Source: Polynucleobacter sp. MG-5-Ahmo-C2 (GTDB lineage: Bacteria; Pseudomonadota; Gammaproteobacteria; Burkholderiales; Burkholderiaceae). Taken from it: DNA of 64,000 nucleotides. The stretch lies in the NCBI RefSeq assembly GCF_018687735.1, contig NZ_CP061304.1:992001-1056000 (forward strand), given 5' to 3'. A program made the translations under genes and the position numbers. The stretch's first letter is position 1. The number at the start of each line of letters is the position of its first letter. Shown in pieces: positions 1 through 64,000 of the stretch. The notes under the pieces were generated by a model that saw nothing but the letters and a program-made list of their open reading frames with translations, did no database searches and had not been told where the DNA came from.

Positions 1-624
1 CAGTAAACGATAAGTTACCCTGCTACCAAGACCAATTAAGCCTGTTGTGGGTAAGTCGTCCAATGACATCATGACGCGAGGTGCAAAGTTCATGAAGCCT
101 GCGCCGCGGTCAATCTCACGCTCGATCACGCCTGCAATCAGAAATGTTTTCTGCCCAAGCACCATTTGATCACCGAGCTTTGCCTGCAAACTTGCCAGCA
201 TGACTGGGTCAAGCCAAACAGAACCAGGAGGCGGCCCGGAATGAAACCTTACATTGCCCGATAGAACCTGTAGCGCACCTCGCAATGGATATGATGGGCT
301 CACCGCCTTCAGTGAAGCCAGCTTGCTAAGGGTCCCAACAGTTGCCATACTCGGGAACACAATCGTTTGCGCTATTTGCAGTCCTCTGCCGCGCGCTTCT
401 AGAAGAAAGTCTTCTGGTATTGGCTGATCTGCAGCAATCACAATATCTGAAGCAAGTAATTGGCGGGCATCAAACTGAAATGCTCTTTGCATTCGATCAG
501 CTAGAAAGCTCACGCTAGATAAGGCGGTTACTGAAAGTGCAAGCGCCACAAACAACCAGACCAGCTCTTGAGAGCGTAGCTCTTGTCTCAAACCCCTAAA
601 GAAGCTTGTGATTAAGCGCTTCAA
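1..624 (-). CDS. FtsX-like ABC transporter permease (partial, N-terminal part)
   Basis: Only about the first 208 codons are present; the rest lies left of the window. Hand translation of the minus strand gives a short basic N-terminus, one hydrophobic segment (around LVWLFVALALSVTAL) and then a periplasmic stretch typical of the MacB-like core of FtsX-family permeases of the YbbP kind. These permeases work with a LolD/YbbA-like ATPase, either in lipoprotein or lipid handling or in export. The proposed start is a TTG at 624-622, overlapping the TGA of the SDR gene; an in-frame stop lies just upstream, so no much longer start is possible. The overlap suggests translational coupling. The exact substrate cannot be told from this part. 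Confidence 0.75.
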   Translation of the reverse strand, partial: MKRLITSFFRGLRQELRSQELVWLFVALALSVTALSSVSFLADRMQRAFQFDARQLLASDIVIAADQPIPEDFLLEARGRGLQIAQTIVFPSMATVGTLSKLASLKAVSPSYPLRGALQVLSGNVRFHSGPPPGSVWLDPVMLASLQAKLGDQMVLGQKTFLIAGVIEREIDRGAGFMNFAPRVMMSLDDLPTTGLIGLGSRVTYRLL

Positions 625-1406
625 ATTGCCTGGATCTGACCGCCATCAACGCGCATGACGGTTCCCGTAATAAAGGATGCATTTTGACTAACCAAAAAGG
701 CTGCAGCATCTCCATACTCTTTAGGGTCACCATAACGACCCATCGGAATTTGCTTCAGCATCTCTTTAACAACATCATCATAGTTGGCGCCTTCACGCTT
801 TGCTTTCGCTTCATCTAATTGACGTAGACGATCAGTAGCAATCCGACCCGGCATGATGACATTGACTGTAATACCGTCATTAGCAACCTCAGCAGACAAT
901 GTTTTTGACCATGCCAGTAGTGCAGCCCGCAAAGTATTAGAGATTGCTAAATTTTTGATTGGGGCAATTGCGCCTGAGGTAGTGCTAGTAATAATGCGGC
1001 CCCATTTACGCTGGCGCATGCCGGGCAAAACACGATCGGTAATAGCGATGAGCGAAAGAACCATATCGTTAAAACTTTTTTGCCAGAGCGCAGGATCTTG
1101 TCCGGCAGCCAAGGTAGGAGGCGGGCCACCAGTGTTATTAATTAGGATGTCGATTGGACCCAACTCTTGCTCAACCCGAGAGACCAAACCATCAATGACA
1201 GATGCATCAGAAAGATCCCAGTTAAGCGCTAGGGCTTCACCGCCAGCAGCTTGAATCAACTCAACTGATTTTTGTAGGCCCTCTGGATTGCGTCCCGTCA
1301 CTGCCACCTTGACACCCTCGCGCGCCAACGATACAGCCATGGCTTGGCCTAGACCGCGACTTGATGCCATAACTAATGCAACTTTACCTTTGATTCCTAA
1401 ATCCAT
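621..1406 (-). CDS. SDR-family protein with altered catalytic residues
   Basis: A 261-residue short-chain dehydrogenase/reductase fold protein. The Rossmann start is seen as ASSRGLG near residue 14, the structural NNTG motif is at about 90-93, and the C-terminal VDGG is typical of FabG-like reductases. The usual YxxxK catalytic pair is not seen: the aligned segment reads AISNTLRAAL, which places Ser156 and Arg160 where Tyr and Lys are expected. A serine-rich patch (STTS, 141-144) is present. An AGGAGA ribosome site precedes the ATG. It follows the MCE operon on the same strand by 28 bases and overlaps the next permease gene. It may be a reductase of an atypical SDR subgroup or a non-catalytic NAD(P)-binding protein; the substrate is unknown. 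Confidence 0.85.
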   Translation of the reverse strand: MDLGIKGKVALVMASSRGLGQAMAVSLAREGVKVAVTGRNPEGLQKSVELIQAAGGEALALNWDLSDASVIDGLVSRVEQELGPIDILINNTGGPPPTLAAGQDPALWQKSFNDMVLSLIAITDRVLPGMRQRKWGRIITSTTSGAIAPIKNLAISNTLRAALLAWSKTLSAEVANDGITVNVIMPGRIATDRLRQLDEAKAKREGANYDDVVKEMLKQIPMGRYGDPKEYGDAAAFLVSQNASFITGTVMRVDGGQIQAI

Positions 1407-1434
1407 CTTTTCTCCTAGACAGCTTATCTTAGCC

Positions 1435-2061
1435 TTAATGTCCTAAAGGCTTGGGTAGATTGGCTGCATATTGATCCAACTGAGCTTCATATTCCTTAAA
1501 AATCTCAGCCAATGCCTGTTGTTGACCTAATACCAGCGCCTCGGGTGTATTGTCTTTCAGTACCACGCGCTTAGTGTAACGATTAGAGCCAATTAGTGGA
1601 TTGACCTTAGCCCCGTTTTCTACGGTGAGGAAAAATTCAATACTGACAACTGCCTCAGGCCTTACACGATAGTCGCCGTAGAACTCATTTACTGTAGCTT
1701 GCAATGTGTAATAAGGGAAAAAGCTATTGCTCTGCCCAACTGCCGCCGAGAAAATGCCAGACTTATTAATCCATTGACGCTCCGCATTTGAAATCATGTC
1801 GGCAGGTAGTGTCGTGTATACGTTATAGAAATCTTTTTCAAAACGTTGATCACCCAGACGATAAACCAAAGACCGGCCATCGTATGGTGGCGCTACAGAA
1901 ACAGAGCCAATCTTCAGCCAATAGGCAGTGCGAGCCTTGAGAGCAACTCCGCTGCGCTCAGGATTCACCATAAAACTGTTAGGGACCACAGGAGCGCGGG
2001 ATGGTAATGCGCAGGCGAATAAAGCTAAGACCGCAAAAGATAGAAGAATGCGTTTGATCAT
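1435..2061 (-). CDS. MCE-transport auxiliary lipoprotein (PqiC/ABC-auxiliary type)
   Basis: A 208-residue lipoprotein. The chosen ATG overlaps the stop of the preceding MCE gene by four bases (ATGA) and gives a classic lipoprotein signal, MIKRILLSF followed by a lipobox ending LFAC. A longer reading frame exists upstream but would run into the MCE gene and lose the signal. Its position and length match the ABC-type transport auxiliary lipoprotein family (PqiC/YmbA-like). These sit at the inner face of the outer membrane and partner MCE proteins in moving lipids across the periplasm. It is the fourth gene of the operon. Family assignment rests on context plus the overall pattern. Confidence 0.82.
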   Translation of the reverse strand: MIKRILLSFAVLALFACALPSRAPVVPNSFMVNPERSGVALKARTAYWLKIGSVSVAPPYDGRSLVYRLGDQRFEKDFYNVYTTLPADMISNAERQWINKSGIFSAAVGQSNSFFPYYTLQATVNEFYGDYRVRPEAVVSIEFFLTVENGAKVNPLIGSNRYTKRVVLKDNTPEALVLGQQQALAEIFKEYEAQLDQYAANLPKPLGH

Positions 2062-2990
2062 TTTTGAACTCCAGCTTGTCCTTGCGTGCCATTCATGGGC
2101 AGCACTATTTTTGGAGGGGGTTCGCCCCAAATCAAACTCGATGGCGATTGACTGGCAATGCGACTAAATTCATTTAGATTCTCGGTGGTTTGCCTGAGAT
2201 TTTCAATCGTCGCACTAGTGTCCCCTTGAATACTAGTAACTGTTTGCCGTAAGGCCACCATAGTGCCAATTAACTCTCGCATCAAAATATTGAGCTCATC
2301 CTGATCTGTTACTTTGGTGATACGCTCGATAATGACATTCAAGGATTGAACTGAACGTATCAGACCCTGATTGCCCTTGCCATCACCAGCCATTAATGAG
2401 TTTAGATTGGCCAGAAGTTGATCGAATTTTTTCTGAGTCTCATCAATGTTGGCATTATTGAGAGCGGTAACAAATTTTTGAACGCCTGAAATGATTTCAT
2501 CGGCTTGATTTGGGAGAGACGGAATAACTGGTTCAGCAGGTATCCAGCTATACGGCAGCGGAGTGTAGCCTGAAGCACCGGTGGAGAAATCGAACTCTAC
2601 ATAATTAACGCCCGTGATCCCCATAGATTTAACGCGCGCGCGCAAATTATTTTTTACAAACTCTTCGATCTGATCTTCGGTTAACTTATCACCAAAAATC
2701 TGCATACGCACAACCACATACTGCAGACGCTTTTCAAAGGGAACGTCTTTTTCGTAAATATCGCCAGATAAACCAATCATGGTTACTTGGCCAACCTTCA
2801 CCCCCCTAAAACGGACTGCAGCTCCTGTATCTAAGCCAGTCACGGACTGCTTAATATAGGTTTCGACCATAAAGGATTTTTCAAACAGCTGCCCTGATCC
2901 AAAGATCAAAATAATGGTTATCAGCACTCCGACTGCGGCAAGGACAAAAACGCCTAAACGGAAATAATTTGGGTTTGAATTATTGCTCAT
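2058..2990 (-). CDS. MCE/MlaD-family lipid-binding protein
   Basis: A 310-residue protein with one N-terminal transmembrane helix (about residues 11-30) followed by an MCE domain (about 38-120) containing VRFRGVKVGQV, then a helical C-terminal region. MCE proteins form periplasmic rings or tubes that carry phospholipids between the membranes. The start overlaps the stop of the ATPase gene by four bases, so translation is probably coupled. At 310 residues it is longer than E. coli MlaD (about 180), and the extended C-terminal helices could form a needle-like tube. The associated lipoprotein and STAS-permease make it more like the general YrbE-MCE-lipoprotein arrangement than the canonical mlaFEDCB operon. 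Confidence 0.9.
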   Translation of the reverse strand: MSNNSNPNYFRLGVFVLAAVGVLITIILIFGSGQLFEKSFMVETYIKQSVTGLDTGAAVRFRGVKVGQVTMIGLSGDIYEKDVPFEKRLQYVVVRMQIFGDKLTEDQIEEFVKNNLRARVKSMGITGVNYVEFDFSTGASGYTPLPYSWIPAEPVIPSLPNQADEIISGVQKFVTALNNANIDETQKKFDQLLANLNSLMAGDGKGNQGLIRSVQSLNVIIERITKVTDQDELNILMRELIGTMVALRQTVTSIQGDTSATIENLRQTTENLNEFSRIASQSPSSLIWGEPPPKIVLPMNGTQGQAGVQK

Positions 2991-3754
2991 GCTACTTCCT
3001 TGCTCATCATGCGATTAAAGAATTGATGTACTCGTGGGTCAGGGCTGCTATCTCGTAATACTTTGGGGTCGCCTTGAGCAATAATGCCCTTTGCGCTTTT
3101 ATCCAACATAATTACCTTATCTGCAATGGCATAAATACTCGCCAACTCATGCGACACAATCACAAAAGTAATGCCTAAATTTTTAGAGAGATCGAGGATC
3201 GTGCTGTCGAGATCTGCTGAAGTAATAGGATCAAGACCTGCTGAGGGCTCATCCAAGAATAAAATCTTAGGATCTAGCGCCATGGCCCGAGCAATCGCAG
3301 CACGCTTTTGCATGCCGCCACTAATTTCACTGGGCATATAAGTCTCGTAAGGCAAGAGTCCCACTAAATCCAACTTACAACGCGCTAATAAGTCCATCTG
3401 ATCTTGGGTCAGATTGGTGTACTCCTGCATAAACAGCGTCACGTTATCTAAGAGACTCATGGATCCAAACAGAGCGCCCTGCTGATACATTACCCCAAAA
3501 CTCGTCATGATCTTTTGGCGCTCTGCGCCAAGCGCAGTAGTAATGTTTTCCCCTTCGATTAAAACATTCCCCGATATGGGCTGATACAAACCAAAAAGGT
3601 TCTTGAGCAGACTAGATTTGCCACAACCAGAGCCACCTAAAATCACAAAAATCTCGCCATAATTCACTGAGAAATTAAGATCTTGCAAAAGAATGTTTGC
3701 ACCGTACCCAACAGTCAGATTCTGAACATCAATCGCGAGTGCGTTCTGATCCAT
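2987..3754 (-). CDS. ABC transporter ATP-binding protein, MlaF-like
   Basis: A 255-residue ABC ATPase that powers the MCE transporter. Walker A is GGSGCGKSS (about residues 40-48), the signature is SGGMQKRAA, Walker B is ILFLDEP, and a switch histidine follows in VSHEL. The MQKR form of the signature is characteristic of MlaF/Ttg2A-type ATPases. It overlaps the permease stop by one base (TAATG) and the MCE gene by four, which places it in a tightly coupled operon. It presumably energises lipid transfer at the inner membrane. Confidence 0.92.
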   Translation of the reverse strand: MDQNALAIDVQNLTVGYGANILLQDLNFSVNYGEIFVILGGSGCGKSSLLKNLFGLYQPISGNVLIEGENITTALGAERQKIMTSFGVMYQQGALFGSMSLLDNVTLFMQEYTNLTQDQMDLLARCKLDLVGLLPYETYMPSEISGGMQKRAAIARAMALDPKILFLDEPSAGLDPITSADLDSTILDLSKNLGITFVIVSHELASIYAIADKVIMLDKSAKGIIAQGDPKVLRDSSPDPRVHQFFNRMMSKEVA

Positions 3755-4917
3755 TAAAAGCCCGTCTTATAAGAGATGTACGCAAAGATGCCATCGACCA
3801 AAACAATCATGACGATACTACTGACTACGGCACGCGTAGCAGAGATGCCTACTGCTGCAGCACCAGTACCTGTTTGCATGCCACGAAGGCAGCCAACAGC
3901 TGAGACCACAACTCCAAACAAGGTAGCCTTAATGAGTCCAGAGCCGATATCTTCAATGGATACTGTCTGTAACATGCCATTCCAAAAGTTAATAAATGGA
4001 ACCTCATAAGCCAACATAGTCACCATTGAGGAAAAAATACTCACGATGTCAGCAAACAAGGTAAGAATTGGCATTACCAAAATTCCGGCGAGTACGCGAG
4101 GAACAACCAAGAAACGGATTGGACTAAGACCTCCGGTTACCAGAGCATCTACTTCACTATTCACAGTCATCGTGCCAATCTCCGCAGCAAATGCTGCAGA
4201 GGAACGACCCGCAAGTAAGATGGCGGTAATTAAGGGGCCCATCTCACGCACAATACCAAGTGCTGCTAATGGGCCGACAAAAGAAACTGCGCCGAATTGC
4301 TGCATACCAATCGCTGCCTGGAAGGACAGAATGACCCCAATCAGGAAAGAAACTAGCCCGACAATTGGCAAGGCAGCGATGCCAGCCTGGACAGCGGCAT
4401 CAACAAAATCACCCCAACGCACTTCCCTTGGATGTCGCAAGGACCAAAAAAGATCGTCAGATAAATGCCCTGTAAATGTAATCAAGCCTTTTGCGTCATC
4501 GATTAAGTTTTGCGCAGCCATTCCAGTGCTAACCACAAAACTTCTCTTAGGCTTAGCCACTGGTAGCGGGAATAAATCAGTGATTGGATCAAACTCTTTG
4601 AGCAAAGGTTCATAGCGAGGATTTAATCCTACGATTGAAAATTTACCGCCAGCTGTTTGTTGGGCTTTTTCAATATCAATTAAAAATGCAATGCCCGAAC
4701 CATCAAGCGAAGAGATGTTGGAAGCATCAAATATCAAAGAATGATTGCCTGAGCTTTTTAACCAGTTATCTTGCTGTTCACGCACCTGGGTCCATACACT
4801 TGCCAATGAATAGACATCCACCATGCCAGTAATAACAACTTTTGCCGTTTCTGCATTAACCGGTACCCACTTTGCAATGGAAGCATCTGCGCTGGGGTTA
4901 TCTTTACTGATGGTCAT
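3754..4917 (-). CDS. STAS-domain MlaE/YrbE-family ABC permease
   Basis: About 387 residues. The N-terminal third is a STAS-like domain (SLIFDASNISSLDGSGIAF, a MlaB-like anti-sigma-antagonist fold), and the rest is a MlaE/YrbE permease with several hydrophobic segments and the conserved VREMGPLITAILLAGRSS region. In the canonical Mla system the STAS protein (MlaB) is separate; here it is fused to the permease, as in a known YrbE subgroup. The chosen ATG at 4917 yields MTISKDN; a start 63 bases upstream is possible but adds no recognisable sequence. It is the first gene of the operon. Confidence 0.88.
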   Translation of the reverse strand: MTISKDNPSADASIAKWVPVNAETAKVVITGMVDVYSLASVWTQVREQQDNWLKSSGNHSLIFDASNISSLDGSGIAFLIDIEKAQQTAGGKFSIVGLNPRYEPLLKEFDPITDLFPLPVAKPKRSFVVSTGMAAQNLIDDAKGLITFTGHLSDDLFWSLRHPREVRWGDFVDAAVQAGIAALPIVGLVSFLIGVILSFQAAIGMQQFGAVSFVGPLAALGIVREMGPLITAILLAGRSSAAFAAEIGTMTVNSEVDALVTGGLSPIRFLVVPRVLAGILVMPILTLFADIVSIFSSMVTMLAYEVPFINFWNGMLQTVSIEDIGSGLIKATLFGVVVSAVGCLRGMQTGTGAAAVGISATRAVVSSIVMIVLVDGIFAYISYKTGF

Positions 4918-5039
4918 TATCAAAAAATGTTTGGCAGGCCTGTGAAGTGCTGATACTCGTGATGATAGGATTTCAACCAAGGGCTCAAAATCATCTTATC
5001 CCAACTATAAGGGATCTTGATGAAGGGCAGTAGAAAGTG

Positions 5040-5068
5040 AAAAGGGCCTAGTTTCTCAACTAGGCCCT
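5040..5068 (-). terminator. Rho-independent terminator after tRNA-Arg
   Basis: A perfect 10-bp inverted repeat, GGGCCTAGTT/AACTAGGCCC, with a four-base loop, followed on the minus strand by TTTT. It lies just downstream of tRNA-Arg and upstream of the MCE operon. Confidence 0.8.
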
Positions 5069-5076
5069 CAATATGA

Positions 5077-5153
5077 TGGTGCGGCTGGCAGGAATTGAAC
5101 CCACGACCCCTTGGTTCGTAGCCAAGTACTCTATCCAGCTGAGCTACAGCCGC
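5077..5153 (-). tRNA. tRNA-Arg (anticodon ACG)
   Basis: The reverse strand folds as a complete cloverleaf with encoded CCA. The acceptor stem is GCGGCTG, the D-arm contains AGCTCAGCTGGATAGAG, the anticodon loop is CTACGAA with anticodon ACG between CTTGG/CCAAG stems, and the T-loop is GTTCAAT. A-34 would be modified to inosine to read CGN codons. A CATAAT element about 11 bases upstream (plus-strand 5164-5169) may be its -10 box. Confidence 0.97.
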
Positions 5154-5171
5154 AACAGCCATAATTATGCC

Positions 5172-5672
5172 ATGGAAGAGAAAAACTACATTACACCTGC
5201 TGGTCACGAACGCATCAAAACCGAGCTTCTACAGCTCTTAAACCTTGATCGGCCCGAGGTCGTAAAGGTAGTTCACTGGGCTGCCTCCAACGGTGATCGC
5301 TCAGAAAATGGGGACTATATCTATGGGAAAAAGCGTCTACGGGAGATAGACCGCCGCATACGCTTTCTGAACAAGCGCCTTGAATTTGCCGTAGTTGTCG
5401 ACAATTTAGCCCGAAAAAATGGGGATAGCGATGCCGAACAAGTCTTCTTCGGAGCTACGGTAACCTACTCGCCAGTCGAGGGGCTAGAGGCTGGAAAGAA
5501 GACTGTAATCACTATCGTAGGAGTCGACGAAGTAGATCTTGACAAGGGTCACGTGAGCTGGGTATCACCAATCTCTAAAGCACTAATCAAAGCAAGACTG
5601 GGAGATTGTGTTGCAATCCAAACGCCAACTGGACCTTGTGAAATTGAAATACTGGACGTTCAATATCTTTAA
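5172..5672 (+). CDS. greB: Transcript cleavage factor GreB
   Basis: A 166-residue GreA/GreB-family factor. It inserts its coiled coil into the RNA polymerase secondary channel to trigger cleavage of backtracked RNA. The coiled-coil tip NGDRSENGDY carries the acidic pair, and YGKKRLREIDRRIRFL is typical of GreB rather than GreA. A C-terminal FKBP-like domain follows (WVSPISKALI). The ATG at 5172 lies only 18 bases from the 5' end of the divergent tRNA-Arg, and no good Shine-Dalgarno sequence is visible; longer frames run through the tRNA and are not credible. Its 3' end overlaps the convergent spoT stop by four bases. Confidence 0.93.
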   Translation: MEEKNYITPAGHERIKTELLQLLNLDRPEVVKVVHWAASNGDRSENGDYIYGKKRLREIDRRIRFLNKRLEFAVVVDNLARKNGDSDAEQVFFGATVTYSPVEGLEAGKKTVITIVGVDEVDLDKGHVSWVSPISKALIKARLGDCVAIQTPTGPCEIEILDVQYL

Positions 5673-8071
5673 AGCGATCGGATTCGGGTCACTCGCATCA
5701 CATCATGATTAGTGCGAAGACTGCGCATGACCTTTGATAGATGCAAGCGATCGTATACCTGGATCGTAAAACGAATGGTGACAGAGTCTTCCTTATAGCG
5801 ATCATCCATCGATACATTCATGATGTTTGAGTCTGCAGAAGTAACGCTGCTAGCAACCCTTGCCAACACTCCTTTACCTTGACGGGTATCAATTGCTAAA
5901 TCTACTTCAAATTCACGATGAACTTCTTTGCCCCACTCGACTTCAACCCACTTTTCACCATCTTTGGATAACATGCGCAAGGCAACCGGACAGTCATTGG
6001 TGTGAACTTGAAGTCCCTCACCCTTACCTAGGTAGCCAATAATATTGTCACCCGGTATTGGATGGCAACAAGTCTGAAAACTGATCGAGTTACCTTCACG
6101 TCCGTCGACCAAAATAGCCTGACGCTGATGGTGACTCACTTCTGGTGTGGATGCAATCCAGTCGGCAGCACCTAAACGCATTTGATCGCCGCCACCTTCA
6201 TCATCAATCAATATCTTCAAACGAATAGCCAGCTCTTGAGGTGAGCGGCGACCTAGAGCAATATTGACACAGGCTTCTTCACGGGTTTTATCACCAGTCC
6301 AATGCATGAGCTTCTCCCAGATCTCAGGAGATAACAATGCTGCATCAACCCCCTGCTGGCGCAGGCCATTGGCTAATAAACGCTCACCCAGTTGTAATGA
6401 CTCGGCATAGTGTTTAGTTTTTAAAGAATGTCGAATGGAGGCACGTGCCTTACCAGTGCGTACAAAGGCGAGCCAACCAGGATTTGGTTGTGAATTAGCG
6501 GAAGTGATCACTTCAATAATGTCGCCGTTTTTCAGTTCACTGCGTAGCGGTAGTTGTAAGCCATTGATCTTCACGGCAACACAGGTATTGCCCAGATCGC
6601 TATGAATAGAGTATGCAAAATCAAGTGCAGTTGCCCCTCTTGGTAGCGCCCTAATTTGTCCCTTAGGCGTAAAGACATAAACTGCATCAGGAAAAAGATC
6701 AATCTTGACGTGCTCTAAGAATTCTTGGGAATCACCACTGCTATCCTGAATATCAATCAAAGATTGCAGCCACTGATGGGCACGATTTTGCACCTCACTC
6801 ATATCTGGCGAACCGTCCTTATAGGCCCAGTGTGCAGCAACACCCGCCTCCGCAACGGCATGCATATCAGCAGTACGAATCTGAAACTCAACCGGGACAC
6901 CTGATGGTCCCAACAGTGTTGTGTGAAGTGATTGATAGCCATTCAACTTCGGAATCGCAATGTAATCCTTAAACTTGCCAGGCATTGGCTTATAAAGAGC
7001 ATGCAAAATACCTAATGCCCGATAACACTCGTCAATACTGCTCACCGTGACACGAAAAGCGTAAACATCCAGGACTTGTGAAAAACTGACATGCTTAGTG
7101 CGCATCTTGTTATAGATGCTGTACAGTGTTTTTTCACGACCACGCAGATCCACATCGAGATTGGCCTTAGCGAAGGACATGCGTGATGCTTGCAAGATCT
7201 TTTCAATGATTTCTTTGCGATTACCGCGCGCCCTTTTTACTGCACCCTCAATGACACGAAAGCGCATTGGCATCGAGTAGCGAAAACTGAGGTCCTGTAA
7301 GTCGCGGTAAATAATGTTTAAGCCTAAGCGATGCGCAATTGGGGCATATATCTCAATCGTTTCTGCGGCAACCCTACGACGCTTCTCCATGGGAACTGCA
7401 TCTAAGGTGCGCATATTGTGCGTACGATCGGCCAGCTTTACTAAGATGACTCGAACATCGCGCGCCATTGCCATGAACATTTTGCGAAAGCTCTCTGCTT
7501 GCGCTTCGGCGTGACTTTGGAACTCTAACTTATCAAGCTTGGTTAAGCCCTCTACCAACTCAGCCACCTTGGCGCCAAACCTTTCTACCAAGTCGGCTTT
7601 GGTTGATCCGGTATCTTCAATAACATCGTGCAATAAGGCAGCCATAATCGAGGGTGCATCTAAGCGCCAAGTGGCGCAGAGCTCAGCGACAGCGACAGGA
7701 TGAGTAATGTAAGGCTCGCCGCTATGACGGTATTGACCTAAGTGCGCAGCATCCGAGAACTGAAACGCCTTCTTCACTAACGCAACTTCATCAGGTTTAA
7801 GGTAAGCCAGCTTCGAAAGTAAGTTTTCTATCGAAACTACTTGGTGTTTTAACGGTGTACTGGGCGCAGAGGTTGGCCCAAACAAATGACGGCTCGATTG
7901 CGCTAGCAATGACGCTAGGATCGATTTTTTACCGCTATCTTTACTGAATGGCTTTGAGGTATCTGTTGGTGTACTCAACAGATCAACTGCAGTGCTTCCA
8001 AGGGAGGTCTCTCTGGACGAAAGTCCTCCTACTAATTCCGATGCTTTGGCTGTTCCTAAAGGGAGCTCCAC
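5669..8071 (-). CDS. spoT: Bifunctional (p)ppGpp synthetase/hydrolase SpoT
   Basis: An 800-residue RelA/SpoT homolog. In order it has an HD hydrolase domain with intact metal ligands (THPVAVAE, LLHDVIEDT), a synthetase domain (REKTLYSIYNKM, YRALGILH), a TGS domain (VYVFTPKGQ) and a C-terminal ACT domain. Because the HD residues are intact, it should both make and degrade (p)ppGpp, that is SpoT rather than RelA. The GTG start at 8071 is preceded by AGGAG at a good distance, but it creates a roughly 85-residue low-complexity N-terminus longer than in E. coli SpoT (702 aa). It lies directly after rpoZ, the classical gmk-rpoZ-spoT order. Confidence 0.95.
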   Translation of the reverse strand: MELPLGTAKASELVGGLSSRETSLGSTAVDLLSTPTDTSKPFSKDSGKKSILASLLAQSSRHLFGPTSAPSTPLKHQVVSIENLLSKLAYLKPDEVALVKKAFQFSDAAHLGQYRHSGEPYITHPVAVAELCATWRLDAPSIMAALLHDVIEDTGSTKADLVERFGAKVAELVEGLTKLDKLEFQSHAEAQAESFRKMFMAMARDVRVILVKLADRTHNMRTLDAVPMEKRRRVAAETIEIYAPIAHRLGLNIIYRDLQDLSFRYSMPMRFRVIEGAVKRARGNRKEIIEKILQASRMSFAKANLDVDLRGREKTLYSIYNKMRTKHVSFSQVLDVYAFRVTVSSIDECYRALGILHALYKPMPGKFKDYIAIPKLNGYQSLHTTLLGPSGVPVEFQIRTADMHAVAEAGVAAHWAYKDGSPDMSEVQNRAHQWLQSLIDIQDSSGDSQEFLEHVKIDLFPDAVYVFTPKGQIRALPRGATALDFAYSIHSDLGNTCVAVKINGLQLPLRSELKNGDIIEVITSANSQPNPGWLAFVRTGKARASIRHSLKTKHYAESLQLGERLLANGLRQQGVDAALLSPEIWEKLMHWTGDKTREEACVNIALGRRSPQELAIRLKILIDDEGGGDQMRLGAADWIASTPEVSHHQRQAILVDGREGNSISFQTCCHPIPGDNIIGYLGKGEGLQVHTNDCPVALRMLSKDGEKWVEVEWGKEVHREFEVDLAIDTRQGKGVLARVASSVTSADSNIMNVSMDDRYKEDSVTIRFTIQVYDRLHLSKVMRSLRTNHDVMRVTRIRSL

Positions 8072-8086
8072 ACCGGAACTCCTAAA

Positions 8087-8290
8087 TTACAAAGGTACTT
8101 TGGTCAACATGTCACGGTCAGTTACACCAGCAGCAACTTCACGTAATGCAACGACAGTCGCTTTATCTCTGGACTCAACACGTGGGGAGTGACCTTGAAC
8201 CAATTGACGAGCACGATAAGTCGCAGCCAACACTAGTTCAAAACGATTTGGGATGGTTTTAAGACAATCTTCTACAGTAATACGGGCCAT
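8087..8290 (-). CDS. rpoZ: DNA-directed RNA polymerase omega subunit
   Basis: A 67-residue omega subunit that helps assemble RNA polymerase and forms part of a ppGpp-binding site. The N-terminus [10 protein letters not shown] and the segments NRFELVL and ARQL are diagnostic. The start at 8290 was chosen because it gives the standard family N-terminus; a start nine codons upstream adds nothing conserved. It lies between gmk and spoT in the order common to proteobacteria. Confidence 0.96.
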
Positions 8291-8335
8291 GCTGAACTCA
8301 CTTAAATTTAGCTTCAATACCTATAGGATAACTGA

Positions 8336-8974
8336 TTAGACCCCAAGCCGCTTTAAAAGGGCTGGATTTCTTGCCATGCTAGGCTCAGAACGAAGGCGGC
8401 TGGAGGCCAAAATGTGCTTTAGATCCACCAGGGCCTGATCAAAAGAATCATTGACGACGATGTAATCTGCCTCATGGGCATGCAGGAGCTCGACGTGGGC
8501 TGCAGCCAAGCGTCTTTGGATTGTTGCTTCATCATCCTGCCCCCGTTTGCGCAGACGCTCTTCCAAGGCCTCAATTGAAGGGGGAAAGATGAAGATCCAC
8601 TGCACTGATGGAATGAGTTTGCGAATTTGTTGTGCACCCTGCCAATCAATTTCAAGTACGACATCACTACCAGCTTGCATTTGAGATTCAATCCAAGGTT
8701 TAGATGTGCCATAAAAATGACCATGCACTTGTGCCCACTCCAAAAAGAGATCTTGATCTTTCTCACGAATAAATTCTTCTTGAGATACAAAGCGATAATT
8801 TTTGCCATCCACCTCACCAGGCCTCGGTGCACGTGTTGTGCTTGATAGGGATAATTTCAAGCCTGGGTCATCTTGTAACAACGCATCCACCAAAGAAGAC
8901 TTCCCTGCACCTGATGGGGCGACAATCATTAACATGCTGCCTTGGTAGGATGAATTGTGATTTGGGCTAGTCAT
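8336..8974 (-). CDS. gmk: Guanylate kinase
   Basis: A 212-residue GMP kinase converting GMP and ATP to GDP and ADP in the cytoplasm. The P-loop APSGAGKSS lies near residues 18-26. The GMP-binding region STTRAPRPGEVDGKNY and the segment VLEIDWQGAQQIR are typical. It is encoded 16 bases downstream of yicC and upstream of rpoZ, and so shares a probable operon with rpoZ and spoT. Confidence 0.97.
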   Translation of the reverse strand: MTSPNHNSSYQGSMLMIVAPSGAGKSSLVDALLQDDPGLKLSLSSTTRAPRPGEVDGKNYRFVSQEEFIREKDQDLFLEWAQVHGHFYGTSKPWIESQMQAGSDVVLEIDWQGAQQIRKLIPSVQWIFIFPPSIEALEERLRKRGQDDEATIQRRLAAAHVELLHAHEADYIVVNDSFDQALVDLKHILASSRLRSEPSMARNPALLKRLGV

Positions 8975-8990
8975 AAATCAATTGTACGGA

Positions 8991-9929
8991 TTACTCTAGG
9001 TTTTGTACTTGCTCGCGCATTTGCTCAATGAAGAGCTTGAGTTCTAAAGCAGCTTGCGTACATTCTTCAGAAACGGATTTAGAGCTTAAGGTATTGGCTT
9101 CACGGTTCAACTCTTGCATGAGAAAGTCTAAACGCTTACCAACAGGCCCCTTACCAAGCAAAGCAGTGTCTACAGCCTGTAAGTGAGTCTTGAGACGCGC
9201 AAACTCTTCAGCTACATCAATACGCACTGCATACAGAACAACTTCTTGACGAATACGCTCCATCAACTCAGTTCCAGACCCGCTAGAATTTTTTCCTTGC
9301 TCTTGGGCTGCCAAAGCCTCTGATAAGCGTTCCGTGAGTTTTGCTTGATACTGCGCAACATATTCTGGAACCTTGGGTTCAATCGTCTTGACGATCTCAC
9401 GCATCTTGCTCGTAATACTGGTAAGGATACCAACCAAAGCCTTACCTTCTGACTGCCTGCTTTCCATCAGAGTAGCCAAAGCTGCTTTGCCAGCTTCTAA
9501 AGTTGCTGCAATCCACCCTTCTTCCTCGCCGCGCGGCTCAGAAACTACACCCGGCCAGCGCAACACATCCGAAATACTGAACTCTCTAGCATCGGGAAAG
9601 ATTTCTTGGGTATTGGCCTGTAAAACTTTGAGCGCAACTAGACGATCCTGATTTAGGGTGCCCAAGGCTTGGGGGTTGGCTTTTGTTGTCCCGCCACTGT
9701 TATTAATACGCCAAGCCGCCCGAAATTCAAGCTTGCCCCGGGAAAGATTCTGGGTCACCAGCTCCCGTAATGCGGGCTCAGCCCCACGGCATTCGTCAGG
9801 AAGACGAAAACCCAAATCTAGAAAGCGGCTATTAACAGCCCGACATTCCACCTGCAGATCAGCAACTACACCAGCTCCTAGGGAGACTTGGCGAGAAGCG
9901 CTGCCATAACCAGTCATGCTCGATATCAT
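8991..9929 (-). CDS. yicC: YicC/YloC-family endoribonuclease
   Basis: A 312-residue YicC-family protein with the hallmark N-terminus [11 protein letters not shown] and the C-terminal region containing [16 protein letters not shown] and ELK(L)[11 protein letters not shown]. Recent work identifies YicC as an endoribonuclease involved in small-RNA turnover. It is divergent from rph with about 54 bases between starts, a conserved pairing with RNA-processing genes. The first ATG was chosen because it matches the usual family start; a second ATG four codons on is also possible. Confidence 0.93.
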
Positions 9930-9983
9930 ATGGACATTGTAGATTCTTTATTTGTTCCAACCCAAACCTTTAGGCAAAATTCG

Positions 9984-10715
9984 ATGAGCAACCAACCTAT
10001 CACCCGTCCAAGCGGCCGTAAGCCCAAAGACTTACGCCCCGTCACGATTTCTAGGGCTTTTACCAAGCATGCTGAAGGTTCTGTGCTGATCGCCTTTGGG
10101 GATACCAAAGTACTGTGTACTGCCAGCATCCTGGATAAGGTGCCGCCGCATAAGCGTGGCTCAGGCGAAGGTTGGGTTACTGCGGAATATGGCATGCTCC
10201 CTCGCTCTACCCATACTCGTAGCGATCGAGAGGCTGCACGTGGAAAACAATCTGGTCGTACACAAGAAATCCAACGCCTAATTGGTCGGGCTATGCGCAG
10301 TATTTTTAATCTAGAAATTTTGGGTGAGCGCACGATTCACTTAGATTGCGATGTCTTACAAGCTGATGGTGGTACACGTACCGCTTCCATTACGGGCGCT
10401 TATGTTGCTGCTCGTGATGCTGTTAATCAATTACTCAAGAGTGGCGCACTCACTCGAGACCCAATGATTGATAGCGTAGCCGCGATTTCGGTTGGCATCT
10501 ATCAGGGTAGCCCTGTTTTAGATTTGGACTACCCAGAAGACTCATCGTGCGATACCGATATGAATGTCGTGATGACTGGTAAGGGCGGCATGATTGAAGT
10601 ACAAGGCACTGCAGAGGGGGCGGCATTCTCAAGAAGTGAGCTCACTGCACTGCTTGATTTAGCAGAAGAAGGTATTCGTGAGTTGACCCAATTGCAAATT
10701 GAAGCATTGAAGTAA
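9984..10715 (+). CDS. rph: Ribonuclease PH
   Basis: A 243-residue phosphorolytic 3'-5' exoribonuclease that trims tRNA 3' ends. Conserved blocks include [38 protein letters not shown] and [21 protein letters not shown]. The ATG at 9984 yields [12 protein letters not shown], the expected short leader before the fold; upstream in-frame ATGs would extend into the yicC coding region. It is followed by rdgB 22 bases later. Confidence 0.95.
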
Positions 10716-10737
10716 CTATTGCCTTAATTAACAGTTC

Positions 10738-11340
10738 ATGCAAAAGCTCGTTCTCGCCTCCAATAATGCTGGCAAGGTCAAAGAGATTCAAGCGCTCTTG
10801 GCGCCTTTGAATTTTGAAGTCATACCGCAAGGCACGCTCGGCATTCCTGCAGCAGAGGAGCCACACCACACCTTTGTTGAGAATGCCCTTGCTAAAGCGC
10901 GTCATGCCAGTAGTGCTAGCGGCTTACCAGCCCTAGCGGATGATTCTGGTATTTGTGCTCATGCTCTAGACAATAGGCCCGGTGTTTACTCTGCGCGCTA
11001 CGCCGGTGAGCATGCAAATGATGCTGCCAATAATCAAAAGCTGATCTTTGAATTAAGCAATCAATCTGATCGCAGCGCGCATTATGTTTGTGCCTTAGCC
11101 CTCGTCAATAGCGCTGATGACCCCAATCCTCTGATTGTCGAAACCAGCTGGTATGGCGTCATCATCAACGAAGCAAGAGGAAGCAATGGATTTGGCTATG
11201 ACCCCCATTTTTTCTTACCCGAACTGAATCAGACAGCCGCAGAGCTCGATCCCAGTCAAAAGAATCTCATCAGTCATCGCGGTCAAGCCTTGTGCGAACT
11301 CATTAGTCAATTGAAGATTCGTAATTCATTGCCGTGCTGA
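10738..11340 (+). CDS. rdgB: dITP/XTP pyrophosphatase (RdgB/HAM1)
   Basis: A 200-residue Ham1-family enzyme that hydrolyses non-canonical purine NTPs (dITP, XTP) to monophosphates and keeps deaminated bases out of DNA and RNA. The start MQKLVLASNNAGKVKE, the motif ALADDSGI, the segment YSARYAGE and the C-terminal SHRGQAL are diagnostic. It overlaps the GTG start of hemW by seven bases, suggesting coupling, and follows rph. Confidence 0.95.
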   Translation: MQKLVLASNNAGKVKEIQALLAPLNFEVIPQGTLGIPAAEEPHHTFVENALAKARHASSASGLPALADDSGICAHALDNRPGVYSARYAGEHANDAANNQKLIFELSNQSDRSAHYVCALALVNSADDPNPLIVETSWYGVIINEARGSNGFGYDPHFFLPELNQTAAELDPSQKNLISHRGQALCELISQLKIRNSLPC

Positions 11341-12515
11341 ATCAACCTTCCTTAACTGCATTGCCTCCATTGGCTTTATATATTCACTTTCCTTGGTGTG
11401 AGAAAAAGTGTCCTTACTGTGACTTCAACTCACATCAAACGAAAGATCCTTCCTCGGACCTTGCAGACGGCTTTGATGAGCAGCGTTATATCAATGCCTT
11501 AATTGCTGATCTTGAAACTGAATTACCCAATATCTGGGGACGTCAAGTTCATAGCATCTTTATCGGCGGTGGTACGCCTAGCCTGCTGTCAGCTGCAGGC
11601 ATGGATCAATTATTGTGCGCTGTTCGTGCCCGCCTCAATTTAGAACCCGATGCTGAGATTACGATGGAAGCCAATCCTGGTTCTGTTGAAGCAGACAAAT
11701 TGGCCGGCTTTGCCAAAGCGGGAATCAATCGGGTCTCTTTGGGAATCCAGAGCTTTCAGGATGAACAACTTAAAGCGCTAGGCCGCATTCATAGTGGTGC
11801 TGAAGCTAAGCGCGCTGTCCAGATTGCCTTAGATCACTTTAAGTCTGTGAATTTAGATCTCATGTACGGATTGCCCAATCAAAGTCTTGAGGCTGCAAGG
11901 TCCGATGTTGAAACTGCACTTTCATTTAAGACTCCTCACCTCTCTTTCTACAACCTCACGCTTGAACCCAATACTTATTTTGCTAACTTTCCGCCAAGCT
12001 TACCCAGCGATGATGAGATCGATGCCATCTTCGAGCAAAACATAGACCTGCTTACCAAGGCAGGCTACAAGCGTTACGAAGTTTCTGCTTATGCCAAGAA
12101 AGATCAAGAGTGCAAACATAATTTGAACTACTGGCGCTTTGGTGATTACATCGGTATTGGTGCCGGCGCCCATGGCAAGATTTCTTATCCGGGAAAAATT
12201 ACCCGCCAGGTTCGAGAACGACATCCAGAAACCTATATGCAGGCGATGGAGACTAAAGGCAAAGCCCTGATTGAGTCTCGTGAAATTACTTCCAAAGATC
12301 TTCCCTTTGAATTTATGCTCAATGCCTTAAGACTCTCTGATGGTGTTGATACCAATACCTTTAGTGAGCGGACTGGCTTACCCTTGAGCGTTATCAGTAA
12401 AGGCCTTGATGAAGCCTGTAAAAAGGGTTTATTAGATGAGAACCCAAGCAAGCTCAAGGCGACTGCTTTGGGGCTGCGCTACTTAAATAATCTTCAAGAA
12501 ATGTTCTTGGACTAG
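11334..12515 (+). CDS. hemW: Radical SAM heme chaperone HemW
   Basis: A 393-residue radical SAM protein. The cluster motif is CEKKCPYCDF (CxxxCxxC), followed by the SAM-binding GGGTPS and the EANPGS and SLGIQSF blocks typical of HemW rather than HemN. HemW binds heme and delivers it to membrane targets. The GTG start lies inside the end of rdgB, which fits the short conserved leader before LALYIHFPWC. It is the last gene of the rph-rdgB-hemW run. Confidence 0.93.
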   Translation: MLNQPSLTALPPLALYIHFPWCEKKCPYCDFNSHQTKDPSSDLADGFDEQRYINALIADLETELPNIWGRQVHSIFIGGGTPSLLSAAGMDQLLCAVRARLNLEPDAEITMEANPGSVEADKLAGFAKAGINRVSLGIQSFQDEQLKALGRIHSGAEAKRAVQIALDHFKSVNLDLMYGLPNQSLEAARSDVETALSFKTPHLSFYNLTLEPNTYFANFPPSLPSDDEIDAIFEQNIDLLTKAGYKRYEVSAYAKKDQECKHNLNYWRFGDYIGIGAGAHGKISYPGKITRQVRERHPETYMQAMETKGKALIESREITSKDLPFEFMLNALRLSDGVDTNTFSERTGLPLSVISKGLDEACKKGLLDENPSKLKATALGLRYLNNLQEMFLD

Positions 12516-12544
12516 GTAGCTTGCTGGTACTTACTGATTCGCTA

Positions 12545-13342
12545 TTACTTGCCACTCCAAACCGGTGGCTCACCTTTTAAGAAAGAAGCAACTCCGTTTT
12601 TAAAATCGTCACTGCCATAGGTTTCACGGATGAGGTCTTGGCAATCCGGTAATTGGCTTGCAATCATTCTGGCCATTGTAAGCTTGCTGGCTTTTTGCGT
12701 AATTGGAGCCAGCTTTCCTAAACGCTCAGCCAAAGCATCCGCCTCTTTGCCGAGTTGCTCTTGATCATATGTAGCCAGTAAATAACCCTGAGCGAGTAAC
12801 TCGCTGGCAGGAATCATTTCAGCCAAGAGCAGCATGCGCCTCATAATATTCATACCCATGTGAGCAGCTAACCAAGCGATATTGCCAGGATATAAGCAAT
12901 TTCCGAGGGTTCTTGCAATAGGTACGCCAAACTTTGCTTCTGGCGTAGCAATCCTAAAATCACAGCAAGTTGCAATTGCCAAACCACCGCCCACCGCCAT
13001 GCCATCGATGACCGCAATCGTTGGAATTGGGAGTGATGCCAAAGGATTTAAATAGTCGTGTATAGCTTCTTCATAACGCACGCCATCCTCGCCATTTTTA
13101 AAGCTAGAAAATTGCGCAATATCACTTCCAGAGACAAATGACTTGCCACCTGCTCCGCGAAAGATTGCAACGCGGATATTAGAATTATTGGCAATATCTA
13201 AGCAAATAGATTTAAGGCTCTCGTACATGCCAACAGTCATGGCATTGCGTGCCGCAACATGGTCGAAAGTAACGTAAGCAAACTTACCCTGAAGCTCTAT
13301 CGTTACTTGGGCCACCTTAGCCTCTTGATCTATTTGCGTCAT
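12545..13342 (-). CDS. Enoyl-CoA hydratase/isomerase family protein
   Basis: A 265-residue crotonase-fold protein. It shows the oxyanion-hole segments RGAGGKSFVSGSDIAQF and IDGMAVGGGLAIATCCDFRIA, and then KFGVPIARTLGNCL. The active-site region lacks an obvious paired Glu of the classical hydratase, so the exact reaction (hydratase, isomerase or a related acyl-CoA step) is open. It lies ten bases downstream of the Bug receptor on the same strand and close to a divergent CoA-transferase, which suggests a role in uptake and CoA-dependent breakdown of an organic acid. Confidence 0.85.
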   Translation of the reverse strand: MTQIDQEAKVAQVTIELQGKFAYVTFDHVAARNAMTVGMYESLKSICLDIANNSNIRVAIFRGAGGKSFVSGSDIAQFSSFKNGEDGVRYEEAIHDYLNPLASLPIPTIAVIDGMAVGGGLAIATCCDFRIATPEAKFGVPIARTLGNCLYPGNIAWLAAHMGMNIMRRMLLLAEMIPASELLAQGYLLATYDQEQLGKEADALAERLGKLAPITQKASKLTMARMIASQLPDCQDLIRETYGSDDFKNGVASFLKGEPPVWSGK

Positions 13343-13351
13343 TGTTAAAAC

Positions 13352-14341
13352 TTATTCCGCCTTAATGTTCAAGCTTTTAACCAAGCGTTGGTACTTAGCA
13401 AGTTCGCCGGCCAAGAACAGACTGAATGCGGCAGGAGTTGCGGGGCCTTCTGGTTGTAAACCTTGTGCATCTAGAGTCTTTTTAATCTGCGGATCGGCCA
13501 TCGCTGCTTTCACAGCTTGATCAATCTTATTCACTACCGCTGGATCCATGCCTTTTGGACCCATGACGGAATACCAGTTGGTTACGTCAAACCCTGTGAT
13601 ACCCACTTCATTAAAGGTCGGCACATTCGGAAGAATTGCCAAGCGTTTTGGGGTCGATATCGCCAATGCTTTTAAGCTGCCGTCTTTAATCTGCTGCAAG
13701 TTGGGTGGCAAAGTATCAAAGTTCATTGTGATCTGACCGCCGAGCAAATCAATAATAGCTTGGCCACTACCTTTATAAGGAACGTGATTCATTGAAATGC
13801 CAGCAATTTTTGAGAAGAGTGCTCCAGCCAAATGTTGTGTGCTACCAATACCCGATGAGCCATAAGTCATCTGCCCCGGGTTTGCTTTAGCCAGTGAAAT
13901 TAATTGCGCAACGGAGTTCACAGGCAAAGATGCTTTTACAACCAATACGTTTGGTACATAACCCAAATAAGTGATCGGTGTGAAATCTGTCGCAGGATTG
14001 TATTGCACGTTGGTTAATACAAAGGGTGCAATCGCATTTGAATTGGAGTGGCCCATTAGCAAGGTATAGCCATCGGGATTGGATTTAGAAACCTGATCGG
14101 CAGCAATAGTACCCGCAGCACCAGACTTATTTTCTACGATCACGCTTTGACCCAAGAGCTCGCCCATCTTTGGTGCGATGGCTCTAGCCACAATATCGGT
14201 GCCGCCACCTGGAGCAAAGCCCACAATGAGACGGATTGGCTTAGTAGGAAAAGCTTGTTGAGCTAACGCAAAGAATGGCACACAGCAAAGCGCAGTAGCA
14301 ATCAGACCTTGAAGGGCCCACTTTGGCAATCGAAGCAACAT
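13352..14341 (-). CDS. Bug-family tripartite tricarboxylate transporter receptor
   Basis: A 329-residue periplasmic solute-binding protein of the Bug (Bordetella uptake gene) family. The signal peptide ends near FFALAQ, followed by [19 protein letters not shown], the canonical first ligand loop, and then [14 protein letters not shown]. Bug proteins capture carboxylates for TctAB-type carriers or act in sensing. No TctA or TctB membrane partner is in this window, as is common for orphan Bug genes in Burkholderiales. The neighbouring enoyl-CoA hydratase and CoA-transferase hint at a carboxylic acid ligand. Confidence 0.93.
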
Positions 14342-14418
14342 ACAGTCTCCAAATCTAGTTTTAATTGTCTTTGATACTATTAGACATTCATTCTAAACAT
14401 ATAAAAACAAACGAGACA

Positions 14419-15657
14419 ATGACGAAAACACCTACTCAACCTGATTTAACGGGATCCACTAGACCCCTACCTCTTGCTGGCGTGCGTGTGTTGGACGTTA
14501 GTCAAGTCATGGCTGGCCCTTACTGCTGCATGCTTCTAGCCGACTTAGGTGCCGATGTCATCAAGATAGAGCCCCCCGGTACGGGTGATCAAACCCGAGG
14601 AGCGATGGGATTCAAGATGAAAGGCTCAGATAGCATGGGCTTTCTCAACATGAACCGCAATAAGCGGAGTCTAACGCTTAATCTCAAAACCGATGCAGGT
14701 AAAAAAGTCTTCTTTGAGTTGGTAAAGACTGCAGACATCCTAGTAGAAAACTATCGACCAGGTGTCATGAAAAAACTGGGTATTGACTACCCTTCTCTGC
14801 AAGCCATTAATCCTGGCTTAGTCTATGCCAGTATCTCCGGCTTTGGTCAAACAGGTCCGTGGGCAGATCGACCTGGTTTTGATTTAATGGCCCAAGCAAT
14901 GTCAGGCGTAATGAGTGTGACTGGTTATCCCGATGGGCCCCCAGTAAAAGCGGGTGTTCCAGTAGCGGATATTGGTTGCGCCCTCTTTGCTGTTTACGGA
15001 ATCTTATCTGCGTATATTGGCAAAACCAAAACCGGTGAAGGTCAATTTATTGACGCTTCTTTATTTGACTCTGCTTTGGCATTTTCAATCTGGGATACAG
15101 CGCAATACTGGGGGACTGGAGTTGAGCCGTACAAATTAGGTACCGCAAATCATATGAGCGCACCCTACCAAGCCATGAAGGCCTCTGACGGCTACTTTGT
15201 GATGGGTGCTACCAATCAGAAGTTATGGAAACTTCTTTGTGACAAGATTGCCCGCCCCGAATTATTTGAAGATGCGCGTTTCAAAACCAATCCGCTGCGC
15301 TTGGCCAATCGATTAGAGCTTGCAGCCGAACTAGAGAAAACCTTCCTTACTAAAGCGAGTCATGAGTGGGTTGATGATCTTCTAGCGGCAGGCATTCCGG
15401 CTGGTCCTATTAACACCTACCCAGAGGCATTTGATAGCGAACATGGTCGTCATCGAAAAATGCGGATGGAAATTGATCATCCGATTGAAGGAACTGTTCC
15501 TAATATTGGCTTTGCAGTCAAGCTGATGGGTACGCCACAGCAAGTACGCAAACATCCCCCTCTATTGGGCGAACATACCAGCGAAGTGTTGGCGGAAATG
15601 GGAATCTCAGGCGATGAGCTGAAGGCACTAGAGGCTGGTGGTGCGTTTGCACCGTAA
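14419..15657 (+). CDS. CaiB/BaiF (family III) CoA-transferase
   Basis: About 412 residues, the usual length for family III CoA-transferases, which move CoA between carboxylic acids. Recognisable blocks are VMAGPYCCMLLADLGADVIKIE, the GDQTRG loop, NRNKRSLTLNLK, ENYRPGVMKKLG and SGFGQTGPWADRPGFD. The ATG at 14419 was preferred, with GAG nearby, over a TTG 18 codons upstream. It is divergent from the Bug receptor and enoyl-CoA hydratase, suggesting a shared catabolic task. The substrate is not identifiable. Confidence 0.9.
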   Translation: MTKTPTQPDLTGSTRPLPLAGVRVLDVSQVMAGPYCCMLLADLGADVIKIEPPGTGDQTRGAMGFKMKGSDSMGFLNMNRNKRSLTLNLKTDAGKKVFFELVKTADILVENYRPGVMKKLGIDYPSLQAINPGLVYASISGFGQTGPWADRPGFDLMAQAMSGVMSVTGYPDGPPVKAGVPVADIGCALFAVYGILSAYIGKTKTGEGQFIDASLFDSALAFSIWDTAQYWGTGVEPYKLGTANHMSAPYQAMKASDGYFVMGATNQKLWKLLCDKIARPELFEDARFKTNPLRLANRLELAAELEKTFLTKASHEWVDDLLAAGIPAGPINTYPEAFDSEHGRHRKMRMEIDHPIEGTVPNIGFAVKLMGTPQQVRKHPPLLGEHTSEVLAEMGISGDELKALEAGGAFAP

Positions 15658-15678
15658 GCGCTTCTAATTTACCGCAGA

Positions 15679-17790
15679 CTATTCACCTGCAGTAATCGCC
15701 ATCTCTTGAGCGGCAAAAGGATCTTTTGCTGTCTTTGGCAAGGGCTTTGCCTCTGGTTTATTGGCCTTAGTACCAGGCATTAACTCAAAATCGGGGGTAA
15801 AGATAGTCAGAGTACTTTTGAGTTGATCAAAGGATTTGCGATCGCCATCAAACTTCGCCTTACCCTCGGACAGCAGAGTTTCAAAAGTAGTTTGGCCACC
15901 CATCACACGCTCAAGATCACTGCGGTTTAGGGTGATGCTGAGATTGGGATTTTTAGCTTGTTGACCCTTGATGTTGGTAAGGGTGGAGTTACTCATCTCA
16001 ATGACGAACTGCTCGCCATTATCTGGTGTGGATAGGTTAATGATGAATTTCATACCAGCGGCTTTTTTACTATCCATACTAATGGCCAAAGAATTGAGCC
16101 ACAGCTCTGTTGTCATTGCCTTAATCATGTCCGGACCATTGGATTTTGGAGAGGCGCCGCCAGGCATACCATGACGTAATTCATAGGCAGCACCAAGGAA
16201 ACTATTGCGTACGCTAGGGCTTTCCTTTTGGTAGCCAATTTGCTCAAAGATATCGGCTAGCAAATCTTTTGCCGCAGCATTATTGGGTTGTGCATAAACT
16301 AACTTGTTAACGATCTCCATGGCTTGGCGATACTTGCCTTGTTTATAGAGCTCTTTTCCCTTGGCCATGATCTTGGCCGATCCACCCATCATCTCAACAT
16401 AAAGCGGGGCAGAGTCTTTAGGTGATAAAGGAATCAAGGTAGCAGGATTCGCATCCCAGTAACCGAGATAACGATTTATCACTGCCCGACTATTGTGCTC
16501 CTCTGAGCCATGATAGCTGTGAGCAGCCCATTGCGACTTTAGACTTTCTGGTTGCCTGTAAATGTTATGGACTTCGTTAATAGTCACGCCATTATTTGCA
16601 AGGTGTAGTACTTCATTATTTAAATGGGCATAACTATCCCGTTGAGTGCGCATCACTTCTTGAATGCGCTCATTGCCCCAACGCGGCCAGCTGTGTGAAG
16701 CAAACATCACGTCAGTTTCGTTGCCGTAACGATATAGAGCGTTATTAATATTTTTAGACCAAGCTAAGGCATCCCTTACCAATGCGCCACGTAAGGTGTA
16801 AATATTGTGAATCGTCCCAGTGATATTTTCAGCGGCCCAGAATGCTTTAAATTGGGGGAAATAAGTATTCATCTCCGCGGGCGCTTCAGTGCCTGGCGTA
16901 TTTTGGAATTCCATCTCAATGCCATCAACCATCATTTTTTCAAATGGCTGATTAACATAGGTGTTTGGTTCAATCAAACCTAAGTTGCCAGCAGCAGTAT
17001 TCTTACCAATCGATTGATCCACATGCCCAAAGGGACTGCGGGGCAACAACACTCCATATTGAAAGTACATCCGGCGGGTCATTGCATTACCGGCATACAC
17101 GTTTTCAGCAACGGCGTGATCCATAAATCCAGCAGGTGCAATTACTTTAACCTTACCACTTTTGACATCAGCCTCATCCACTACTCCACGCACGCCACCA
17201 AAGTGATCCCCATGGGAATGGGAATACACCACAGCCACTACAGGACGTTTACCAAGCTTTTCATTTACAAGCTCCATCGCAGCTCTAGCAGTTTCTTTGG
17301 CGGTGAGTGGGTCAAACACAATCCAACCTGTATTGGTTTTAACAAAACTAATATTTGCCAGGTCAAAGCCGCGAACTTGATAAATCTTTTCGGGCACCAC
17401 TTCATAGAGACCGTAGCCCATATTGAGGATCGCCTGGCGTTGCAATGATGGATGAACGCTATCAAAATCTTTGCCTTGCAATAAGAACTCATAGCTACCC
17501 ATATCCCAGGCAACATTCCCAGCGTCCGCCATGATGGTCTTATAGGCAGGAGCAGCTATGAACCCTTTTTTAGACTCCTCAAAGTCACGCTGATCATCAA
17601 AAGGTAATGACTTGCGCAAGCCATTCTGAAGCTCTACTGTATAGCTTGATGGCGCCATGCCTTTAGCATCAAAATGCTTGCCTTGCATTGCACCTGGATC
17701 GGCCACCACTCCACCGCCACCAGCAGCAAAAACAAATCCCGAAGTTAAAAGAGATGCTACAAGAGCGAGTTTCGTAAAGGTAGTTTTCAT
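15679..17790 (-). CDS. Secreted alkylsulfatase-like metallo-beta-lactamase protein
   Basis: A 703-residue protein with a signal peptide ending near FVFAAG. The metallo-beta-lactamase domain carries the zinc motif HSHGDHFGG (residues 191-199). A dimerisation region and an SCP2-like C-terminal domain (about 560-670) follow, as in SdsA1/linear alkylsulfatases. Such enzymes hydrolyse sulfate esters of primary alcohols, including detergents, in the periplasm. Further zinc ligands appear in AAENITGTIHN and FASHSWPRWG. The length fits the family (about 650-700). It is convergent with the CoA-transferase. Confidence 0.9.
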   Translation of the reverse strand: MKTTFTKLALVASLLTSGFVFAAGGGGVVADPGAMQGKHFDAKGMAPSSYTVELQNGLRKSLPFDDQRDFEESKKGFIAAPAYKTIMADAGNVAWDMGSYEFLLQGKDFDSVHPSLQRQAILNMGYGLYEVVPEKIYQVRGFDLANISFVKTNTGWIVFDPLTAKETARAAMELVNEKLGKRPVVAVVYSHSHGDHFGGVRGVVDEADVKSGKVKVIAPAGFMDHAVAENVYAGNAMTRRMYFQYGVLLPRSPFGHVDQSIGKNTAAGNLGLIEPNTYVNQPFEKMMVDGIEMEFQNTPGTEAPAEMNTYFPQFKAFWAAENITGTIHNIYTLRGALVRDALAWSKNINNALYRYGNETDVMFASHSWPRWGNERIQEVMRTQRDSYAHLNNEVLHLANNGVTINEVHNIYRQPESLKSQWAAHSYHGSEEHNSRAVINRYLGYWDANPATLIPLSPKDSAPLYVEMMGGSAKIMAKGKELYKQGKYRQAMEIVNKLVYAQPNNAAAKDLLADIFEQIGYQKESPSVRNSFLGAAYELRHGMPGGASPKSNGPDMIKAMTTELWLNSLAISMDSKKAAGMKFIINLSTPDNGEQFVIEMSNSTLTNIKGQQAKNPNLSITLNRSDLERVMGGQTTFETLLSEGKAKFDGDRKSFDQLKSTLTIFTPDFELMPGTKANKPEAKPLPKTAKDPFAAQEMAITAGE

Positions 17791-17999
17791 TTTGTAAGCC
17801 TAGCGATCAATATAGATTCAATAATAGGATTGGTAAATGGCAAGCCTATGACTTAGCTGAACCAAATTTTGAGGTCTTCATAACCGAATCGTACAACGAC
17901 TAGCCTAATTCCGAGATAAATACTTATAGATTCTTATATGACCTTTCTGAAATAAGAAGCCCTTACAATAAAGAGAATCAATTTATTTTAGAAAAATAT

Positions 18000-19226
18000 A
18001 TGCGTTTATCTTCATTTGCAGCCTGCATCGTAGTGTCTCTTAGTCTTTTGGGCTGCTCTGCTCTGGAACGCAAATCTGCTGTCCCAGCCCAATCCTTAAG
18101 CAAAGCTGAAATAGCCGGTTTACCAAGCGTTCGCTACCTGATATCAACACAGGCGGGTGTAGATGCGCTAGTGGCTGATGCCACTCAAGTTGAGGCCGGT
18201 CGAGGTAAAAATGCATTCCAGGGCGATGCCAACTACTTGGCTCTTTCTGGCGGCGGTGATGATGGAGCCTTTGGCGCTGGTCTTTTAGTTGGATGGTCCA
18301 AACAAGGATCTAGACCGTCTTTTAATTTAGTCACCGGCATCAGTACTGGCGCATTAATTGCCCCATTTGCCTATCTTGGCAAAGATTATGACCCGGCCCT
18401 GAAGCAGGTTTACACGAACATCAACCCCCAAGATATCTTTATTAATCGCGGCATCATATCGGGAATATTTAGCGATGGCCTAGCGGACTCCACTCCACTC
18501 TATCAATTGATAGCCAAATATGTTGATGCAAATTTTCTCAAGAAAATTGCTTATGAATACAACACGAATGGTCGCTGGCTGTTGATTGGTACAACGAATA
18601 TTGACGCTGGTGTACCTGTTGCCTGGAATATGGGGCGTATTGCTAGCGTAGGTACACCAGAAGCCATCGAACTCTTTCGCCGCATTATGTTGGCATCTGC
18701 ATCAATCCCGGGAGCATTTTCTCCAGTGATGTTTGATTTCCTGGTGGACTCACAAGCATTTCAAGAAATGCATGTAGATGGAGGCGCAAGCACGCAGGTA
18801 TTTTTATACCCCTCTGCAGCAGTGCAAAGAGCCAATGAGTTGGGCCTCAAGCGCCGCAGCAATCGACAGGCCTACATCATTCGAAATTCGAGATTAGATC
18901 CTCGCTGGAATGAAACTGAACGCCGCACTTTAAGCGTTGCAGGTCGCGCGATCTCTCAACTGATTCAGACCCAAGGTATTGGCGACCTCTATCGTATTTA
19001 TGCCATGACCAAGTTCGATCATGTTGGCTTTAACCTTGCATACATTGGTTCGGACTTTAATGAGCCACATCAGGAAGAGTTCGATACTAAGTATATGAAT
19101 GCTCTATTTCAATATGGCTATGAGCATGGCCTGAAAGGTTATCAATGGAGCAAGTATCCACCAGGATTTAATGGTGCATTTGATACTGATGGTGAAAAGA
19201 TGACTCTGAAGAAAAAACCACTTTAA
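18000..19226 (+). CDS. Patatin-like phospholipase lipoprotein
   Basis: A 408-residue protein with a lipoprotein signal (lipobox LLGC) and a patatin fold. It has the glycine-rich oxyanion segment GGGDDGAFGAG, the nucleophile elbow GISTG (Ser115) and the catalytic DGG motif (Asp260). Patatin enzymes are serine/aspartate dyad lipid acyl hydrolases; the lipobox suggests an envelope location. The first ATG gives a normal signal peptide. An AT-rich stretch of about 200 bases lies upstream, with a TACAAT-like element near 17970. The substrate is unknown. Confidence 0.9.
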   Translation: MRLSSFAACIVVSLSLLGCSALERKSAVPAQSLSKAEIAGLPSVRYLISTQAGVDALVADATQVEAGRGKNAFQGDANYLALSGGGDDGAFGAGLLVGWSKQGSRPSFNLVTGISTGALIAPFAYLGKDYDPALKQVYTNINPQDIFINRGIISGIFSDGLADSTPLYQLIAKYVDANFLKKIAYEYNTNGRWLLIGTTNIDAGVPVAWNMGRIASVGTPEAIELFRRIMLASASIPGAFSPVMFDFLVDSQAFQEMHVDGGASTQVFLYPSAAVQRANELGLKRRSNRQAYIIRNSRLDPRWNETERRTLSVAGRAISQLIQTQGIGDLYRIYAMTKFDHVGFNLAYIGSDFNEPHQEEFDTKYMNALFQYGYEHGLKGYQWSKYPPGFNGAFDTDGEKMTLKKKPL

Positions 19227-19259
19227 GCTTTAAACCTTGCTGTAATACCTCAATCACAA

Positions 19260-19571
19260 TTATTTTTTTCTTAAAAAGACTGGGATGTAGACATCTTCTT
19301 CATGGTGATCAATTCTTGTCGAAGCAGAATGAGGTCTATTCAATTTTTCTAACTCAACATCTAAGGCCTTTGCATATTTATCAGCATGACTTAATGTATC
19401 TGCTGCTACCTGCTTAAATCCAAGCAGCTCACCACTCTCAATGCGAACGAGATCATGAATACCTAATCCACTTGAAACTGAAAGTGCGGCCAAAGTCAGA
19501 CCACGCCTCTCTCGTGCATTACGAAGATGCTTACCAACCGCCCTGAAGGATTGAATTTCTGCTAAGTTCAT
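19260..19571 (-). CDS. Small XRE-type helix-turn-helix protein
   Basis: A 103-residue protein whose first 65 residues form a Cro/C1-type helix-turn-helix (GKHLRNARERRGLTLAAL, then a second helix ending DLVRIESGE). The C-terminal 40 residues are charged and unrecognised. It is probably a DNA-binding regulator. No toxin partner or phage gene lies next to it; its neighbours are the patatin gene (convergent) and tRNA-Ser. Confidence 0.75.
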   Translation of the reverse strand: MNLAEIQSFRAVGKHLRNARERRGLTLAALSVSSGLGIHDLVRIESGELLGFKQVAADTLSHADKYAKALDVELEKLNRPHSASTRIDHHEEDVYIPVFLRKK

Positions 19572-19654
19572 AAAAGCCTCAACAAATACAGGCCTCTATC
19601 CTCTGCCCCAAGTTGGAGCCAGTCAATTAGCCCTTAGGCTAATGAAACACAGAT

Positions 19655-19682
19655 AAAGAAAAAACCACCCTAAGGTGGTTTT
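19655..19682 (-). terminator. Terminator after tRNA-Ser(UGA)
   Basis: Inverted repeat AACCACC/GGTGGTT with a four-base loop. On the minus strand it is followed by TTTTTTC. It sits 12 bases beyond the tRNA CCA end and could also work weakly in the plus direction (TTTT). Confidence 0.85.
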
Positions 19683-19694
19683 GGATACTTATTT

Positions 19695-19784
19695 TGGCGG
19701 AAGAGGTGAGATTCGAACTCACGGAGGACTTTCATCCTCGCCAGTTTTCAAGACTGGTGCATTCAACCGCTCTGCCACTCTTCC
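19695..19784 (-). tRNA. tRNA-Ser (anticodon TGA)
   Basis: A 90-base class II tRNA with encoded CCA. The acceptor is GGAAGAG/CTCTTCC, the anticodon loop is CTTGAAA (anticodon TGA), the long variable arm GCGAGGATGAAAGTCCTCC is characteristic of tRNA-Ser, and the T-loop is GTTCGAAT. A TATAAT element on the minus strand (plus 19819-19824) overlaps the end of the upstream oxidoreductase gene and may be its -10 box. Confidence 0.97.
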
Positions 19785-19819
19785 ATTAGTGTGAATCTCG
19801 GTTGGATCCAAGCCCTAGA

Positions 19820-20953
19820 TTATAAAGAACTTTTGATTTTCTCTTCTAAATACCTAGCTATGGCAATGCTGGAGGTTAAACCTGGGGACTCAAAGCCATA
19901 TAAGTTATAGAGGCCTTGGAGGCCATGGTCTTGGGGTGAATTGAAACAAAAGTCTCCAGCCGGGGTATTTGGCGGCACTATTTTCGCCCTCACCCCTGAA
20001 TAATCGGGCTGCAAAGAACCATCTTTGAGTTCTGGCCAATAGCGGCGGACTGCCTCATAAAAATCTTCACCTCTTTTAGGGTCAACGGTGTAATCAATTT
20101 GCTCTTCGTTTTCAATATCAAGCCATTCGACGTCAGGGCCAAACTTAGCTTGCCCACCCATATCTAAAGTGAGGTGCACACCAAGACCGCCAGGTTCTGG
20201 AATCGGATAAATCAAATGGGTAAAAGGCGATTTACCCGAAAGTGAAAAATAATTCCCTTTTGCAAAGTAAGCTTTGGGTATGTGACCTTCTTCTAGGCCT
20301 GCAATTTTTTGGGCAACTGCCGGCGCGCTCATGCCCGCGCAATTGATGAAGAGCTTGGTTTGCAGCTTCATACCATCAGGACCGCCAATTTCCAACTCAA
20401 AACCACCTTCTGCACCAGGCCCAATCGGCTTTGCACTGATCAGCGGTGAGTGATAGGCAATCATGCCACCAGCATCTTCAAAGCCACCCAGGAGCGAGAG
20501 CATGTAGCCATGACTATCAATAATGCCTGTACTTGAAGAGAGTATTGCCGCAGAACATTTGAGCTTGGGCTCCAGTTGCTTTGCCTCTTCACCGGAAATC
20601 ATCTTAATTTCTGGTACACCATTATTTTGTGCTTTATAGAGAATTGCTTGAAGATCATCAATCTGAGAATCATCAGCGACGATGAGCTTGCCATAAGGCT
20701 GCGTTGCTACTTGATGGCTACGACAATACTCATAGAGCAGTCGATTGCCCTCAACACATAGCTTTGCTTTGAGAGAGTCTTTTGGATAGTAGATACCAGC
20801 ATGAATGACTTCACTGTTACGAGCACTACTAACCGTCCCAAAAGAGCCTTCTCTCTCTAGCAGGATCGTTTCACGGCCTTGAAGGGCCATTTCTCGCGCA
20901 ACAGCCAGGCCAACCACCCCGGCACCAATCACGACACAGTCAACTTGCTCCAT
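19820..20953 (-). CDS. FAD-dependent oxidoreductase, L-2-hydroxyglutarate oxidase-like
   Basis: A 377-residue DAO-fold flavoprotein. The FAD site CVVIGAGVVGLAVAREMA starts at residue 6. VSSARNSEVIHAGIYYPKDSLKA and the C-terminal GLYNLYGFESPGLTSS resemble LhgO/L2HGDH-type enzymes, which oxidise L-2-hydroxyglutarate to 2-oxoglutarate. The length is slightly short of E. coli LhgO (about 420). It stands alone upstream of tRNA-Ser and divergent from pgi. Other 2-hydroxyacid or amine substrates cannot be excluded. Confidence 0.82.
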   Translation of the reverse strand: MEQVDCVVIGAGVVGLAVAREMALQGRETILLEREGSFGTVSSARNSEVIHAGIYYPKDSLKAKLCVEGNRLLYEYCRSHQVATQPYGKLIVADDSQIDDLQAILYKAQNNGVPEIKMISGEEAKQLEPKLKCSAAILSSSTGIIDSHGYMLSLLGGFEDAGGMIAYHSPLISAKPIGPGAEGGFELEIGGPDGMKLQTKLFINCAGMSAPAVAQKIAGLEEGHIPKAYFAKGNYFSLSGKSPFTHLIYPIPEPGGLGVHLTLDMGGQAKFGPDVEWLDIENEEQIDYTVDPKRGEDFYEAVRRYWPELKDGSLQPDYSGVRAKIVPPNTPAGDFCFNSPQDHGLQGLYNLYGFESPGLTSSIAIARYLEEKIKSSL

Positions 20954-21054
20954 TTATTTGTTTTGCTTTCCACTCATTACTAGGAATATACCGAAATCCT
21001 GGCATTTTCAGTGTTTTGAGGAATTTAGGGGGTCCTTCTTGATAAAATCCAAGA

Positions 21055-22554
21055 ATGTCTTCAAGACCAGTAAATTCATTAAAAAACACCCCAGAAGGTG
21101 TTCATGTGGCCGTTGATGTGGTGCTAGATACCGCTTATCAAAATATCAGTACGGCACAGTGGGATGAGCTGTTCTCATTTGCTCGCAAATCCAAGCTTGA
21201 AGGGTTTATTGCTGATCTGTTTGCCGGCAAGCATATTAATCTCAGCGAGGATCGCCCTGCGCTTCACTCTGCATTACGCAATCTTTCCAAGTCACCAGTC
21301 ATGTTGGATGGCAAAGATGTCATGCCGGCTGTTGCGGATGTGTGGCACCGGATTGAAGCCCTTTGCAACAAATGGCTGGGTGTCACTGATGTCATTCATA
21401 TTGGCATTGGTGGCTCTGACTTTGGCCCGCGTTTAGCAATAGAGGCTTTAGCCCACGTTCCCGGTATTGAAAGCCGCGGTATGCGGATGCACTTCTTAGC
21501 CAATATTGATACTGCTGAGCTAGCACGTATTCTGGATCGCGCTCAGCCCAACAGCACCCGCGTCATTATTGTTTCTAAATCATTTACCACTTTAGAAACG
21601 ACCATGAATGCCAAGGCCGTAGTCAACTGGTTAAAAGATAATGACTGCACCAAGGGTCAAATCTCCAATTCTTTGTTTGCAGTCACTGCTAATGTTCCTG
21701 CTGCCAAAGAGTTTGGTGTCCAGGTTGACAATATTTACCCTTTTTGGGACTGGGTTGGCGGTCGTTATTCAGTATGGTCTGCCGTTGGTCTACCCATCGC
21801 TTTGCAATATGGCTTTAAGGCCTTTGAAGAATTTTTGGCTGGTGCTCATGCAATGGATTTGCATTTTAAGAATGCGCCGCTAGAACAAAATCTGCCAGTC
21901 ATTATGGCTTTGGCTTTATTACATCAACAAGAAACTTGCAATATCAAGGCGTATGCAGCCATTCCTTATGCGGATGCCTTGGATTGGTTTCCGAAGTGGT
22001 TGCAACAGCTTGATATGGAGAGTAACGGTAAGTCTGTTGATCGTGAAGGCAAGCCAGTCAAGCACTCTTCACCAATAGTCTTTGGTAGCGCAGGCAGCAA
22101 TGCCCAGCATTCCTACTTTCAACTTCTGCACCAAGGAACAGATGTCGTTCCGATTGATTTCATTGCGGTACGTAAACCGATGAGCAATCGTGCTGAGGCT
22201 GTTGCACATCACCGTATCTTGCTATCCAATTGCCTGGCTCAAGCCCAGGCTCTAGCGCATGGCAAAAAAGCTGAAAATCCAAACGATGTTTACCCTGGTC
22301 ATCGACCAAGCAACTTACTGCTTCTGCCAGAACTCAATGCGTTCTATTTAGGAGCATTGCTAGCTCTTTATGAAAACCGTGCTGTGAGTCTTGGTGCTCT
22401 TTGGAATATCAATAGTTTTGATCAACCAGGTGTTGAGTACGGCAAGGTCTTAGCGAAGCCGATTGAAAAGGCGCTGCTTGATGGCTCTCCTGTGGCAGCA
22501 AATAACAATATTGATGCTGTCACCGCCGCGCGTATTAATTTATTGAACAGTTAG
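21055..22554 (+). CDS. pgi: Glucose-6-phosphate isomerase
   Basis: A 499-residue phosphoglucose isomerase interconverting glucose-6-phosphate and fructose-6-phosphate. The signatures GIGGSDFGPRLAIEAL, SKSFTTLETTMNA, WDWVGGRYSVWSAVGL and NSFDQPGVEYGK are present. A TTGATA/TAAAAT-like AT-rich element lies just upstream. It is followed nine bases later by the phosphohexomutase gene, forming a sugar-phosphate pair that feeds exopolysaccharide or LPS precursors. Confidence 0.97.
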   Translation: MSSRPVNSLKNTPEGVHVAVDVVLDTAYQNISTAQWDELFSFARKSKLEGFIADLFAGKHINLSEDRPALHSALRNLSKSPVMLDGKDVMPAVADVWHRIEALCNKWLGVTDVIHIGIGGSDFGPRLAIEALAHVPGIESRGMRMHFLANIDTAELARILDRAQPNSTRVIIVSKSFTTLETTMNAKAVVNWLKDNDCTKGQISNSLFAVTANVPAAKEFGVQVDNIYPFWDWVGGRYSVWSAVGLPIALQYGFKAFEEFLAGAHAMDLHFKNAPLEQNLPVIMALALLHQQETCNIKAYAAIPYADALDWFPKWLQQLDMESNGKSVDREGKPVKHSSPIVFGSAGSNAQHSYFQLLHQGTDVVPIDFIAVRKPMSNRAEAVAHHRILLSNCLAQAQALAHGKKAENPNDVYPGHRPSNLLLLPELNAFYLGALLALYENRAVSLGALWNINSFDQPGVEYGKVLAKPIEKALLDGSPVAANNNIDAVTAARINLLNS

Positions 22555-22562
22555 GATTTACC

Positions 22563-23960
22563 GTGCAACTATCACCATCCATATTTAAGGCCTATGACAT
22601 CCGCGGCATTATCGATGAGACTTTAGATCCATCGATTGCGAAACTCATTGGGCAAGCTTTTGGCTCAGAGATGCGCGAGCTTGGTGAAACCGAGGTCGTC
22701 ATTGGTAGAGATGGTCGCCTATCTGGCCCATCTTTAATCGGAGCCCTCACCGAAGGTTTGCTATCCACGGGCATTAATGTCATTGACTTAGGAATGGTTG
22801 CGACGCCTATGGTGTACTTTGGCGCCAACCAAACCCTAGATGGCAAAAAGCCCAAGTCCGGCATCATGATTACCGGTAGCCATAACCCACCAAATTACAA
22901 CGGCTTCAAAATGGTTTTAGGTGGCGCCGCGATTTACGGAGATCAGATTCAGGCTTTACGAAAACGCATTGAAGCTAAGCAATTTGTAAATGGCGATTCT
23001 AGTACCTTTGGCAGTCGCTCTACTTTTGATATTTTCCCAATGTATCTAGAACGGATTGTTGGCGATGTGAAATTAGCCCGCCCCATGAAGATTGCAGTTG
23101 ATTGTGGCAATGGTGTGGGTGGCGCATTTGCCGGTAAACTATTCAGAGCTTTAGGCTGCGAAGTGCAAGAGCTCTTTTGTGAAGTCGATGGTCATTTTCC
23201 AAATCACCATCCAGATCCCGCACATATTGAGAACTTACAAGATCTGATTCAGAACCTGCGGACTACAGATAATGAGTTAGGCCTTGCCTTTGATGGCGAT
23301 GCCGATCGCCTAGGGGTTGTGACCAAAGATGGTCAAGTGATTTTCCCAGACCGCCAAATGATGCTCTTTGCCAAAGATGTACTCTCGCGCAACCCTGGCG
23401 GGCAGATTATTTATGACGTCAAGTGCACCCGTAATCTAGCAACTTACATTAAAGAACACGGTGGCGAGCCGCTGATGTGGAAAACAGGCCACTCTTTAGT
23501 TAAAGCCAAGCTCAAAGAAACTGGTGCTCCACTTGCTGGGGAAATGTCTGGCCACATCTTCTTTAAGGACCGTTGGTTTGGTTTTGATGACGGGCTATAT
23601 ACAGGAGCGCGTTTATTGGAGATCCTCTCTCAAGAGAGAGATCCAAATAAAACCTTGAATGACTTACCTAATGCCATTTGCACCCCTGAATTGCAGCTGC
23701 CTTGCTCTGAGGGCGAACCTTTTGCATTACTGGAGAGCATTAAAGCCAACGCCAAATTCCCCAGCTCGGAATCCATCAATACCATTGATGGCGTGCGCGT
23801 TGAATATGCCGATGGTTTTGGCCTCGCAAGGCCATCTAACACCACACCTGTTGTTGTCATGCGCTTTGAAGCAGATAGTGAAGCAGCGATTGCGCGCATT
23901 CAGGCGGAATTTAAAGCTGCTCTGTTGGCTGCCAAGCCAGATGCGAAGTTGCCGTTTTAG
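22563..23960 (+). CDS. Phosphomannomutase/phosphoglucomutase
   Basis: A 465-residue alpha-D-phosphohexomutase. It has the catalytic serine loop TGSHNPPNYNGFK, the metal-binding DGDADRLG, the sugar-binding GEMSGH and the C-terminal phosphate-binding region DGVRVEYADGFGLARPSNTTP. AlgC/ManB-type enzymes convert mannose-6-P or glucose-6-P to the 1-phosphates. The start is a GTG nine bases after pgi. Coupling to pgi suggests a supply of nucleotide-sugar precursors. Confidence 0.95.
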   Translation: MQLSPSIFKAYDIRGIIDETLDPSIAKLIGQAFGSEMRELGETEVVIGRDGRLSGPSLIGALTEGLLSTGINVIDLGMVATPMVYFGANQTLDGKKPKSGIMITGSHNPPNYNGFKMVLGGAAIYGDQIQALRKRIEAKQFVNGDSSTFGSRSTFDIFPMYLERIVGDVKLARPMKIAVDCGNGVGGAFAGKLFRALGCEVQELFCEVDGHFPNHHPDPAHIENLQDLIQNLRTTDNELGLAFDGDADRLGVVTKDGQVIFPDRQMMLFAKDVLSRNPGGQIIYDVKCTRNLATYIKEHGGEPLMWKTGHSLVKAKLKETGAPLAGEMSGHIFFKDRWFGFDDGLYTGARLLEILSQERDPNKTLNDLPNAICTPELQLPCSEGEPFALLESIKANAKFPSSESINTIDGVRVEYADGFGLARPSNTTPVVVMRFEADSEAAIARIQAEFKAALLAAKPDAKLPF

Positions 23961-23999
23961 CTCCTCCACATAAATACGAAGGTTCGATTAAGATTTCGT

Positions 24000-25127
24000 A
24001 TGAATTCAACCGTTAGCAGTCCAATAGCCTTTGATTACCCTCAGCAAGACTCTGCGGGGATAACCTGTACAGCCCAAGCCTGGGCAAAAGTCCCGCCCCA
24101 CTTAGCCAACCCTGAAAAAGCAGCTGTGATTACCCGTATTAAGCAATTGCTAGTAGAGAAAGATGCTACTTTGGTTGCTCACTACTATGTCGACGGCGAT
24201 ATTCAGGACCTAGCCATGGAGACTGGGGGTTTTGTTGCTGACTCCTTAGAAATGGCACGCTTTGGCAAGAATCACCCCGCCAAGAATTTAATCGTTGCGG
24301 GTGTCCGTTTCATGGGGGAGTCAGCTAAGATTCTCAGTCCAGAAAAACGTGTTTTCATGCCCGACCTAGAAGCCACTTGCTCTTTAGATTTAGGTTGTGA
24401 TGCAAAAGAATTTGCTGCTTTTAGATCTATGCATCCTGATCGCGTAGTGGTGGTCTATGCCAACACAAGCGCTGCAGTGAAAGCACAAGCTGATTGGATG
24501 GTAACTAGTTCCTGTGCACTTGCCATCGTGCATCAACTTAAAGTCGAAGGTCAAAAGATTTTGTGGGCACCTGATCGCCATCTGGGTCGCTATATTCAAG
24601 AACAGACTGGCGCAGATATGCTGTTGTGGAACGGCGCTTGTATTGTTCATGATGAATTTAAAGCTGCTGAACTAGAAGTCTTAAAGGCATCACATCCAAA
24701 TGCCATGGTGTTAGTTCATCCGGAGTCTCCACAAGCAGTAGTCGATTTGGCTGATGTTGTTGGCTCTACTTCAGCCATGATCAAAGCAGTCGTTGAAGGT
24801 AGCGCCACTGAATATATTGTTGCTACCGACAATGGAATATTGCATCGCATGCGTCAATTAGCCCCAAACAAGAAATTGATTGAGGCACCCACAGCTGGCA
24901 ATAGCGCTACCTGCAAGAGTTGCGCTCACTGCCCTTGGATGGCCATGAATGGTTTACAAGGGATCTTAGATTGTCTTGAGAATGCCTCTGGTGAGATCTT
25001 CATTGAAGAGCTTGTTCGAGCAAAGGCATTAACCTGCATTGATCGCATGCTCGACTTCACTAAGAGTCACCCCGATCTCCTTGCCAAAGCACAGCATGGC
25101 TTTGTAAAAAATATTGGTGCCGCTTAG
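24000..25127 (+). CDS. nadA: Quinolinate synthase
   Basis: A 375-residue NadA, the [4Fe-4S] enzyme that condenses iminoaspartate with dihydroxyacetone phosphate to quinolinate. Conserved segments are [27 protein letters not shown] and [11 protein letters not shown]; the remaining cluster cysteines sit in [15 protein letters not shown]. It is followed by nadC 50 bases downstream, while nadB lies on the opposite strand about 1.2 kb away. Confidence 0.96.
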
Positions 25128-25177
25128 TCTCTTTTTGATAGCCTCTTCTTGAAAATATCTTTTTATATTGGTCTTGC

Positions 25178-26032
25178 ATGTTTGAATACAACGAATCTCT
25201 AGAGCAGGCCCGTCAGCGCAACATTCATGATGCCCTAATGGAAGATATTGGCAAAGGTGACTGGACTGCAAAGCTGGTGCCCAATAAAATAGTTCAAGCA
25301 CAATTGATCGTACGCCAAGATGCGGTACTGTGTGGGGTAGATTGGTTTGAGGGGACTTTGAAAAAGTTAGACCCCAATGCTAAAGTTACATGGCATTACA
25401 TAGAAGGCGATCTGATGAAAGCCGATACCAAAGTTTGCGATATTGAAGCTGACTCACAAGCCCTACTCTCTGCTGAGCGTACTTGTATCAATTTTTTACA
25501 GACGCTTTCTTGGACGGCCAGCATTACCCGTCAACATGTGGAGGCAATTGCAGGTGTTAGCCCTAACTCCAAAGGTTGTGCTGTACTAGATACTCGCAAG
25601 ACCATTCCGGGTTTACGACAGGCCCAAAAATATGCTGTACGTGTTGGTGGCGGCCAGAACCAACGCCTTGCATTGTGGCATGGCATTCTCATTAAAGAAA
25701 ATCATATCGCCGCAGCTGGCAGCGTGACTGCTGCCCTGAGAAATGCTCAAGCTCTGAATGCTGGAGTTGATATACAGATTGAGGTCGAAAACTTTGCTGA
25801 ACTGGAAGAAGCGCTAGCGGCTGGAGCGAAGAGTATTCTGATTGATAACTTCACCAATGATCAAATGAAGCAAGCAGTCGCAATGACTAATAGCCGCGCC
25901 TTACTTGAGGCTTCTGGTGGCATTAATCTTGATCAGATGCGCTCCATTGCTGCCACTGGGGTGGATCGCATTTCTCTTGGCAAGCTTACCAAAGATGTCC
26001 ATGCTGTAGATTTTTCAATGCGCATTTTGTAA
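25178..26032 (+). CDS. nadC: Nicotinate-nucleotide pyrophosphorylase (quinolinate PRTase)
   Basis: A 284-residue NadC, which turns quinolinate and PRPP into nicotinate mononucleotide. Typical blocks are LSAERTCINFLQTLSWTAS, LDTRKTIPGLRQAQKYAVRVGGG, HGILIKENHI and EASGGINLDQMRSIAATGVDRIS. The gene ends just before a strong terminator. Confidence 0.96.
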   Translation: MFEYNESLEQARQRNIHDALMEDIGKGDWTAKLVPNKIVQAQLIVRQDAVLCGVDWFEGTLKKLDPNAKVTWHYIEGDLMKADTKVCDIEADSQALLSAERTCINFLQTLSWTASITRQHVEAIAGVSPNSKGCAVLDTRKTIPGLRQAQKYAVRVGGGQNQRLALWHGILIKENHIAAAGSVTAALRNAQALNAGVDIQIEVENFAELEEALAAGAKSILIDNFTNDQMKQAVAMTNSRALLEASGGINLDQMRSIAATGVDRISLGKLTKDVHAVDFSMRIL

Positions 26033-26068
26033 CGCTCTCCATGCCAGTACTTGGCTGACAAACTTTTC

Positions 26069-26098
26069 AAACCCCGCTGATATTCAGTGGGGTTTTTT
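26069..26098 (+). terminator. Terminator after nadA-nadC
   Basis: Stem ACCCCGCTGA/TCAGTGGGGT with a three-base loop and a run of six T. It closes the nadA-nadC unit on the plus strand. Confidence 0.9.
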
Positions 26099-26160
26099 GT
26101 TTCTAGACTCAAACCCATATATTGATTGGGTTAAATGCCACTTTTTTCTCAATTTATGTA

Positions 26161-26189
26161 TTGACATTAATTATTGATGTATTTACATT
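26161..26189 (+). promoter_or_regulatory. Sigma-70-like promoter with direct repeats
   Basis: Perfect -35 TTGACA, a 17-base spacer, and TACATT as a -10. The 9-bp word ACATTAATT occurs twice here (from about 26164 and 26185), so the element may bind a dimeric regulator. It points into the short broken ORF that follows. Confidence 0.5.
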
Positions 26190-26203
26190 AATTGGGTGGA
26201 TTG

Positions 26204-26317
26204 TTGAGTGAGTTTGATAAAGCAAAACGCGAGATCACTTTATTTGCGAGTGGTAAAGGCTAGCGAACTCGTTTAGGCAAACACATCAAAGAGGCAGTGT
26301 TAAAGGAAGCTCTTTAG
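26204..26317 (+). pseudogene. Short ORF interrupted by an in-frame TAG (possible remnant)
   Basis: From a TTG start behind GGTGGA the frame reads 19 codons (MSEFDKAKREITLFASGKG), then a TAG at 26261, and continues in the same frame for 17 codons (RTRLGKHIKEAVLKEAL) to a second TAG at 26315. Both halves are charged, helical and protein-like, so a nonsense mutation in a roughly 37-residue gene is plausible. It lies between the nadC terminator and the end of nadB. The family is not recognised; coincidence is possible in so short a frame. Confidence 0.35.
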
Positions 26318-26323
26318 ATCAAT

Positions 26324-27979
26324 CTAGGTTTCTGGGTTTTCAGAATTTCCTTCTGCCTGAGGAGTCAATATCGTCGGATAAGAAACTGCCCAAGTGCCTG
26401 GATAGTCGCGACTATAGTGCAACCCCCTGCTTTCTCTTCGCATTAGTGCTGATCTCACAATCAGCTCGGCGCATTCTAGTAAGTTACGCAATTCAATCAG
26501 ATCTCGCGTCACTTTAAAGTTAGCGTAATACTCTTGCACTTCATATCTGAGCAGTTTGATGCGATGTAAAGCACGCTCCAGTCTGCGGTTGGTTCTCACA
26601 ATGCCAACATAGTTCCACATCAAGGAGCGCAACTCATCCCAATTGTGAGCAATGACAACTTGCTCATCGGCATCCTCAACTTGGCTCTCATCCCAAAGCG
26701 GTAATGTCGGCATCACAGGTGTTTTAAGTTCGGAGATATCTTCTGCTGCTGCCTTGCCAATGACTACGCACTCCAGCAATGAATTACTTGCTAGACGGTT
26801 AGCGCCATGTAAACCGGTATAAGTAGCCTCACCAACGGCATATAAGCCTGGTAGATCGGTTCTGCCTTTTAAATCAGTGACAACACCACCACAGGTATAG
26901 TGCGCAGCAGGTACCACTGGTATTGGCTCTTTTGTGATGTCCAAACCGAGACTTAAGCAGCGCGCATAAATCATTGGGAAATGCTCTTTGATGAAGTCTG
27001 TACCTAAGTGGGTTGCATCGAGATGAACGTAATCTAGGCCATGTTTTTTCATCTCAAAGTCGATTGCTCTAGCAACAATATCGCGTGGCGCCAATTCTTT
27101 CCGCTCATCATGCTCTGACATGAAGCGAGTGCCATCTGGTAATTTTAATAACCCACCCTCACCTCGCATAGCCTCAGTAATCAAGAAGGTGCGATCACTA
27201 GGGTGATACAAACAGGTTGGATGAAATTGAATAAATTCCATATTGCCCACACGGCAGCCCGCTCGCCAGGCCATCGCGATACCGTCGCCCGTAGCGGTAT
27301 CGGGATTGCTGGTGTAACGGTAGACCTTACCTACGCCTCCTGTGGCTAGCACTACTGACTTCGCCTGGATGGTTTCAACGCGATTATTTTTAATATCTAG
27401 GGCATACACGCCGTAACAACGATTGGGTTTATTACGCTGTATCTTCGCGTCAAGTTGACGATTTGTGATGAGATCCAGAGCAATCCAATGTTCCAAAATA
27501 CGAATATTTTGATGGGCTCTCGCCTTATCTAGTAACACCTCATGAATCGCCTTACCGGTTGCATCAGCAGCGTGCGCGATACGACGATGACTGTGGCCAC
27601 CCTCGCGAGTTAAATGCAAGCCCATTGGCCCCGCCTCATCTGCTGTAAATGGCACGCCCTGCTCTACTAACCATTTAATCGCGTCAGCACTTTCTTCTGC
27701 GATAAAGCGTGCGGTTGATTCAACAACAAGACCAGCGCCTGCGTCAATAGTGTCAGCCACATGAGAATCAATGCTGTCATGCTCTTTGTCTACCACCCCA
27801 ACAATGCCGCCTTGCGCCCATGCGGTAGCAGCCTCTCCTAAGCCACGCTTAGCCATCAAGATCACCGGCTGGGATTCAGCCATGTGCAAAGCCACTGTTA
27901 AGCCAGCAAGTCCTGCTCCAATAATGAGGACGGGTAACTCAGCTTGCGCCTGGGAAGGGGTTGGTTTTGAACTGGCCAT
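26324..27979 (-). CDS. nadB: L-aspartate oxidase
   Basis: A 551-residue FAD enzyme that oxidises L-aspartate to iminoaspartate for NadA. The dinucleotide fold [17 protein letters not shown] starts near residue 19. The substrate and FAD regions [37 protein letters not shown] and [15 protein letters not shown] are diagnostic and separate it from succinate dehydrogenase. It is convergent with nadA-nadC, which together complete quinolinate-dependent NAD synthesis. Confidence 0.96.
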
Positions 27980-28020
27980 AGAGGGTTGATTCTACTGGGC
28001 AAATCAATTTGGTGAGGCAA

Positions 28021-28056
28021 CAGTAAAAAGGCTCCATCTTGGAAGCTTTTTTACTG
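28021..28056 (-). terminator. Bidirectional hairpin after formate dehydrogenase genes
   Basis: Long inverted repeat starting CAGTAAAAAGGCT and ending AGCTTTTTTACTG, with T-rich arms on both strands. It lies between the fdsA stop and the nadB start and most probably ends the fds operon. Confidence 0.8.
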
Positions 28057-28069
28057 TGATCAATCGCGC

Positions 28070-30964
28070 TTAGATATTAACGCTTAGCTTCGATCCACCT
28101 GGAGCATTGGTTCCATAGCCCATAATCTTTGCCGCCTCGCCGCCCTTAGCGAGCTTCACTGCGCAATACTTAAACTCTGGAATCTTGCCAAACGGATCTA
28201 GAGCAGGATTGGTAATCAAGTTTGCTGCGGCTTCATAGTAGGCAAATGGAATAAAGACTACCCCTTTTGGAGTGCCATCATCTCTTCGCACATGAATACC
28301 TACCTCACCACGACGAGACTGAACGGTAATGACATCACCTGCAATGACGCCTAGTTGAGTCATATCTTCACCATTCATGGATACAGTAGCCATTGGCTCA
28401 ATCGCATCAAGCACTGTCGCACGGCGAGTCATACTGCCGGTATGCCAATGCTCTAATTGACGTCCGGTAATGAGAACAAATGGATATTCACCATCAGGTC
28501 TTTCATTGGCAGGGATGATATCAGCCGGTACCAGCTTCACCTTACCATCTGGTGTGGCAAAACTATCATCAAAGACGATAGGACGACCTGGGTCTTCTGC
28601 AGAAAGACATGGATAGGTGACGCTAGATTCTTTCTCGAGGCGCTCCCAAGTGATTCCCTTAATTGCACCATGCATGGCTTGGCGCATCTCCTCATAAACC
28701 TCAGCAACGCCATCATCAGCGCCTTGGTAATTCCAATTCAAACCCATCTGCTTAGCAATTTCTTGGATGATCCACAGATCAGGCTTGGCATCACCCGGAG
28801 GATTGATGGCCTTCTTGCCCATCTGTACCATGCGGTCAGTATTGCTTGCAGTACCAACCTTTTCTGGCCAAGCACTCGCTGGCAATACAACGTCAGCAAG
28901 TAAAGCGGTTTCAGTCATGAAGATATCTTGCACCACCAAGTGCTCAAGAGATGCCAAAGCATGACGAGCATGATTCAGATCTGGATCACTCATTGCAGGA
29001 TTCTCACCCTCGACATACATGCCACGAATCTTATCGGGATCGCTATCGGGCGCAGTAATCTTGTGCATGATTTCTACAACGGTGTAACCAGGCTTTTTAT
29101 CAAGCGGTGTATCCCAGAACTTCTCAAACCAAGCATGTGCCTCTGGATTATCAACACGCTGATAATTCGGGAACATCATCGGAATCAATCCAGCATCACT
29201 GGCGCCCTGGACGTTATTTTGACCGCGCAATGGATGCAAGCCAGAACCTGGTTTACCAATTTGACCTGTAATGCTGACAAGGGCAATTAAGCAACGCGCA
29301 TTATCAGTGCCATGAACGTGCTGGCTAACACCCATGCCCCATAAAATCATTGCTGACTTGGTAGTGGCAAATTCTCTAGCAACCTCGCGCAATGTCTCTG
29401 CCGGAATGCCGCATATTGGCGCCATGGCTTCAGGGCTATATCCCTTAATATTTTCTTTTAAAGCTTCATAGTTATTGGCGCGGTTCTGAATAAACTCTTG
29501 GTCTGCTAAACCTTCCTCAATGATCGTATAGATCATGGCATTCAGCATTGCTACATCAGTGTCTGGCTTAAATTGCATCGTGCGCCAAGCATGTTTGCTA
29601 ATCTCAGTCATACGCGGGTCACACAATACAATTTTCGCACCACGTTTAGCGGCATTCTTAAACCAAGTTGCAGCCACCGGATGGTTTGCCGTTGGATTGG
29701 ATCCAATCAACATAATTAAGCTGGAATGCTCAACATCATTTACCTGGTTACTTACTGCACCAGAACCAACGCCTTCTAAAAGCGCAGCTACAGATGAGGC
29801 ATGGCACAGACGGGTGCAATGGTCTACGTTATTGCTGCCAAATCCTGTGCGAACTAGCTTTTGGAATAAATAAGCCTCTTCATTACTGCCCTTAGCAGAA
29901 CCAAATCCAGCCAACACTTTTAGGCCATGCTTGTCTTTGAGTTTTTTCAGGCCACCACCAGCAATCTCAAGCGCCTCTTCCCAAGTTGCCTCGCGAAAGA
30001 TATTGGACCAATCTTGTTTGCCTTCGAGGAGAGCCTCATCTTTTGGAACACCGGTCTTACGAATCAGTGGCTTTGTTAAGCGCTGAGGATTATGGATGTA
30101 ATCCATACCAAAGCGACCTTTCACGCATAGGCGATTATGGTTAGCGGGTCCATCACGACCTTCTACGCTCACAATCTTTTCATCTTTAACGTTGTAAGTG
30201 ATCTGGCAACCCACACCACAGAATGGGCAAACAGAATCGACCTTACGATCAACAGTCTGCGAACCAATTAGGCCTTTGGGCATCAATGCGCCAGTCGGGC
30301 AGGCTTGCACACACTCACCACAAGCAACGCAGGTACTATCACCCATTGGGTCATTAAGGTCAAACACGATTTCGCTATGGCCGCCACGCATAGCGTAACC
30401 AATCACATCATTCACCTGCTCTTCACGACAAGCGCGCACGCAACGATTACATTGAATACAAGCATCCAGATTTACAGCCATCGCCGGATGCGATACGTCA
30501 TTTGCTACTTTCTCACGACGTAATGCTTTGAGCTCTGGTCGAACCGCCACATCCAGTCGTGCTGCCCAGGTGCTGAGTTCGCCATGTTGATTTTTTTGCT
30601 CTTCTTCTTTGCTGTCTCCAACCCACTTAAATCCTTCGTCTGGCATGTCCGATAACAACATTTCCAGAACTAGCTTTTGACTCTTTAAAGCGCGTTCACT
30701 ATTAGCCTTCACTTCCATGCCTGGAGTGGCGCTTCTGCAGCAGCTCGGAGCCAATGTACGTTCGCCGTTGATTTCTACTACGCACGCACGGCAATTACCA
30801 TCAGGGCGATAGCCATCCTTAAAACAAAGATGTGGAATATCAATGCCATGGCGCTTAGCCGCCTTCAGAATCGTCTCACCTTCATAGGAAACGATAGTCT
30901 TGCCGTCTAGCTTGAACTCGACAGTTTGCAATTCAAGTTCTTTTGGATTAGTTGGTGCGTTCAT
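28070..30964 (-). CDS. fdsA: NAD-dependent formate dehydrogenase, molybdenum alpha subunit
   Basis: A 964-residue catalytic subunit oxidising formate to CO2. It has an N-terminal 2Fe-2S domain (PDGNCRACVVEI), a His/Cys cluster region, ferredoxin-type 4Fe-4S motifs CIQCNRCVRAC and CVACGECVQACPTGA, the molybdopterin-domain cluster CPFCGVGC, and the active-site segment TRLCHASSVA with cysteine rather than selenocysteine as the molybdenum ligand. The C-terminal molybdopterin-dinucleotide-binding domain starts near VLITGRQLEHWHTGSMTRR. It follows the fused diaphorase gene by 34 bases. Confidence 0.95.
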   Translation of the reverse strand: MNAPTNPKELELQTVEFKLDGKTIVSYEGETILKAAKRHGIDIPHLCFKDGYRPDGNCRACVVEINGERTLAPSCCRSATPGMEVKANSERALKSQKLVLEMLLSDMPDEGFKWVGDSKEEEQKNQHGELSTWAARLDVAVRPELKALRREKVANDVSHPAMAVNLDACIQCNRCVRACREEQVNDVIGYAMRGGHSEIVFDLNDPMGDSTCVACGECVQACPTGALMPKGLIGSQTVDRKVDSVCPFCGVGCQITYNVKDEKIVSVEGRDGPANHNRLCVKGRFGMDYIHNPQRLTKPLIRKTGVPKDEALLEGKQDWSNIFREATWEEALEIAGGGLKKLKDKHGLKVLAGFGSAKGSNEEAYLFQKLVRTGFGSNNVDHCTRLCHASSVAALLEGVGSGAVSNQVNDVEHSSLIMLIGSNPTANHPVAATWFKNAAKRGAKIVLCDPRMTEISKHAWRTMQFKPDTDVAMLNAMIYTIIEEGLADQEFIQNRANNYEALKENIKGYSPEAMAPICGIPAETLREVAREFATTKSAMILWGMGVSQHVHGTDNARCLIALVSITGQIGKPGSGLHPLRGQNNVQGASDAGLIPMMFPNYQRVDNPEAHAWFEKFWDTPLDKKPGYTVVEIMHKITAPDSDPDKIRGMYVEGENPAMSDPDLNHARHALASLEHLVVQDIFMTETALLADVVLPASAWPEKVGTASNTDRMVQMGKKAINPPGDAKPDLWIIQEIAKQMGLNWNYQGADDGVAEVYEEMRQAMHGAIKGITWERLEKESSVTYPCLSAEDPGRPIVFDDSFATPDGKVKLVPADIIPANERPDGEYPFVLITGRQLEHWHTGSMTRRATVLDAIEPMATVSMNGEDMTQLGVIAGDVITVQSRRGEVGIHVRRDDGTPKGVVFIPFAYYEAAANLITNPALDPFGKIPEFKYCAVKLAKGGEAAKIMGYGTNAPGGSKLSVNI

Positions 30965-30998
30965 GTTTTTCTCGTGTTTCCCTATTTAAGCTACTTCC

Positions 30999-32801
30999 TT
31001 ATGCAACTTCATTCGGGAAATATTTATGAATACAACGAATCGGATTTGGTGCTGCCTGACCTAGACCACAAATGGACGCATCGACCATTACGGTCGCTAA
31101 ATCTTCTAAGATATCTTGATCCCAAGATTTGGCTTGCATGAGTTTTGCTGCCTTGCCCGTGCCAACACGGCATGGAGTACATTGACCGCAACTCTCGTGC
31201 TCAAAAAAGTGCATCACATTCAGCGCCATATCGCGCGCCTTGTCTTGATCACCAAACACCATCACTGCCGCTGAACCGATAAAGCAACCATAGGGTTGCA
31301 GAGTATCGAAGTCCAAGGGAATGTCATTCATAGTGGCAGGTAAGATACCGCCCGATGCGCCACCTGGTAAGTAACCGTAGAACTGGTGGCCATCTTGCAT
31401 GCCGCCACAATACTCATCAATCAGCTCTTGAATCGTAATACCAGCTGGGGCCAATTTGACTCCAGGCTTCTTGACGCGTCCACTAACGCTATAACTACGC
31501 AAGCCCTTACGATCATGACGGCCATAGGAGCTAAACCATTCAGGTCCACGCTGCACAATATCGCGCACCCAGTACAAGGTTTCAAAGTTGTGCTCTAAGG
31601 TTGGGCGTCCAAATAAACCAACTTGTGCAATATACGGAGGGCGCATGCGTGGCTCACCACGCTTACCTTCAATACTTTCAATCATCGCGGACTCTTCACC
31701 GCAGATATAGGCACCTGCACCGCGGCGCAATTCAATCGTGGGCAACTTAAATGGAGGATCGGCTTTGAGTTTTTCTAATTCTTTTTCAAGCAACTCACGA
31801 CAACCGTGATATTCATCGCGTAAATAAATATAGCAAGCATCGATACCCACAACATTAGCGGCAACCAATAATCCTTCTAAGAAACGATGTGGGTCACGCT
31901 CTAAATAGGTGCGGTCTTTAAATGTGCCTGGCTCACCTTCGTCAATATTGACGGCCATCAGTTTAGGCGCCACCTGATCTTTCACAATACGCCACTTGCG
32001 CCCTGCTGGGAAGCCTGCACCACCAAGACCACGCAAGCCTGAGCTCTCCATAGCTTTAATGATGCTCTCTGCATCACGCTTACCTTCGACAATTTCTTTT
32101 GCAAGCGCGTAACCGCCTTGAGCACGGTAGACTTCATAGCCAACATAGTCAGGGGATAATGCTTGATTTACGCCTTGTGGAGAAACGCCCTGCTCTGCTA
32201 GAGATGCTGGATCAAAAATGGCATCATCTTTTGCCATCGGCTGAGTAGTCATTTTATTGTTCACTGCCGCTTGCACTTTGTCGGTTGTTGCAAAAAGCAC
32301 AGGATATTGGTGCACTACCGCTACAGGAGCCTGCTCACAGCGACCCACGCATGGTGCTGCAATCACTTTGACATTTGGGTTGCCCAAAATAGCCGGCAAC
32401 TTTGCTAATAGATTTTGGGCGCCAGCTAACTCACAGGCAATGCCATCACAAACTCGGACAGTGATATCCGCAACTGCATCATTGCCGCGCACCACTTCAA
32501 AGTGGTGATAGAAAGTGGCTACTTCATATACTTCAGCCATCGGCAAATTCATCTCTTTTGCCAGGGCTACTAAATGACGATCATGCAAAGCGCGGTACTC
32601 ATCATTTAACTTATGAAGATTTTCGATGAGCAAATCGCGACGTTCTGCTGCGGCACCAATGAGTTGTCGCACTTCTGCCAATGAAGCATCGTCCGCTTGA
32701 CGACCTTTGAGTTTGCTCTTGCGCCGAATGGTCTCCCTCAAATCATCTGCAGTAGCGATAGCAACTGCTTTGACTTCTCCGGAAGGCTTTGGGTGATTCA
32801 T
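30999..32801 (-). CDS. Fused FdsG-FdsB diaphorase subunit of formate dehydrogenase
   Basis: A 600-residue fusion. Residues about 40-200 are a NuoE/FdsG-like thioredoxin-fold 2Fe-2S domain (EVATFYHHFE, VRVCDGIACE, APCVGRCEQAPVA). From about 215 it is NuoF/FdsB-like, with NADH/FMN-binding GLRGLGGAGFPAGRKW, GAYICGEESAMIESIEGKRG and a C-terminal 4Fe-4S site ESCGQCTPCRVGTGK. This unit passes electrons from FdsA to NAD+. In the well-studied Cupriavidus and Rhodobacter enzymes these are two separate proteins. No fdsC or fdsD-like gene is adjacent in this window. Confidence 0.92.
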   Translation of the reverse strand: MNHPKPSGEVKAVAIATADDLRETIRRKSKLKGRQADDASLAEVRQLIGAAAERRDLLIENLHKLNDEYRALHDRHLVALAKEMNLPMAEVYEVATFYHHFEVVRGNDAVADITVRVCDGIACELAGAQNLLAKLPAILGNPNVKVIAAPCVGRCEQAPVAVVHQYPVLFATTDKVQAAVNNKMTTQPMAKDDAIFDPASLAEQGVSPQGVNQALSPDYVGYEVYRAQGGYALAKEIVEGKRDAESIIKAMESSGLRGLGGAGFPAGRKWRIVKDQVAPKLMAVNIDEGEPGTFKDRTYLERDPHRFLEGLLVAANVVGIDACYIYLRDEYHGCRELLEKELEKLKADPPFKLPTIELRRGAGAYICGEESAMIESIEGKRGEPRMRPPYIAQVGLFGRPTLEHNFETLYWVRDIVQRGPEWFSSYGRHDRKGLRSYSVSGRVKKPGVKLAPAGITIQELIDEYCGGMQDGHQFYGYLPGGASGGILPATMNDIPLDFDTLQPYGCFIGSAAVMVFGDQDKARDMALNVMHFFEHESCGQCTPCRVGTGKAAKLMQAKSWDQDILEDLATVMVDASICGLGQAAPNPIRCIHKYFPNEVA

Positions 32802-32976
32802 AGTTTGTAGTCTCTAATTTTTATGCTTGTAATGCTATTTGGGGTTATGCGTTGAATACCCGGACAAGAAAGATTTTGCCCTGCTAGACATGCAAATAAT
32901 CTTTTGATTTTGGGTTATTTCACCCCTCAAGTCCTTGACGGCGCTCAAGGGAATGAATTAAGGGTTTACCCTAGTA

Positions 32977-33195
32977 TTAAATCACCGATGGGGAAGGTTT
33001 GTCGCCTGGAGGGTTGGAGTAATCCAGCTTACGCTCATACACGCGGGCTTTAAAGCAATCTTGATAACCTTTGCTACCAATCTGCCAGCCAATTGAGGTG
33101 CAGTCGTCTTGGGCTGCAGATTCAACAGAGCCACAGCCTGAAAGCATGGTCAAAGTAATAGCAGCAATGAAAATGAGTTGTTTTCTTGAATTCAT
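32977..33195 (-). CDS. Small predicted lipoprotein
   Basis: A 72-residue protein with a short basic N-terminus, a hydrophobic stretch and a lipobox ending LSGC at about residue 21. The mature part contains two further cysteines (DDCTSIGW, YQDCFKAR) that could form a disulfide. The function is unknown. It lies between the formate dehydrogenase genes and a secreted DUF1080 protein and is probably an envelope protein. Confidence 0.7.
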   Translation of the reverse strand: MNSRKQLIFIAAITLTMLSGCGSVESAAQDDCTSIGWQIGSKGYQDCFKARVYERKLDYSNPPGDKPSPSVI

Positions 33196-33341
33196 AGCTC
33201 AAGTCTACTAGATTCTGACCTCAACATCGAGAGGAGCGCACCCCTTAGCCAACCCTGGGAAATATCTACTTGTGTTGATCGAGCAATATCCATAACAATC
33301 AAAAAGATTAGAGAACATTCCATATACCCGCAGGAGACTTT

Positions 33342-33935
33342 ATGAAAAACCTAAAACAATCTATCGCAGCCCTTGGCATCTGTTGCGCCGCCCTCTTGAG
33401 CACAAATTCTGCTTTTGCCCAAAATGCAGATGGCTTTGTAGATCTGATTGATGGCGTTAGCCTAGAAGGATGGAACATTGTTGGCACTGCAAGCTGGACT
33501 ATTGGTAACGGGCTCATTGTGGGAAATAAACCATCGGGCTTTTTGGTAAGCAATAAGACCTATACAAACTTCATCATCAAAGCCGAATTTTGGGCAGAGT
33601 CAAATACCAACAGCGGTATTTTTATACGCTGCCAAGACCCCAATAAACCCTCTCAATACACCTGCTATGAAATCAATATCTGGGATACGCGCCCAGAGCA
33701 AGCCTATGCTACTGGTGCGATCGTAGACCTTGCTAAGGTAAATCCTGTGCCCAAGGCTGGTGGGCGGTGGAATGTAATGGAGATTGTTGCCAATGGTTCG
33801 CACTTTAAGGTCATCCTCAATGGTGAGGTTACTGTGGCCGACGGGCAAGACAGTAAATATGCCAGTGGCCCTATTGCCATTCAATCGGCAGGCGGCGTAG
33901 TGAAATTTAGGAAACTCCAAATTAAGCCGCTTTAA
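33342..33935 (+). CDS. Secreted DUF1080 (3-keto-disaccharide hydrolase-like) protein
   Basis: A 197-residue protein with a signal peptide ending at TNSAFAQ. The rest has the beta-rich jelly-roll pattern of DUF1080/3-keto-disaccharide hydrolases (LEGWNIVGTASWTIGNG, EFWAESNTNSGIFIRC, WNVMEIVANGSHFKVILNG). AGGAG precedes the ATG at a good distance. Members act on glycosides or bind carbohydrate outside the cell; the substrate here is not known. A strong terminator follows. Confidence 0.85.
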   Translation: MKNLKQSIAALGICCAALLSTNSAFAQNADGFVDLIDGVSLEGWNIVGTASWTIGNGLIVGNKPSGFLVSNKTYTNFIIKAEFWAESNTNSGIFIRCQDPNKPSQYTCYEINIWDTRPEQAYATGAIVDLAKVNPVPKAGGRWNVMEIVANGSHFKVILNGEVTVADGQDSKYASGPIAIQSAGGVVKFRKLQIKPL

Positions 33936-33954
33936 TTTACGAATACCTAAACAC

Positions 33955-33978
33955 AAAGCCACCGATCGGTGGCTTTTT
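33955..33978 (+). terminator. Terminator after the DUF1080 gene
   Basis: A near-perfect palindrome around AAGCCACC-GATC-GGTGGCTT with a T run (TTTTT). The A-rich left arm means it could also stop the minus-strand YciI-like gene. Confidence 0.88.
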
Positions 33979-33995
33979 AATTCTAAATTACTGAC

Positions 33996-34301
33996 TTATT
34001 TTTCCGGTGGAAATCCAACCTTCTGTTCCCACATATTATTAAAGACATGGATGACAGGCTTTTCATATACCCCTGCCTTGGTAAATGGCTCATCCTTTAA
34101 CCAAGCATCAGCGTCCGCTCTACTTGGAAAGTCGATTGCCAATAAGCTGCCAACGACAGTGAGTCCATCCTCCGATGTCAAAGGACCAGCAAAGGCCATA
34201 CGATGAGAAAGTTTTGCCAGGTAAGCACGATGTTCTGGCCTGACTTGCACCCGCAACTCAGATGTACCTGGACGGTCCATTAATAAGATAGCAAAAATCA
34301 T
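33996..34301 (-). CDS. YciI-like protein
   Basis: A 101-residue YCII-domain protein with the family start MIFAILLMDRPG, the HRAYLAKL helix and the central SEDGLTVVGSLLAIDFPSRADADAWL. The start at 34301 was chosen because GGAGG lies five bases upstream; an ATG five codons earlier lacks this. YciI-like proteins form small ferredoxin-like dimers. Most have no known function, though some act as dehydrochlorinase-type enzymes. Monocistronic. Confidence 0.87.
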   Translation of the reverse strand: MIFAILLMDRPGTSELRVQVRPEHRAYLAKLSHRMAFAGPLTSEDGLTVVGSLLAIDFPSRADADAWLKDEPFTKAGVYEKPVIHVFNNMWEQKVGFPPEK

Positions 34302-34528
34302 ACTGCCTCCATTCATTAATCAGTTTTGTTGATATTACGCTAAGCAATAAGGCTGTTGCTTTTCCCCATCAATTGCAGCTTTTTTAACGTTGGCGATAGA
34401 CATGTCAAATGAAATTCATCAGACTGCGCACAACTTACGGATAAATGGAGCGACATAGTTAATCACCACATCAATGAAATCGCTCTCTGAGTCCTTGGGC
34501 CAAAAACCTAAACTCCTTGGAGGTAATG

Positions 34529-34702
34529 ATGAAGATCCACCATTACGTTGCTGAAGATGATGAGTATTTTGATGAGTATGCTGATTCGCTGAAGTACCCT
34601 TTGTTAAAAGATCGCCTGGTTTGGCAGCACCATACTCGCAAAGAAATCTACCTGGAGTACAAAATATTTGATGATGACTGTGATTTTGATTACATCAAGT
34701 AG
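34529..34702 (+). CDS. Small acidic protein of unknown function
   Basis: A 57-residue ORF with a strong GGAGGT ribosome site four bases before the ATG (an adjacent ATG one codon earlier is the alternative). The protein is rich in Asp, Glu, Tyr and His (AEDDEYFDEYADS, FDDDCDFDY) with a central basic patch (KDRLVWQHHTRKE). I do not recognise it. The strong ribosome site and skewed composition argue that it is real. The upstream 200 bases contain no other gene. Confidence 0.55.
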   Translation: MKIHHYVAEDDEYFDEYADSLKYPLLKDRLVWQHHTRKEIYLEYKIFDDDCDFDYIK

Positions 34703-34718
34703 CAGGTAGGCTGGCAAT

Positions 34719-34742
34719 AAAAAACCACCCGAAGGTGGTTTA
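34719..34742 (-). terminator. Terminator after tRNA-Ser(GGA)
   Basis: Stem AACCACC/GGTGGTT with a four-base loop, followed on the minus strand by TTTTTTA. It is almost identical to the hairpin after tRNA-Ser(UGA). Confidence 0.85.
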
Positions 34743-34751
34743 GATACTGCT

Positions 34752-34842
34752 TGGCGGAAGGGGCGGGATTCGAACCCGCGGTAGGCTATTAACCTACGCA
34801 CGCTTTCCAGGCGTGTGACTTAAACCGCTCATCCACCCTTCC
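34752..34842 (-). tRNA. tRNA-Ser (anticodon GGA)
   Basis: A 91-base class II tRNA with encoded CCA. The acceptor is GGAAGGG, the anticodon loop CTGGAAA reads GGA, there is a long variable arm, and the T-loop is GTTCGAAT. A perfect TATAAT box lies on the minus strand at plus 34853-34858, about ten bases upstream of the mature 5' end. Confidence 0.97.
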
Positions 34843-34888
34843 GGAACCCACAATTATACGGTTCCTAAAAGGGTTTAGCTTCAAAAGC

Positions 34889-36862
34889 CTACAAAGACTC
34901 CTTCAGCTGGTCCAAAATCGCGGGGTTTTCCAAGGTAGAGGTGTCTTGAGTCACCTCTTCACCTTTAGCAATCACTCGCAAGAGACGGCGCATGATCTTG
35001 CCGGAGCGAGTCTTTGGCAAGTTATCACCAAAGCGCACATCTTTTGGCTTAGCGATTGGACCGATTTCTTTACCAACCCAATTACGCAATTCAGTCGCAA
35101 GCTTTTTAGCCTCTTCACCTGTTGGACGTCCGCCCTTCAGAACCACGAATACGCAAATCGCTTCGCCAGTAAGTTCATCTGGACGACCTACAACCGCCGC
35201 TTCAGCAACCAACGGATTAGCAACTAGGCAAGATTCAATTTCCATGGTTCCCATACGGTGACCTGAAACGTTCAACACGTCATCGATACGACCAGTAATT
35301 GTGAAGTAACCAGTATCTTTGTTACGAATTGCACCATCGCCCGCTAGGTACAAAGTGCCGCCCAATTCTTCCGGGAAATAAGACTTCACAAAACGATCAG
35401 CATCATTCCAAATCGTACGAATCATGGAGGGCCATGGACGTTTGACAACCAAGATACCGCCCTGGCCATTTGGAACATCTACACCAGCTTCGTCAACAAT
35501 GGCCGCTTGAATACCAGGTAATGGCAATGTGCATGAACCTGGAATCATGGGTGTCGCACCGGGCAATGGTGAAATCATGTGGCCACCCGTTTCGGTTTGC
35601 CAGAAAGTATCGGTAATTGGACAACGTGATCCGCCCACATTCTCGTAGTACCACATCCATGCTTCAGGATTAATTGGTTCACCTACCGAACCCAAAAGAC
35701 GCAAGGAAGATAAGTTGTAACTTTTTGGATGCACTGCTTCATCATTGCTTGATGCCTTAATCAAAGAACGAATGGCAGTTGGTGCCGTATAGAAAATACT
35801 GGCTTTATGTTTTTGGATCATGTCCCAGAAACGGCCAGCATTTGGATAGGTTGGCACACCTTCAAATACAATCTCAGTGGCGCCTACTGCGAGGGGGCCA
35901 TAGGTAATGTAAGAGTGGCCAGTTACCCAACCAATATCGGCGGTACACCAGAACACATCATTTGGCTTGATATCAAAAGTCCACTTCATTGTGAGAATCG
36001 CCCACAAGAGGTAACCACCAGTTGAGTGCTGAACACCCTTTGGCTTACCTGTTGAACCAGATGTATAGAGAATAAATAAAGGATGTTCTGCGCTGACCCA
36101 CTCTGGCTCACAAGTAGTAGCTTCATTAGCTACAACTTCTTGCATCCAAACGTCGCGGCCAGCTGTCATCGTGATATCAGCGCCAGTACGCTTACTAACA
36201 ATCACATGCTTCACCTTAGGACACTCACCAGTGGAAAGTGCTTCGTCACAAATTGCTTTTAATGGCAATGCTTTGCCACCTCGGAACTGTCCATCAGAAG
36301 TAATCACTGCAACTGCACCAACATCCATAATGCGATCGCGCAATGCTTGAGCAGAAAAGCCGCCAAACACGACAGAGTGAATTGCGCCGATGCGGGCACA
36401 CGCTTGCATGGCAACAATGCCGTCAATGGTCATCGCCATATAAATAATGACGCTATCACCAGACTTGACACCCATCTTGCGCAATGCATTTGCCATTTTG
36501 CAAACGCGCTCCAGCATCTCTTTGTAAGTGACCTTAGTAACGGTGCCGTCATCGGCTTCAAAAATGATGGCGGTCTTATCGCCTAAGCCAGCCTCTACTT
36601 GACGATCCAAACAGTTATATGAAGCATTGGTCGTTCCATCTTCAAACCACTTGTAGAAGGGAGCTTTGGACTCATCCAACACTTTGGTAAATGGCTTTTT
36701 CCAATAGATATTTTCTTTAGCAAGACGCCCCCAAAAACCGTCATAATCTTTGTTAGCCTCTTCACAGAGCTTGTTATAGGCTTCCATACCCGCTATCGCA
36801 GCACCCTTGACAAACTCAGCTGGCGGGTTAAAAACGCGGTTTTCTTGCTTTAATGGTTCCAT
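34889..36862 (-). CDS. acs: Acetyl-CoA synthetase
   Basis: A 657-residue AMP-forming acetate-CoA ligase. The adenylation motif [15 protein letters not shown], the acetate pocket region ([10 protein letters not shown]), the hinge motif ([19 protein letters not shown]) and the C-terminal [11 protein letters not shown] with the lysine usually controlled by acetylation are all present. It converts acetate to acetyl-CoA in the cytoplasm. It is divergent from the fumarase gene across about 165 bases. Confidence 0.97.
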
Positions 36863-37027
36863 GCTTCACAGCCCTCTATCAAATAATCAATAATCTATTT
36901 TTGCCAAAATGTCGCAAAATAATGGGTTTAGACCCTCAAGACCTTAGAAGATAAGTGAAAACACCCGGGATTTGCTCTATGGCAAACCCTTAAAATAAGC
37001 CAAACCCGCCAAATTAACTAAAAAACC

Positions 37028-38551
37028 ATGACAAATATCAAACAAAACGACCTCATTCAAAGCGTTGCAGATGCGTTCCAGTTCATTTCTTACTACCACC
37101 CTAAAGACTTTATTGACGCTATGGGCAGGGCTTACGAACTTGAACAAGGGGCAGCTGCTAAAGATGCTTTAGCACAAATTTTGACTAACAGCAGGATGTG
37201 TGCCGAAGGCCATCGCCCGATGTGTCAGGACACTGGTATTGCTGTGGTGTTTTTAAAGATTGGCATGAATGTGCAATGGCCAGATGCCACGATGAGCGTT
37301 TCTGAAATGGTCAATGAAGGCGTGCGTCGCGCTTACCTTAATCCAGAAAATACGCTCCGTGCTTCAGTATTGGCTGACCCTGCCGGCAAACGTAAAAATA
37401 CTGGCGACAACACCCCTGCCGTAATCCATTACGAAATCGTTCCAGGCGATGGCGTTGAAGTGATTTGTGCAGCCAAAGGTGGCGGCTCTGAAAACAAGGC
37501 AAAGATGGTGATGCTAAATCCATCGGACTCGATAGTAGATTGGGTTGTCAAAACCGTTCCTACAATGGGCGCAGGTTGGTGTCCTCCTGGCATTCTTGGC
37601 ATTGGGATTGGCGGCACTCCTGAAAAAGCCATGTTGATGGCAAAAGAATCTTTAATGGGCCCAGTAGATATTCAGGAGCTCATCGCTCGCGGTCCTAAAA
37701 CACGCGCCGAGGAACTCCGCCTCGAAATCTATGACAAGGTAAACAAATTAGGCATCGGTGCGCAGGGGCTTGGTGGTTTGACAACAGTGCTCGACATTAA
37801 GATCATGGAATACCCAACGCATGCTGCATCTCTACCTGTAGCCATGATCCCAAACTGTGCAGCAACCCGTCACGTCCACTTCCATTTGCATGGTGATGGT
37901 CCTGCTAAATTAGAAAAGCCTTCCTTATCTGATTGGCCGGATGTTACCTGGACACCCGATGTTCAAAAATCAAAACGCATTAATTTAGATACCCTCACAG
38001 CAGCAGAAGTTGCAGGCTGGAAACCTGGCGATACCTTGTTATTGAATGGCAAAATTTTGACTGGTCGTGATGCTGCCCACAAACGTATCCAGGATATGCT
38101 GGCCAAAGGCGAAGAGTTACCAGTCAACTTTAAAGATCGTGTCATTTACTACGTTGGGCCAGTTGACCCGGTGCGTGAAGAAGCTGTTGGACCTGCAGGC
38201 CCAACCACTTCAACCCGTATGGATAAGTTCACCGAAATGATGCTTGCGAAGACTGGCCTGATTTCGATGATCGGTAAAGCTGAGCGTGGTCCTGTTGCAA
38301 TTGAAGCAATCAAGAAACATAAATCAGCTTATCTCATGGCGGTCGGTGGCGCTGCCTACTTGGTATCTAAGGCAATTCAGACAGCCAAGGTTGTTGGCTT
38401 TGCTGATCTCGGCATGGAAGCGATTTATGAATTCGATGTCAAAGATATGCCAGTAACTGTTGCCGTGAGCTCTGAAGGTATCTCAATGCACGATACTGGC
38501 CCTAAAGAATGGCAAGCAAAAATTGCTGGCATTCCAGTCAACATTGCCTAA
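37028..38551 (+). CDS. fumA: Class I fumarate hydratase
   Basis: A 507-residue iron-sulfur fumarase converting fumarate to malate in the TCA cycle. Recognisable segments are CQDTGIAVVFLKIG, AKGGGSENKAKMVMLNPSD, GAGWCPPGILGIGIGGTPEKAM and the C-terminal beta domain VGPVDPVREEAVGPAGPTTSTRMDKF (split here only for naming). The three cluster cysteines are plausible in the CQD, NCA and GWC contexts. It stands alone, upstream of murI. Confidence 0.93.
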   Translation: MTNIKQNDLIQSVADAFQFISYYHPKDFIDAMGRAYELEQGAAAKDALAQILTNSRMCAEGHRPMCQDTGIAVVFLKIGMNVQWPDATMSVSEMVNEGVRRAYLNPENTLRASVLADPAGKRKNTGDNTPAVIHYEIVPGDGVEVICAAKGGGSENKAKMVMLNPSDSIVDWVVKTVPTMGAGWCPPGILGIGIGGTPEKAMLMAKESLMGPVDIQELIARGPKTRAEELRLEIYDKVNKLGIGAQGLGGLTTVLDIKIMEYPTHAASLPVAMIPNCAATRHVHFHLHGDGPAKLEKPSLSDWPDVTWTPDVQKSKRINLDTLTAAEVAGWKPGDTLLLNGKILTGRDAAHKRIQDMLAKGEELPVNFKDRVIYYVGPVDPVREEAVGPAGPTTSTRMDKFTEMMLAKTGLISMIGKAERGPVAIEAIKKHKSAYLMAVGGAAYLVSKAIQTAKVVGFADLGMEAIYEFDVKDMPVTVAVSSEGISMHDTGPKEWQAKIAGIPVNIA

Positions 38552-38591
38552 TCATTTGATACGCCATCTTTAAGCAAACATTGGCACCGCA

Positions 38592-39398
38592 TTGTCACTC
38601 ATAGGAGTTTTTGATTCTGGCGTCGGAGGCTTATCCGTTTTGGATGAGGCTCTGCGTCAGCTTCCCCAGCACGACTATATTTATCTTGCAGACTCTGCGA
38701 ATGCTCCCTATGGAGAAAAATCTAGTGCTTGGATTGCAGCGCGTAGTCTAGTCTTATGCAGATATCTAGCAAGCAAGGGTTGTGATGCGATTGTTGTAGC
38801 TTGCAATACTGCCACTGCCGAAGCAATTCAACAAATCCGTAGCGAGTTAAGTATTCCGATTATTGGGGTTGAACCTGGAATCAAGCCAGCAGCAATGCAG
38901 TCTCAAAATGGCATTGTTGGCGTACTCGCTACTGAAGCAACCCTTAAGAGTGATAAGTTCAATGCGCTATTGGCAACCTTACCACCTAACTGCCGTTTCA
39001 TTAAACAAGCTGGCGCAGGTCTTGTACCCTTAATTGAAGCTGGCAAAGCAGATAGCGAAGAAGCTCTAGATCTCTTGGGTAAACATCTTGCACCGATTTT
39101 GGATGAGGGCTCAGACACTTTGGTGCTCGGTTGTACACACTACCCCTTTCTTAGAAAAGCGATCCGCAAACTCTTAGGTGACACCATCACCTTGATCGAC
39201 ACTAGTGATGCAGTAGTAAGACAACTGAAGCGACAGTTAGAGTCTTTAGATCAATCAGGCAATTCCGATGATCGCGGTGCGGTGCTATTTATCAGTAGCA
39301 AGAATGAAATATCACTTCTCGAGATGGCAAAAGACCTTATGTCTAGTGATCTGAATTTACATGCGATTCATTCATCATTGTTGGGTAAAGTGTCATGA
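38592..39398 (+). CDS. murI: Glutamate racemase
   Basis: A 268-residue racemase supplying D-glutamate for peptidoglycan. It has the start SLIGVFDSGVGGLSVL, the catalytic cysteine motifs VVACNTATA and LGCTHYPFL, and ADSANAPYGEKS. The start is a TTG at 38592; no ATG is available near the conserved N-terminus. Its stop overlaps the start of tonB (ATGA), so tonB-exbB-exbD may be co-transcribed with it. Confidence 0.94.
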   Translation: MSLIGVFDSGVGGLSVLDEALRQLPQHDYIYLADSANAPYGEKSSAWIAARSLVLCRYLASKGCDAIVVACNTATAEAIQQIRSELSIPIIGVEPGIKPAAMQSQNGIVGVLATEATLKSDKFNALLATLPPNCRFIKQAGAGLVPLIEAGKADSEEALDLLGKHLAPILDEGSDTLVLGCTHYPFLRKAIRKLLGDTITLIDTSDAVVRQLKRQLESLDQSGNSDDRGAVLFISSKNEISLLEMAKDLMSSDLNLHAIHSSLLGKVS

Positions 39399-40081
39399 GC
39401 GCTTTCTTGCAAAAACTGGATTCTCGCCTACCATTTACTAAATCAGAGCGAATCATCATTGGCATTGTTTTGCTCTTGCACGCTCTACCCGCTTTAGAGT
39501 TCATTCATTTAAGTGCACGCCCACCCAAGATGGATGATGATCGTGTGATGGCAAACTTGCTTAGCCCTTCTCCAGCCAAAAGCCAAGAAGCTCCAGCTGC
39601 CCCTAAAATGCCAGCACCAAAACCCAAAGAAGAGCTCAAGAAAAAGGTGGAGGAAAAGACAACTCCGCAACCAGCACCTGCACCACCCAAACAATCCAGC
39701 GCCCCCCAGAAGCAAGCTGAGTCTAAAAGTGAGTCTCAAGCCCAAAACGCTGCTGTTGCGCCTTCAAGTGCTGGCGGAGTTAGTGGCACGCCAATTCAGA
39801 CCGACATTGGTAAACTGGAAGTACTCTACCAACCTGATGCAGATGCTTATTACCCATCATTTTCGAAACGATCTGGTGAGCAAGGCACGGTAATAGTACG
39901 TTTAATTATTGACCAGGCTGGTAACGTTGAAGATATTGCTCTTCTGCAATCGAGCAGCTTCCCAAGGCTTGATCGTGCTGCTAGTGAAATCGGAAGACGC
40001 TATCGCTTCAAACCTTTTGTAGTAAATGGTTCACCACAAAGAATTTCCACTAATCTTTTAATTAAATTTAATCTCAAGTAA
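39395..40081 (+). CDS. tonB: TonB-family energy transducer
   Basis: A 228-residue TonB protein. A cytoplasmic N-terminus is followed by one membrane helix (IIIGIVLLLHALPAL), then a long Pro/Lys/Ala-rich periplasm-spanning region (about 55-125), and a C-terminal TonB domain (YQPDADAYYPSFSKRSGEQGTVIVRL, then RRYRFKPFVVNG). It transmits proton-motive energy to outer-membrane receptors. It overlaps murI by four bases and is followed by exbB and exbD. No TonB-dependent receptor is in the window. Confidence 0.93.
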   Translation: MSAFLQKLDSRLPFTKSERIIIGIVLLLHALPALEFIHLSARPPKMDDDRVMANLLSPSPAKSQEAPAAPKMPAPKPKEELKKKVEEKTTPQPAPAPPKQSSAPQKQAESKSESQAQNAAVAPSSAGGVSGTPIQTDIGKLEVLYQPDADAYYPSFSKRSGEQGTVIVRLIIDQAGNVEDIALLQSSSFPRLDRAASEIGRRYRFKPFVVNGSPQRISTNLLIKFNLK

Positions 40082-40090
40082 ATACTCATT

Positions 40091-40783
40091 ATGAATACAC
40101 CATTTGGCATAGCAAATCTTTGGATGGAGGGCGATTTCATTACGCGCTTTGTGGCCATCGCACTACTTACCTGCTCAATCATTACCTGGGTAATTTTGCT
40201 GACGCGCTTTTGGGAACTACGCAATCTTCGCAAACTCAAGCCTGAATTAGATGTATTCTGGCGCGCCACATCGTATGAGCAAGGTCTGCAATCCTTCAGT
40301 GACCATACCCTCAACCCTTACTACCTACTTGCCAAATCAGCCGCCACTGCTTCAGCCCATCACCAGAACCAGGCTCATGATCATCGTGAACTATTGCAAA
40401 CACTCAACTACTCTGAGTGGATGGCCAGAAGCTTGAAGAATAGCGTTGATGGAATTGCTGCAGGTTTTCAGAAGGGGCTGACATTTCTAGGTTCTACTGG
40501 TGCGATTTCCCCATTTATTGGTTTATTTGGAACCGTCTGGGGTATCTATCACGCCCTCATCGCTATCAGCAGCTCTGGTAGCGCCCAGCTTGATCAAGTT
40601 GCAGGTCCTATTGGTGAGGCGCTCATCATGACTGCTCTGGGTCTGGCAGTAGCAATCCCTGCGGTACTGGCTTTTAATGCAATTAACCGCGCTAATAAAT
40701 TAATGCTTGCCGATCTCAATCGCTTTGGCAATGACCTTCTTGCCTATTTCGTCACTGGCGCTCGTGTGAAATCTGGAGAATAA
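40091..40783 (+). CDS. exbB: ExbB/TolQ-family proton channel protein
   Basis: A 230-residue MotA/TolQ/ExbB-domain protein. It has three hydrophobic segments (about residues 19-37, 135-160 and 175-198) and the signatures FLGSTGAISPFIGLFGTVWG and GPIGEALIMTALGLAVAIPAV. It forms the pentameric channel with ExbD in the inner membrane and energises TonB. It follows tonB by nine bases. Confidence 0.95.
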   Translation: MNTPFGIANLWMEGDFITRFVAIALLTCSIITWVILLTRFWELRNLRKLKPELDVFWRATSYEQGLQSFSDHTLNPYYLLAKSAATASAHHQNQAHDHRELLQTLNYSEWMARSLKNSVDGIAAGFQKGLTFLGSTGAISPFIGLFGTVWGIYHALIAISSSGSAQLDQVAGPIGEALIMTALGLAVAIPAVLAFNAINRANKLMLADLNRFGNDLLAYFVTGARVKSGE

Positions 40784-40785
40784 GT

Positions 40786-41199
40786 ATGGCTTTTCATATC
40801 CAAGATGATCAGAGTGATGACAGCATCATGTCTGAGATCAATATGACGCCGATGGTTGATGTGATGTTGGTCTTATTGATCATCTTTATCATCACCCTAC
40901 CAGTCATTCAGCAAGCAGTGAAGATTGAACTTCCAAAAGCCAATAGCGTACGTAATGAGGTTAAGCCAGAATCTGTGCAACTCACCATTGATGGCAAGGG
41001 GCAAATCTTTTGGAATAGCACCGCAATTGATTTAAAGACCTTTCATGGCTATGCAGAGAAAGCGGCTCAAAAAGAGCCTCAGCCAGAAATCAATTTACGC
41101 GCCGATAAGTCTGTTAAATATGAGTATGTCGCTCAAGTCCTTGCAGCCTCACGTCGTGCTGGACTGACGAAACTGGGCTTTGTAACCGAGCCTGATTAA
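40786..41199 (+). CDS. exbD: ExbD-family biopolymer transport protein
   Basis: A 137-residue ExbD/TolR protein. The short cytoplasmic N-terminus includes EINMTPMVDVMLVLLIIFI; the aspartate in MVD within the single helix is the expected proton-carrying residue. A small periplasmic domain follows. It is translated two bases after exbB and completes the TonB-ExbB-ExbD complex. Confidence 0.95.
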   Translation: MAFHIQDDQSDDSIMSEINMTPMVDVMLVLLIIFIITLPVIQQAVKIELPKANSVRNEVKPESVQLTIDGKGQIFWNSTAIDLKTFHGYAEKAAQKEPQPEINLRADKSVKYEYVAQVLAASRRAGLTKLGFVTEPD

Positions 41200-41207
41200 A
41201 CATTGCC

Positions 41208-41227
41208 TAGCGCAAACCTCTGCGCTA
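41208..41227. terminator. Hairpin between convergent genes (possible weak terminator)
   Basis: Perfect 7-bp stem TAGCGCA/TGCGCTA with a six-base loop, overlapping the stop of the minus-strand gene. There is no T run, so intrinsic termination is uncertain. Confidence 0.35.
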
Positions 41228-41689
41228 CTGTGGCTTGAAAGGTATTTTGGCTGGGAAGCAAGTCTCTTCACTGACGTGAGTTCCGTTTCCCAGGGATGCG
41301 CCCAGAATGCCACCTTGAATTTTTTCCACTTTTTTTAGCTTACCCGTTACCGGGTCAAGGGTGATGTGCGTTGATACGCTCCCTGCAGGATAAGCAACCC
41401 CCATGATTTCTTCAGGAGCAAAACTGGCCTCTACCACGATGAAAATATTTGGGCGAGCCAGAGTGACACTTTTAACAACTTGCGTTCCGTAAGCATCAGA
41501 CTGATCTAAGTCTCGCTCATCTAAATACATCTTTGCTTTTTGAGTCTTAGAGGCTAGCGTGAGTTGCATTGCATACTCTTCAACATAATCTTTTTCGGAT
41601 CGTTTGCAATCAAAGAAAATAGATTGCCCCAGCACCGGAGTGACCGAACCAGAAAGCAGTAAGAAGAGGATTGAATATATTTTTCTCAA
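41225..41689 (-). CDS. Predicted secreted protein of unknown function
   Basis: About 154 residues from a TTG start that gives a signal-peptide-like leader (RKIYSILFLLLSGSVTPVLGQ). The longer frame runs back through tRNA-Leu and is not credible; no ATG is available near the leader, so the start is uncertain. The mature part has one early cysteine (FFDCKRSEKD) and ends with a second (EETCFPAKIPF). It resembles small periplasmic proteins of beta-strand character. No family is recognised. Confidence 0.6.
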   Translation of the reverse strand: MRKIYSILFLLLSGSVTPVLGQSIFFDCKRSEKDYVEEYAMQLTLASKTQKAKMYLDERDLDQSDAYGTQVVKSVTLARPNIFIVVEASFAPEEIMGVAYPAGSVSTHITLDPVTGKLKKVEKIQGGILGASLGNGTHVSEETCFPAKIPFKPQ

Positions 41690-41717
41690 GATCTTAATGA
41701 GGAAAAGACTGAATTGA

Positions 41718-41806
41718 TGGTGCCCGAGGCCGGAATCGAACCGGCACGACTTTTTTGAGTCGGCAGATTTTAAATCTGCTGTGTCTACCGATTTCACCAC
41801 TCGGGC
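41718..41806 (-). tRNA. tRNA-Leu (anticodon TAA)
   Basis: An 89-base class II tRNA with encoded CCA. The acceptor is GCCCGAG, the anticodon loop TTTAAAA reads TAA, the variable arm GACTCAAAAAAGTC is long, and the T-loop is GTTCGATT. It reads UUA/UUG leucine codons. Confidence 0.97.
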
Positions 41807-41940
41807 TCGCACAAACAGAAACTGCTGCGCTAAATAAATCAAGACAGTTGAAATTTTAGCATGCAAGCCCAGAAAGCCCCAGGATGGAGGCCTTGGGCAG
41901 ACTTGGGGCTTGGATAGCCCAAAACCACTAAACTATTGCC

Positions 41941-44400
41941 ATGAAATTGAATCGCAAATTGGTCAGACTCGGCAAACTCTTGCGCCCGCTCGTTTTGCTT
42001 ATTGGCATTACCCTAGCCATCTGCCTAGTTACCACTATTGCCTATTTATATTCAGCACAAAGCTCCCCTTCTGGTAAGCGCGTTATTAAAGGCATTGGGG
42101 ACTCGGTAGTCATCACATTTGATGAGGCTGATATCCCGCACATTAAAGCCAATAGCCAATCTGATGCATTATTTGCCCTGGGATATTTGCATGCATCTGA
42201 GCGCTCATGGCAGATGGAAATCAATCGTCGCCTTGCCAGTGGTCGCCTCTCCGAAATTTTAGGTAATGAGACCTTCAAAATTGATCGCTTTATTCGAACC
42301 CTTGGCATTAAACACGCTGCCGAACAACAATTCGACAAATATCCGGTTTCTACTAAGCGTTTATTGCAGGCCTATGCAGATGGCGTCAATGCTGGTAACG
42401 CTAATTTGGGCTGGGCTCTACCAATTGAGTATTTTTTAACCGGCTCTAAACCAGGGCATTGGTCGCCAACGGATAGTGTTGCCTGGATGCTGATGATGGC
42501 GCTCGATCTCGGCGGTAATTGGCATAAAGAATTACAAAGGCTTGAGCTGTCTCAATTTTTAACGACTAAGCAAGTTTGGGAAGTATTGCCACCTTTTGAA
42601 CCCGATGAACCTGTCACGAATGTAGATTTTGCAAAAATCTATCGAGATATCAATCTCTTTAATCCCCCCTCCGACTCCAGTAATCGCCACTCCAATGCAA
42701 TGCCTGTAACCGAACACTTGGCAATGGATCTTCCAGGTGGCAAGGATGGCATTGGCTCCAACAACTGGGCTATTGGCGGCAAACTCACCGTGAGTGGCAA
42801 GCCATTATTGGCGAATGACCCCCATCTGGGTTTATCTGCGCCAGCAATTTGGTATTTTGCCCGCTTAGATGCCCCGGGCATGAATGTCATTGGCGGCACC
42901 CTTCCCGGGATTCCGGCAGTCATTCTGGGTAGAACAGACAAATTTGCCTGGAGTTTTACCAACACCAATCCTGATGTACAAGATCTCTACATAGAGCAAA
43001 TTGACACAATCAATCCTGGTATGTACCGTGGGCCAGATGGCTTGTTACCGTTTAAAGTTCGCCAAGAGATTATCGATATCAAAGGCGCGGCATCAATCAA
43101 TTTTATTGTTAAAGAAACTCGTCATGGGCCAGTAATTTCAGACTCCTACGAGCGCGCTAAACGCGCCATTAATACGGATCGATTTGCTCTAGCATTTCGC
43201 TGGACTGCCTTGGATATTGAAAACCAATCCGTTGTCAGTTTGCTAGAGATGAATCGCGCCAAGGACCTCGACTCATTTAAACAGGCTCTCCGCAAGAACT
43301 ATGCCCCAATGCAAAATGTGGTGATGGCCGATACCGACGGCAATATTGCATATCAAGCCGCTGGTGTTGCCCCTAAACGCGTTTTACACCATGGACTCTA
43401 TGGTACTGCGCCCGCACTGGGATGGGAAAAGCAGTACGACTGGAACGGCTATGTGCCTTTTGAGCAATTACCAGCTAGCAATAATCCAGAGCAAGGATGG
43501 CTCGCCACAGCCAATCAGAGAATTATTGCCAGCAACGACCCTAACCCCCTAACGGCTGATTGGGATTTATCAGCACGCTATGACCGCATTGTAGATCTCA
43601 TCAAATCTCGAGATTCTCATGATTTGGAATACATGAAAACAATGCAAGCAGATACCCTGTCTCTCTCGTCAATTCCACTGCTTGAGCTCTTTAAAACGAG
43701 CACCCCAAGTCATCCATTGGGGGCTAAAGCTTTAGAGCTTGCCAAAGACTTCAATGGCGATATGAAAGTGGATAGTGCCGCCGCTCTCGTCTTCAATGCC
43801 TGGGCAGACCAGCTGACGCGCAACCTATTTTCTCGGCTCGGTTATATATTTTCTGAAACCTATGGAGACCGAAATTATCGAGGCGCGCTGCTGGCACAGA
43901 TTCGCAATCCCAATAGCCCATGGTGTGACAACCCAAAAACTGCTCTTGTAGAAACCTGTCTTGACGCTTCCAACGATGCCTTTGATAAGGCCCTCCAATA
44001 TCTGAGCAAGGAATATGGCGATGACCCTAAAAAATGGTCCTGGGGAAATGCTCATATTGCCATTTCAGAACATCGACCGATGAGTAAGGTTCCTTTGCTT
44101 AGGAAGCTATTTAATTTAGAAGCGCCCTTCCCCGGTGACAGTAACACCGTTAACGTTGGTAGATTAGAGCTATTGCGTACAAGTAACCCCTACGAGACTA
44201 AGCAAGCCCCCAGTCTGAGAACTATTTACGACTTATCTGATTTAGAAAATTCCCTCTTTATCTATCAAACCGGCCAATCAGGTTGGGTGCAAAGCAAGCT
44301 ATATAGAAATATGAACCCTCTTTGGGCCAAGAACGAATACCTTCCCCTGCAGATGAAGCCAGAGAACAGCAAACGCCAGCTCGAACTTGTTAGCAAATAG
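41941..44400 (+). CDS. Penicillin acylase family protein (Ntn hydrolase)
   Basis: An 819-residue precursor of the penicillin/acyl-homoserine-lactone acylase family. After an N-terminal hydrophobic anchor (about 16-38), the alpha-chain region (FALGYLHASERSWQMEINRRLASG) leads to the autoprocessing site GIGSNNWAIGG, where Ser273 should become the new N-terminal nucleophile. ANDPHL and the downstream AWSFTNTNPDVQDLY, TRHGPVIS and TANQRI match the beta chain. Members cleave amide-linked acyl groups, including quorum-sensing lactones or beta-lactams; the substrate is not determined. It is divergent from tRNA-Leu. Confidence 0.92.
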   Translation: MKLNRKLVRLGKLLRPLVLLIGITLAICLVTTIAYLYSAQSSPSGKRVIKGIGDSVVITFDEADIPHIKANSQSDALFALGYLHASERSWQMEINRRLASGRLSEILGNETFKIDRFIRTLGIKHAAEQQFDKYPVSTKRLLQAYADGVNAGNANLGWALPIEYFLTGSKPGHWSPTDSVAWMLMMALDLGGNWHKELQRLELSQFLTTKQVWEVLPPFEPDEPVTNVDFAKIYRDINLFNPPSDSSNRHSNAMPVTEHLAMDLPGGKDGIGSNNWAIGGKLTVSGKPLLANDPHLGLSAPAIWYFARLDAPGMNVIGGTLPGIPAVILGRTDKFAWSFTNTNPDVQDLYIEQIDTINPGMYRGPDGLLPFKVRQEIIDIKGAASINFIVKETRHGPVISDSYERAKRAINTDRFALAFRWTALDIENQSVVSLLEMNRAKDLDSFKQALRKNYAPMQNVVMADTDGNIAYQAAGVAPKRVLHHGLYGTAPALGWEKQYDWNGYVPFEQLPASNNPEQGWLATANQRIIASNDPNPLTADWDLSARYDRIVDLIKSRDSHDLEYMKTMQADTLSLSSIPLLELFKTSTPSHPLGAKALELAKDFNGDMKVDSAAALVFNAWADQLTRNLFSRLGYIFSETYGDRNYRGALLAQIRNPNSPWCDNPKTALVETCLDASNDAFDKALQYLSKEYGDDPKKWSWGNAHIAISEHRPMSKVPLLRKLFNLEAPFPGDSNTVNVGRLELLRTSNPYETKQAPSLRTIYDLSDLENSLFIYQTGQSGWVQSKLYRNMNPLWAKNEYLPLQMKPENSKRQLELVSK

Positions 44401-44475
44401 CACTTCTAAATAGTCACATGAAGGCGTTTAGAATGTCTTATTGATATAAAACAGTCACTATTGAGGACTATAGCT

Positions 44476-44889
44476 ATGAAAAAAATAAATCCGCTTATTA
44501 CTGCCGCCCTACTAACGTCTCTGATGTTACCAATCAGCAGTGCTTATGCCGAATGGAAAGAGTTAGGATCTAACGCAGTCATGGTTGTTTATGTAGACTT
44601 AGAAACGATTCGTGACAGCGGCGAGAAAGCCCAAATCATGTCAATGCTAGATTTTAAAAAACCTGGCAAAAATCCAAGCAACCAACAAACCGTGAACTCT
44701 ATTGTTGGCTTAAATGAATACAACTGTCCTGATATTAGTTACCGTCCGATTGCCTTTAAAGAATTTTCAGGCAAAAAAGGTACAGGCAAAGTAGTTTCTG
44801 ATAACAATACCCCTGACAGTAAGTTTGAACCTGTCATTAATGAATCCTGGACAGCTGGAGTATTTAATGTTGTCTGCCAGAAACGGTAG
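44476..44889 (+). CDS. Surface-adhesin E-like secreted protein
   Basis: A 137-residue protein with a signal peptide ending SSAYAEW. The pattern (WKELGS, VYVDLETIRDSGEKAQIMSMLDF, with paired cysteines in NCPDISYR and VVCQKR) resembles the small surface-adhesin E-like domain common in Burkholderiales. The ATG at 44476 gives a normal signal peptide; an upstream in-frame TTG adds five residues. Its function in the envelope is not established. Confidence 0.7.
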   Translation: MKKINPLITAALLTSLMLPISSAYAEWKELGSNAVMVVYVDLETIRDSGEKAQIMSMLDFKKPGKNPSNQQTVNSIVGLNEYNCPDISYRPIAFKEFSGKKGTGKVVSDNNTPDSKFEPVINESWTAGVFNVVCQKR

Positions 44890-45265
44890 ATTGCATACGC
44901 AAACCCAGCTCAATCTTTGGGTTTGTCTATTCATCATCTATTCTTGTCTAGGTTTACAAGGGTGCTTTGCCCCGATTGCCGCTGTTGGCGCATCAGGCTC
45001 TGCTGCCGCTAGCTCGGCAGGTGGTGCCGTGGTGAGTATGGCAGCCGCTAACCCGGTAACCGCCACGAGTCTGGCCTCCACTGCCGCTACGGGCAAATCA
45101 CCTTTAGAGCATGCTGCCTCGGCCGCCACTAAAAAAGAATGCAACTTCTTTAACCCGCTCTCATCAAAGCCAATCTGCATAGAGATTGCAGTGCCCACGG
45201 TGACTGATAACAGCACCCCCTTATTAGGTCCTGCGGATAAAGCTGTTGATACCGCTCAACAGTAA
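44867..45265 (+). CDS. Predicted Ala-rich lipoprotein
   Basis: About 132 residues, overlapping the end of the preceding gene by 23 bases in another frame. A hydrophobic stretch ends in a lipobox-like LGLQGC, followed by an Ala/Ser-rich low-complexity segment (about 38-80) and two further cysteines (KECNFF, KPICIEI). A TTG at 44891 would avoid the overlap and is an alternative start. No family is recognised; an outer-membrane lipoprotein is likely. Confidence 0.6.
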   Translation: MLSARNGRLHTQTQLNLWVCLFIIYSCLGLQGCFAPIAAVGASGSAAASSAGGAVVSMAAANPVTATSLASTAATGKSPLEHAASAATKKECNFFNPLSSKPICIEIAVPTVTDNSTPLLGPADKAVDTAQQ

Positions 45266-45328
45266 AACATACCGCCTCTTGCTCCCAAGAGACTAAAATC
45301 TGTATTTATCAGCATTTTTTGATTAGAC

Positions 45329-46183
45329 ATGAGCACAGAAAACTATTACCTCACACTGACCTGCCCGAACAAACCAGGCATTGTTGCTGCAGTTTCAACT
45401 TATATTTTTCAGGCGGGTGGAGATATTGAAGAAGCTCAACAGTTTGATGACAAAGCTTCGAAGCGATTCTTTATGCGCGTTAGCTTTAGCTGCCCTACAG
45501 AGGGTAAGACTCTCAAGTCAGGCTTTGTAGAAATCGCTAAACGCTTTGAGCTCACTTGGGATTTGCGCGCCGTTAAAGATCTCAAGCGCGTCTTGATCAT
45601 GGCGTCGAAGCTAGATCATTGCTTAGTCGATTTACTCTATCGTTGGCGTATTGGTGAATTACCAATGATCATCTGCGGCATCGTCTCTAATCATCCACGC
45701 GAGGTGTATGCCAGTATTGATTTTGCTGACATTCCTTTCTACCACTTGCCAGTCACCCCCGAAACGAAATCTGCACAAGAAGCCAAGCTTCTGGAGATCG
45801 TTGCTGACGCTAAGGTTGACATGGTGATTCTGGCTCGTTATATGCAAATTTTGTCGGATGACTTATCCACCAAGTTATCTGGTCGCTGCATCAACGTTCA
45901 CCACTCCTTCTTGCCAAGCTTTAAGGGCGCTAAACCCTATCACCAGGCTCATGCACGTGGCATTAAATTAATTGGCGCTACTGCGCACTTTGTGACTAGC
46001 GATTTAGATGAAGGGCCCATCATTGAACAAGATGTGACTCGCGTTACTCACGGCGATACACCTGACGATTTAGTCCGCAAAGGTCGAGACCTTGAGCGCA
46101 CCGTTCTTTCTAGAGCCCTGCGCTATTACTTGCATGATCGCGTCTTAATTAATGGCGCAACCTCAGTTGTCTTCTCCGACTAA
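45329..46183 (+). CDS. purU: Formyltetrahydrofolate deformylase
   Basis: A 284-residue PurU. The N-terminal ACT domain (LTCPNKPGIVAAVSTYI, GGDIEEAQQF) is followed by a formyltransferase-like domain with NVHHSFLPSFKGAKPYHQA and the catalytic aspartate in DLDEGPIIEQD. It releases formate and tetrahydrofolate from 10-formyl-THF, balancing one-carbon units; the formate could feed the formate dehydrogenase encoded elsewhere in this window. It is convergent with soxA, with five bases between stops. Confidence 0.95.
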   Translation: MSTENYYLTLTCPNKPGIVAAVSTYIFQAGGDIEEAQQFDDKASKRFFMRVSFSCPTEGKTLKSGFVEIAKRFELTWDLRAVKDLKRVLIMASKLDHCLVDLLYRWRIGELPMIICGIVSNHPREVYASIDFADIPFYHLPVTPETKSAQEAKLLEIVADAKVDMVILARYMQILSDDLSTKLSGRCINVHHSFLPSFKGAKPYHQAHARGIKLIGATAHFVTSDLDEGPIIEQDVTRVTHGDTPDDLVRKGRDLERTVLSRALRYYLHDRVLINGATSVVFSD

Positions 46184-46188
46184 AGGTA

Positions 46189-46977
46189 TTAAGGCCTGAC
46201 CCCTGGGGCTTCCAGGAGCATGCCCTTGGCTCGCCACATGAGGAAGAGTTCTAGTTGGGCCATTTCTGGCGAACCATACTCAAACTGCTGCGCCCTGACT
46301 CCACTCATGCAATTCCGTAAGCGGCGCTGTAGTGATCCCAAGGTTTGCCACTCTAAGCGGTAGATGGGATAAGCATTAGGATGGCCTTGTGGTATTGGGC
46401 TGCCGCCAAGCTTAAATCCTGCCCTATCCTCATGGCATTGAGCACAGGACAAGTTGAGTTGCCCCATTCTTTCGTTAAATGAATGTCGCCCCTTTTCTAA
46501 CTCTGCTTTATTAGCTGAGGTTTCTCTCACGGCGATAGGCATGCCTTTGGACTGAAGGGCAATGTAGGCTGTGATTGCTAGCAATTCTTTGCTCTCATAA
46601 GCCAGCGCTGGCGAGCCTTGAGCTCCTGACCGACATTGATTGATTTGTCCTTCGAGAGTTTGTAACTTTCCTTTGACCATCTTGGGGTATTGTGTTGCTA
46701 CACCGCGCATCGACTTTTTTTCATCACCATGACAACTAGCACAGGCAATATTTTTTGAGCCCGCTTTAGATTGCCATAAGCTTTCGCCCTCGGCAACCCA
46801 AAACATGGCAGGGTTTAGCGATGCGTCATCCTGCATCGCTTTAGTCTCAGCAGACATTAGTTCGTAACTAGATTGTTTTTTATTACCAGCTTCGTTTAGA
46901 GCAGCGAAGCAGTTTGATGCTAGCAACAATGATGAATAAGCAAGTGCTACAAGTTGGAGATAAATACCCTTGCTCAC
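46189..46977 (-). CDS. soxA: Sulfur-oxidation diheme cytochrome SoxA
   Basis: A 262-residue diheme c-type cytochrome of the SoxAX complex, which attaches thiosulfate to SoxY. The GTG start at 46977 follows AGGGG at good spacing and gives a signal peptide ending near SNCFAAL; the longer frame overlaps soxZ without added sense. The two heme sites are CASCH (79-83) and CAQCH (178-182). Cys223 in CMSGVRAQ is the expected cysteine ligand of the active-site heme. It is last in soxX-Y-Z-A, seven bases after soxZ. Confidence 0.93.
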   Translation of the reverse strand: MSKGIYLQLVALAYSSLLLASNCFAALNEAGNKKQSSYELMSAETKAMQDDASLNPAMFWVAEGESLWQSKAGSKNIACASCHGDEKKSMRGVATQYPKMVKGKLQTLEGQINQCRSGAQGSPALAYESKELLAITAYIALQSKGMPIAVRETSANKAELEKGRHSFNERMGQLNLSCAQCHEDRAGFKLGGSPIPQGHPNAYPIYRLEWQTLGSLQRRLRNCMSGVRAQQFEYGSPEMAQLELFLMWRAKGMLLEAPGVRP

Positions 46978-46984
46978 AAGACCC

Positions 46985-47314
46985 CTATGAAACAGTGATA
47001 CGCGCTTGATGTACAGCCTCATACCCATCATCACCAAGCCATTTAAATTCGAGGACTCCTGATTCCGTTGCAATAGTTGTAAAGATAATCAGAGGATTGG
47101 CGCCTATACCAGGATAAAAGTCTGCTTTAAATATCTCGACATCGTTATAGCTGCAAGTAAAGGTGCGAATAATATCTCTTGGAATTAACTTTCCAGACTC
47201 GGTGTATCGAAAGCCCGATTCCATATCATGCTGAGCGATGGCGCGAATTTCAATAATGGATCCCTTCTTCGCGGTTACTGGGACTGTCACTTGGGTACGT
47301 GATGTTTTACTCAT
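46985..47314 (-). CDS. soxZ: Thiosulfate oxidation carrier subunit SoxZ
   Basis: A 109-residue SoxZ, the partner of SoxY in the carrier complex. The start MSKTSRTQVTVP overlaps the soxY stop (ATGA), making coupling likely. Typical segments are GSIIEIRAIAQHDMESGFR and TFTCSYNDVEIFKADFYPGI. SoxZ acts in the periplasm with SoxY and has no signal of its own, as usual; it is probably co-exported with SoxY. Confidence 0.94.
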   Translation of the reverse strand: MSKTSRTQVTVPVTAKKGSIIEIRAIAQHDMESGFRYTESGKLIPRDIIRTFTCSYNDVEIFKADFYPGIGANPLIIFTTIATESGVLEFKWLGDDGYEAVHQARITVS

Positions 47315-47811
47315 ACCATCTCCGTGCAAGCTGAAAGCGTTACCAAAGTTTCAGCTGATCCCTGCCAAAAGCTTCCATTGTTCATTTGGACAATAGCCCA
47401 AACACGTTGGCTATCGGCCAAACGCACTCGCGTCGTAATGTTGGCAGTACCTGATCGAGGCGTTAAATAAGCAGTAAAGATATTTGGCAACGGATTACCT
47501 TCGGCAATCACATGAATAGACTTTACATAATCATTAGCGGTCATCGGGCTATCGACACTGACTTTTAGCACAACCAGATTACCATTTTCAACTAAGGGTG
47601 GGATGGTCAAAGTTACGCGTCCCTCCTGAATTTTTGCATTACCAGCGATTTTCTTAATCGCCTCTTCAGCCTCTTCCTTTTTAGCAAACACAAATGAGGG
47701 ACTAAACCAAGCACCCAAAGTGAAAAGGCTAATCCGTTGGATTTGCCTTATCCAAGCACGGCGTTTTATTGCGAAGGGGAGATGAGGTTTGATCATGATG
47801 ATGCGTTTCAC
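47311..47811 (-). CDS. soxY: Thiosulfate oxidation carrier subunit SoxY with atypical C-terminus
   Basis: A 166-residue SoxY. The N-terminus has a twin-arginine-like signal (KRRAWIRQIQRISLFTLG) consistent with Tat export. The body (EGRVTLTIPPLVENGN, VPL-type carrier fold, TANITTRVRLADSQRVWAI) is SoxY-like. Canonical SoxY ends in a flexible GGCGG arm whose cysteine carries the sulfur substrate; here the protein ends SACTEMV, with a cysteine five residues from the end but no glycines. It overlaps soxX and soxZ by four bases each. Confidence 0.9.
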   Translation of the reverse strand: MKRIIMIKPHLPFAIKRRAWIRQIQRISLFTLGAWFSPSFVFAKKEEAEEAIKKIAGNAKIQEGRVTLTIPPLVENGNLVVLKVSVDSPMTANDYVKSIHVIAEGNPLPNIFTAYLTPRSGTANITTRVRLADSQRVWAIVQMNNGSFWQGSAETLVTLSACTEMV

Positions 47812-48242
47812 TTATTTAAGCTTGCCAAGAAAGCGACAACATCCTCAATTTCTTGGCCATTCAATATGGTTTGTCCTGCAAATTTTGGTGCAACTCGATT
47901 TAAGTGTTCAGTTTTGAAATAAGCCGGCATGATCGTAGTCGGATTAAAGTGACTCGCATCAACGATGCGCGCCCGCAATTGAGGGATAGTAAGGCGAGCA
48001 ACGCTGACCCCTAACTCTGGCGCCAGATTACCCTGGAAACGCTCCTCAGGAAATGGTCCGCTATGGCACAAGAGGCACAAACCAGTTTGACGACTGGCGA
48101 CGATTCCCCTACCTCGAGTTGCGTCACCGGGAGCAGAAGAAAGGGATTCGAAAACCGAATCCCCCACTATCATTTGAGCGTTTGCGCAGCTGAGATTGAG
48201 GAAGACTAGCACGCATGCTGCTAATACAGACCTCATTCTCAT
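47808..48242 (-). CDS. soxX: Sulfur-oxidation monoheme cytochrome SoxX
   Basis: A 144-residue protein with a signal peptide (ending near CANAQ) and one heme motif, CLLCH. It has the SoxX features RGRGIVASRQTGLCLLCHSGPFPEERFQGNLAP and IMPAYFKTEHLNRVAPKF, the latter holding the methionine ligand. It forms SoxAX with SoxA. It is the first gene of soxXYZA, beginning about 24 bases after the molybdenum hydroxylase gene on the same strand. Confidence 0.93.
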   Translation of the reverse strand: MRMRSVLAACVLVFLNLSCANAQMIVGDSVFESLSSAPGDATRGRGIVASRQTGLCLLCHSGPFPEERFQGNLAPELGVSVARLTIPQLRARIVDASHFNPTTIMPAYFKTEHLNRVAPKFAGQTILNGQEIEDVVAFLASLNK

Positions 48243-48265
48243 TCCTGCATTTTCACAATTGCACT

Positions 48266-50482
48266 TTAAACCAACTTGATGCCGCTGTTTTTCAATGGCA
48301 CTGTACGCAAGCGTTTACCGGTTGCTCGATAAAACGCATTGAGCACTGCAGGCGCCGCTACCGCAATCGTTGGCTCCCCTACACCACCCCATTCTTTGCC
48401 GCCACCTTGGATGATGATGGTTTCTACAGGAGGCATTTGAGATAGGCGAATCGAGCCAAAAGTATCAAAGTTTTTCTGAACAACAGCGCCTTTTTCGATC
48501 GTGATCTCTTCTTCAAATAATGCAGATAGGCCATAGACAAAGGAACCGGATACCTGGCGATTAATCTGCGCAGGATTCACAGCGTAGCCAGGATCGGTAG
48601 CAGCGACGATACGATGAATCTTCACTTCATTTCCATTTTTAACGGAGAGTTCACACGCCGCAGCAACATAGCTGCCGAAAGAGCGCATTTGTGCCACACC
48701 ACGAAATACGCCAGGTGCAGCAGGTTTATTCCATCCAATACCATCAGCCACCGCATTTAATACTGCTACTGCACGCGGAAACTCTTGCATATGCTTGCGA
48801 CGGAACTCCACCGCATCCATACCTGTAGCCTCAGCCAACTCATCCATAAAGGTTTCAATAAAAATGGCATTTTGGTTTACATTCACCCCCCGCCAGAATC
48901 CTGGTGGAACATGAGTATTTCGCATTGCGTGATCAATATTCAGATTTGGGAAGCTATATGTAATTCCATGCTCACCCAAGGGTTCAACGCCCTGGAAAGC
49001 CAAAGGATCCTTACCTTTGTTTGCCGCAACCACAGCAGGACGAACCGCTGCCAAAATAGACTGGCCAGATAAACGCATATTGAGACCGGTGACATTTTTC
49101 TTGTCGTCAATGGCTGCCGTCATCTTGCACATCATTACCGGGTGGTAACGACCTTGAGTCATATCTTCTTCACGCGTCCAAATCAATTTGATCGGCGTAC
49201 CAGGCATTTGCTTAGCAATGTTGACCGCTTGGGTTGTGTAGTCCTGGAATGCACCGCGACGACCGAAACCACCGCCAAGGTTTACTTTATAAACATTGCA
49301 TTTATCAGCAGGTAAGCCTGAAGCTGCAATTACTGCCGCCAAGGATGCTTCACCATCTTGTGTTGGAACCCACGCCTCACAAGAATTCGCTGTCCACTTT
49401 GCAGTAGCCGTTTGCGGTTCTAAGGTGGCATGGTTCAGGTAAGGGTAGAAGTAAGTAGCTTCGATTTTTTTCGATGCATTCGAAAGTGCAGATTTCACAT
49501 CGCCATTGGTGTTGTGTGTAAATGCGTCATCCGCAGTCAAACCCTCTTCCAGCATCTTCTTAATTGAGGCACTAGAGACGTTGCCATTGGCGCCATTATC
49601 CCAAACAATATTCACTTGCTCCAAAGCAGTCTTGGCTTGCCAGAATGTATCCGCGACGACAGCAACTGCAGAATCACCCACCTGCACTACTTTTTTAACA
49701 CCTTTCATGCTCTGGGCTTTAGCAGCATCGTAACTTTTTACCTTACCACCAAATACGGGAGATTCTTTAATGTTAGCAACCAACATACCAGGCATTTTCA
49801 AGTCGATTGCATAGATCTGGCGACCAGTAACCTTATCTGCAACTCCGTCAATACGATTGACTGACTTACCAATTAATTTCCACTCTTTTGGATCCTTCAG
49901 TGGAACTTCTTTTGGAACCTCTAATTGGGAAGCGGCAACAGAAACCTTACCAAAGGTCGTTTTACGACCAGACGGTGTGTGAGTAATGATGCTATCTTTC
50001 GCCACACACTCAGAAGCAGGCACATTCCATTGGTTTGCAGCTGCCTGAATCAACATCATGCGTGCTGCTGCACCACCTTTACGAACATATTGCTCAGAAG
50101 TGCGAATCCCGCGACTACCGCCAGTAGAGTAACTGCCCCAAGCCTGTTTACGCGCTAAGCTTTCAGCTGGTGATGGGTATTCATAAGAAACTTTTTTCCA
50201 GTCGCACTCTAATTCTTCTGCAACCATTTGTGATAAACCAGTAATCGTGCCTTGACCCATTTCTGAACGGACGATACGAACAACGACATCATCATTTGGC
50301 TTAATGACTACCCAAACACCAATTTCTGGTGAGGCCAGAGGTGTCATTGCGGTAGTACCAGTGCCCATTGCAGCATTTGCGTCGGACATGAGTGAAAAAT
50401 CAAAGCCAATAGCTAGACCAGTAGCAATTGCACTGGAGCCGACGATAAAGTGGCGACGGGAAGTATTTGTATTTGTAGTCAT
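48266..50482 (-). CDS. IorB-like molybdopterin-binding hydroxylase subunit
   Basis: A 738-residue xanthine-oxidase-family large subunit of the isoquinoline 1-oxidoreductase/aldehyde dehydrogenase type. A clear Tat signal (TSRRHFIVGSSAIATG) follows the start at 50482, preceded by GGGG, so it is exported folded to the periplasm. The Mo-cofactor regions GQGTITGLSQMVAEEL, GGFGRRGAFQDY, RNTHVPPGFWRGV and the C-terminal GGKEWGGVGEPTI with catalytic Glu fit the family. It pairs with the 2Fe-2S subunit 10 bases upstream. The substrate may be an aldehyde or N-heterocycle. Confidence 0.93.
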   Translation of the reverse strand: MTTNTNTSRRHFIVGSSAIATGLAIGFDFSLMSDANAAMGTGTTAMTPLASPEIGVWVVIKPNDDVVVRIVRSEMGQGTITGLSQMVAEELECDWKKVSYEYPSPAESLARKQAWGSYSTGGSRGIRTSEQYVRKGGAAARMMLIQAAANQWNVPASECVAKDSIITHTPSGRKTTFGKVSVAASQLEVPKEVPLKDPKEWKLIGKSVNRIDGVADKVTGRQIYAIDLKMPGMLVANIKESPVFGGKVKSYDAAKAQSMKGVKKVVQVGDSAVAVVADTFWQAKTALEQVNIVWDNGANGNVSSASIKKMLEEGLTADDAFTHNTNGDVKSALSNASKKIEATYFYPYLNHATLEPQTATAKWTANSCEAWVPTQDGEASLAAVIAASGLPADKCNVYKVNLGGGFGRRGAFQDYTTQAVNIAKQMPGTPIKLIWTREEDMTQGRYHPVMMCKMTAAIDDKKNVTGLNMRLSGQSILAAVRPAVVAANKGKDPLAFQGVEPLGEHGITYSFPNLNIDHAMRNTHVPPGFWRGVNVNQNAIFIETFMDELAEATGMDAVEFRRKHMQEFPRAVAVLNAVADGIGWNKPAAPGVFRGVAQMRSFGSYVAAACELSVKNGNEVKIHRIVAATDPGYAVNPAQINRQVSGSFVYGLSALFEEEITIEKGAVVQKNFDTFGSIRLSQMPPVETIIIQGGGKEWGGVGEPTIAVAAPAVLNAFYRATGKRLRTVPLKNSGIKLV

Positions 50483-50492
50483 CTTTATCCCC

Positions 50493-50942
50493 TTATGCCT
50501 TGCTAGCAGCATGAATTGCTGCGCGCACTTGTTGGAATGTTCCGCAACGGCAAATATTGGTAATGGATTCATCAATTTGCGCATCGCTTGGTTTTGGATT
50601 GTTGCGTAACAAAGCAGTTGTTGCCATTACCATGCCAGATTGGCAGTAGCCACACTGGGGCACTTGGTTATCAACCCATGCTTTTTGCACTTTCGAGAGT
50701 TGACCGCTCTTTTCTAAGCTCTCAATCGTCTCAATTTTCTTACCCTCTGCTGCTGCAACTGGCAATGAACAGCTCCGCATCGCTTGACCTTCAAATAAAA
50801 CCGTACAGGCACCACATGCGCCAATGCCGCAACCATATTTGGTGCCGGTCAAGCCAATCTGTTCACGAATCACCCATAACAATGGGGTATCTGGATCAAC
50901 GTCCACCTTGTATTTCTTGCCATTGACATTTAACTCAGCCAT
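50493..50942 (-). CDS. IorA-like 2Fe-2S subunit
   Basis: A 149-residue two-cluster iron-sulfur protein, the electron-transfer partner of the IorB-like subunit. It has the plant-type cluster GCGIGACGACTVLF...RSC and the C-terminal cluster CGYCQSG...CRCGTFQQVRAAI, the standard spacing for small xanthine-oxidase subunits. AGGAG precedes the ATG. It is the first gene of the unit that runs on into the sox genes. Confidence 0.95.
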   Translation of the reverse strand: MAELNVNGKKYKVDVDPDTPLLWVIREQIGLTGTKYGCGIGACGACTVLFEGQAMRSCSLPVAAAEGKKIETIESLEKSGQLSKVQKAWVDNQVPQCGYCQSGMVMATTALLRNNPKPSDAQIDESITNICRCGTFQQVRAAIHAASKA

Positions 50943-50970
50943 GAGTGATCTCCTAAAGATATTGTTATGC

Positions 50971-50998
50971 AGGGACTCTTCCTTCTGGAAGGGGTCCC
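50971..50998. other. Imperfect hairpin in the iorA/lrgA intergenic region
   Basis: Arms AGGGAC-TTCC and GGAA-GTCCCT with a small internal loop, in the 5' leader of the minus-strand iorA-like gene and upstream of lrgA. It may be a leader structure or an operator; there is no T run for a terminator. Confidence 0.4.
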
Positions 50999-51095
50999 TT
51001 GTGATGGTTTTTATACCTTACTTTTGTTGTGCCTATATTAAACAAGAATGAATATATTGCTTTGCAACATAAATCCGAGCCTGTAAGATCAGATC

Positions 51096-51443
51096 ATGAT
51101 CTCGGGCCTTGTACAAATTCTGCTCTTCCAAAGCATTGGTGAGCTAGTTTCCAAATTTCTATTGCCCACCTTGCCTGGCCCAGTGATTGGACTAGTTCTA
51201 TTGGTTCTATGGCTAGTTCTACGCAAAGGCATCAATACTGAACTCGCGATGGTCGCAGATGGCTTTAGCCAGTATCTAGGTTTGCTGTTTGTGCCTGCTG
51301 CTGTTGGCGTAGTGCTATTTCTGCCTCAATTGCAGGCTAATGCATTGGCCATTATTGGCGCGCTTGTGGGCAGCGTGATTTTGACTATAGGCTCTAGCGC
51401 TCTGGTTGTCCGTCTTTTGAGTAGCAAAGATACTCATGACTAA
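51096..51443 (+). CDS. CidA/LrgA-family membrane protein
   Basis: A 115-residue protein with four hydrophobic segments and the LrgA/CidA segments LPGPVIGLVLLVLWL and LGLLFVPAAVGVV. The family is described as holin-like and, with LrgB, affects murein hydrolase activity or metabolite export (pyruvate, glycolate) in various bacteria. Its stop overlaps the lrgB start by eight bases. Confidence 0.9.
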   Translation: MISGLVQILLFQSIGELVSKFLLPTLPGPVIGLVLLVLWLVLRKGINTELAMVADGFSQYLGLLFVPAAVGVVLFLPQLQANALAIIGALVGSVILTIGSSALVVRLLSSKDTHD

Positions 51444-52164
51444 GCAGCATTCTATTGTTGAGATTTGGGTCTATCTATCTGGCAGCCCACTATTTGCACT
51501 CTTTCTGACACTGGCCGCCTATCAGGTGGGGCTGACTATTTATAAGCATGCAAAGCAAAATCCATTGGCCAATCCTGTGGCCATTGCCATTATCTTGGTT
51601 GCCAGCATGATTCAGTTCATTGAAATGCCCTACTCCACCTATTTTGAGGGTGCGCAGTTCATTCACTTCCTACTAGGCTCAGCAACCGTTTCTTTAGCGA
51701 TACCGATTTATCGCGGGCTGGCTAGCCTAAAGGGCCGCTCCATTCCTTTGATTTTTTCTTTAGCAACAGGCGGCTTGATTTCGATAGCGAGCGCTGTTGG
51801 CATTGCCACCCTCTTGGGAGCGGATTCTAATATTACTGGGGCTATGTATCCCAAATCAGTCACGGCACCAATTGCCATGGGTATTGCAGAGCGCATTGGT
51901 GTATCGCCAACACTAACCGCGATCTTTGCTGTTTGCACCGGAATATTGGGGGCAATCTTGGCGCCCTTTGTTTTGAATGTACTGGGTATGAAGGCGTGGT
52001 GGCAAAGAGGTTTTGCGATTGGTATAGGCGCTCATGGCATTGGCACCTCCAGGGCATTTAGCATCCATCCTGAAGCAGGAACTTATGCAAGCCTAGCTAT
52101 GGGTATGAACGGTGTAATCAGTGCCGTTGCAATACCAGTGATCTATCACTTATTTAATCAGTAG
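51436..52164 (+). CDS. LrgB-family membrane protein
   Basis: A 242-residue polytopic membrane protein with several hydrophobic segments and the LrgB hallmarks PKSVTAPIAMGIAERIG, GAILAPFVLNVLGM and GAHGIGTSRAF. It works with the LrgA-like protein. It ends exactly where the convergent aminotransferase gene ends, with no gap. The role may be export of small carboxylates or cell-wall homeostasis. Confidence 0.92.
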   Translation: MTKQHSIVEIWVYLSGSPLFALFLTLAAYQVGLTIYKHAKQNPLANPVAIAIILVASMIQFIEMPYSTYFEGAQFIHFLLGSATVSLAIPIYRGLASLKGRSIPLIFSLATGGLISIASAVGIATLLGADSNITGAMYPKSVTAPIAMGIAERIGVSPTLTAIFAVCTGILGAILAPFVLNVLGMKAWWQRGFAIGIGAHGIGTSRAFSIHPEAGTYASLAMGMNGVISAVAIPVIYHLFNQ

Positions 52165-53508
52165 TTAATTCACTTTCATCGCAGCATCTACTGCATCACC
52201 CAGCACGCTGCACAAGAACTCGACTTCTTCTGGTGTTGAAATAAATGGGGGACCTACTGCAATGCAGTCACCCGCTACACGCACAAGTGCTCCGCGTTCG
52301 ATGCAAGCCTCTAGAACTTTTAAAGCACGTAGGCCAGGCTTTCCTGGTACAGGGTCTAGATCGACCGCGCCAGATAAACCAAAGTTTCGGATATCTAATA
52401 TTCCTGCCTTACCCTTTAGGGCATGTAGGCCATTCTCGAGAACTGGTTCTAACGCTTTGGCGCGCTTGACTAAGTCATCTGATTCAAAAATATCGAGGAC
52501 TGCATGGGCTGCTGCAGTTGGTATTGGATGGCCTGAATAGGTGTAACCATGAAAGAACTCAATCGCTTGTTCTTGCCCACCATTGCCGATGATATTGTCA
52601 TAAATATCGCCTCGCACAAGTACGCCGCCCATGGGGATCACGCCATTGGTAATTGCTTTGGCAAAAGTGATCATGTCTGGCAGCACACCAAAACGATCGG
52701 CTCCAAAGTTAGCGCCTAAGCGACCAAAGCCAGTAATGACTTCATCAAAAATTAAAAGGATGCCGTGCTTCGTACAAATCTCGCGAATCTTTTGCAAGTA
52801 ACCTTCTGGTGGCACGATCACACCGGTTGAACCTTGTACCGGCTCCAAAATCACTGCGGCAATCGTATTGGCATCATGCAAAGCGACGATCTTTTCTAAT
52901 TCATCCGCCAGATGAGCGCCCCAAGTGGGCTGCCCTTTTGAAAAGGCCATTTGAGAAAGATTTAAGGTGTGCGGCAAATGATCAACGCCAGGAATCATTA
53001 GGCTCGTAAACATTTTACGATTGGCAACCATGCCCCCCACTGAGATGCCGCCCATTCCTACGCCGTGATATGCGCGATCTCTACCAATCATGCGAACTCG
53101 GGAAGCATTGCCCATCACGCGGTGATATCCAATGGCAATCTTAAGTGCTGTGTCTACCGCCTCAGAACCAGAGTTTGTGAAAAATACTTTATCCAGTCCC
53201 TTAGGCGCCATCTTAGCAATTCGAGTTGCGAGACTAAAAGTAGCTTCACTTGCCATCTGAAACGCAGGGCAATAGTCCATGGTTTCATATTGCTTACTAA
53301 TTGCTGCACCAATACGTGGATCAGCATGCCCCAATGGGGAGCACCAGAGCCCAGAAAGACCATCAAACAACTTACGCCCTTGATTGTCGAAGTAGTAAGC
53401 TCCTTTGGCAGACTGCATTACCTTTGGATTTTGATGAAAGTAACGATTGGGAGTGAAGGGCAGCCAATAGGCTGACATATCAATATTGTTTGAACCGGAA
53501 GCTGCCAT
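52165..53508 (-). CDS. Class III omega-amino acid aminotransferase
   Basis: A 447-residue PLP enzyme of the omega-amino acid-pyruvate transaminase type. The PLP region includes FFTNSGSEAVDTALKIA, the aspartate motif LLIFDEVITGFGR and the Schiff-base lysine in TFAKAITNG, followed by MGGVLV. The ATG at 53508 with AGAAAG upstream was chosen rather than a seven-codon-longer non-ATG start. Such enzymes move amino groups from beta-alanine, taurine-like or polyamine substrates to pyruvate. Confidence 0.93.
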   Translation of the reverse strand: MAASGSNNIDMSAYWLPFTPNRYFHQNPKVMQSAKGAYYFDNQGRKLFDGLSGLWCSPLGHADPRIGAAISKQYETMDYCPAFQMASEATFSLATRIAKMAPKGLDKVFFTNSGSEAVDTALKIAIGYHRVMGNASRVRMIGRDRAYHGVGMGGISVGGMVANRKMFTSLMIPGVDHLPHTLNLSQMAFSKGQPTWGAHLADELEKIVALHDANTIAAVILEPVQGSTGVIVPPEGYLQKIREICTKHGILLIFDEVITGFGRLGANFGADRFGVLPDMITFAKAITNGVIPMGGVLVRGDIYDNIIGNGGQEQAIEFFHGYTYSGHPIPTAAAHAVLDIFESDDLVKRAKALEPVLENGLHALKGKAGILDIRNFGLSGAVDLDPVPGKPGLRALKVLEACIERGALVRVAGDCIAVGPPFISTPEEVEFLCSVLGDAVDAAMKVN

Positions 53509-53583
53509 AAATCTTTCTGCTGATATCAATGAACCGATGATGAATATCTAATACTATATAACTGATTACCTTTGAGATACTGA

Positions 53584-54573
53584 ATGGAACCCGCAATGAA
53601 AGTACTAAAACTCCTACTATCTGGTTTTATTGGCCTCCTCCTGGCTGCATCCGCATTAGCTGCGCCTGATACGGATTGGCCCAAGAAACCCATCATCGCT
53701 ATTCTGGCATTCCCTGCTGGTGGCTCAACCGATGTATTTGCGCGGGCCGTCATGGCACCACTTGGCGAAGCTTTAGGTCAATCCATTGTGGTTGAAAATA
53801 AACCGGGTGCTGGCGGCATGATTGGTTTACAAGCTGCAGCAAAGGCTGCGCCAGATGGTTATACGATTCATTTCAGCGCCTTAACGAATCAAACGATTTC
53901 TCAGGCCTTATTTAAAAATCCACCAGCAGATTTACGGAAAGACTTTGAACCAGTTGCCTTAGTAGGAACCATTCCCCACCTCATTGTTGTCAATCCAACC
54001 GTTCCAGCAAAAAACTTACCCGAGTTAATTGCATTCATTAAATCTAAAAAGGGGGATTTCAATTATGCTTCTCAAGGTAATGGCAGCCTCTCGCACTTAG
54101 AGTCCACACTCTTTATGCAAAGAATCGGCGCCACTGGCACTCATATTCCTTATAAGGGCAGTAGTTTTGCCCTCCCCGATTTAATTGCTGGTAATACGCT
54201 AATGATGTTTGATAGTGTTACGGCTTCTTTACCACATATTCAGAGCGGTAAGTTGCGCCCTATTGCGATTGCAGCAGCAGAGCGCTCACCACTGATGCCT
54301 AATGTTCCAACACTGGGGCAAGATGGCATGAAGCAGTTTGATGTAGAAAACTTTTATGCAGTCTACGTACCTAAAGGCACATCCCCATTGATTGTTAGTA
54401 AATTGGAAAAAGAAATTCGCAAGATTTTAACCAATCCTGATTTCAAGGCGCGTATGGCAAATCAAGGTATTCATCCGCAATTTGCTAACTCACAGAAATT
54501 AGCAGAGATCACAACGGATGAGCATGCTAAATGGGAGAAAGTAGTAAAGTCAGCGAATGTCAAAGTTGATTGA
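53584..54573 (+). CDS. Bug-family solute receptor (second copy)
   Basis: A 329-residue (or 325 from the next ATG) periplasmic Bug protein with signal peptide LLAASALAAP, the ligand loop LAFPAGGSTDVFARAV, VENKPGAGGMIGLQAAAKA and GSLSHLESTLF. It precedes gamma-glutamyltransferase by 30 bases, suggesting the two are co-transcribed; its ligand may be a carboxylate linked to that enzyme. TctAB carriers are absent here. It is divergent from the aminotransferase. Confidence 0.92.
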   Translation: MEPAMKVLKLLLSGFIGLLLAASALAAPDTDWPKKPIIAILAFPAGGSTDVFARAVMAPLGEALGQSIVVENKPGAGGMIGLQAAAKAAPDGYTIHFSALTNQTISQALFKNPPADLRKDFEPVALVGTIPHLIVVNPTVPAKNLPELIAFIKSKKGDFNYASQGNGSLSHLESTLFMQRIGATGTHIPYKGSSFALPDLIAGNTLMMFDSVTASLPHIQSGKLRPIAIAAAERSPLMPNVPTLGQDGMKQFDVENFYAVYVPKGTSPLIVSKLEKEIRKILTNPDFKARMANQGIHPQFANSQKLAEITTDEHAKWEKVVKSANVKVD

Positions 54574-54603
54574 CGCATTCAATAACCCAATAAATAAGTC
54601 CCT

Positions 54604-56193
54604 ATGTTGATTTCCCCTCCCTTTGGTGGCGGTCGCGCCCCTGTTCTTGCCAGGAATACCGTTGCTAGCTCACAGCCCCTTGCCACGCAAGCGGGCATTG
54701 AGGCGCTACAAAATGGTGGCAATGCCGTTGATGCTGCGCTGGCTACTGCCATTACCTTAACGGTTGTTGAGCCCACCATGAATGGTCTTGGTGGCGATGG
54801 CTTTGCGATTCTTTGGGATGGTAAGAAACTCCATGGTTTAAATGCTTCTGGACGAGCGCCTGCTGCTTGGACACCAGAATATTTTGCCGGCAAGACTGCG
54901 ATGGATTTAATTGGCTGGAATACGGTCACTGTTCCTGGTATGGTGGCCGGCTGGGTTGAACTATCGAAAAAATTTGGCAAGCTACCGTTTGCGCAACTCT
55001 TTAAACGTGCAATCGATTATGCAGAAAATGGGTTTCCAATTTCTCCGGTGATTGCACGTCAATGGCGTGAAGCAATTCCAGTTCTCAAAAATCAACCGGG
55101 GTTTGCAGAATCATTTCTGATTGATGGCAAGGCTCCTCAAGCGGGTGAAATCTGGAAATTCCCTGCGCAAGCAAAAACACTCAAAGAGATTGCTGCCACT
55201 GAAGGACAGTCTTTTTACAAAGGTGCTCTTGCCCAAAGCATGGTTGACTTTGCTAAAATCTCTGGTGGTTGCTTTTCTATGCAAGACTTTGCAGATAACA
55301 AACCAGACTGGGTTGAGCCACTAGCGTTTGATTATGGCGACTACACCCTTCATGAAATTCCGCCTAACGGCTCTGGCATTGCTGCACAAATCGCATTAGG
55401 CATTTTAGAGGCTGCTAATGTTAAGCAATATCCAGCCAATTCTGCACAGCGTATTCATTTGCAAGTAGAGGCGATGAGAATTGCTTTTGCTGATGTATAT
55501 GAATATGTATCCGATGCGCACTCAATGCAAGTTCCTGTATCCAGCTTATTAGATCGAGATTACTTAAGCAGCCGCGCTGCTCTCATTGATCACACTAAAG
55601 CCGGCACTTATGGGCCTGGTGATCCGCACTCTGGTGGCACCGTCTATCTTTGCGCCGCAGATGAATCTGGCATGATGATTTCGTATATTCAGTCGAACTT
55701 TAAAGGCTTTGGTTCTGGTGTTGTTGCCCCTGGTGGCATTGCCTTTCACAACCGCGGCATGAGCTTTAGCCTCAAAGCAGGACATCCCAATCAAGTTGCT
55801 CCTGGTAAGCGTCCTTTCCACACCATACTACCGGCCTTCTTAACAAAAGATGGAAAGCCCACTATGGCGTTTGGAGTGATGGGTGGCAATATGCAACCGC
55901 AAGGCCATATTCAAGTAGTCATGCGCTTTGTAGATGAATATCTCAACCCGCAAGCTTGTTCAGATGCGCCACGCTGGCGAATCGATGATTTAGGCAAGCT
56001 CACTTTAGAAGCAGGAATGCCAGCGAATATTGTTGAGGGCCTCAAAAATATGGGTCACGAAGTCATGGTGATGCCTGCGAACAGCTTAGATTTTGGTAGT
56101 GCCCAGGCCATTGCCAAAATTAGTGATGAAGCTGACTCTGCTTATATTGCTGGTAGTGATCACCGCAGAGATGGATTGGCGGCTGGGTTTTAA
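54604..56193 (+). CDS. Gamma-glutamyltransferase family protein
   Basis: A 529-residue Ntn-fold enzyme that cleaves gamma-glutamyl bonds. N-terminal blocks are GGNAVDAALATAITLTVVEP and NGLGGDGFAI. The processing threonine is likely the T in HSGGTVYLCAAD, followed by SYIQSNFKGFGSG. No signal peptide is evident, so it may be cytoplasmic, unlike E. coli Ggt. Genes of this type next to Bug receptors often act on amide-linked substrates rather than glutathione. Confidence 0.9.
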   Translation: MLISPPFGGGRAPVLARNTVASSQPLATQAGIEALQNGGNAVDAALATAITLTVVEPTMNGLGGDGFAILWDGKKLHGLNASGRAPAAWTPEYFAGKTAMDLIGWNTVTVPGMVAGWVELSKKFGKLPFAQLFKRAIDYAENGFPISPVIARQWREAIPVLKNQPGFAESFLIDGKAPQAGEIWKFPAQAKTLKEIAATEGQSFYKGALAQSMVDFAKISGGCFSMQDFADNKPDWVEPLAFDYGDYTLHEIPPNGSGIAAQIALGILEAANVKQYPANSAQRIHLQVEAMRIAFADVYEYVSDAHSMQVPVSSLLDRDYLSSRAALIDHTKAGTYGPGDPHSGGTVYLCAADESGMMISYIQSNFKGFGSGVVAPGGIAFHNRGMSFSLKAGHPNQVAPGKRPFHTILPAFLTKDGKPTMAFGVMGGNMQPQGHIQVVMRFVDEYLNPQACSDAPRWRIDDLGKLTLEAGMPANIVEGLKNMGHEVMVMPANSLDFGSAQAIAKISDEADSAYIAGSDHRRDGLAAGF

Positions 56194-56194
56194 G

Positions 56195-56485
56195 TCAAAA
56201 ACTAACCGTTAATTTAGTTACCCACCAAACCCAATCTTTGTCATGAATCTTGAGAAATTCATACGGTAGCAAATCATCAGCGCCATCTTTTTCTATGCGC
56301 TGAGTGTATTCTCGCCACCCTACTCTGACCTCCTTTTTAGATCGCTGTAGACGAAGTACTTGTTTATTGATCTGGCTAATGTGTTCAATCACATGAGTGA
56401 GATCATTTTTCATCAGAGCAGGACTGGGCAGTAAAGAGTTCATTTTGTAAATAACTCTACTTAAAAGTTCATCAATAAATTCCAC
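56195..56485 (-). CDS. Hypothetical protein
   Basis: A 96-residue protein with a GTG start. Its middle is a helical, charged region (ALMKNDLTHVIEHISQINKQVLRLQRSKKE) and its end is Trp-rich (KDWVWWVTKLTVSF). No family is recognised. It lies two bases from the end of the gamma-glutamyltransferase gene, convergent, and next to the toxin-antitoxin-like pair on the other side. Confidence 0.5.
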   Translation of the reverse strand: MEFIDELLSRVIYKMNSLLPSPALMKNDLTHVIEHISQINKQVLRLQRSKKEVRVGWREYTQRIEKDGADDLLPYEFLKIHDKDWVWWVTKLTVSF

Positions 56486-56547
56486 TGTTTCGCTTGGGGA
56501 GATTAAAGCGCTTATCCATGTATTGGGCCACCTGTTTGATAAAATTT

Positions 56548-56555
56548 GTATATAC
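56548..56555. repeat. 8-bp palindrome GTATATAC (copy 1, promoter region)
   Basis: GTATATAC, a self-complementary octamer within the AT-rich promoter region of the toxin-like gene (overlaps TATACT, a -10-like box). It is repeated at 56835-56842. It is a candidate operator for the RHH-like protein encoded downstream. Confidence 0.4.
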
Positions 56556-56572
56556 TATTTTAAGGTGAGTGC

Positions 56573-56866
56573 ATGAAAAATCTGATCATCAGTCCAGCGA
56601 TTCAAGAAAAGTTGGCACTAAAGCACGGCATAAGCCGTAGCGATGTTGAGCAGTGTTTTCGCAATAGAACCCGCTCATACCTGATAGATAATAGGCTAGA
56701 TCATCAAACAGAGCCTCCAACCGAATGGTTTATCTCAGAAAATGATCGTGGAGTATTGATTAAGGTCGTTTTCCTATTCGACGATGGAATGATCTATCTA
56801 AAAACTGCATTTACACCAAATTCATCAGAAATTCGTATATACAATACAATATCAATACCTTACTAA
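56573..56866 (+). CDS. Toxin-like protein of a putative toxin-antitoxin pair
   Basis: A 97-residue protein of the type sometimes annotated as ADP-ribosyl-(dinitrogen reductase) hydrolase-like; that name is not evidence of function. The recognisable pattern is SPAIQEKLALKHGI, VEQCFRNRT, TEPPTEWFISENDRG and LKTAFTPNSSEIRIY. The first ATG follows AAGGTGAG. The next gene, 55 bases downstream, encodes a ribbon-helix-helix/CopG-like protein, so the pair resembles a type II toxin-antitoxin module with the toxin first. No toxic activity is shown. Confidence 0.6.
   Translation: MKNLIISPAIQEKLALKHGISRSDVEQCFRNRTRSYLIDNRLDHQTEPPTEWFISENDRGVLIKVVFLFDDGMIYLKTAFTPNSSEIRIYNTISIPY
56835..56842. repeat. 8-bp palindrome GTATATAC (copy 2, end of toxin-like gene)
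   Basis: Second GTATATAC, in the last codons of the toxin-like gene and about 80 bases before the antitoxin start. It could serve as a second operator or be chance in AT-rich sequence. Confidence 0.35.
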
Positions 56867-56921
56867 CAGTGTCATATCTGTGGAATTGACGAAATATTAA
56901 AGCTTACAAGCGAGGAAAGCG

Positions 56922-57275
56922 ATGATCGCAAAAAAAATGAAGAAGGTAAAGATTCAAAATACTGCTGATTCCTGGGAAAGCGGTGAAGTTGGCAGGGACA
57001 TCAAGTACGCCAAAGCTGTAGACAAAAAAATTGGCATCCAAATCGATGATGCACTAGGCTTGCAAATGATCTCCATTCGACTTGAAAAAGACTTAATTGA
57101 GTCATATAAGCTCTTGGGTACAAAATATGACATGGGATACCAACCCCTCATGCGTGAGGCTTTAAAAAGATTTGTTGAAGGTGAATTTAAGTTAATTGCT
57201 AGCGCAGCGCTTGAAAAGCAAAAGGGGATCAAACCAAGAGTCAACCCGATTAGAAAAATGAGAAAGGCTGCTTAA
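56922..57275 (+). CDS. Antitoxin-like RHH/CopG-family protein
   Basis: A 117-residue protein. The N-terminal DSWESGEVGRD segment is like that of BrnA/CopG-related antitoxins; the middle (MISIRLEKDLIESYKLLGTKYDMGYQPLMREALKRFV) fits a ribbon-helix-helix DNA-binding domain. The start has GAGGAAAG six bases upstream. It follows the toxin-like gene and probably neutralises it and represses the operon; the tail is Lys/Arg-rich. It ends four bases from the convergent helicase gene. Confidence 0.6.
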   Translation: MIAKKMKKVKIQNTADSWESGEVGRDIKYAKAVDKKIGIQIDDALGLQMISIRLEKDLIESYKLLGTKYDMGYQPLMREALKRFVEGEFKLIASAALEKQKGIKPRVNPIRKMRKAA

Positions 57276-57278
57276 GCT

Positions 57279-58607
57279 TTATTTGGCTGGCAAGCAATTC
57301 ATATAAAAACGCTTGATCTCTTGATCACAGCTCACATCCCTAGGCTCAATCGGCCTTTGCAATGATATGCCTTCAATGGTTTTACATCTACTCAGCGCCA
57401 CATAGACTTGGCCTGAGGCAAATGCACCAGACGATAGATCTACTTTGACTTTATCAAGCGTCTTGCCCTGGCTCTTATGAATGGTAACCGCCCAAGCTAG
57501 CATTAAGGGAATCTGCACATAAGTACCAATAATGCTAGGCGAGATCTTTCCAGACATCATGTCGTGATCGTAACGATAGGATTCCCATTGATGTCCGGTG
57601 ACTTCAACGGTATTGGAATAAGGGCCGTTTTTTACCATCACTTTTACTTTATCTGGGAGCATCTCTCGCACAACACCAATAGTGCCGTTCACCCAGCGTT
57701 TCGGAAAACCTGGATCTGCGGCGGTAAACATCACCTTTGCGCCCACCTTGAGGGCCAGATTATTGGCTGAAGGTAAGTTACGCTCATCGACATTGAACTT
57801 ACCAGTCGTTTTGCCTGCATATACTTTGACTTCATTCGTAATAGCACGCAATCCAGCACCATTGATTTGATCTGCTCTGGCATTGGTAGTGGTGAGTGTG
57901 ATGGTTTCTTCATCTGCCTCAATATCTTTGCGATAACACTGGGCATTCAGAATATCAATGGCTTCATCTACGTCGTGATTAATACGGATACGATTGAGAA
58001 GATCAGCAAAGTGTTCATCTTTTTGACGGAAGATCTTGGATAACTCCACCATGGTGACATCTTTACGATGCAGAGCCATGGCGCAGAAGAAATAAGGCCC
58101 CTCGTAACCACGATCAGCAAGTACTTGCATATCACTGCTCGACACTACTGGTGGCAACTGAAACAAATCCCCCACAAACATCACCTGAATACCGCCAAAG
58201 GGTTTACCTTTTTGTGGCCCGTTCTCGCGCAAGAACAAGTCCATTGCATCGACTACGTCTGCGCGCACCATCGAAATCTCATCAATGATGAGTAGACGTA
58301 TATCTTTATAAAGGCGCTTATCGCGTAATGGCTTGATATCCTCTTCTGGAAAGATCAACCGAGGCGGCAATCTGAAGAAAGAGTGAATGGTAACGCCCTT
58401 CACTTGTAATGCCGCTACACCAGTTGGCGCTACAACGACAACATTACCGGGAATAGTGTCTCGAAGATAACCAATGAGGGTTGTTTTGCCAGTGCCCGCT
58501 TTGCCGCTGACAAAGATATAGGGATCATGGCGCTCAATGGCCTCGATCACCGCCTGGTAATCAGGGGTGACTTCAATCTCAGATGAATCTATTGCAGTAC
58601 TAGTCAT
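57279..58607 (-). CDS. Pif1/RecD-like ATP-dependent DNA helicase
   Basis: A 442-residue superfamily 1 helicase. The N-terminal P-loop SGKAGTGKTTL (about residues 34-44) is followed by VVAPTGVAALQVKG, motif II LIIDEISMV, GDLFQLPPV (motif III) and the C-terminal UvrD-like MLAWAVTIHKSQGKTLDKV and VYVALSRCKTIEG. Pif1 helicases unwind DNA from 5' to 3' and help resolve G-quadruplexes or stalled forks. It lies three bases downstream of the SUMF1-fold gene on the same strand. Confidence 0.88.
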   Translation of the reverse strand: MTSTAIDSSEIEVTPDYQAVIEAIERHDPYIFVSGKAGTGKTTLIGYLRDTIPGNVVVVAPTGVAALQVKGVTIHSFFRLPPRLIFPEEDIKPLRDKRLYKDIRLLIIDEISMVRADVVDAMDLFLRENGPQKGKPFGGIQVMFVGDLFQLPPVVSSSDMQVLADRGYEGPYFFCAMALHRKDVTMVELSKIFRQKDEHFADLLNRIRINHDVDEAIDILNAQCYRKDIEADEETITLTTTNARADQINGAGLRAITNEVKVYAGKTTGKFNVDERNLPSANNLALKVGAKVMFTAADPGFPKRWVNGTIGVVREMLPDKVKVMVKNGPYSNTVEVTGHQWESYRYDHDMMSGKISPSIIGTYVQIPLMLAWAVTIHKSQGKTLDKVKVDLSSGAFASGQVYVALSRCKTIEGISLQRPIEPRDVSCDQEIKRFYMNCLPAK

Positions 58608-58610
58608 CCC

Positions 58611-59393
58611 CTATTGTTTCACGGCATCGGCAACACACCGAAATCCGATATACACCACCGCGATATCACCTGCTTTAGATTCCACATCAGACTCTTGCTG
58701 ACGTTCTGGGCCATACCACCAGGAAGCGCCGCGAGTAATATAGCCGCCGTTACGCTCAGTAGCCGTCCACTCCCAGACATTGCCACCCATGTCATACATG
58801 CCATTGACCCCTGGCTTAGTAGTCTTTGTGGTGACGTGCCCTGTGCCACGATTCAGAGCGCCCGCGGGCGCTAAACCTTGATAGTCACCACAGCCGCTTA
58901 AGCAATGAGAAACCGTGGGAGCGCTCCCACCCGGAAATGGATAACGCTGTCCTTTGGCATACCCAGCAGGAGGATTGGATCTTTGCTCCACGAATGCAGC
59001 GGAAGTCCACTCAGCATCCGTTGGTAAACGTTTGCCATAGTAACGGCAGATGGATTCTGCTTCCTTTTGATTGAGATGGGCTGCAGGCTCAGAATCTCCT
59101 GCAGGAACTCCGTAAGGAGTCTTCCAAGTCCAACCCGGCTTTTGCACAAAGCCGCCTTCATAAGAAAGGCCGCCACCCTTTTTCTCGGCAGCACTCACAA
59201 AACCAGTAGCAGCAAAGCCTTTGACATCAGCAATATTCATCTCAGTTTGATCCCAAATGAGATTGCCAATTTGCACTGTTGGAATAGAGGATGCAGGGGT
59301 ACTTTGACCAGTAGATGGGCGCAACATGAAATAAGCTGCAATAGCAGTTAGCAGCAGGCCAAACAGAATGGCCGTGAAATCAAAATTTTTCAT
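58611..59393 (-). CDS. Formylglycine-generating-enzyme (SUMF1) fold protein
   Basis: A 260-residue protein anchored by one N-terminal membrane helix (FTAILFGLLLTAIAAYF). The rest is the FGE-sulfatase/C-type-lectin-like domain (KRLPTDAEWTSAAF, GVNGMYDMGGNVWEWTATE, ITRGASWWYGPE, GFRCVAD). Bacterial members include enzymes that modify proteins as well as non-catalytic binding modules. The catalytic cysteine pair of true FGEs is not evident at the C-terminus, so the activity is uncertain. It shares a short transcription unit with the helicase gene. Confidence 0.82.
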   Translation of the reverse strand: MKNFDFTAILFGLLLTAIAAYFMLRPSTGQSTPASSIPTVQIGNLIWDQTEMNIADVKGFAATGFVSAAEKKGGGLSYEGGFVQKPGWTWKTPYGVPAGDSEPAAHLNQKEAESICRYYGKRLPTDAEWTSAAFVEQRSNPPAGYAKGQRYPFPGGSAPTVSHCLSGCGDYQGLAPAGALNRGTGHVTTKTTKPGVNGMYDMGGNVWEWTATERNGGYITRGASWWYGPERQQESDVESKAGDIAVVYIGFRCVADAVKQ

Positions 59394-59509
59394 GACAGGA
59401 GCGCTCCAAGTGACTCAATTGAATGGCTTTTATTTTAAAGAGATTGGCGAATTCATACATTATGAGAAATGCTTGATATTCAGTGCCATGAGGTAGATTA
59501 TCAAAGGAT

Positions 59510-60025
59510 ATGAAAGAAGATATAGACAAGATTTATGCAAAACTGCTGAGCCTAGAAACTGAAGTTCAGAATTTACGCCAAGGCTATGTCACACTGAACC
59601 AGCAATATGCTGCCGCAGTCAGCACCCTGAATTCCCTTACGATAAGCGCTCTGGAAGCCTCCAAGCGGGCAGCTATTGCTGCAGAAAAGGCCTTATCAGC
59701 AGCGCGTAATTCCGCAAAAGCTGCACATCTTGCTGCCTCTAAAGATGCTATTGAGGCAGCTGAAGCGGCTGCGGAAGCTGCGGCAGCTTCCGCTGAAGCC
59801 TCTATTGAAGCGGCGGCTGCATCCTCTGCTGCGGCGGCTACTGCAGCAGTTGCAGTAGCGAATCATGCGGAAGAGTCTTCCATCAAGGCAGCAGCTGAGG
59901 CATCAGAAGCAACAAAGCGAGCAACTGAAGCCGCAGCAGAAGCAGTCAGAATGTCGAATGCTGCGGCTGAGTCGGCTCGCAGCGCAAGAACAAAAAATAT
60001 CCAAGAAAAAAAGCCCCTCAATTGA
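59510..60025 (+). CDS. Alanine-rich coiled-coil protein
   Basis: A 171-residue protein. The first 50 residues are a charged helix (DIDKIYAKLLSLETEVQNLRQ); residues about 60-165 are very rich in Ala with Glu, Ser and Lys spaced in heptads (AAEAAAEAAAASAEASIEAA), a long predicted coiled coil or helical rod. No cysteine, no membrane segment and no recognised family. Codon use stays gene-like (several Ala codons rather than a simple repeat). It could be a cytoskeletal or scaffold-type protein. It stands alone next to tRNA-His. Confidence 0.65.
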   Translation: MKEDIDKIYAKLLSLETEVQNLRQGYVTLNQQYAAAVSTLNSLTISALEASKRAAIAAEKALSAARNSAKAAHLAASKDAIEAAEAAAEAAAASAEASIEAAAASSAAAATAAVAVANHAEESSIKAAAEASEATKRATEAAAEAVRMSNAAAESARSARTKNIQEKKPLN

Positions 60026-60038
60026 CATTGGGAGCTTT
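60005..60038 (-). terminator. Terminator after tRNA-His
   Basis: Imperfect hairpin with arms around AAAGC-CCCTCAAT and ATTGGGAGCTTT, followed on the minus strand by a run of seven T. It overlaps the last codons of the Ala-rich gene on the other strand. Confidence 0.65.
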
Positions 60039-60054
60039 GATTTACAGAATTTGG

Positions 60055-60131
60055 TGGGGCGAACGACGGGGCTCGAACCCGCGACAACCAGAATCACAAT
60101 CTGGGACTCTACCAACTGAGCTACGTCCGCC
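60055..60131 (-). tRNA. tRNA-His (anticodon GTG)
   Basis: A 77-base tRNA with encoded CCA. An eight-pair acceptor (GGCGGACG/CGTTCGCC) includes the extra G-1 typical of tRNA-His; the anticodon loop TTGTGAT reads GTG; T-loop GTTCGAG. Its promoter is recognisable upstream. Confidence 0.97.
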
Positions 60132-60145
60132 GTTGTAGAGGTGAC

Positions 60146-60175
60146 ATTATAGCTTTTTGCTCAAAAACCTGTCAA
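60146..60175 (-). promoter_or_regulatory. Sigma-70 promoter of tRNA-His
   Basis: On the minus strand: -35 TTGACA (plus 60170-60175), 18-base spacer, -10 TATAAT (plus 60146-60151), both perfect consensus, ending about 15 bases upstream of the tRNA 5' end. Confidence 0.85.
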
Positions 60176-60206
60176 AAATGGCCTGTTTGCTCACTTTGGG
60201 CTTTTC

Positions 60207-61289
60207 TTAAGCGACTTCATAGTCAAAGGCTGCCCAATCTCCCAGGGTAAGGCTGGCATCGATGAAGAAATCCACAATCGCTGCTTTACTCTGAACTTTG
60301 GCCAGAGCGTGGTGATCTGAAAGGCGCTGGCGCCAATATCGTGAACCTGCTCTACCGTGAGCTAACCCCAGTATGTGTCTTGTGAATGCGCCTATATAAA
60401 ACGGTTTTTGTTTTGCTTGGCATTCATCAAACCAGTTCTGTACTTGAGTCACCAAGGCGATCTGAATTCTGTGCCACTCAGTTTCGCTAAATAGATAGCC
60501 AGCTGCATCACCATGAGTATTGATCAAGTCATCCCAGCCCAGCAGCATCGCTGGAAAATGATATGCGGCCCTACCCACCATAAAACCATCAAAATCGTTC
60601 CAATGCCCTGCAATTTGCTCATTAGATTCTAGGCCGCCATTGAGCAAGACTTTAAGATTCGGAAATTGTTTTTGCGCATCCGATCTTAGCTTGGCAGCAA
60701 CTTCATAACGCAGTGGTGGTTTGCTACGATTCTCTTTCGGCGAAAGTCCCTTGAGCACGGCATTACGTGCATGAATGGTGACTTGACTTGCACCAGCATC
60801 AGCTACTGCCAATATAAAGTTGAGTGCAAATTGATAATCTTGTTCAGAGTTAGCGGCATCCATAGAATCTAAGCCTAGGCGATGCTTTACTGAGATCGGA
60901 ATATCCACCGCATCCCTCATTGCCTTGACGCAGTCAGCGACCAAAGTAGGCTCAGCCATGAGGCAAGCTCCAAAAGCACCGCGTTGCACACGCTCTGAGG
61001 GGCAACCGCAATTTAAATCAATCTCATCGTAGCCCCACTGCTGAACCAGCACTGCTGATTTTGCCAAATCATTTGGCTCTGAACCACCTAACTGCAATAC
61101 AACGGGATGCTGATCCTGTGAATAATCTAAGTGTCGCGGTACATCGCCATGCATCAGCGCTCCTGTAGTCACCATCTCGGTGTATAGAACTGCCTCTGTA
61201 GTGAGTGCCCGATGAAAAGAACGGCAATGACGATCTGTCCACTCCATCATGGGAGCGACTGCTAGGCGTTTCTTTGGACTATTTTTCAC
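60207..61289 (-). CDS. dusA: tRNA-dihydrouridine synthase A
   Basis: A 360-residue flavin enzyme reducing U20/20a in the D-loop of tRNA. The N-terminal VAPMMEWTDRHCRSFHR matches DusA, the catalytic cysteine lies in LNCGCPSERVQRGAFGACLM, and VKHRLGLDSMD and LLNGGLESNEQI form the FMN-binding barrel. It is encoded on the same strand as tRNA-His but separated by the tRNA promoter. Confidence 0.94.
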   Translation of the reverse strand: MKNSPKKRLAVAPMMEWTDRHCRSFHRALTTEAVLYTEMVTTGALMHGDVPRHLDYSQDQHPVVLQLGGSEPNDLAKSAVLVQQWGYDEIDLNCGCPSERVQRGAFGACLMAEPTLVADCVKAMRDAVDIPISVKHRLGLDSMDAANSEQDYQFALNFILAVADAGASQVTIHARNAVLKGLSPKENRSKPPLRYEVAAKLRSDAQKQFPNLKVLLNGGLESNEQIAGHWNDFDGFMVGRAAYHFPAMLLGWDDLINTHGDAAGYLFSETEWHRIQIALVTQVQNWFDECQAKQKPFYIGAFTRHILGLAHGRAGSRYWRQRLSDHHALAKVQSKAAIVDFFIDASLTLGDWAAFDYEVA

Positions 61290-61443
61290 GGATATTTTTT
61301 AGTCGATATTTCGAGTGATGATGCTATCTATATTTTAAAAAGGTGATGTCTCATTCATCCCTAAATACCCGCCTGAAGAGTAGTTTAGGTTTTAGAGATC
61401 TGTGCCTTAGTGGCTCATCACTAGATGCGACTTTCAGAACTTA

Positions 61444-61704
61444 CTAAAACTTACTAAGCTTTGTTTCTAACTCCACGGCTAGATCAAGAGCTCCCATGTA
61501 GCCAGACTTCAGGTGGGCTGGCAAATCAGGGTCGCCCACCATAGTCCCAAGCGTCTCTACTAGACTATAGACAATGCCTTTTGCTGCACCAATGGCAATT
61601 GACTTGTTGGAAACCGCCTCATCAATATGGTTCACAGCATCTAAGAAATAGTCGTGACCCGGAAGACCATCTGGACCCAGCTCTGTATTTAATTCTTTAG
61701 TCAT
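61444..61704 (-). CDS. Hypothetical small protein
   Basis: An 86-residue acidic, largely helical protein (FLDAVNHIDEAVSNKSIAIGAAKG, LETLGTMVGDPDLPAHLKSG-like region). No signal peptide or membrane helix. I do not recognise it. It follows the eRF1-like gene by 21 bases on the same strand, so the two may form a unit. A small DNA- or protein-binding role is only a guess. Confidence 0.55.
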   Translation of the reverse strand: MTKELNTELGPDGLPGHDYFLDAVNHIDEAVSNKSIAIGAAKGIVYSLVETLGTMVGDPDLPAHLKSGYMGALDLAVELETKLSKF

Positions 61705-61725
61705 ATTGTCCCCTGTATAGCTTGC

Positions 61726-62109
61726 TTAAAGCATCTGATCTACTTTGTAGAAAAACTTTCGTGCATATGCCAGAATTTCTTTATCACTAGGATGATCAAC
61801 GGTTTCTACGCCAACAATCTTTTCAGCAATTATGGCGTCGTGTTGATGTGCATACTTGATTAATTCTAGCTTAGCAGAGCCTGGTCCGAGAATCAGAATT
61901 TCTTTGGATTCGTTTACGGCTTGAAGCACCGAGTGAAGATATTTGGAATCTAGCGCTACTTTTCCGCTACCCATCTCATTTGCCTTGTGATGTAAGTGGG
62001 TATGCGTTGATTTGCTGTGAATGATTTCTGCCTCGCTAGCAGATTCACTTAAAAACATCACGTGCGCTTCTTGATGGTCGATCCAAATAACTGCATGATT
62101 TAATGACAT
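61726..62109 (-). CDS. Bacterial eRF1-domain-like (translational machinery-like) protein
   Basis: A 127-residue protein with the start MSLNHAVIWIDHQEAHVMFL chosen over a longer frame because upstream residues (a Cys/Trp-rich hydrophobic stretch) are not family-like. The pattern AVIWIDHQEAHVMFL, KYLHSVLQAV, EILILGPGSAKLELIKYA and ETVDHPSDKEI resembles the archaeal/bacterial eRF1-like (baeRF) family, which is linked by others to ribosome rescue, nucleic-acid stress or hibernation. It sits between the ZorC-like gene and an 86-residue unknown. Confidence 0.7.
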   Translation of the reverse strand: MSLNHAVIWIDHQEAHVMFLSESASEAEIIHSKSTHTHLHHKANEMGSGKVALDSKYLHSVLQAVNESKEILILGPGSAKLELIKYAHQHDAIIAEKIVGVETVDHPSDKEILAYARKFFYKVDQML

Positions 62110-62223
62110 ATTCTTCCTATGGGTGATCCTAATTGTGGCCTTATTAATATATAAGCTACTGGGCCAGCATACTCCTGCTATGAGGAAAAAACATGTCAAG
62201 ATTTGATTTAAATCACTAGAAAA

Positions 62224-63123
62224 TTACTCACTAGATTTTGTATTGAGCCAGCCCACCAGCACCTGAACCGCTTCACTACTGATACCCTGCCACTGCTCTT
62301 GATCAACCCTGGGGTCACCAAGGACACTCGTCAGTTTTGCGCTCATAGCTGTTTTGAGGTCCTCTGGTGGCTTAACCCCTTTCCAGGCCAGCAGCAAGGC
62401 ATCGGTAAAAAGTATTTTGGTTTCGGGATGGCGAAATTGATTTTGGGCTTGAATGCCCCAATCAAATGCCAGGTGGATATAGTCTGTCTGTCGTCTTTTT
62501 TCTTTAGGGAACTTCAACAATTCAATCAAGGCACTTTGGGCAAAGACAGTTGCTGGAAATCCTGGCCATAGATCAAATTGATTAATCCACCCCATCAACC
62601 CCCGTTTTGTTTTGAGGATGGATTCAGCAATGCATTTAGGTCCATCCGCAGTACTGAAGAGATTTAAATCATGGGTCAAGGAGTTGAGGGCAGTGCCAGA
62701 TTTAATGGCACCACCGGTAAAAAAACCTTGCGCTACGTGCGCTAGCTTTTCAAACACAGGGTCATTGGGCTTAAAGTGATAGAGATAAACATAGAAAAGG
62801 GGCTCAGCCCATTTCATAGCCCTCTTGGCGATCTTGAGAGAGCGTGGCAGATGCATCTCAAAATATTCGTTTAAATAATCAGCTCGATTGGATAGGCTGC
62901 GCTCTGGCTCAAGCCAAATGGCATAGGGAAAATAACGCCAATAGCGTTGATCTACTTGATGACCCGAAAGCTGCGCCAATGAGAAGCGAATAAAAGTACG
63001 CTCACCTACCGCAAAAATATCGGGTGGGAGGCCCATTCTTTCAATCGATATTTTTTGTGAAGCAATCCTTTGCGCAGCGCTAGCTAGCAGAGGAAAATCT
63101 TCTGGTAATACCGCTAAGTTCAT
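62224..63123 (-). CDS. ZorC/EH-signature-like protein (short form), possible defense component
   Basis: A 299-residue protein. The N-terminal half is helical with aromatic-rich blocks (YWRYFPYAIWLEPERSL, FYVYLYHFKPND). Near the end it reads LGDPRVDQEQWQGIS, then AVQVLVGWL (Gly269 to Leu293), which resembles, from memory, the GDPR...W...WL segment of EH-signature ZorC proteins. Those are roughly 500-600 residues, and the conserved Glu/His half should follow, but here the gene stops six residues after WL. The start overlaps the stop of the ZorB-like gene by four bases. Not certain: an HMM search is needed. Confidence 0.5.
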   Translation of the reverse strand: MNLAVLPEDFPLLASAAQRIASQKISIERMGLPPDIFAVGERTFIRFSLAQLSGHQVDQRYWRYFPYAIWLEPERSLSNRADYLNEYFEMHLPRSLKIAKRAMKWAEPLFYVYLYHFKPNDPVFEKLAHVAQGFFTGGAIKSGTALNSLTHDLNLFSTADGPKCIAESILKTKRGLMGWINQFDLWPGFPATVFAQSALIELLKFPKEKRRQTDYIHLAFDWGIQAQNQFRHPETKILFTDALLLAWKGVKPPEDLKTAMSAKLTSVLGDPRVDQEQWQGISSEAVQVLVGWLNTKSSE

Positions 63124-63956
63124 TTTGACAATATAGGCTTGCTATTCGGAGCCTGAATTGCATTACTGCTTGGTGTAGGAGTAGCTGCAGGCATTGTTGG
63201 GGCTGTTGGAGTGCTAGCAGCATCTAAAGCCTCTCTAGCCGCTTTGCCTTTTTTGGAATCCGGCTTGAACGCTAAGATAAAGCGCAACTCTACCCGACGG
63301 CTTTTTTCTGCATCTTCTAAGCCGAAGCTTTTGACTACCCGCTTATCGGCATAAGAGCTAATGCCAAAAACATCTAACTTGCGCTCATTTTGATAGGACT
63401 GAGGCTTGCCCTCAGTCAGCACTTCGTAAACTGCACGTGCGCGATCTAAACCCAGGTGCCAGTTGGTGTAATTACCCTGTTGAAGCGGCTTAGAATCGGT
63501 ATGGCCTTCAATAAAAATGGTTTCAATCTCTGCCTCCTCATCATTGGGTGGGCAGTCTAATGGTCTGGCCGCTCTTTCTGAGTGGACATAGCAAGGCAGA
63601 ATCTTAATTAAAGACTCTCTTGCCTTTTTTAATGTCTGAGTGGAATTGTCATTCAGAACAGCACTGTTAAACCCAAACAAAGCATCTGCTGGTAAACCAA
63701 TGACGCCCGATTGTGGATCAATCACCACATTCAGGCCGGCCTCTTTAAACTTTTGCCCGATGATCAACACGGCGCTAGCAAGGGGATCATTCACACTCTC
63801 GCCTCTTTGAATAGAATCGACCCGCTGAGAGAGCATCACCACCATGATGATGAAAACAAACAATAAGCCAATCATCAGATCACTTGCCGAAGCAAGATAG
63901 CCAGCTTCTTCAACCTTTTCAGATTGTTTATTGTGGCTTGATGGTAAAAAAATCAT
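63120..63956 (-). CDS. MotB/ZorB-like OmpA-domain membrane protein
   Basis: A 278-residue inner-membrane protein. A single helix (about 25-43) contains Asp26 in SASDLMIGLLFVFI, the place of the ion-carrying aspartate of MotB/ZorB. It is followed by an OmpA/MotB peptidoglycan-binding domain (residues about 85-228) with FGFNSAVLND, IEGHTD (150-154), NWHLGLDRARAVYEVL and SRRVELRF, and a Pro/Ala/Thr tail. The ATG is nine bases from a stop of an upstream frame. As part of a motor-like complex with an MotA/ZorA partner, presumably just outside the window, it would anchor to the cell wall. Confidence 0.8.
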   Translation of the reverse strand: MIFLPSSHNKQSEKVEEAGYLASASDLMIGLLFVFIIMVVMLSQRVDSIQRGESVNDPLASAVLIIGQKFKEAGLNVVIDPQSGVIGLPADALFGFNSAVLNDNSTQTLKKARESLIKILPCYVHSERAARPLDCPPNDEEAEIETIFIEGHTDSKPLQQGNYTNWHLGLDRARAVYEVLTEGKPQSYQNERKLDVFGISSYADKRVVKSFGLEDAEKSRRVELRFILAFKPDSKKGKAAREALDAASTPTAPTMPAATPTPSSNAIQAPNSKPILSK

Positions 63957-63965
63957 GGTGCTGTT

Positions 63966-64000
63966 CTAACTTTGATGGAGATATCCGTTTAAGTCTTTGG
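63966..64000 (-). CDS. C-terminal end of an upstream gene (partial; tentative)
   Basis: The minus-strand frame ending with TAG at 63968-63966 is open to the edge and reads KDLNGYLHQS. If real it is the last part of a gene that starts beyond the window and ends nine bases before the ZorB-like start, as would be expected of a MotA/ZorA-like partner. Eleven codons are too few to identify it. Confidence 0.3.
   Translation of the reverse strand, partial: KDLNGYLHQS

Follow-up and report, generated by a model that had tools for sequence, protein, structure and literature searches.

A putatively reduced type I Zorya operon near the flagellar genes of one Polynucleobacter clade

Zorya systems are thought to convert a puncture of the cell envelope into local destruction of DNA through ZorC and ZorD. 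According to the parts of the published account drawn on here (PMC11890865), ZorA and ZorB of Zorya I form an ion-driven ZorA5B2 motor, defence requires the peptidoglycan domain of ZorB as well as the tail of ZorA, and the deletion of any single component abolishes protection. A lineage that kept the motor, its tail and the N-terminal half of ZorC under the constraint of core genes, but had no part for degrading DNA, would uncouple sensing from killing and would reveal what that half of ZorC does alone. We found no title or abstract describing a Zorya system with a short ZorC and without ZorD (most subscription papers were beyond reach), and nothing that joined Zorya with Polynucleobacter or with a flagellar gene cluster.

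The window, i.e. the whole analysed stretch of 64,000 nucleotides (G000:C1:992001-1056000), lies within the single-contig genome (1.82 Mb) of Polynucleobacter sp. MG-5-Ahmo-C2. The first-pass annotation had placed a ZorB-ZorC-like pair at its right edge, and both genes are indeed encoded there on the minus strand, with a 4-bp overlap, ATGA. It had also proposed extending the contig to the right in search of a MotA/ZorA gene; beyond the window edge, 32 bp upstream of zorB, we found zorA, whose product matches PADLOC ZorA1 with E = 6e-23. The genes follow each other in the order EAL-like gene, HTH, Adhesin_E, zorA, zorB, short zorC:

62224..63123, minus strand: short zorC, 299 aa; helical half present, EH half absent; matches PADLOC ZorC1 and PF15611
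63120..63956, minus strand: zorB, 278 aa; Asp26 in the single membrane helix, an OmpA-type peptidoglycan-binding domain and a variable C-terminal tail
63989..64000, minus strand: final 12 bases of zorA, including the stop codon, the part of the gene that falls in the window
L002:5989-7587 (G000:C1:1055989-1057587), minus strand, outside the window: the whole zorA gene, 532 aa; matches PADLOC ZorA1
L002:7671-8063, minus strand, outside the window, upstream of zorA: Adhesin_E gene (PF16747, 4.5e-23)
L002:8133-8669, minus strand, outside the window, upstream of zorA: HTH gene (HTH_19)
L002:8801-8880, minus strand, outside the window, upstream of zorA: conserved 80-bp element
L002:8929-10527, minus strand, outside the window, upstream of zorA: EAL-like gene, with a partial Pfam match below the cut-off

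An HMM search of the ZorB- and ZorC-like proteins, which had likewise been suggested, assigned both to Zorya: ZorB matched PADLOC ZorB1 (E = 5e-54) and the short ZorC matched PADLOC ZorC1 (5e-25) and, above the cut-off, the Pfam EH_Signature family. Against the NCBIfam Zorya models, ZorA and ZorB scored below the curated cut-offs (e.g. 86.2 of 190 bits for ZorA, and 28.9 of 400 bits for ZorB against ZorB1), and the short ZorC had no match. In profile searches ZorA consists of a MotA-like core and a cytoplasmic tail; it has no match to Pfam MotA at E up to 0.01. ZorB was described at first pass as a MotB-like protein with a membrane Asp26 and a peptidoglycan-binding domain, a description that holds: its OmpA match (32.4 bits) is above the cut-off, and Asp26 pairs in the alignment with Asp24 of the 8vvn ZorB, while its match to MotB_plug (16.3 of 24 bits) is below the cut-off. 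All seven zor+ genomes keep Asp26 in ZorB and both Thr131 and Ser171 in ZorA. We take Thr131 and Ser171 to be the ZorA ring residues, from an alignment with 8qyd and from the numbering reported for E. coli Zorya (Hu et al. 2025). Thus, the features of an ion motor of the MotAB/ZorAB kind are present, namely the membrane Asp in B, the putative Ser/Thr ring in A and the peptidoglycan-binding domain in B. The ZorA tail has 85-87% invariant columns, versus 78% at residues 96-215; the last 46 residues of ZorB are variable (20% invariant columns).

The third protein had been called a shortened ZorC that lacks the conserved Glu/His half, and this description stands. Its alignment with ZorC1 halts at position 312 of 462, and the one with PF15611 (42.1 bits, cut-off 27.5) at position 268 of 423. 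The Glu and His residues of ZorC reportedly have a functional role in E. coli Zorya, as studied by Hu and colleagues in 2025. Four database relatives of 453 aa are 49-52% identical to the short ZorC and then continue for ~160 further residues, which constitute the EH half. In the low-confidence predicted structure of the long form (mean pLDDT 59.4, falling below 50 from residue 394) the chain is helical to ~303 and then mixed strand-and-helix from 306 to 441; the short form is predicted to be all helical (mean pLDDT 60.8). Among the zor+ genomes, residues 1-120 are the best conserved part of ZorC (80% invariant columns, 47-61% in the remainder).

Since ZorC measures 296-299 aa in 7/7 zor+ genomes, its shortness is not a sequencing error, and with short forms also among the database entries a frameshift or assembly error could be ruled out as the cause. 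The 17 ZorC protein matches comprised 12 short forms (272-299 aa, the 272-aa one from a 1.3-kb contig), one piece of 196 aa from a 1.2-kb contig and four proteins of 453 aa. A second short ZorC, P0012 (294 aa, 54% identical), comes from a 4.8-kb metagenome contig. The ZorC tree (18 rows, P0011 omitted) places P0012 with the long forms (support 90/98), at the end of a long branch, so that it may have lost the EH half independently.

The observation that no ZorD follows the ZorC-like gene was extended to the genome level: a whole-genome search with one ZorD query found none in the six zor+ genomes and recovered the positive control, G129. We also considered whether an EH half or ZorD might lie further along. 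Queried with two ZorDs and with the EH half of each of four long ZorCs, the loci of the seven zor+ genomes yielded no remnant in tblastn (E up to 1); the sole match there covered 23 residues (E = 0.41). PADLOC scans of the neighbouring proteins recognised no ZorE, ZorF or ZorG.

A complete relative was found on a contig of a metagenome-assembled genome (CANJHO010000120.1, here L056; 8.4 kb, labelled Legionellaceae), which encodes ZorA of 534 aa, ZorB of 252 aa, ZorC of 453 aa and ZorD of at least 823 aa, the last leaving the contig end and matching PADLOC ZorD1 with E = 1e-208. The products of our locus are 66% (531 residues), 80% (237 residues) and 52% (297 residues) identical to ZorA, ZorB and ZorC of L056, respectively. 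Because of this identity to a complete zorABCD, the locus is best read, from its gene content and protein similarities, as a reduced (shortened) type I Zorya operon and not as an unrelated motor, and we infer that the complete form is ancestral to the reduced one. The first-pass annotation had left the choice between a reduced or divergent Zorya-type system and a non-defence motor complex; on descent, the ZorA gene and the zorABCD relative support a reduced Zorya, which may or may not still act in defence.

The Legionellaceae label of L056 may be wrong, as the contig is so small. Within the genus, G129 carries a canonical zorABCD (L015:4409-11569, G129:C3:88408-95568; 635, 259, 502 and 988 aa) that adjoins a type I methyltransferase gene (L015:564-2102). 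By eye, the neighbours of the two complete systems (L056:1-2200 and L015:564-4187) look alike: each has a small protein whose sequence opens with M(R)MQTTQHAMQRMSQRG, and a longer protein containing ELALQLLAWEKLSR. This resemblance is a hint that the two systems share a defence island and that the binning is doubtful.

Searches of 151 sampled Polynucleobacter genomes returned ZorC matches in seven: six short forms including our own (77-100% identity), and G129, whose canonical 502-aa ZorC matched weakly (37% over 70 residues). A ZorA search of the 151 genomes retrieved the same seven. The family sample gave one match among 299 genomes (our own) and the order sample two among 399, the second being weak; this match, in G486 (30% over ~117 residues, E = 6e-4), was set aside, as no Zor-like layout was seen at its locus. 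A scan of the contig database yielded five loci, four from Polynucleobacter and L056, and newly added P. campilacus (L057), which has the same block of genes and is the seventh zor+ genome. Plasmids had no match to the locus and no match to viral contigs was confirmed, so carriage by a plasmid or virus was dismissed.

All seven zor+ genomes have one and the same gene order between the EAL-like gene and zorC, with gaps of 19-86 bp between the genes from HTH to zorB and a 4-bp overlap of zorB and zorC. Downstream of zorC the genomes vary: dusA lies within 4 kb in four of them and other genes are found in three. In one of six relatives (G014) zorC is followed by a relative of the 86-aa gene, and in none by the baeRF-like gene (ORFs of at least 75 aa, by eye); these two genes are not part of the block. 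A neighbourhood fixed in all relatives with no link to defence genes had been named at first pass as a finding that would refute its reading; this largely applies upstream, where the order is fixed (7/7) and the scanned neighbours show no clear defence link, but downstream the genomes differ.

Median dN/dS values over 20 pairs (the near-identical pair G110/G108 was omitted from 21) were 0.048 for zorA, 0.050 for zorB, 0.126 for zorC, 0.171 for HTH and 0.051 for the EAL-like gene; Adhesin_E gave 0.069 (19 finite ratios), and dusA, the comparison gene, 0.040 (six pairs from four genomes). The ratios are rough because silent substitutions approach saturation (median ps 0.53-0.66, pn/ps of these genes 0.08-0.26). 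Judged from these rates, the constraint on zorA and zorB is core-like and reflects strong purifying selection, not fresh damage. That the operon is a functionless remnant of Zorya in decay, as the missing EH half and the missing ZorD could suggest, is therefore hardly credible: all three frames are open in 7/7 genomes at 75-96% protein identity, and their dN/dS is 0.05-0.13 at a median ps of 0.53-0.60, close to saturation of the silent sites.

The genes upstream of zorA share the distribution of the operon. The same 6/151 genomes contain close relatives of Adhesin_E (84-89% identity), of the EAL-like protein (88-90%), of ZorA (85-94%) and, among the matches listed, of the HTH protein (64-82%). 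At E 0.001, HTH matches were found in at least 147 of the 151 genomes, the best outside the six being 56% over 75 residues among the matches listed, and Adhesin_E matches in 108/151, the best outside the six at 34%; the EAL-like protein had matches in three more genomes of the 151, at 29%. The Adhesin_E protein opens, by eye, with a signal-like stretch. The HTH protein has a single C-terminal membrane helix (154-172, from hydropathy) and matches PADLOC regulators, including capH (1.6e-8) and RmrA. A PADLOC scan of ten neighbouring proteins left nine without a match at E 0.001; the tenth, a PAS histidine kinase, had a weak match (3e-6) over the shared kinase region. An Rfam match inside zorA, on the opposite strand and with a score below gathering, was taken as chance.

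In the alignment of the EAL-like/HTH intergenic region from seven genomes, 61 columns of an 80-bp block are invariant, versus 29 of 218 in the rest. Inside the block lies a 14-bp palindrome, TAGTGTATACACTA, which with at most one mismatch has exactly one site per genome in each of the six zor+ genomes and none in the two controls (G083, G129). The natural reading is that TAGTGTATACACTA is a putative operator for the HTH protein. The flagellar cluster is flanked by a pair of EAL-like paralogues that are 75% identical (G000:C1:1058932-1060527 and 1128434-1130047); among the 151 genomes, close copies of both were found in the six zor+ ones and in no other.

The flagellar cluster of our genome extends from 1067394 to ~1126510 (most genes were named by eye, and nine proteins were checked against Pfam). 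MotA_N was found in 49 of the 151 genomes, among them all six zor+ ones, in each of which motA is ~12-20 kb from zorA by coordinates. A segment of the cluster (G000:C1:1076089-1087471) holds genes for MotA and MotB, for a second protein with MotB_plug, and for a protein of 645 aa that carries a TarH ligand-binding domain, even though the genome search found no CheW domain. The gene at L100:1394-4672 (G000:C1:1067394-1070672) encodes a protein of 1092 aa that has a Flagellin_N domain and internal repeats almost identical to each other; the other flagellin checked is much shorter (272 aa).

The proximity to motA and the common kind of ion motor might suggest that ZorAB is an accessory stator that drives or brakes the flagellum. 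We consider this very unlikely: canonical MotA is present in 6/6 zor+ genomes, our genome has MotB and the second MotB_plug protein besides, ZorA and ZorB give no MotA match and a sub-threshold MotB_plug match, respectively, and the operon is found in just six of the 49 MotA_N-positive genomes. Control by the flagellar sigma factor was rejected as well. With a consensus for this factor, which gave near matches before some flagellin genes, no sigma28-like site with up to three mismatches was found upstream on the operon strand in G000, the only zor+ genome scanned, where the operon has only matches with four mismatches, on the opposite strand. CheW domains were absent from all six zor+ genomes. 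Among six zor- genomes with MotA_N, CheW matches above the cut-off numbered six in G083, six in G034, nine in G094 and three in G087; G010 and G061 had one match below the cut-off and none, respectively, and there was none in G129, which has no MotA_N match. As the zor+ genomes have this absence in common with G061, replacement of chemotaxis was dropped and is not claimed.

A tree of MotA, built from 10 of the 12 loci (G078 and G150 omitted; other MotA_N-positive genomes contributed no locus), unites the six zor+ genomes in one clade (support 100/99). The flagellar proximity and the co-occurrence with HTH and Adhesin_E therefore count as one evolutionary event, and may be coincidence. The flagellar surroundings prove nothing, though they make motility the first place to look.

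Because the operon is strictly conserved near flagellum genes without its DNA-cutting half, the motor may have been recruited to a different function. At about even chances, we regard it as a Zorya-derived, peptidoglycan-anchored ion motor that has lost its nuclease arm and now has a clade-specific envelope-sensing or motility-linked role, nuclease-based defence being gone. In this scheme, ZorA and ZorB would form the usual 5:2 ion motor with ZorB as the anchor to peptidoglycan, the short ZorC would bind the ZorA tail, and the state of the envelope would still drive the motor. Motor activity or envelope state would be relayed to the short ZorC, and perhaps to the membrane HTH protein, instead of to DNA cleavage, as no nuclease step would be left within the locus; the HTH protein would control expression of the operon by binding to the palindrome. 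A more specific version is tentative and has the odds against it: in this one clade of freshwater bacteria, the domesticated motor, the membrane-attached HTH protein and Adhesin_E would make up a mechanosensor, anchored to peptidoglycan, whose signal goes either to transcription or to the flagellum. A role outside defence is favoured by the lack of one component (ZorD) and the halving of another (ZorC), compared with a Zorya I in which all are needed, by the core-like constraint, the fixed gene order and the palindrome with its single site per zor+ genome, and by the location of the canonical Zorya of the same genus (G129) elsewhere, by a type I methyltransferase gene. Against it, PADLOC still scores A, B and C as Zorya, the HTH protein matches PADLOC regulators, and presence in 6/151 genomes is as patchy as that of a defence system at the genus level.

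The main rival is a reduced yet active anti-phage system, in which damage to the envelope is sensed by ZorAB and the phage is stopped by the short ZorC alone, by an ion leak through the motor, or by a host nuclease recruited in trans. The Zorya scores of its three proteins, the intact motor and peptidoglycan residues, the complete zorABCD relative and the resemblance of the HTH protein to regulators such as capH all fit such a system. We nevertheless consider it less likely, as every component was needed in the Zorya I tested in the consulted parts of PMC11890865, ZorD is absent while the constraint is core-like, the ten scanned neighbours include no clear defence gene, and plasmid matches were absent and viral-contig matches unconfirmed. 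If the motor has indeed been taken over for another role, it would be an example of a defence motor moving into such a role.

Compared with the known systems, the locus is closest to type I Zorya, with which it has homologous ZorA, ZorB and N-terminal ZorC half in the same order; it differs in lacking ZorD and the EH half of ZorC, in the addition of the upstream HTH and Adhesin_E genes, and in an order kept near flagellar genes in one clade. The ZorAB motor is also common to type II (ZorABE) and type III (ZorABFG) Zorya, but PADLOC puts the type I models on top for ZorA, ZorB and ZorC of this locus. The flagellar MotAB stator is a related ion motor and the locus lies near flagellar genes; it differs from that stator in that its ZorA has no MotA match at E up to 0.01, its ZorB matches MotB_plug below the cut-off, and a canonical MotA is encoded separately.
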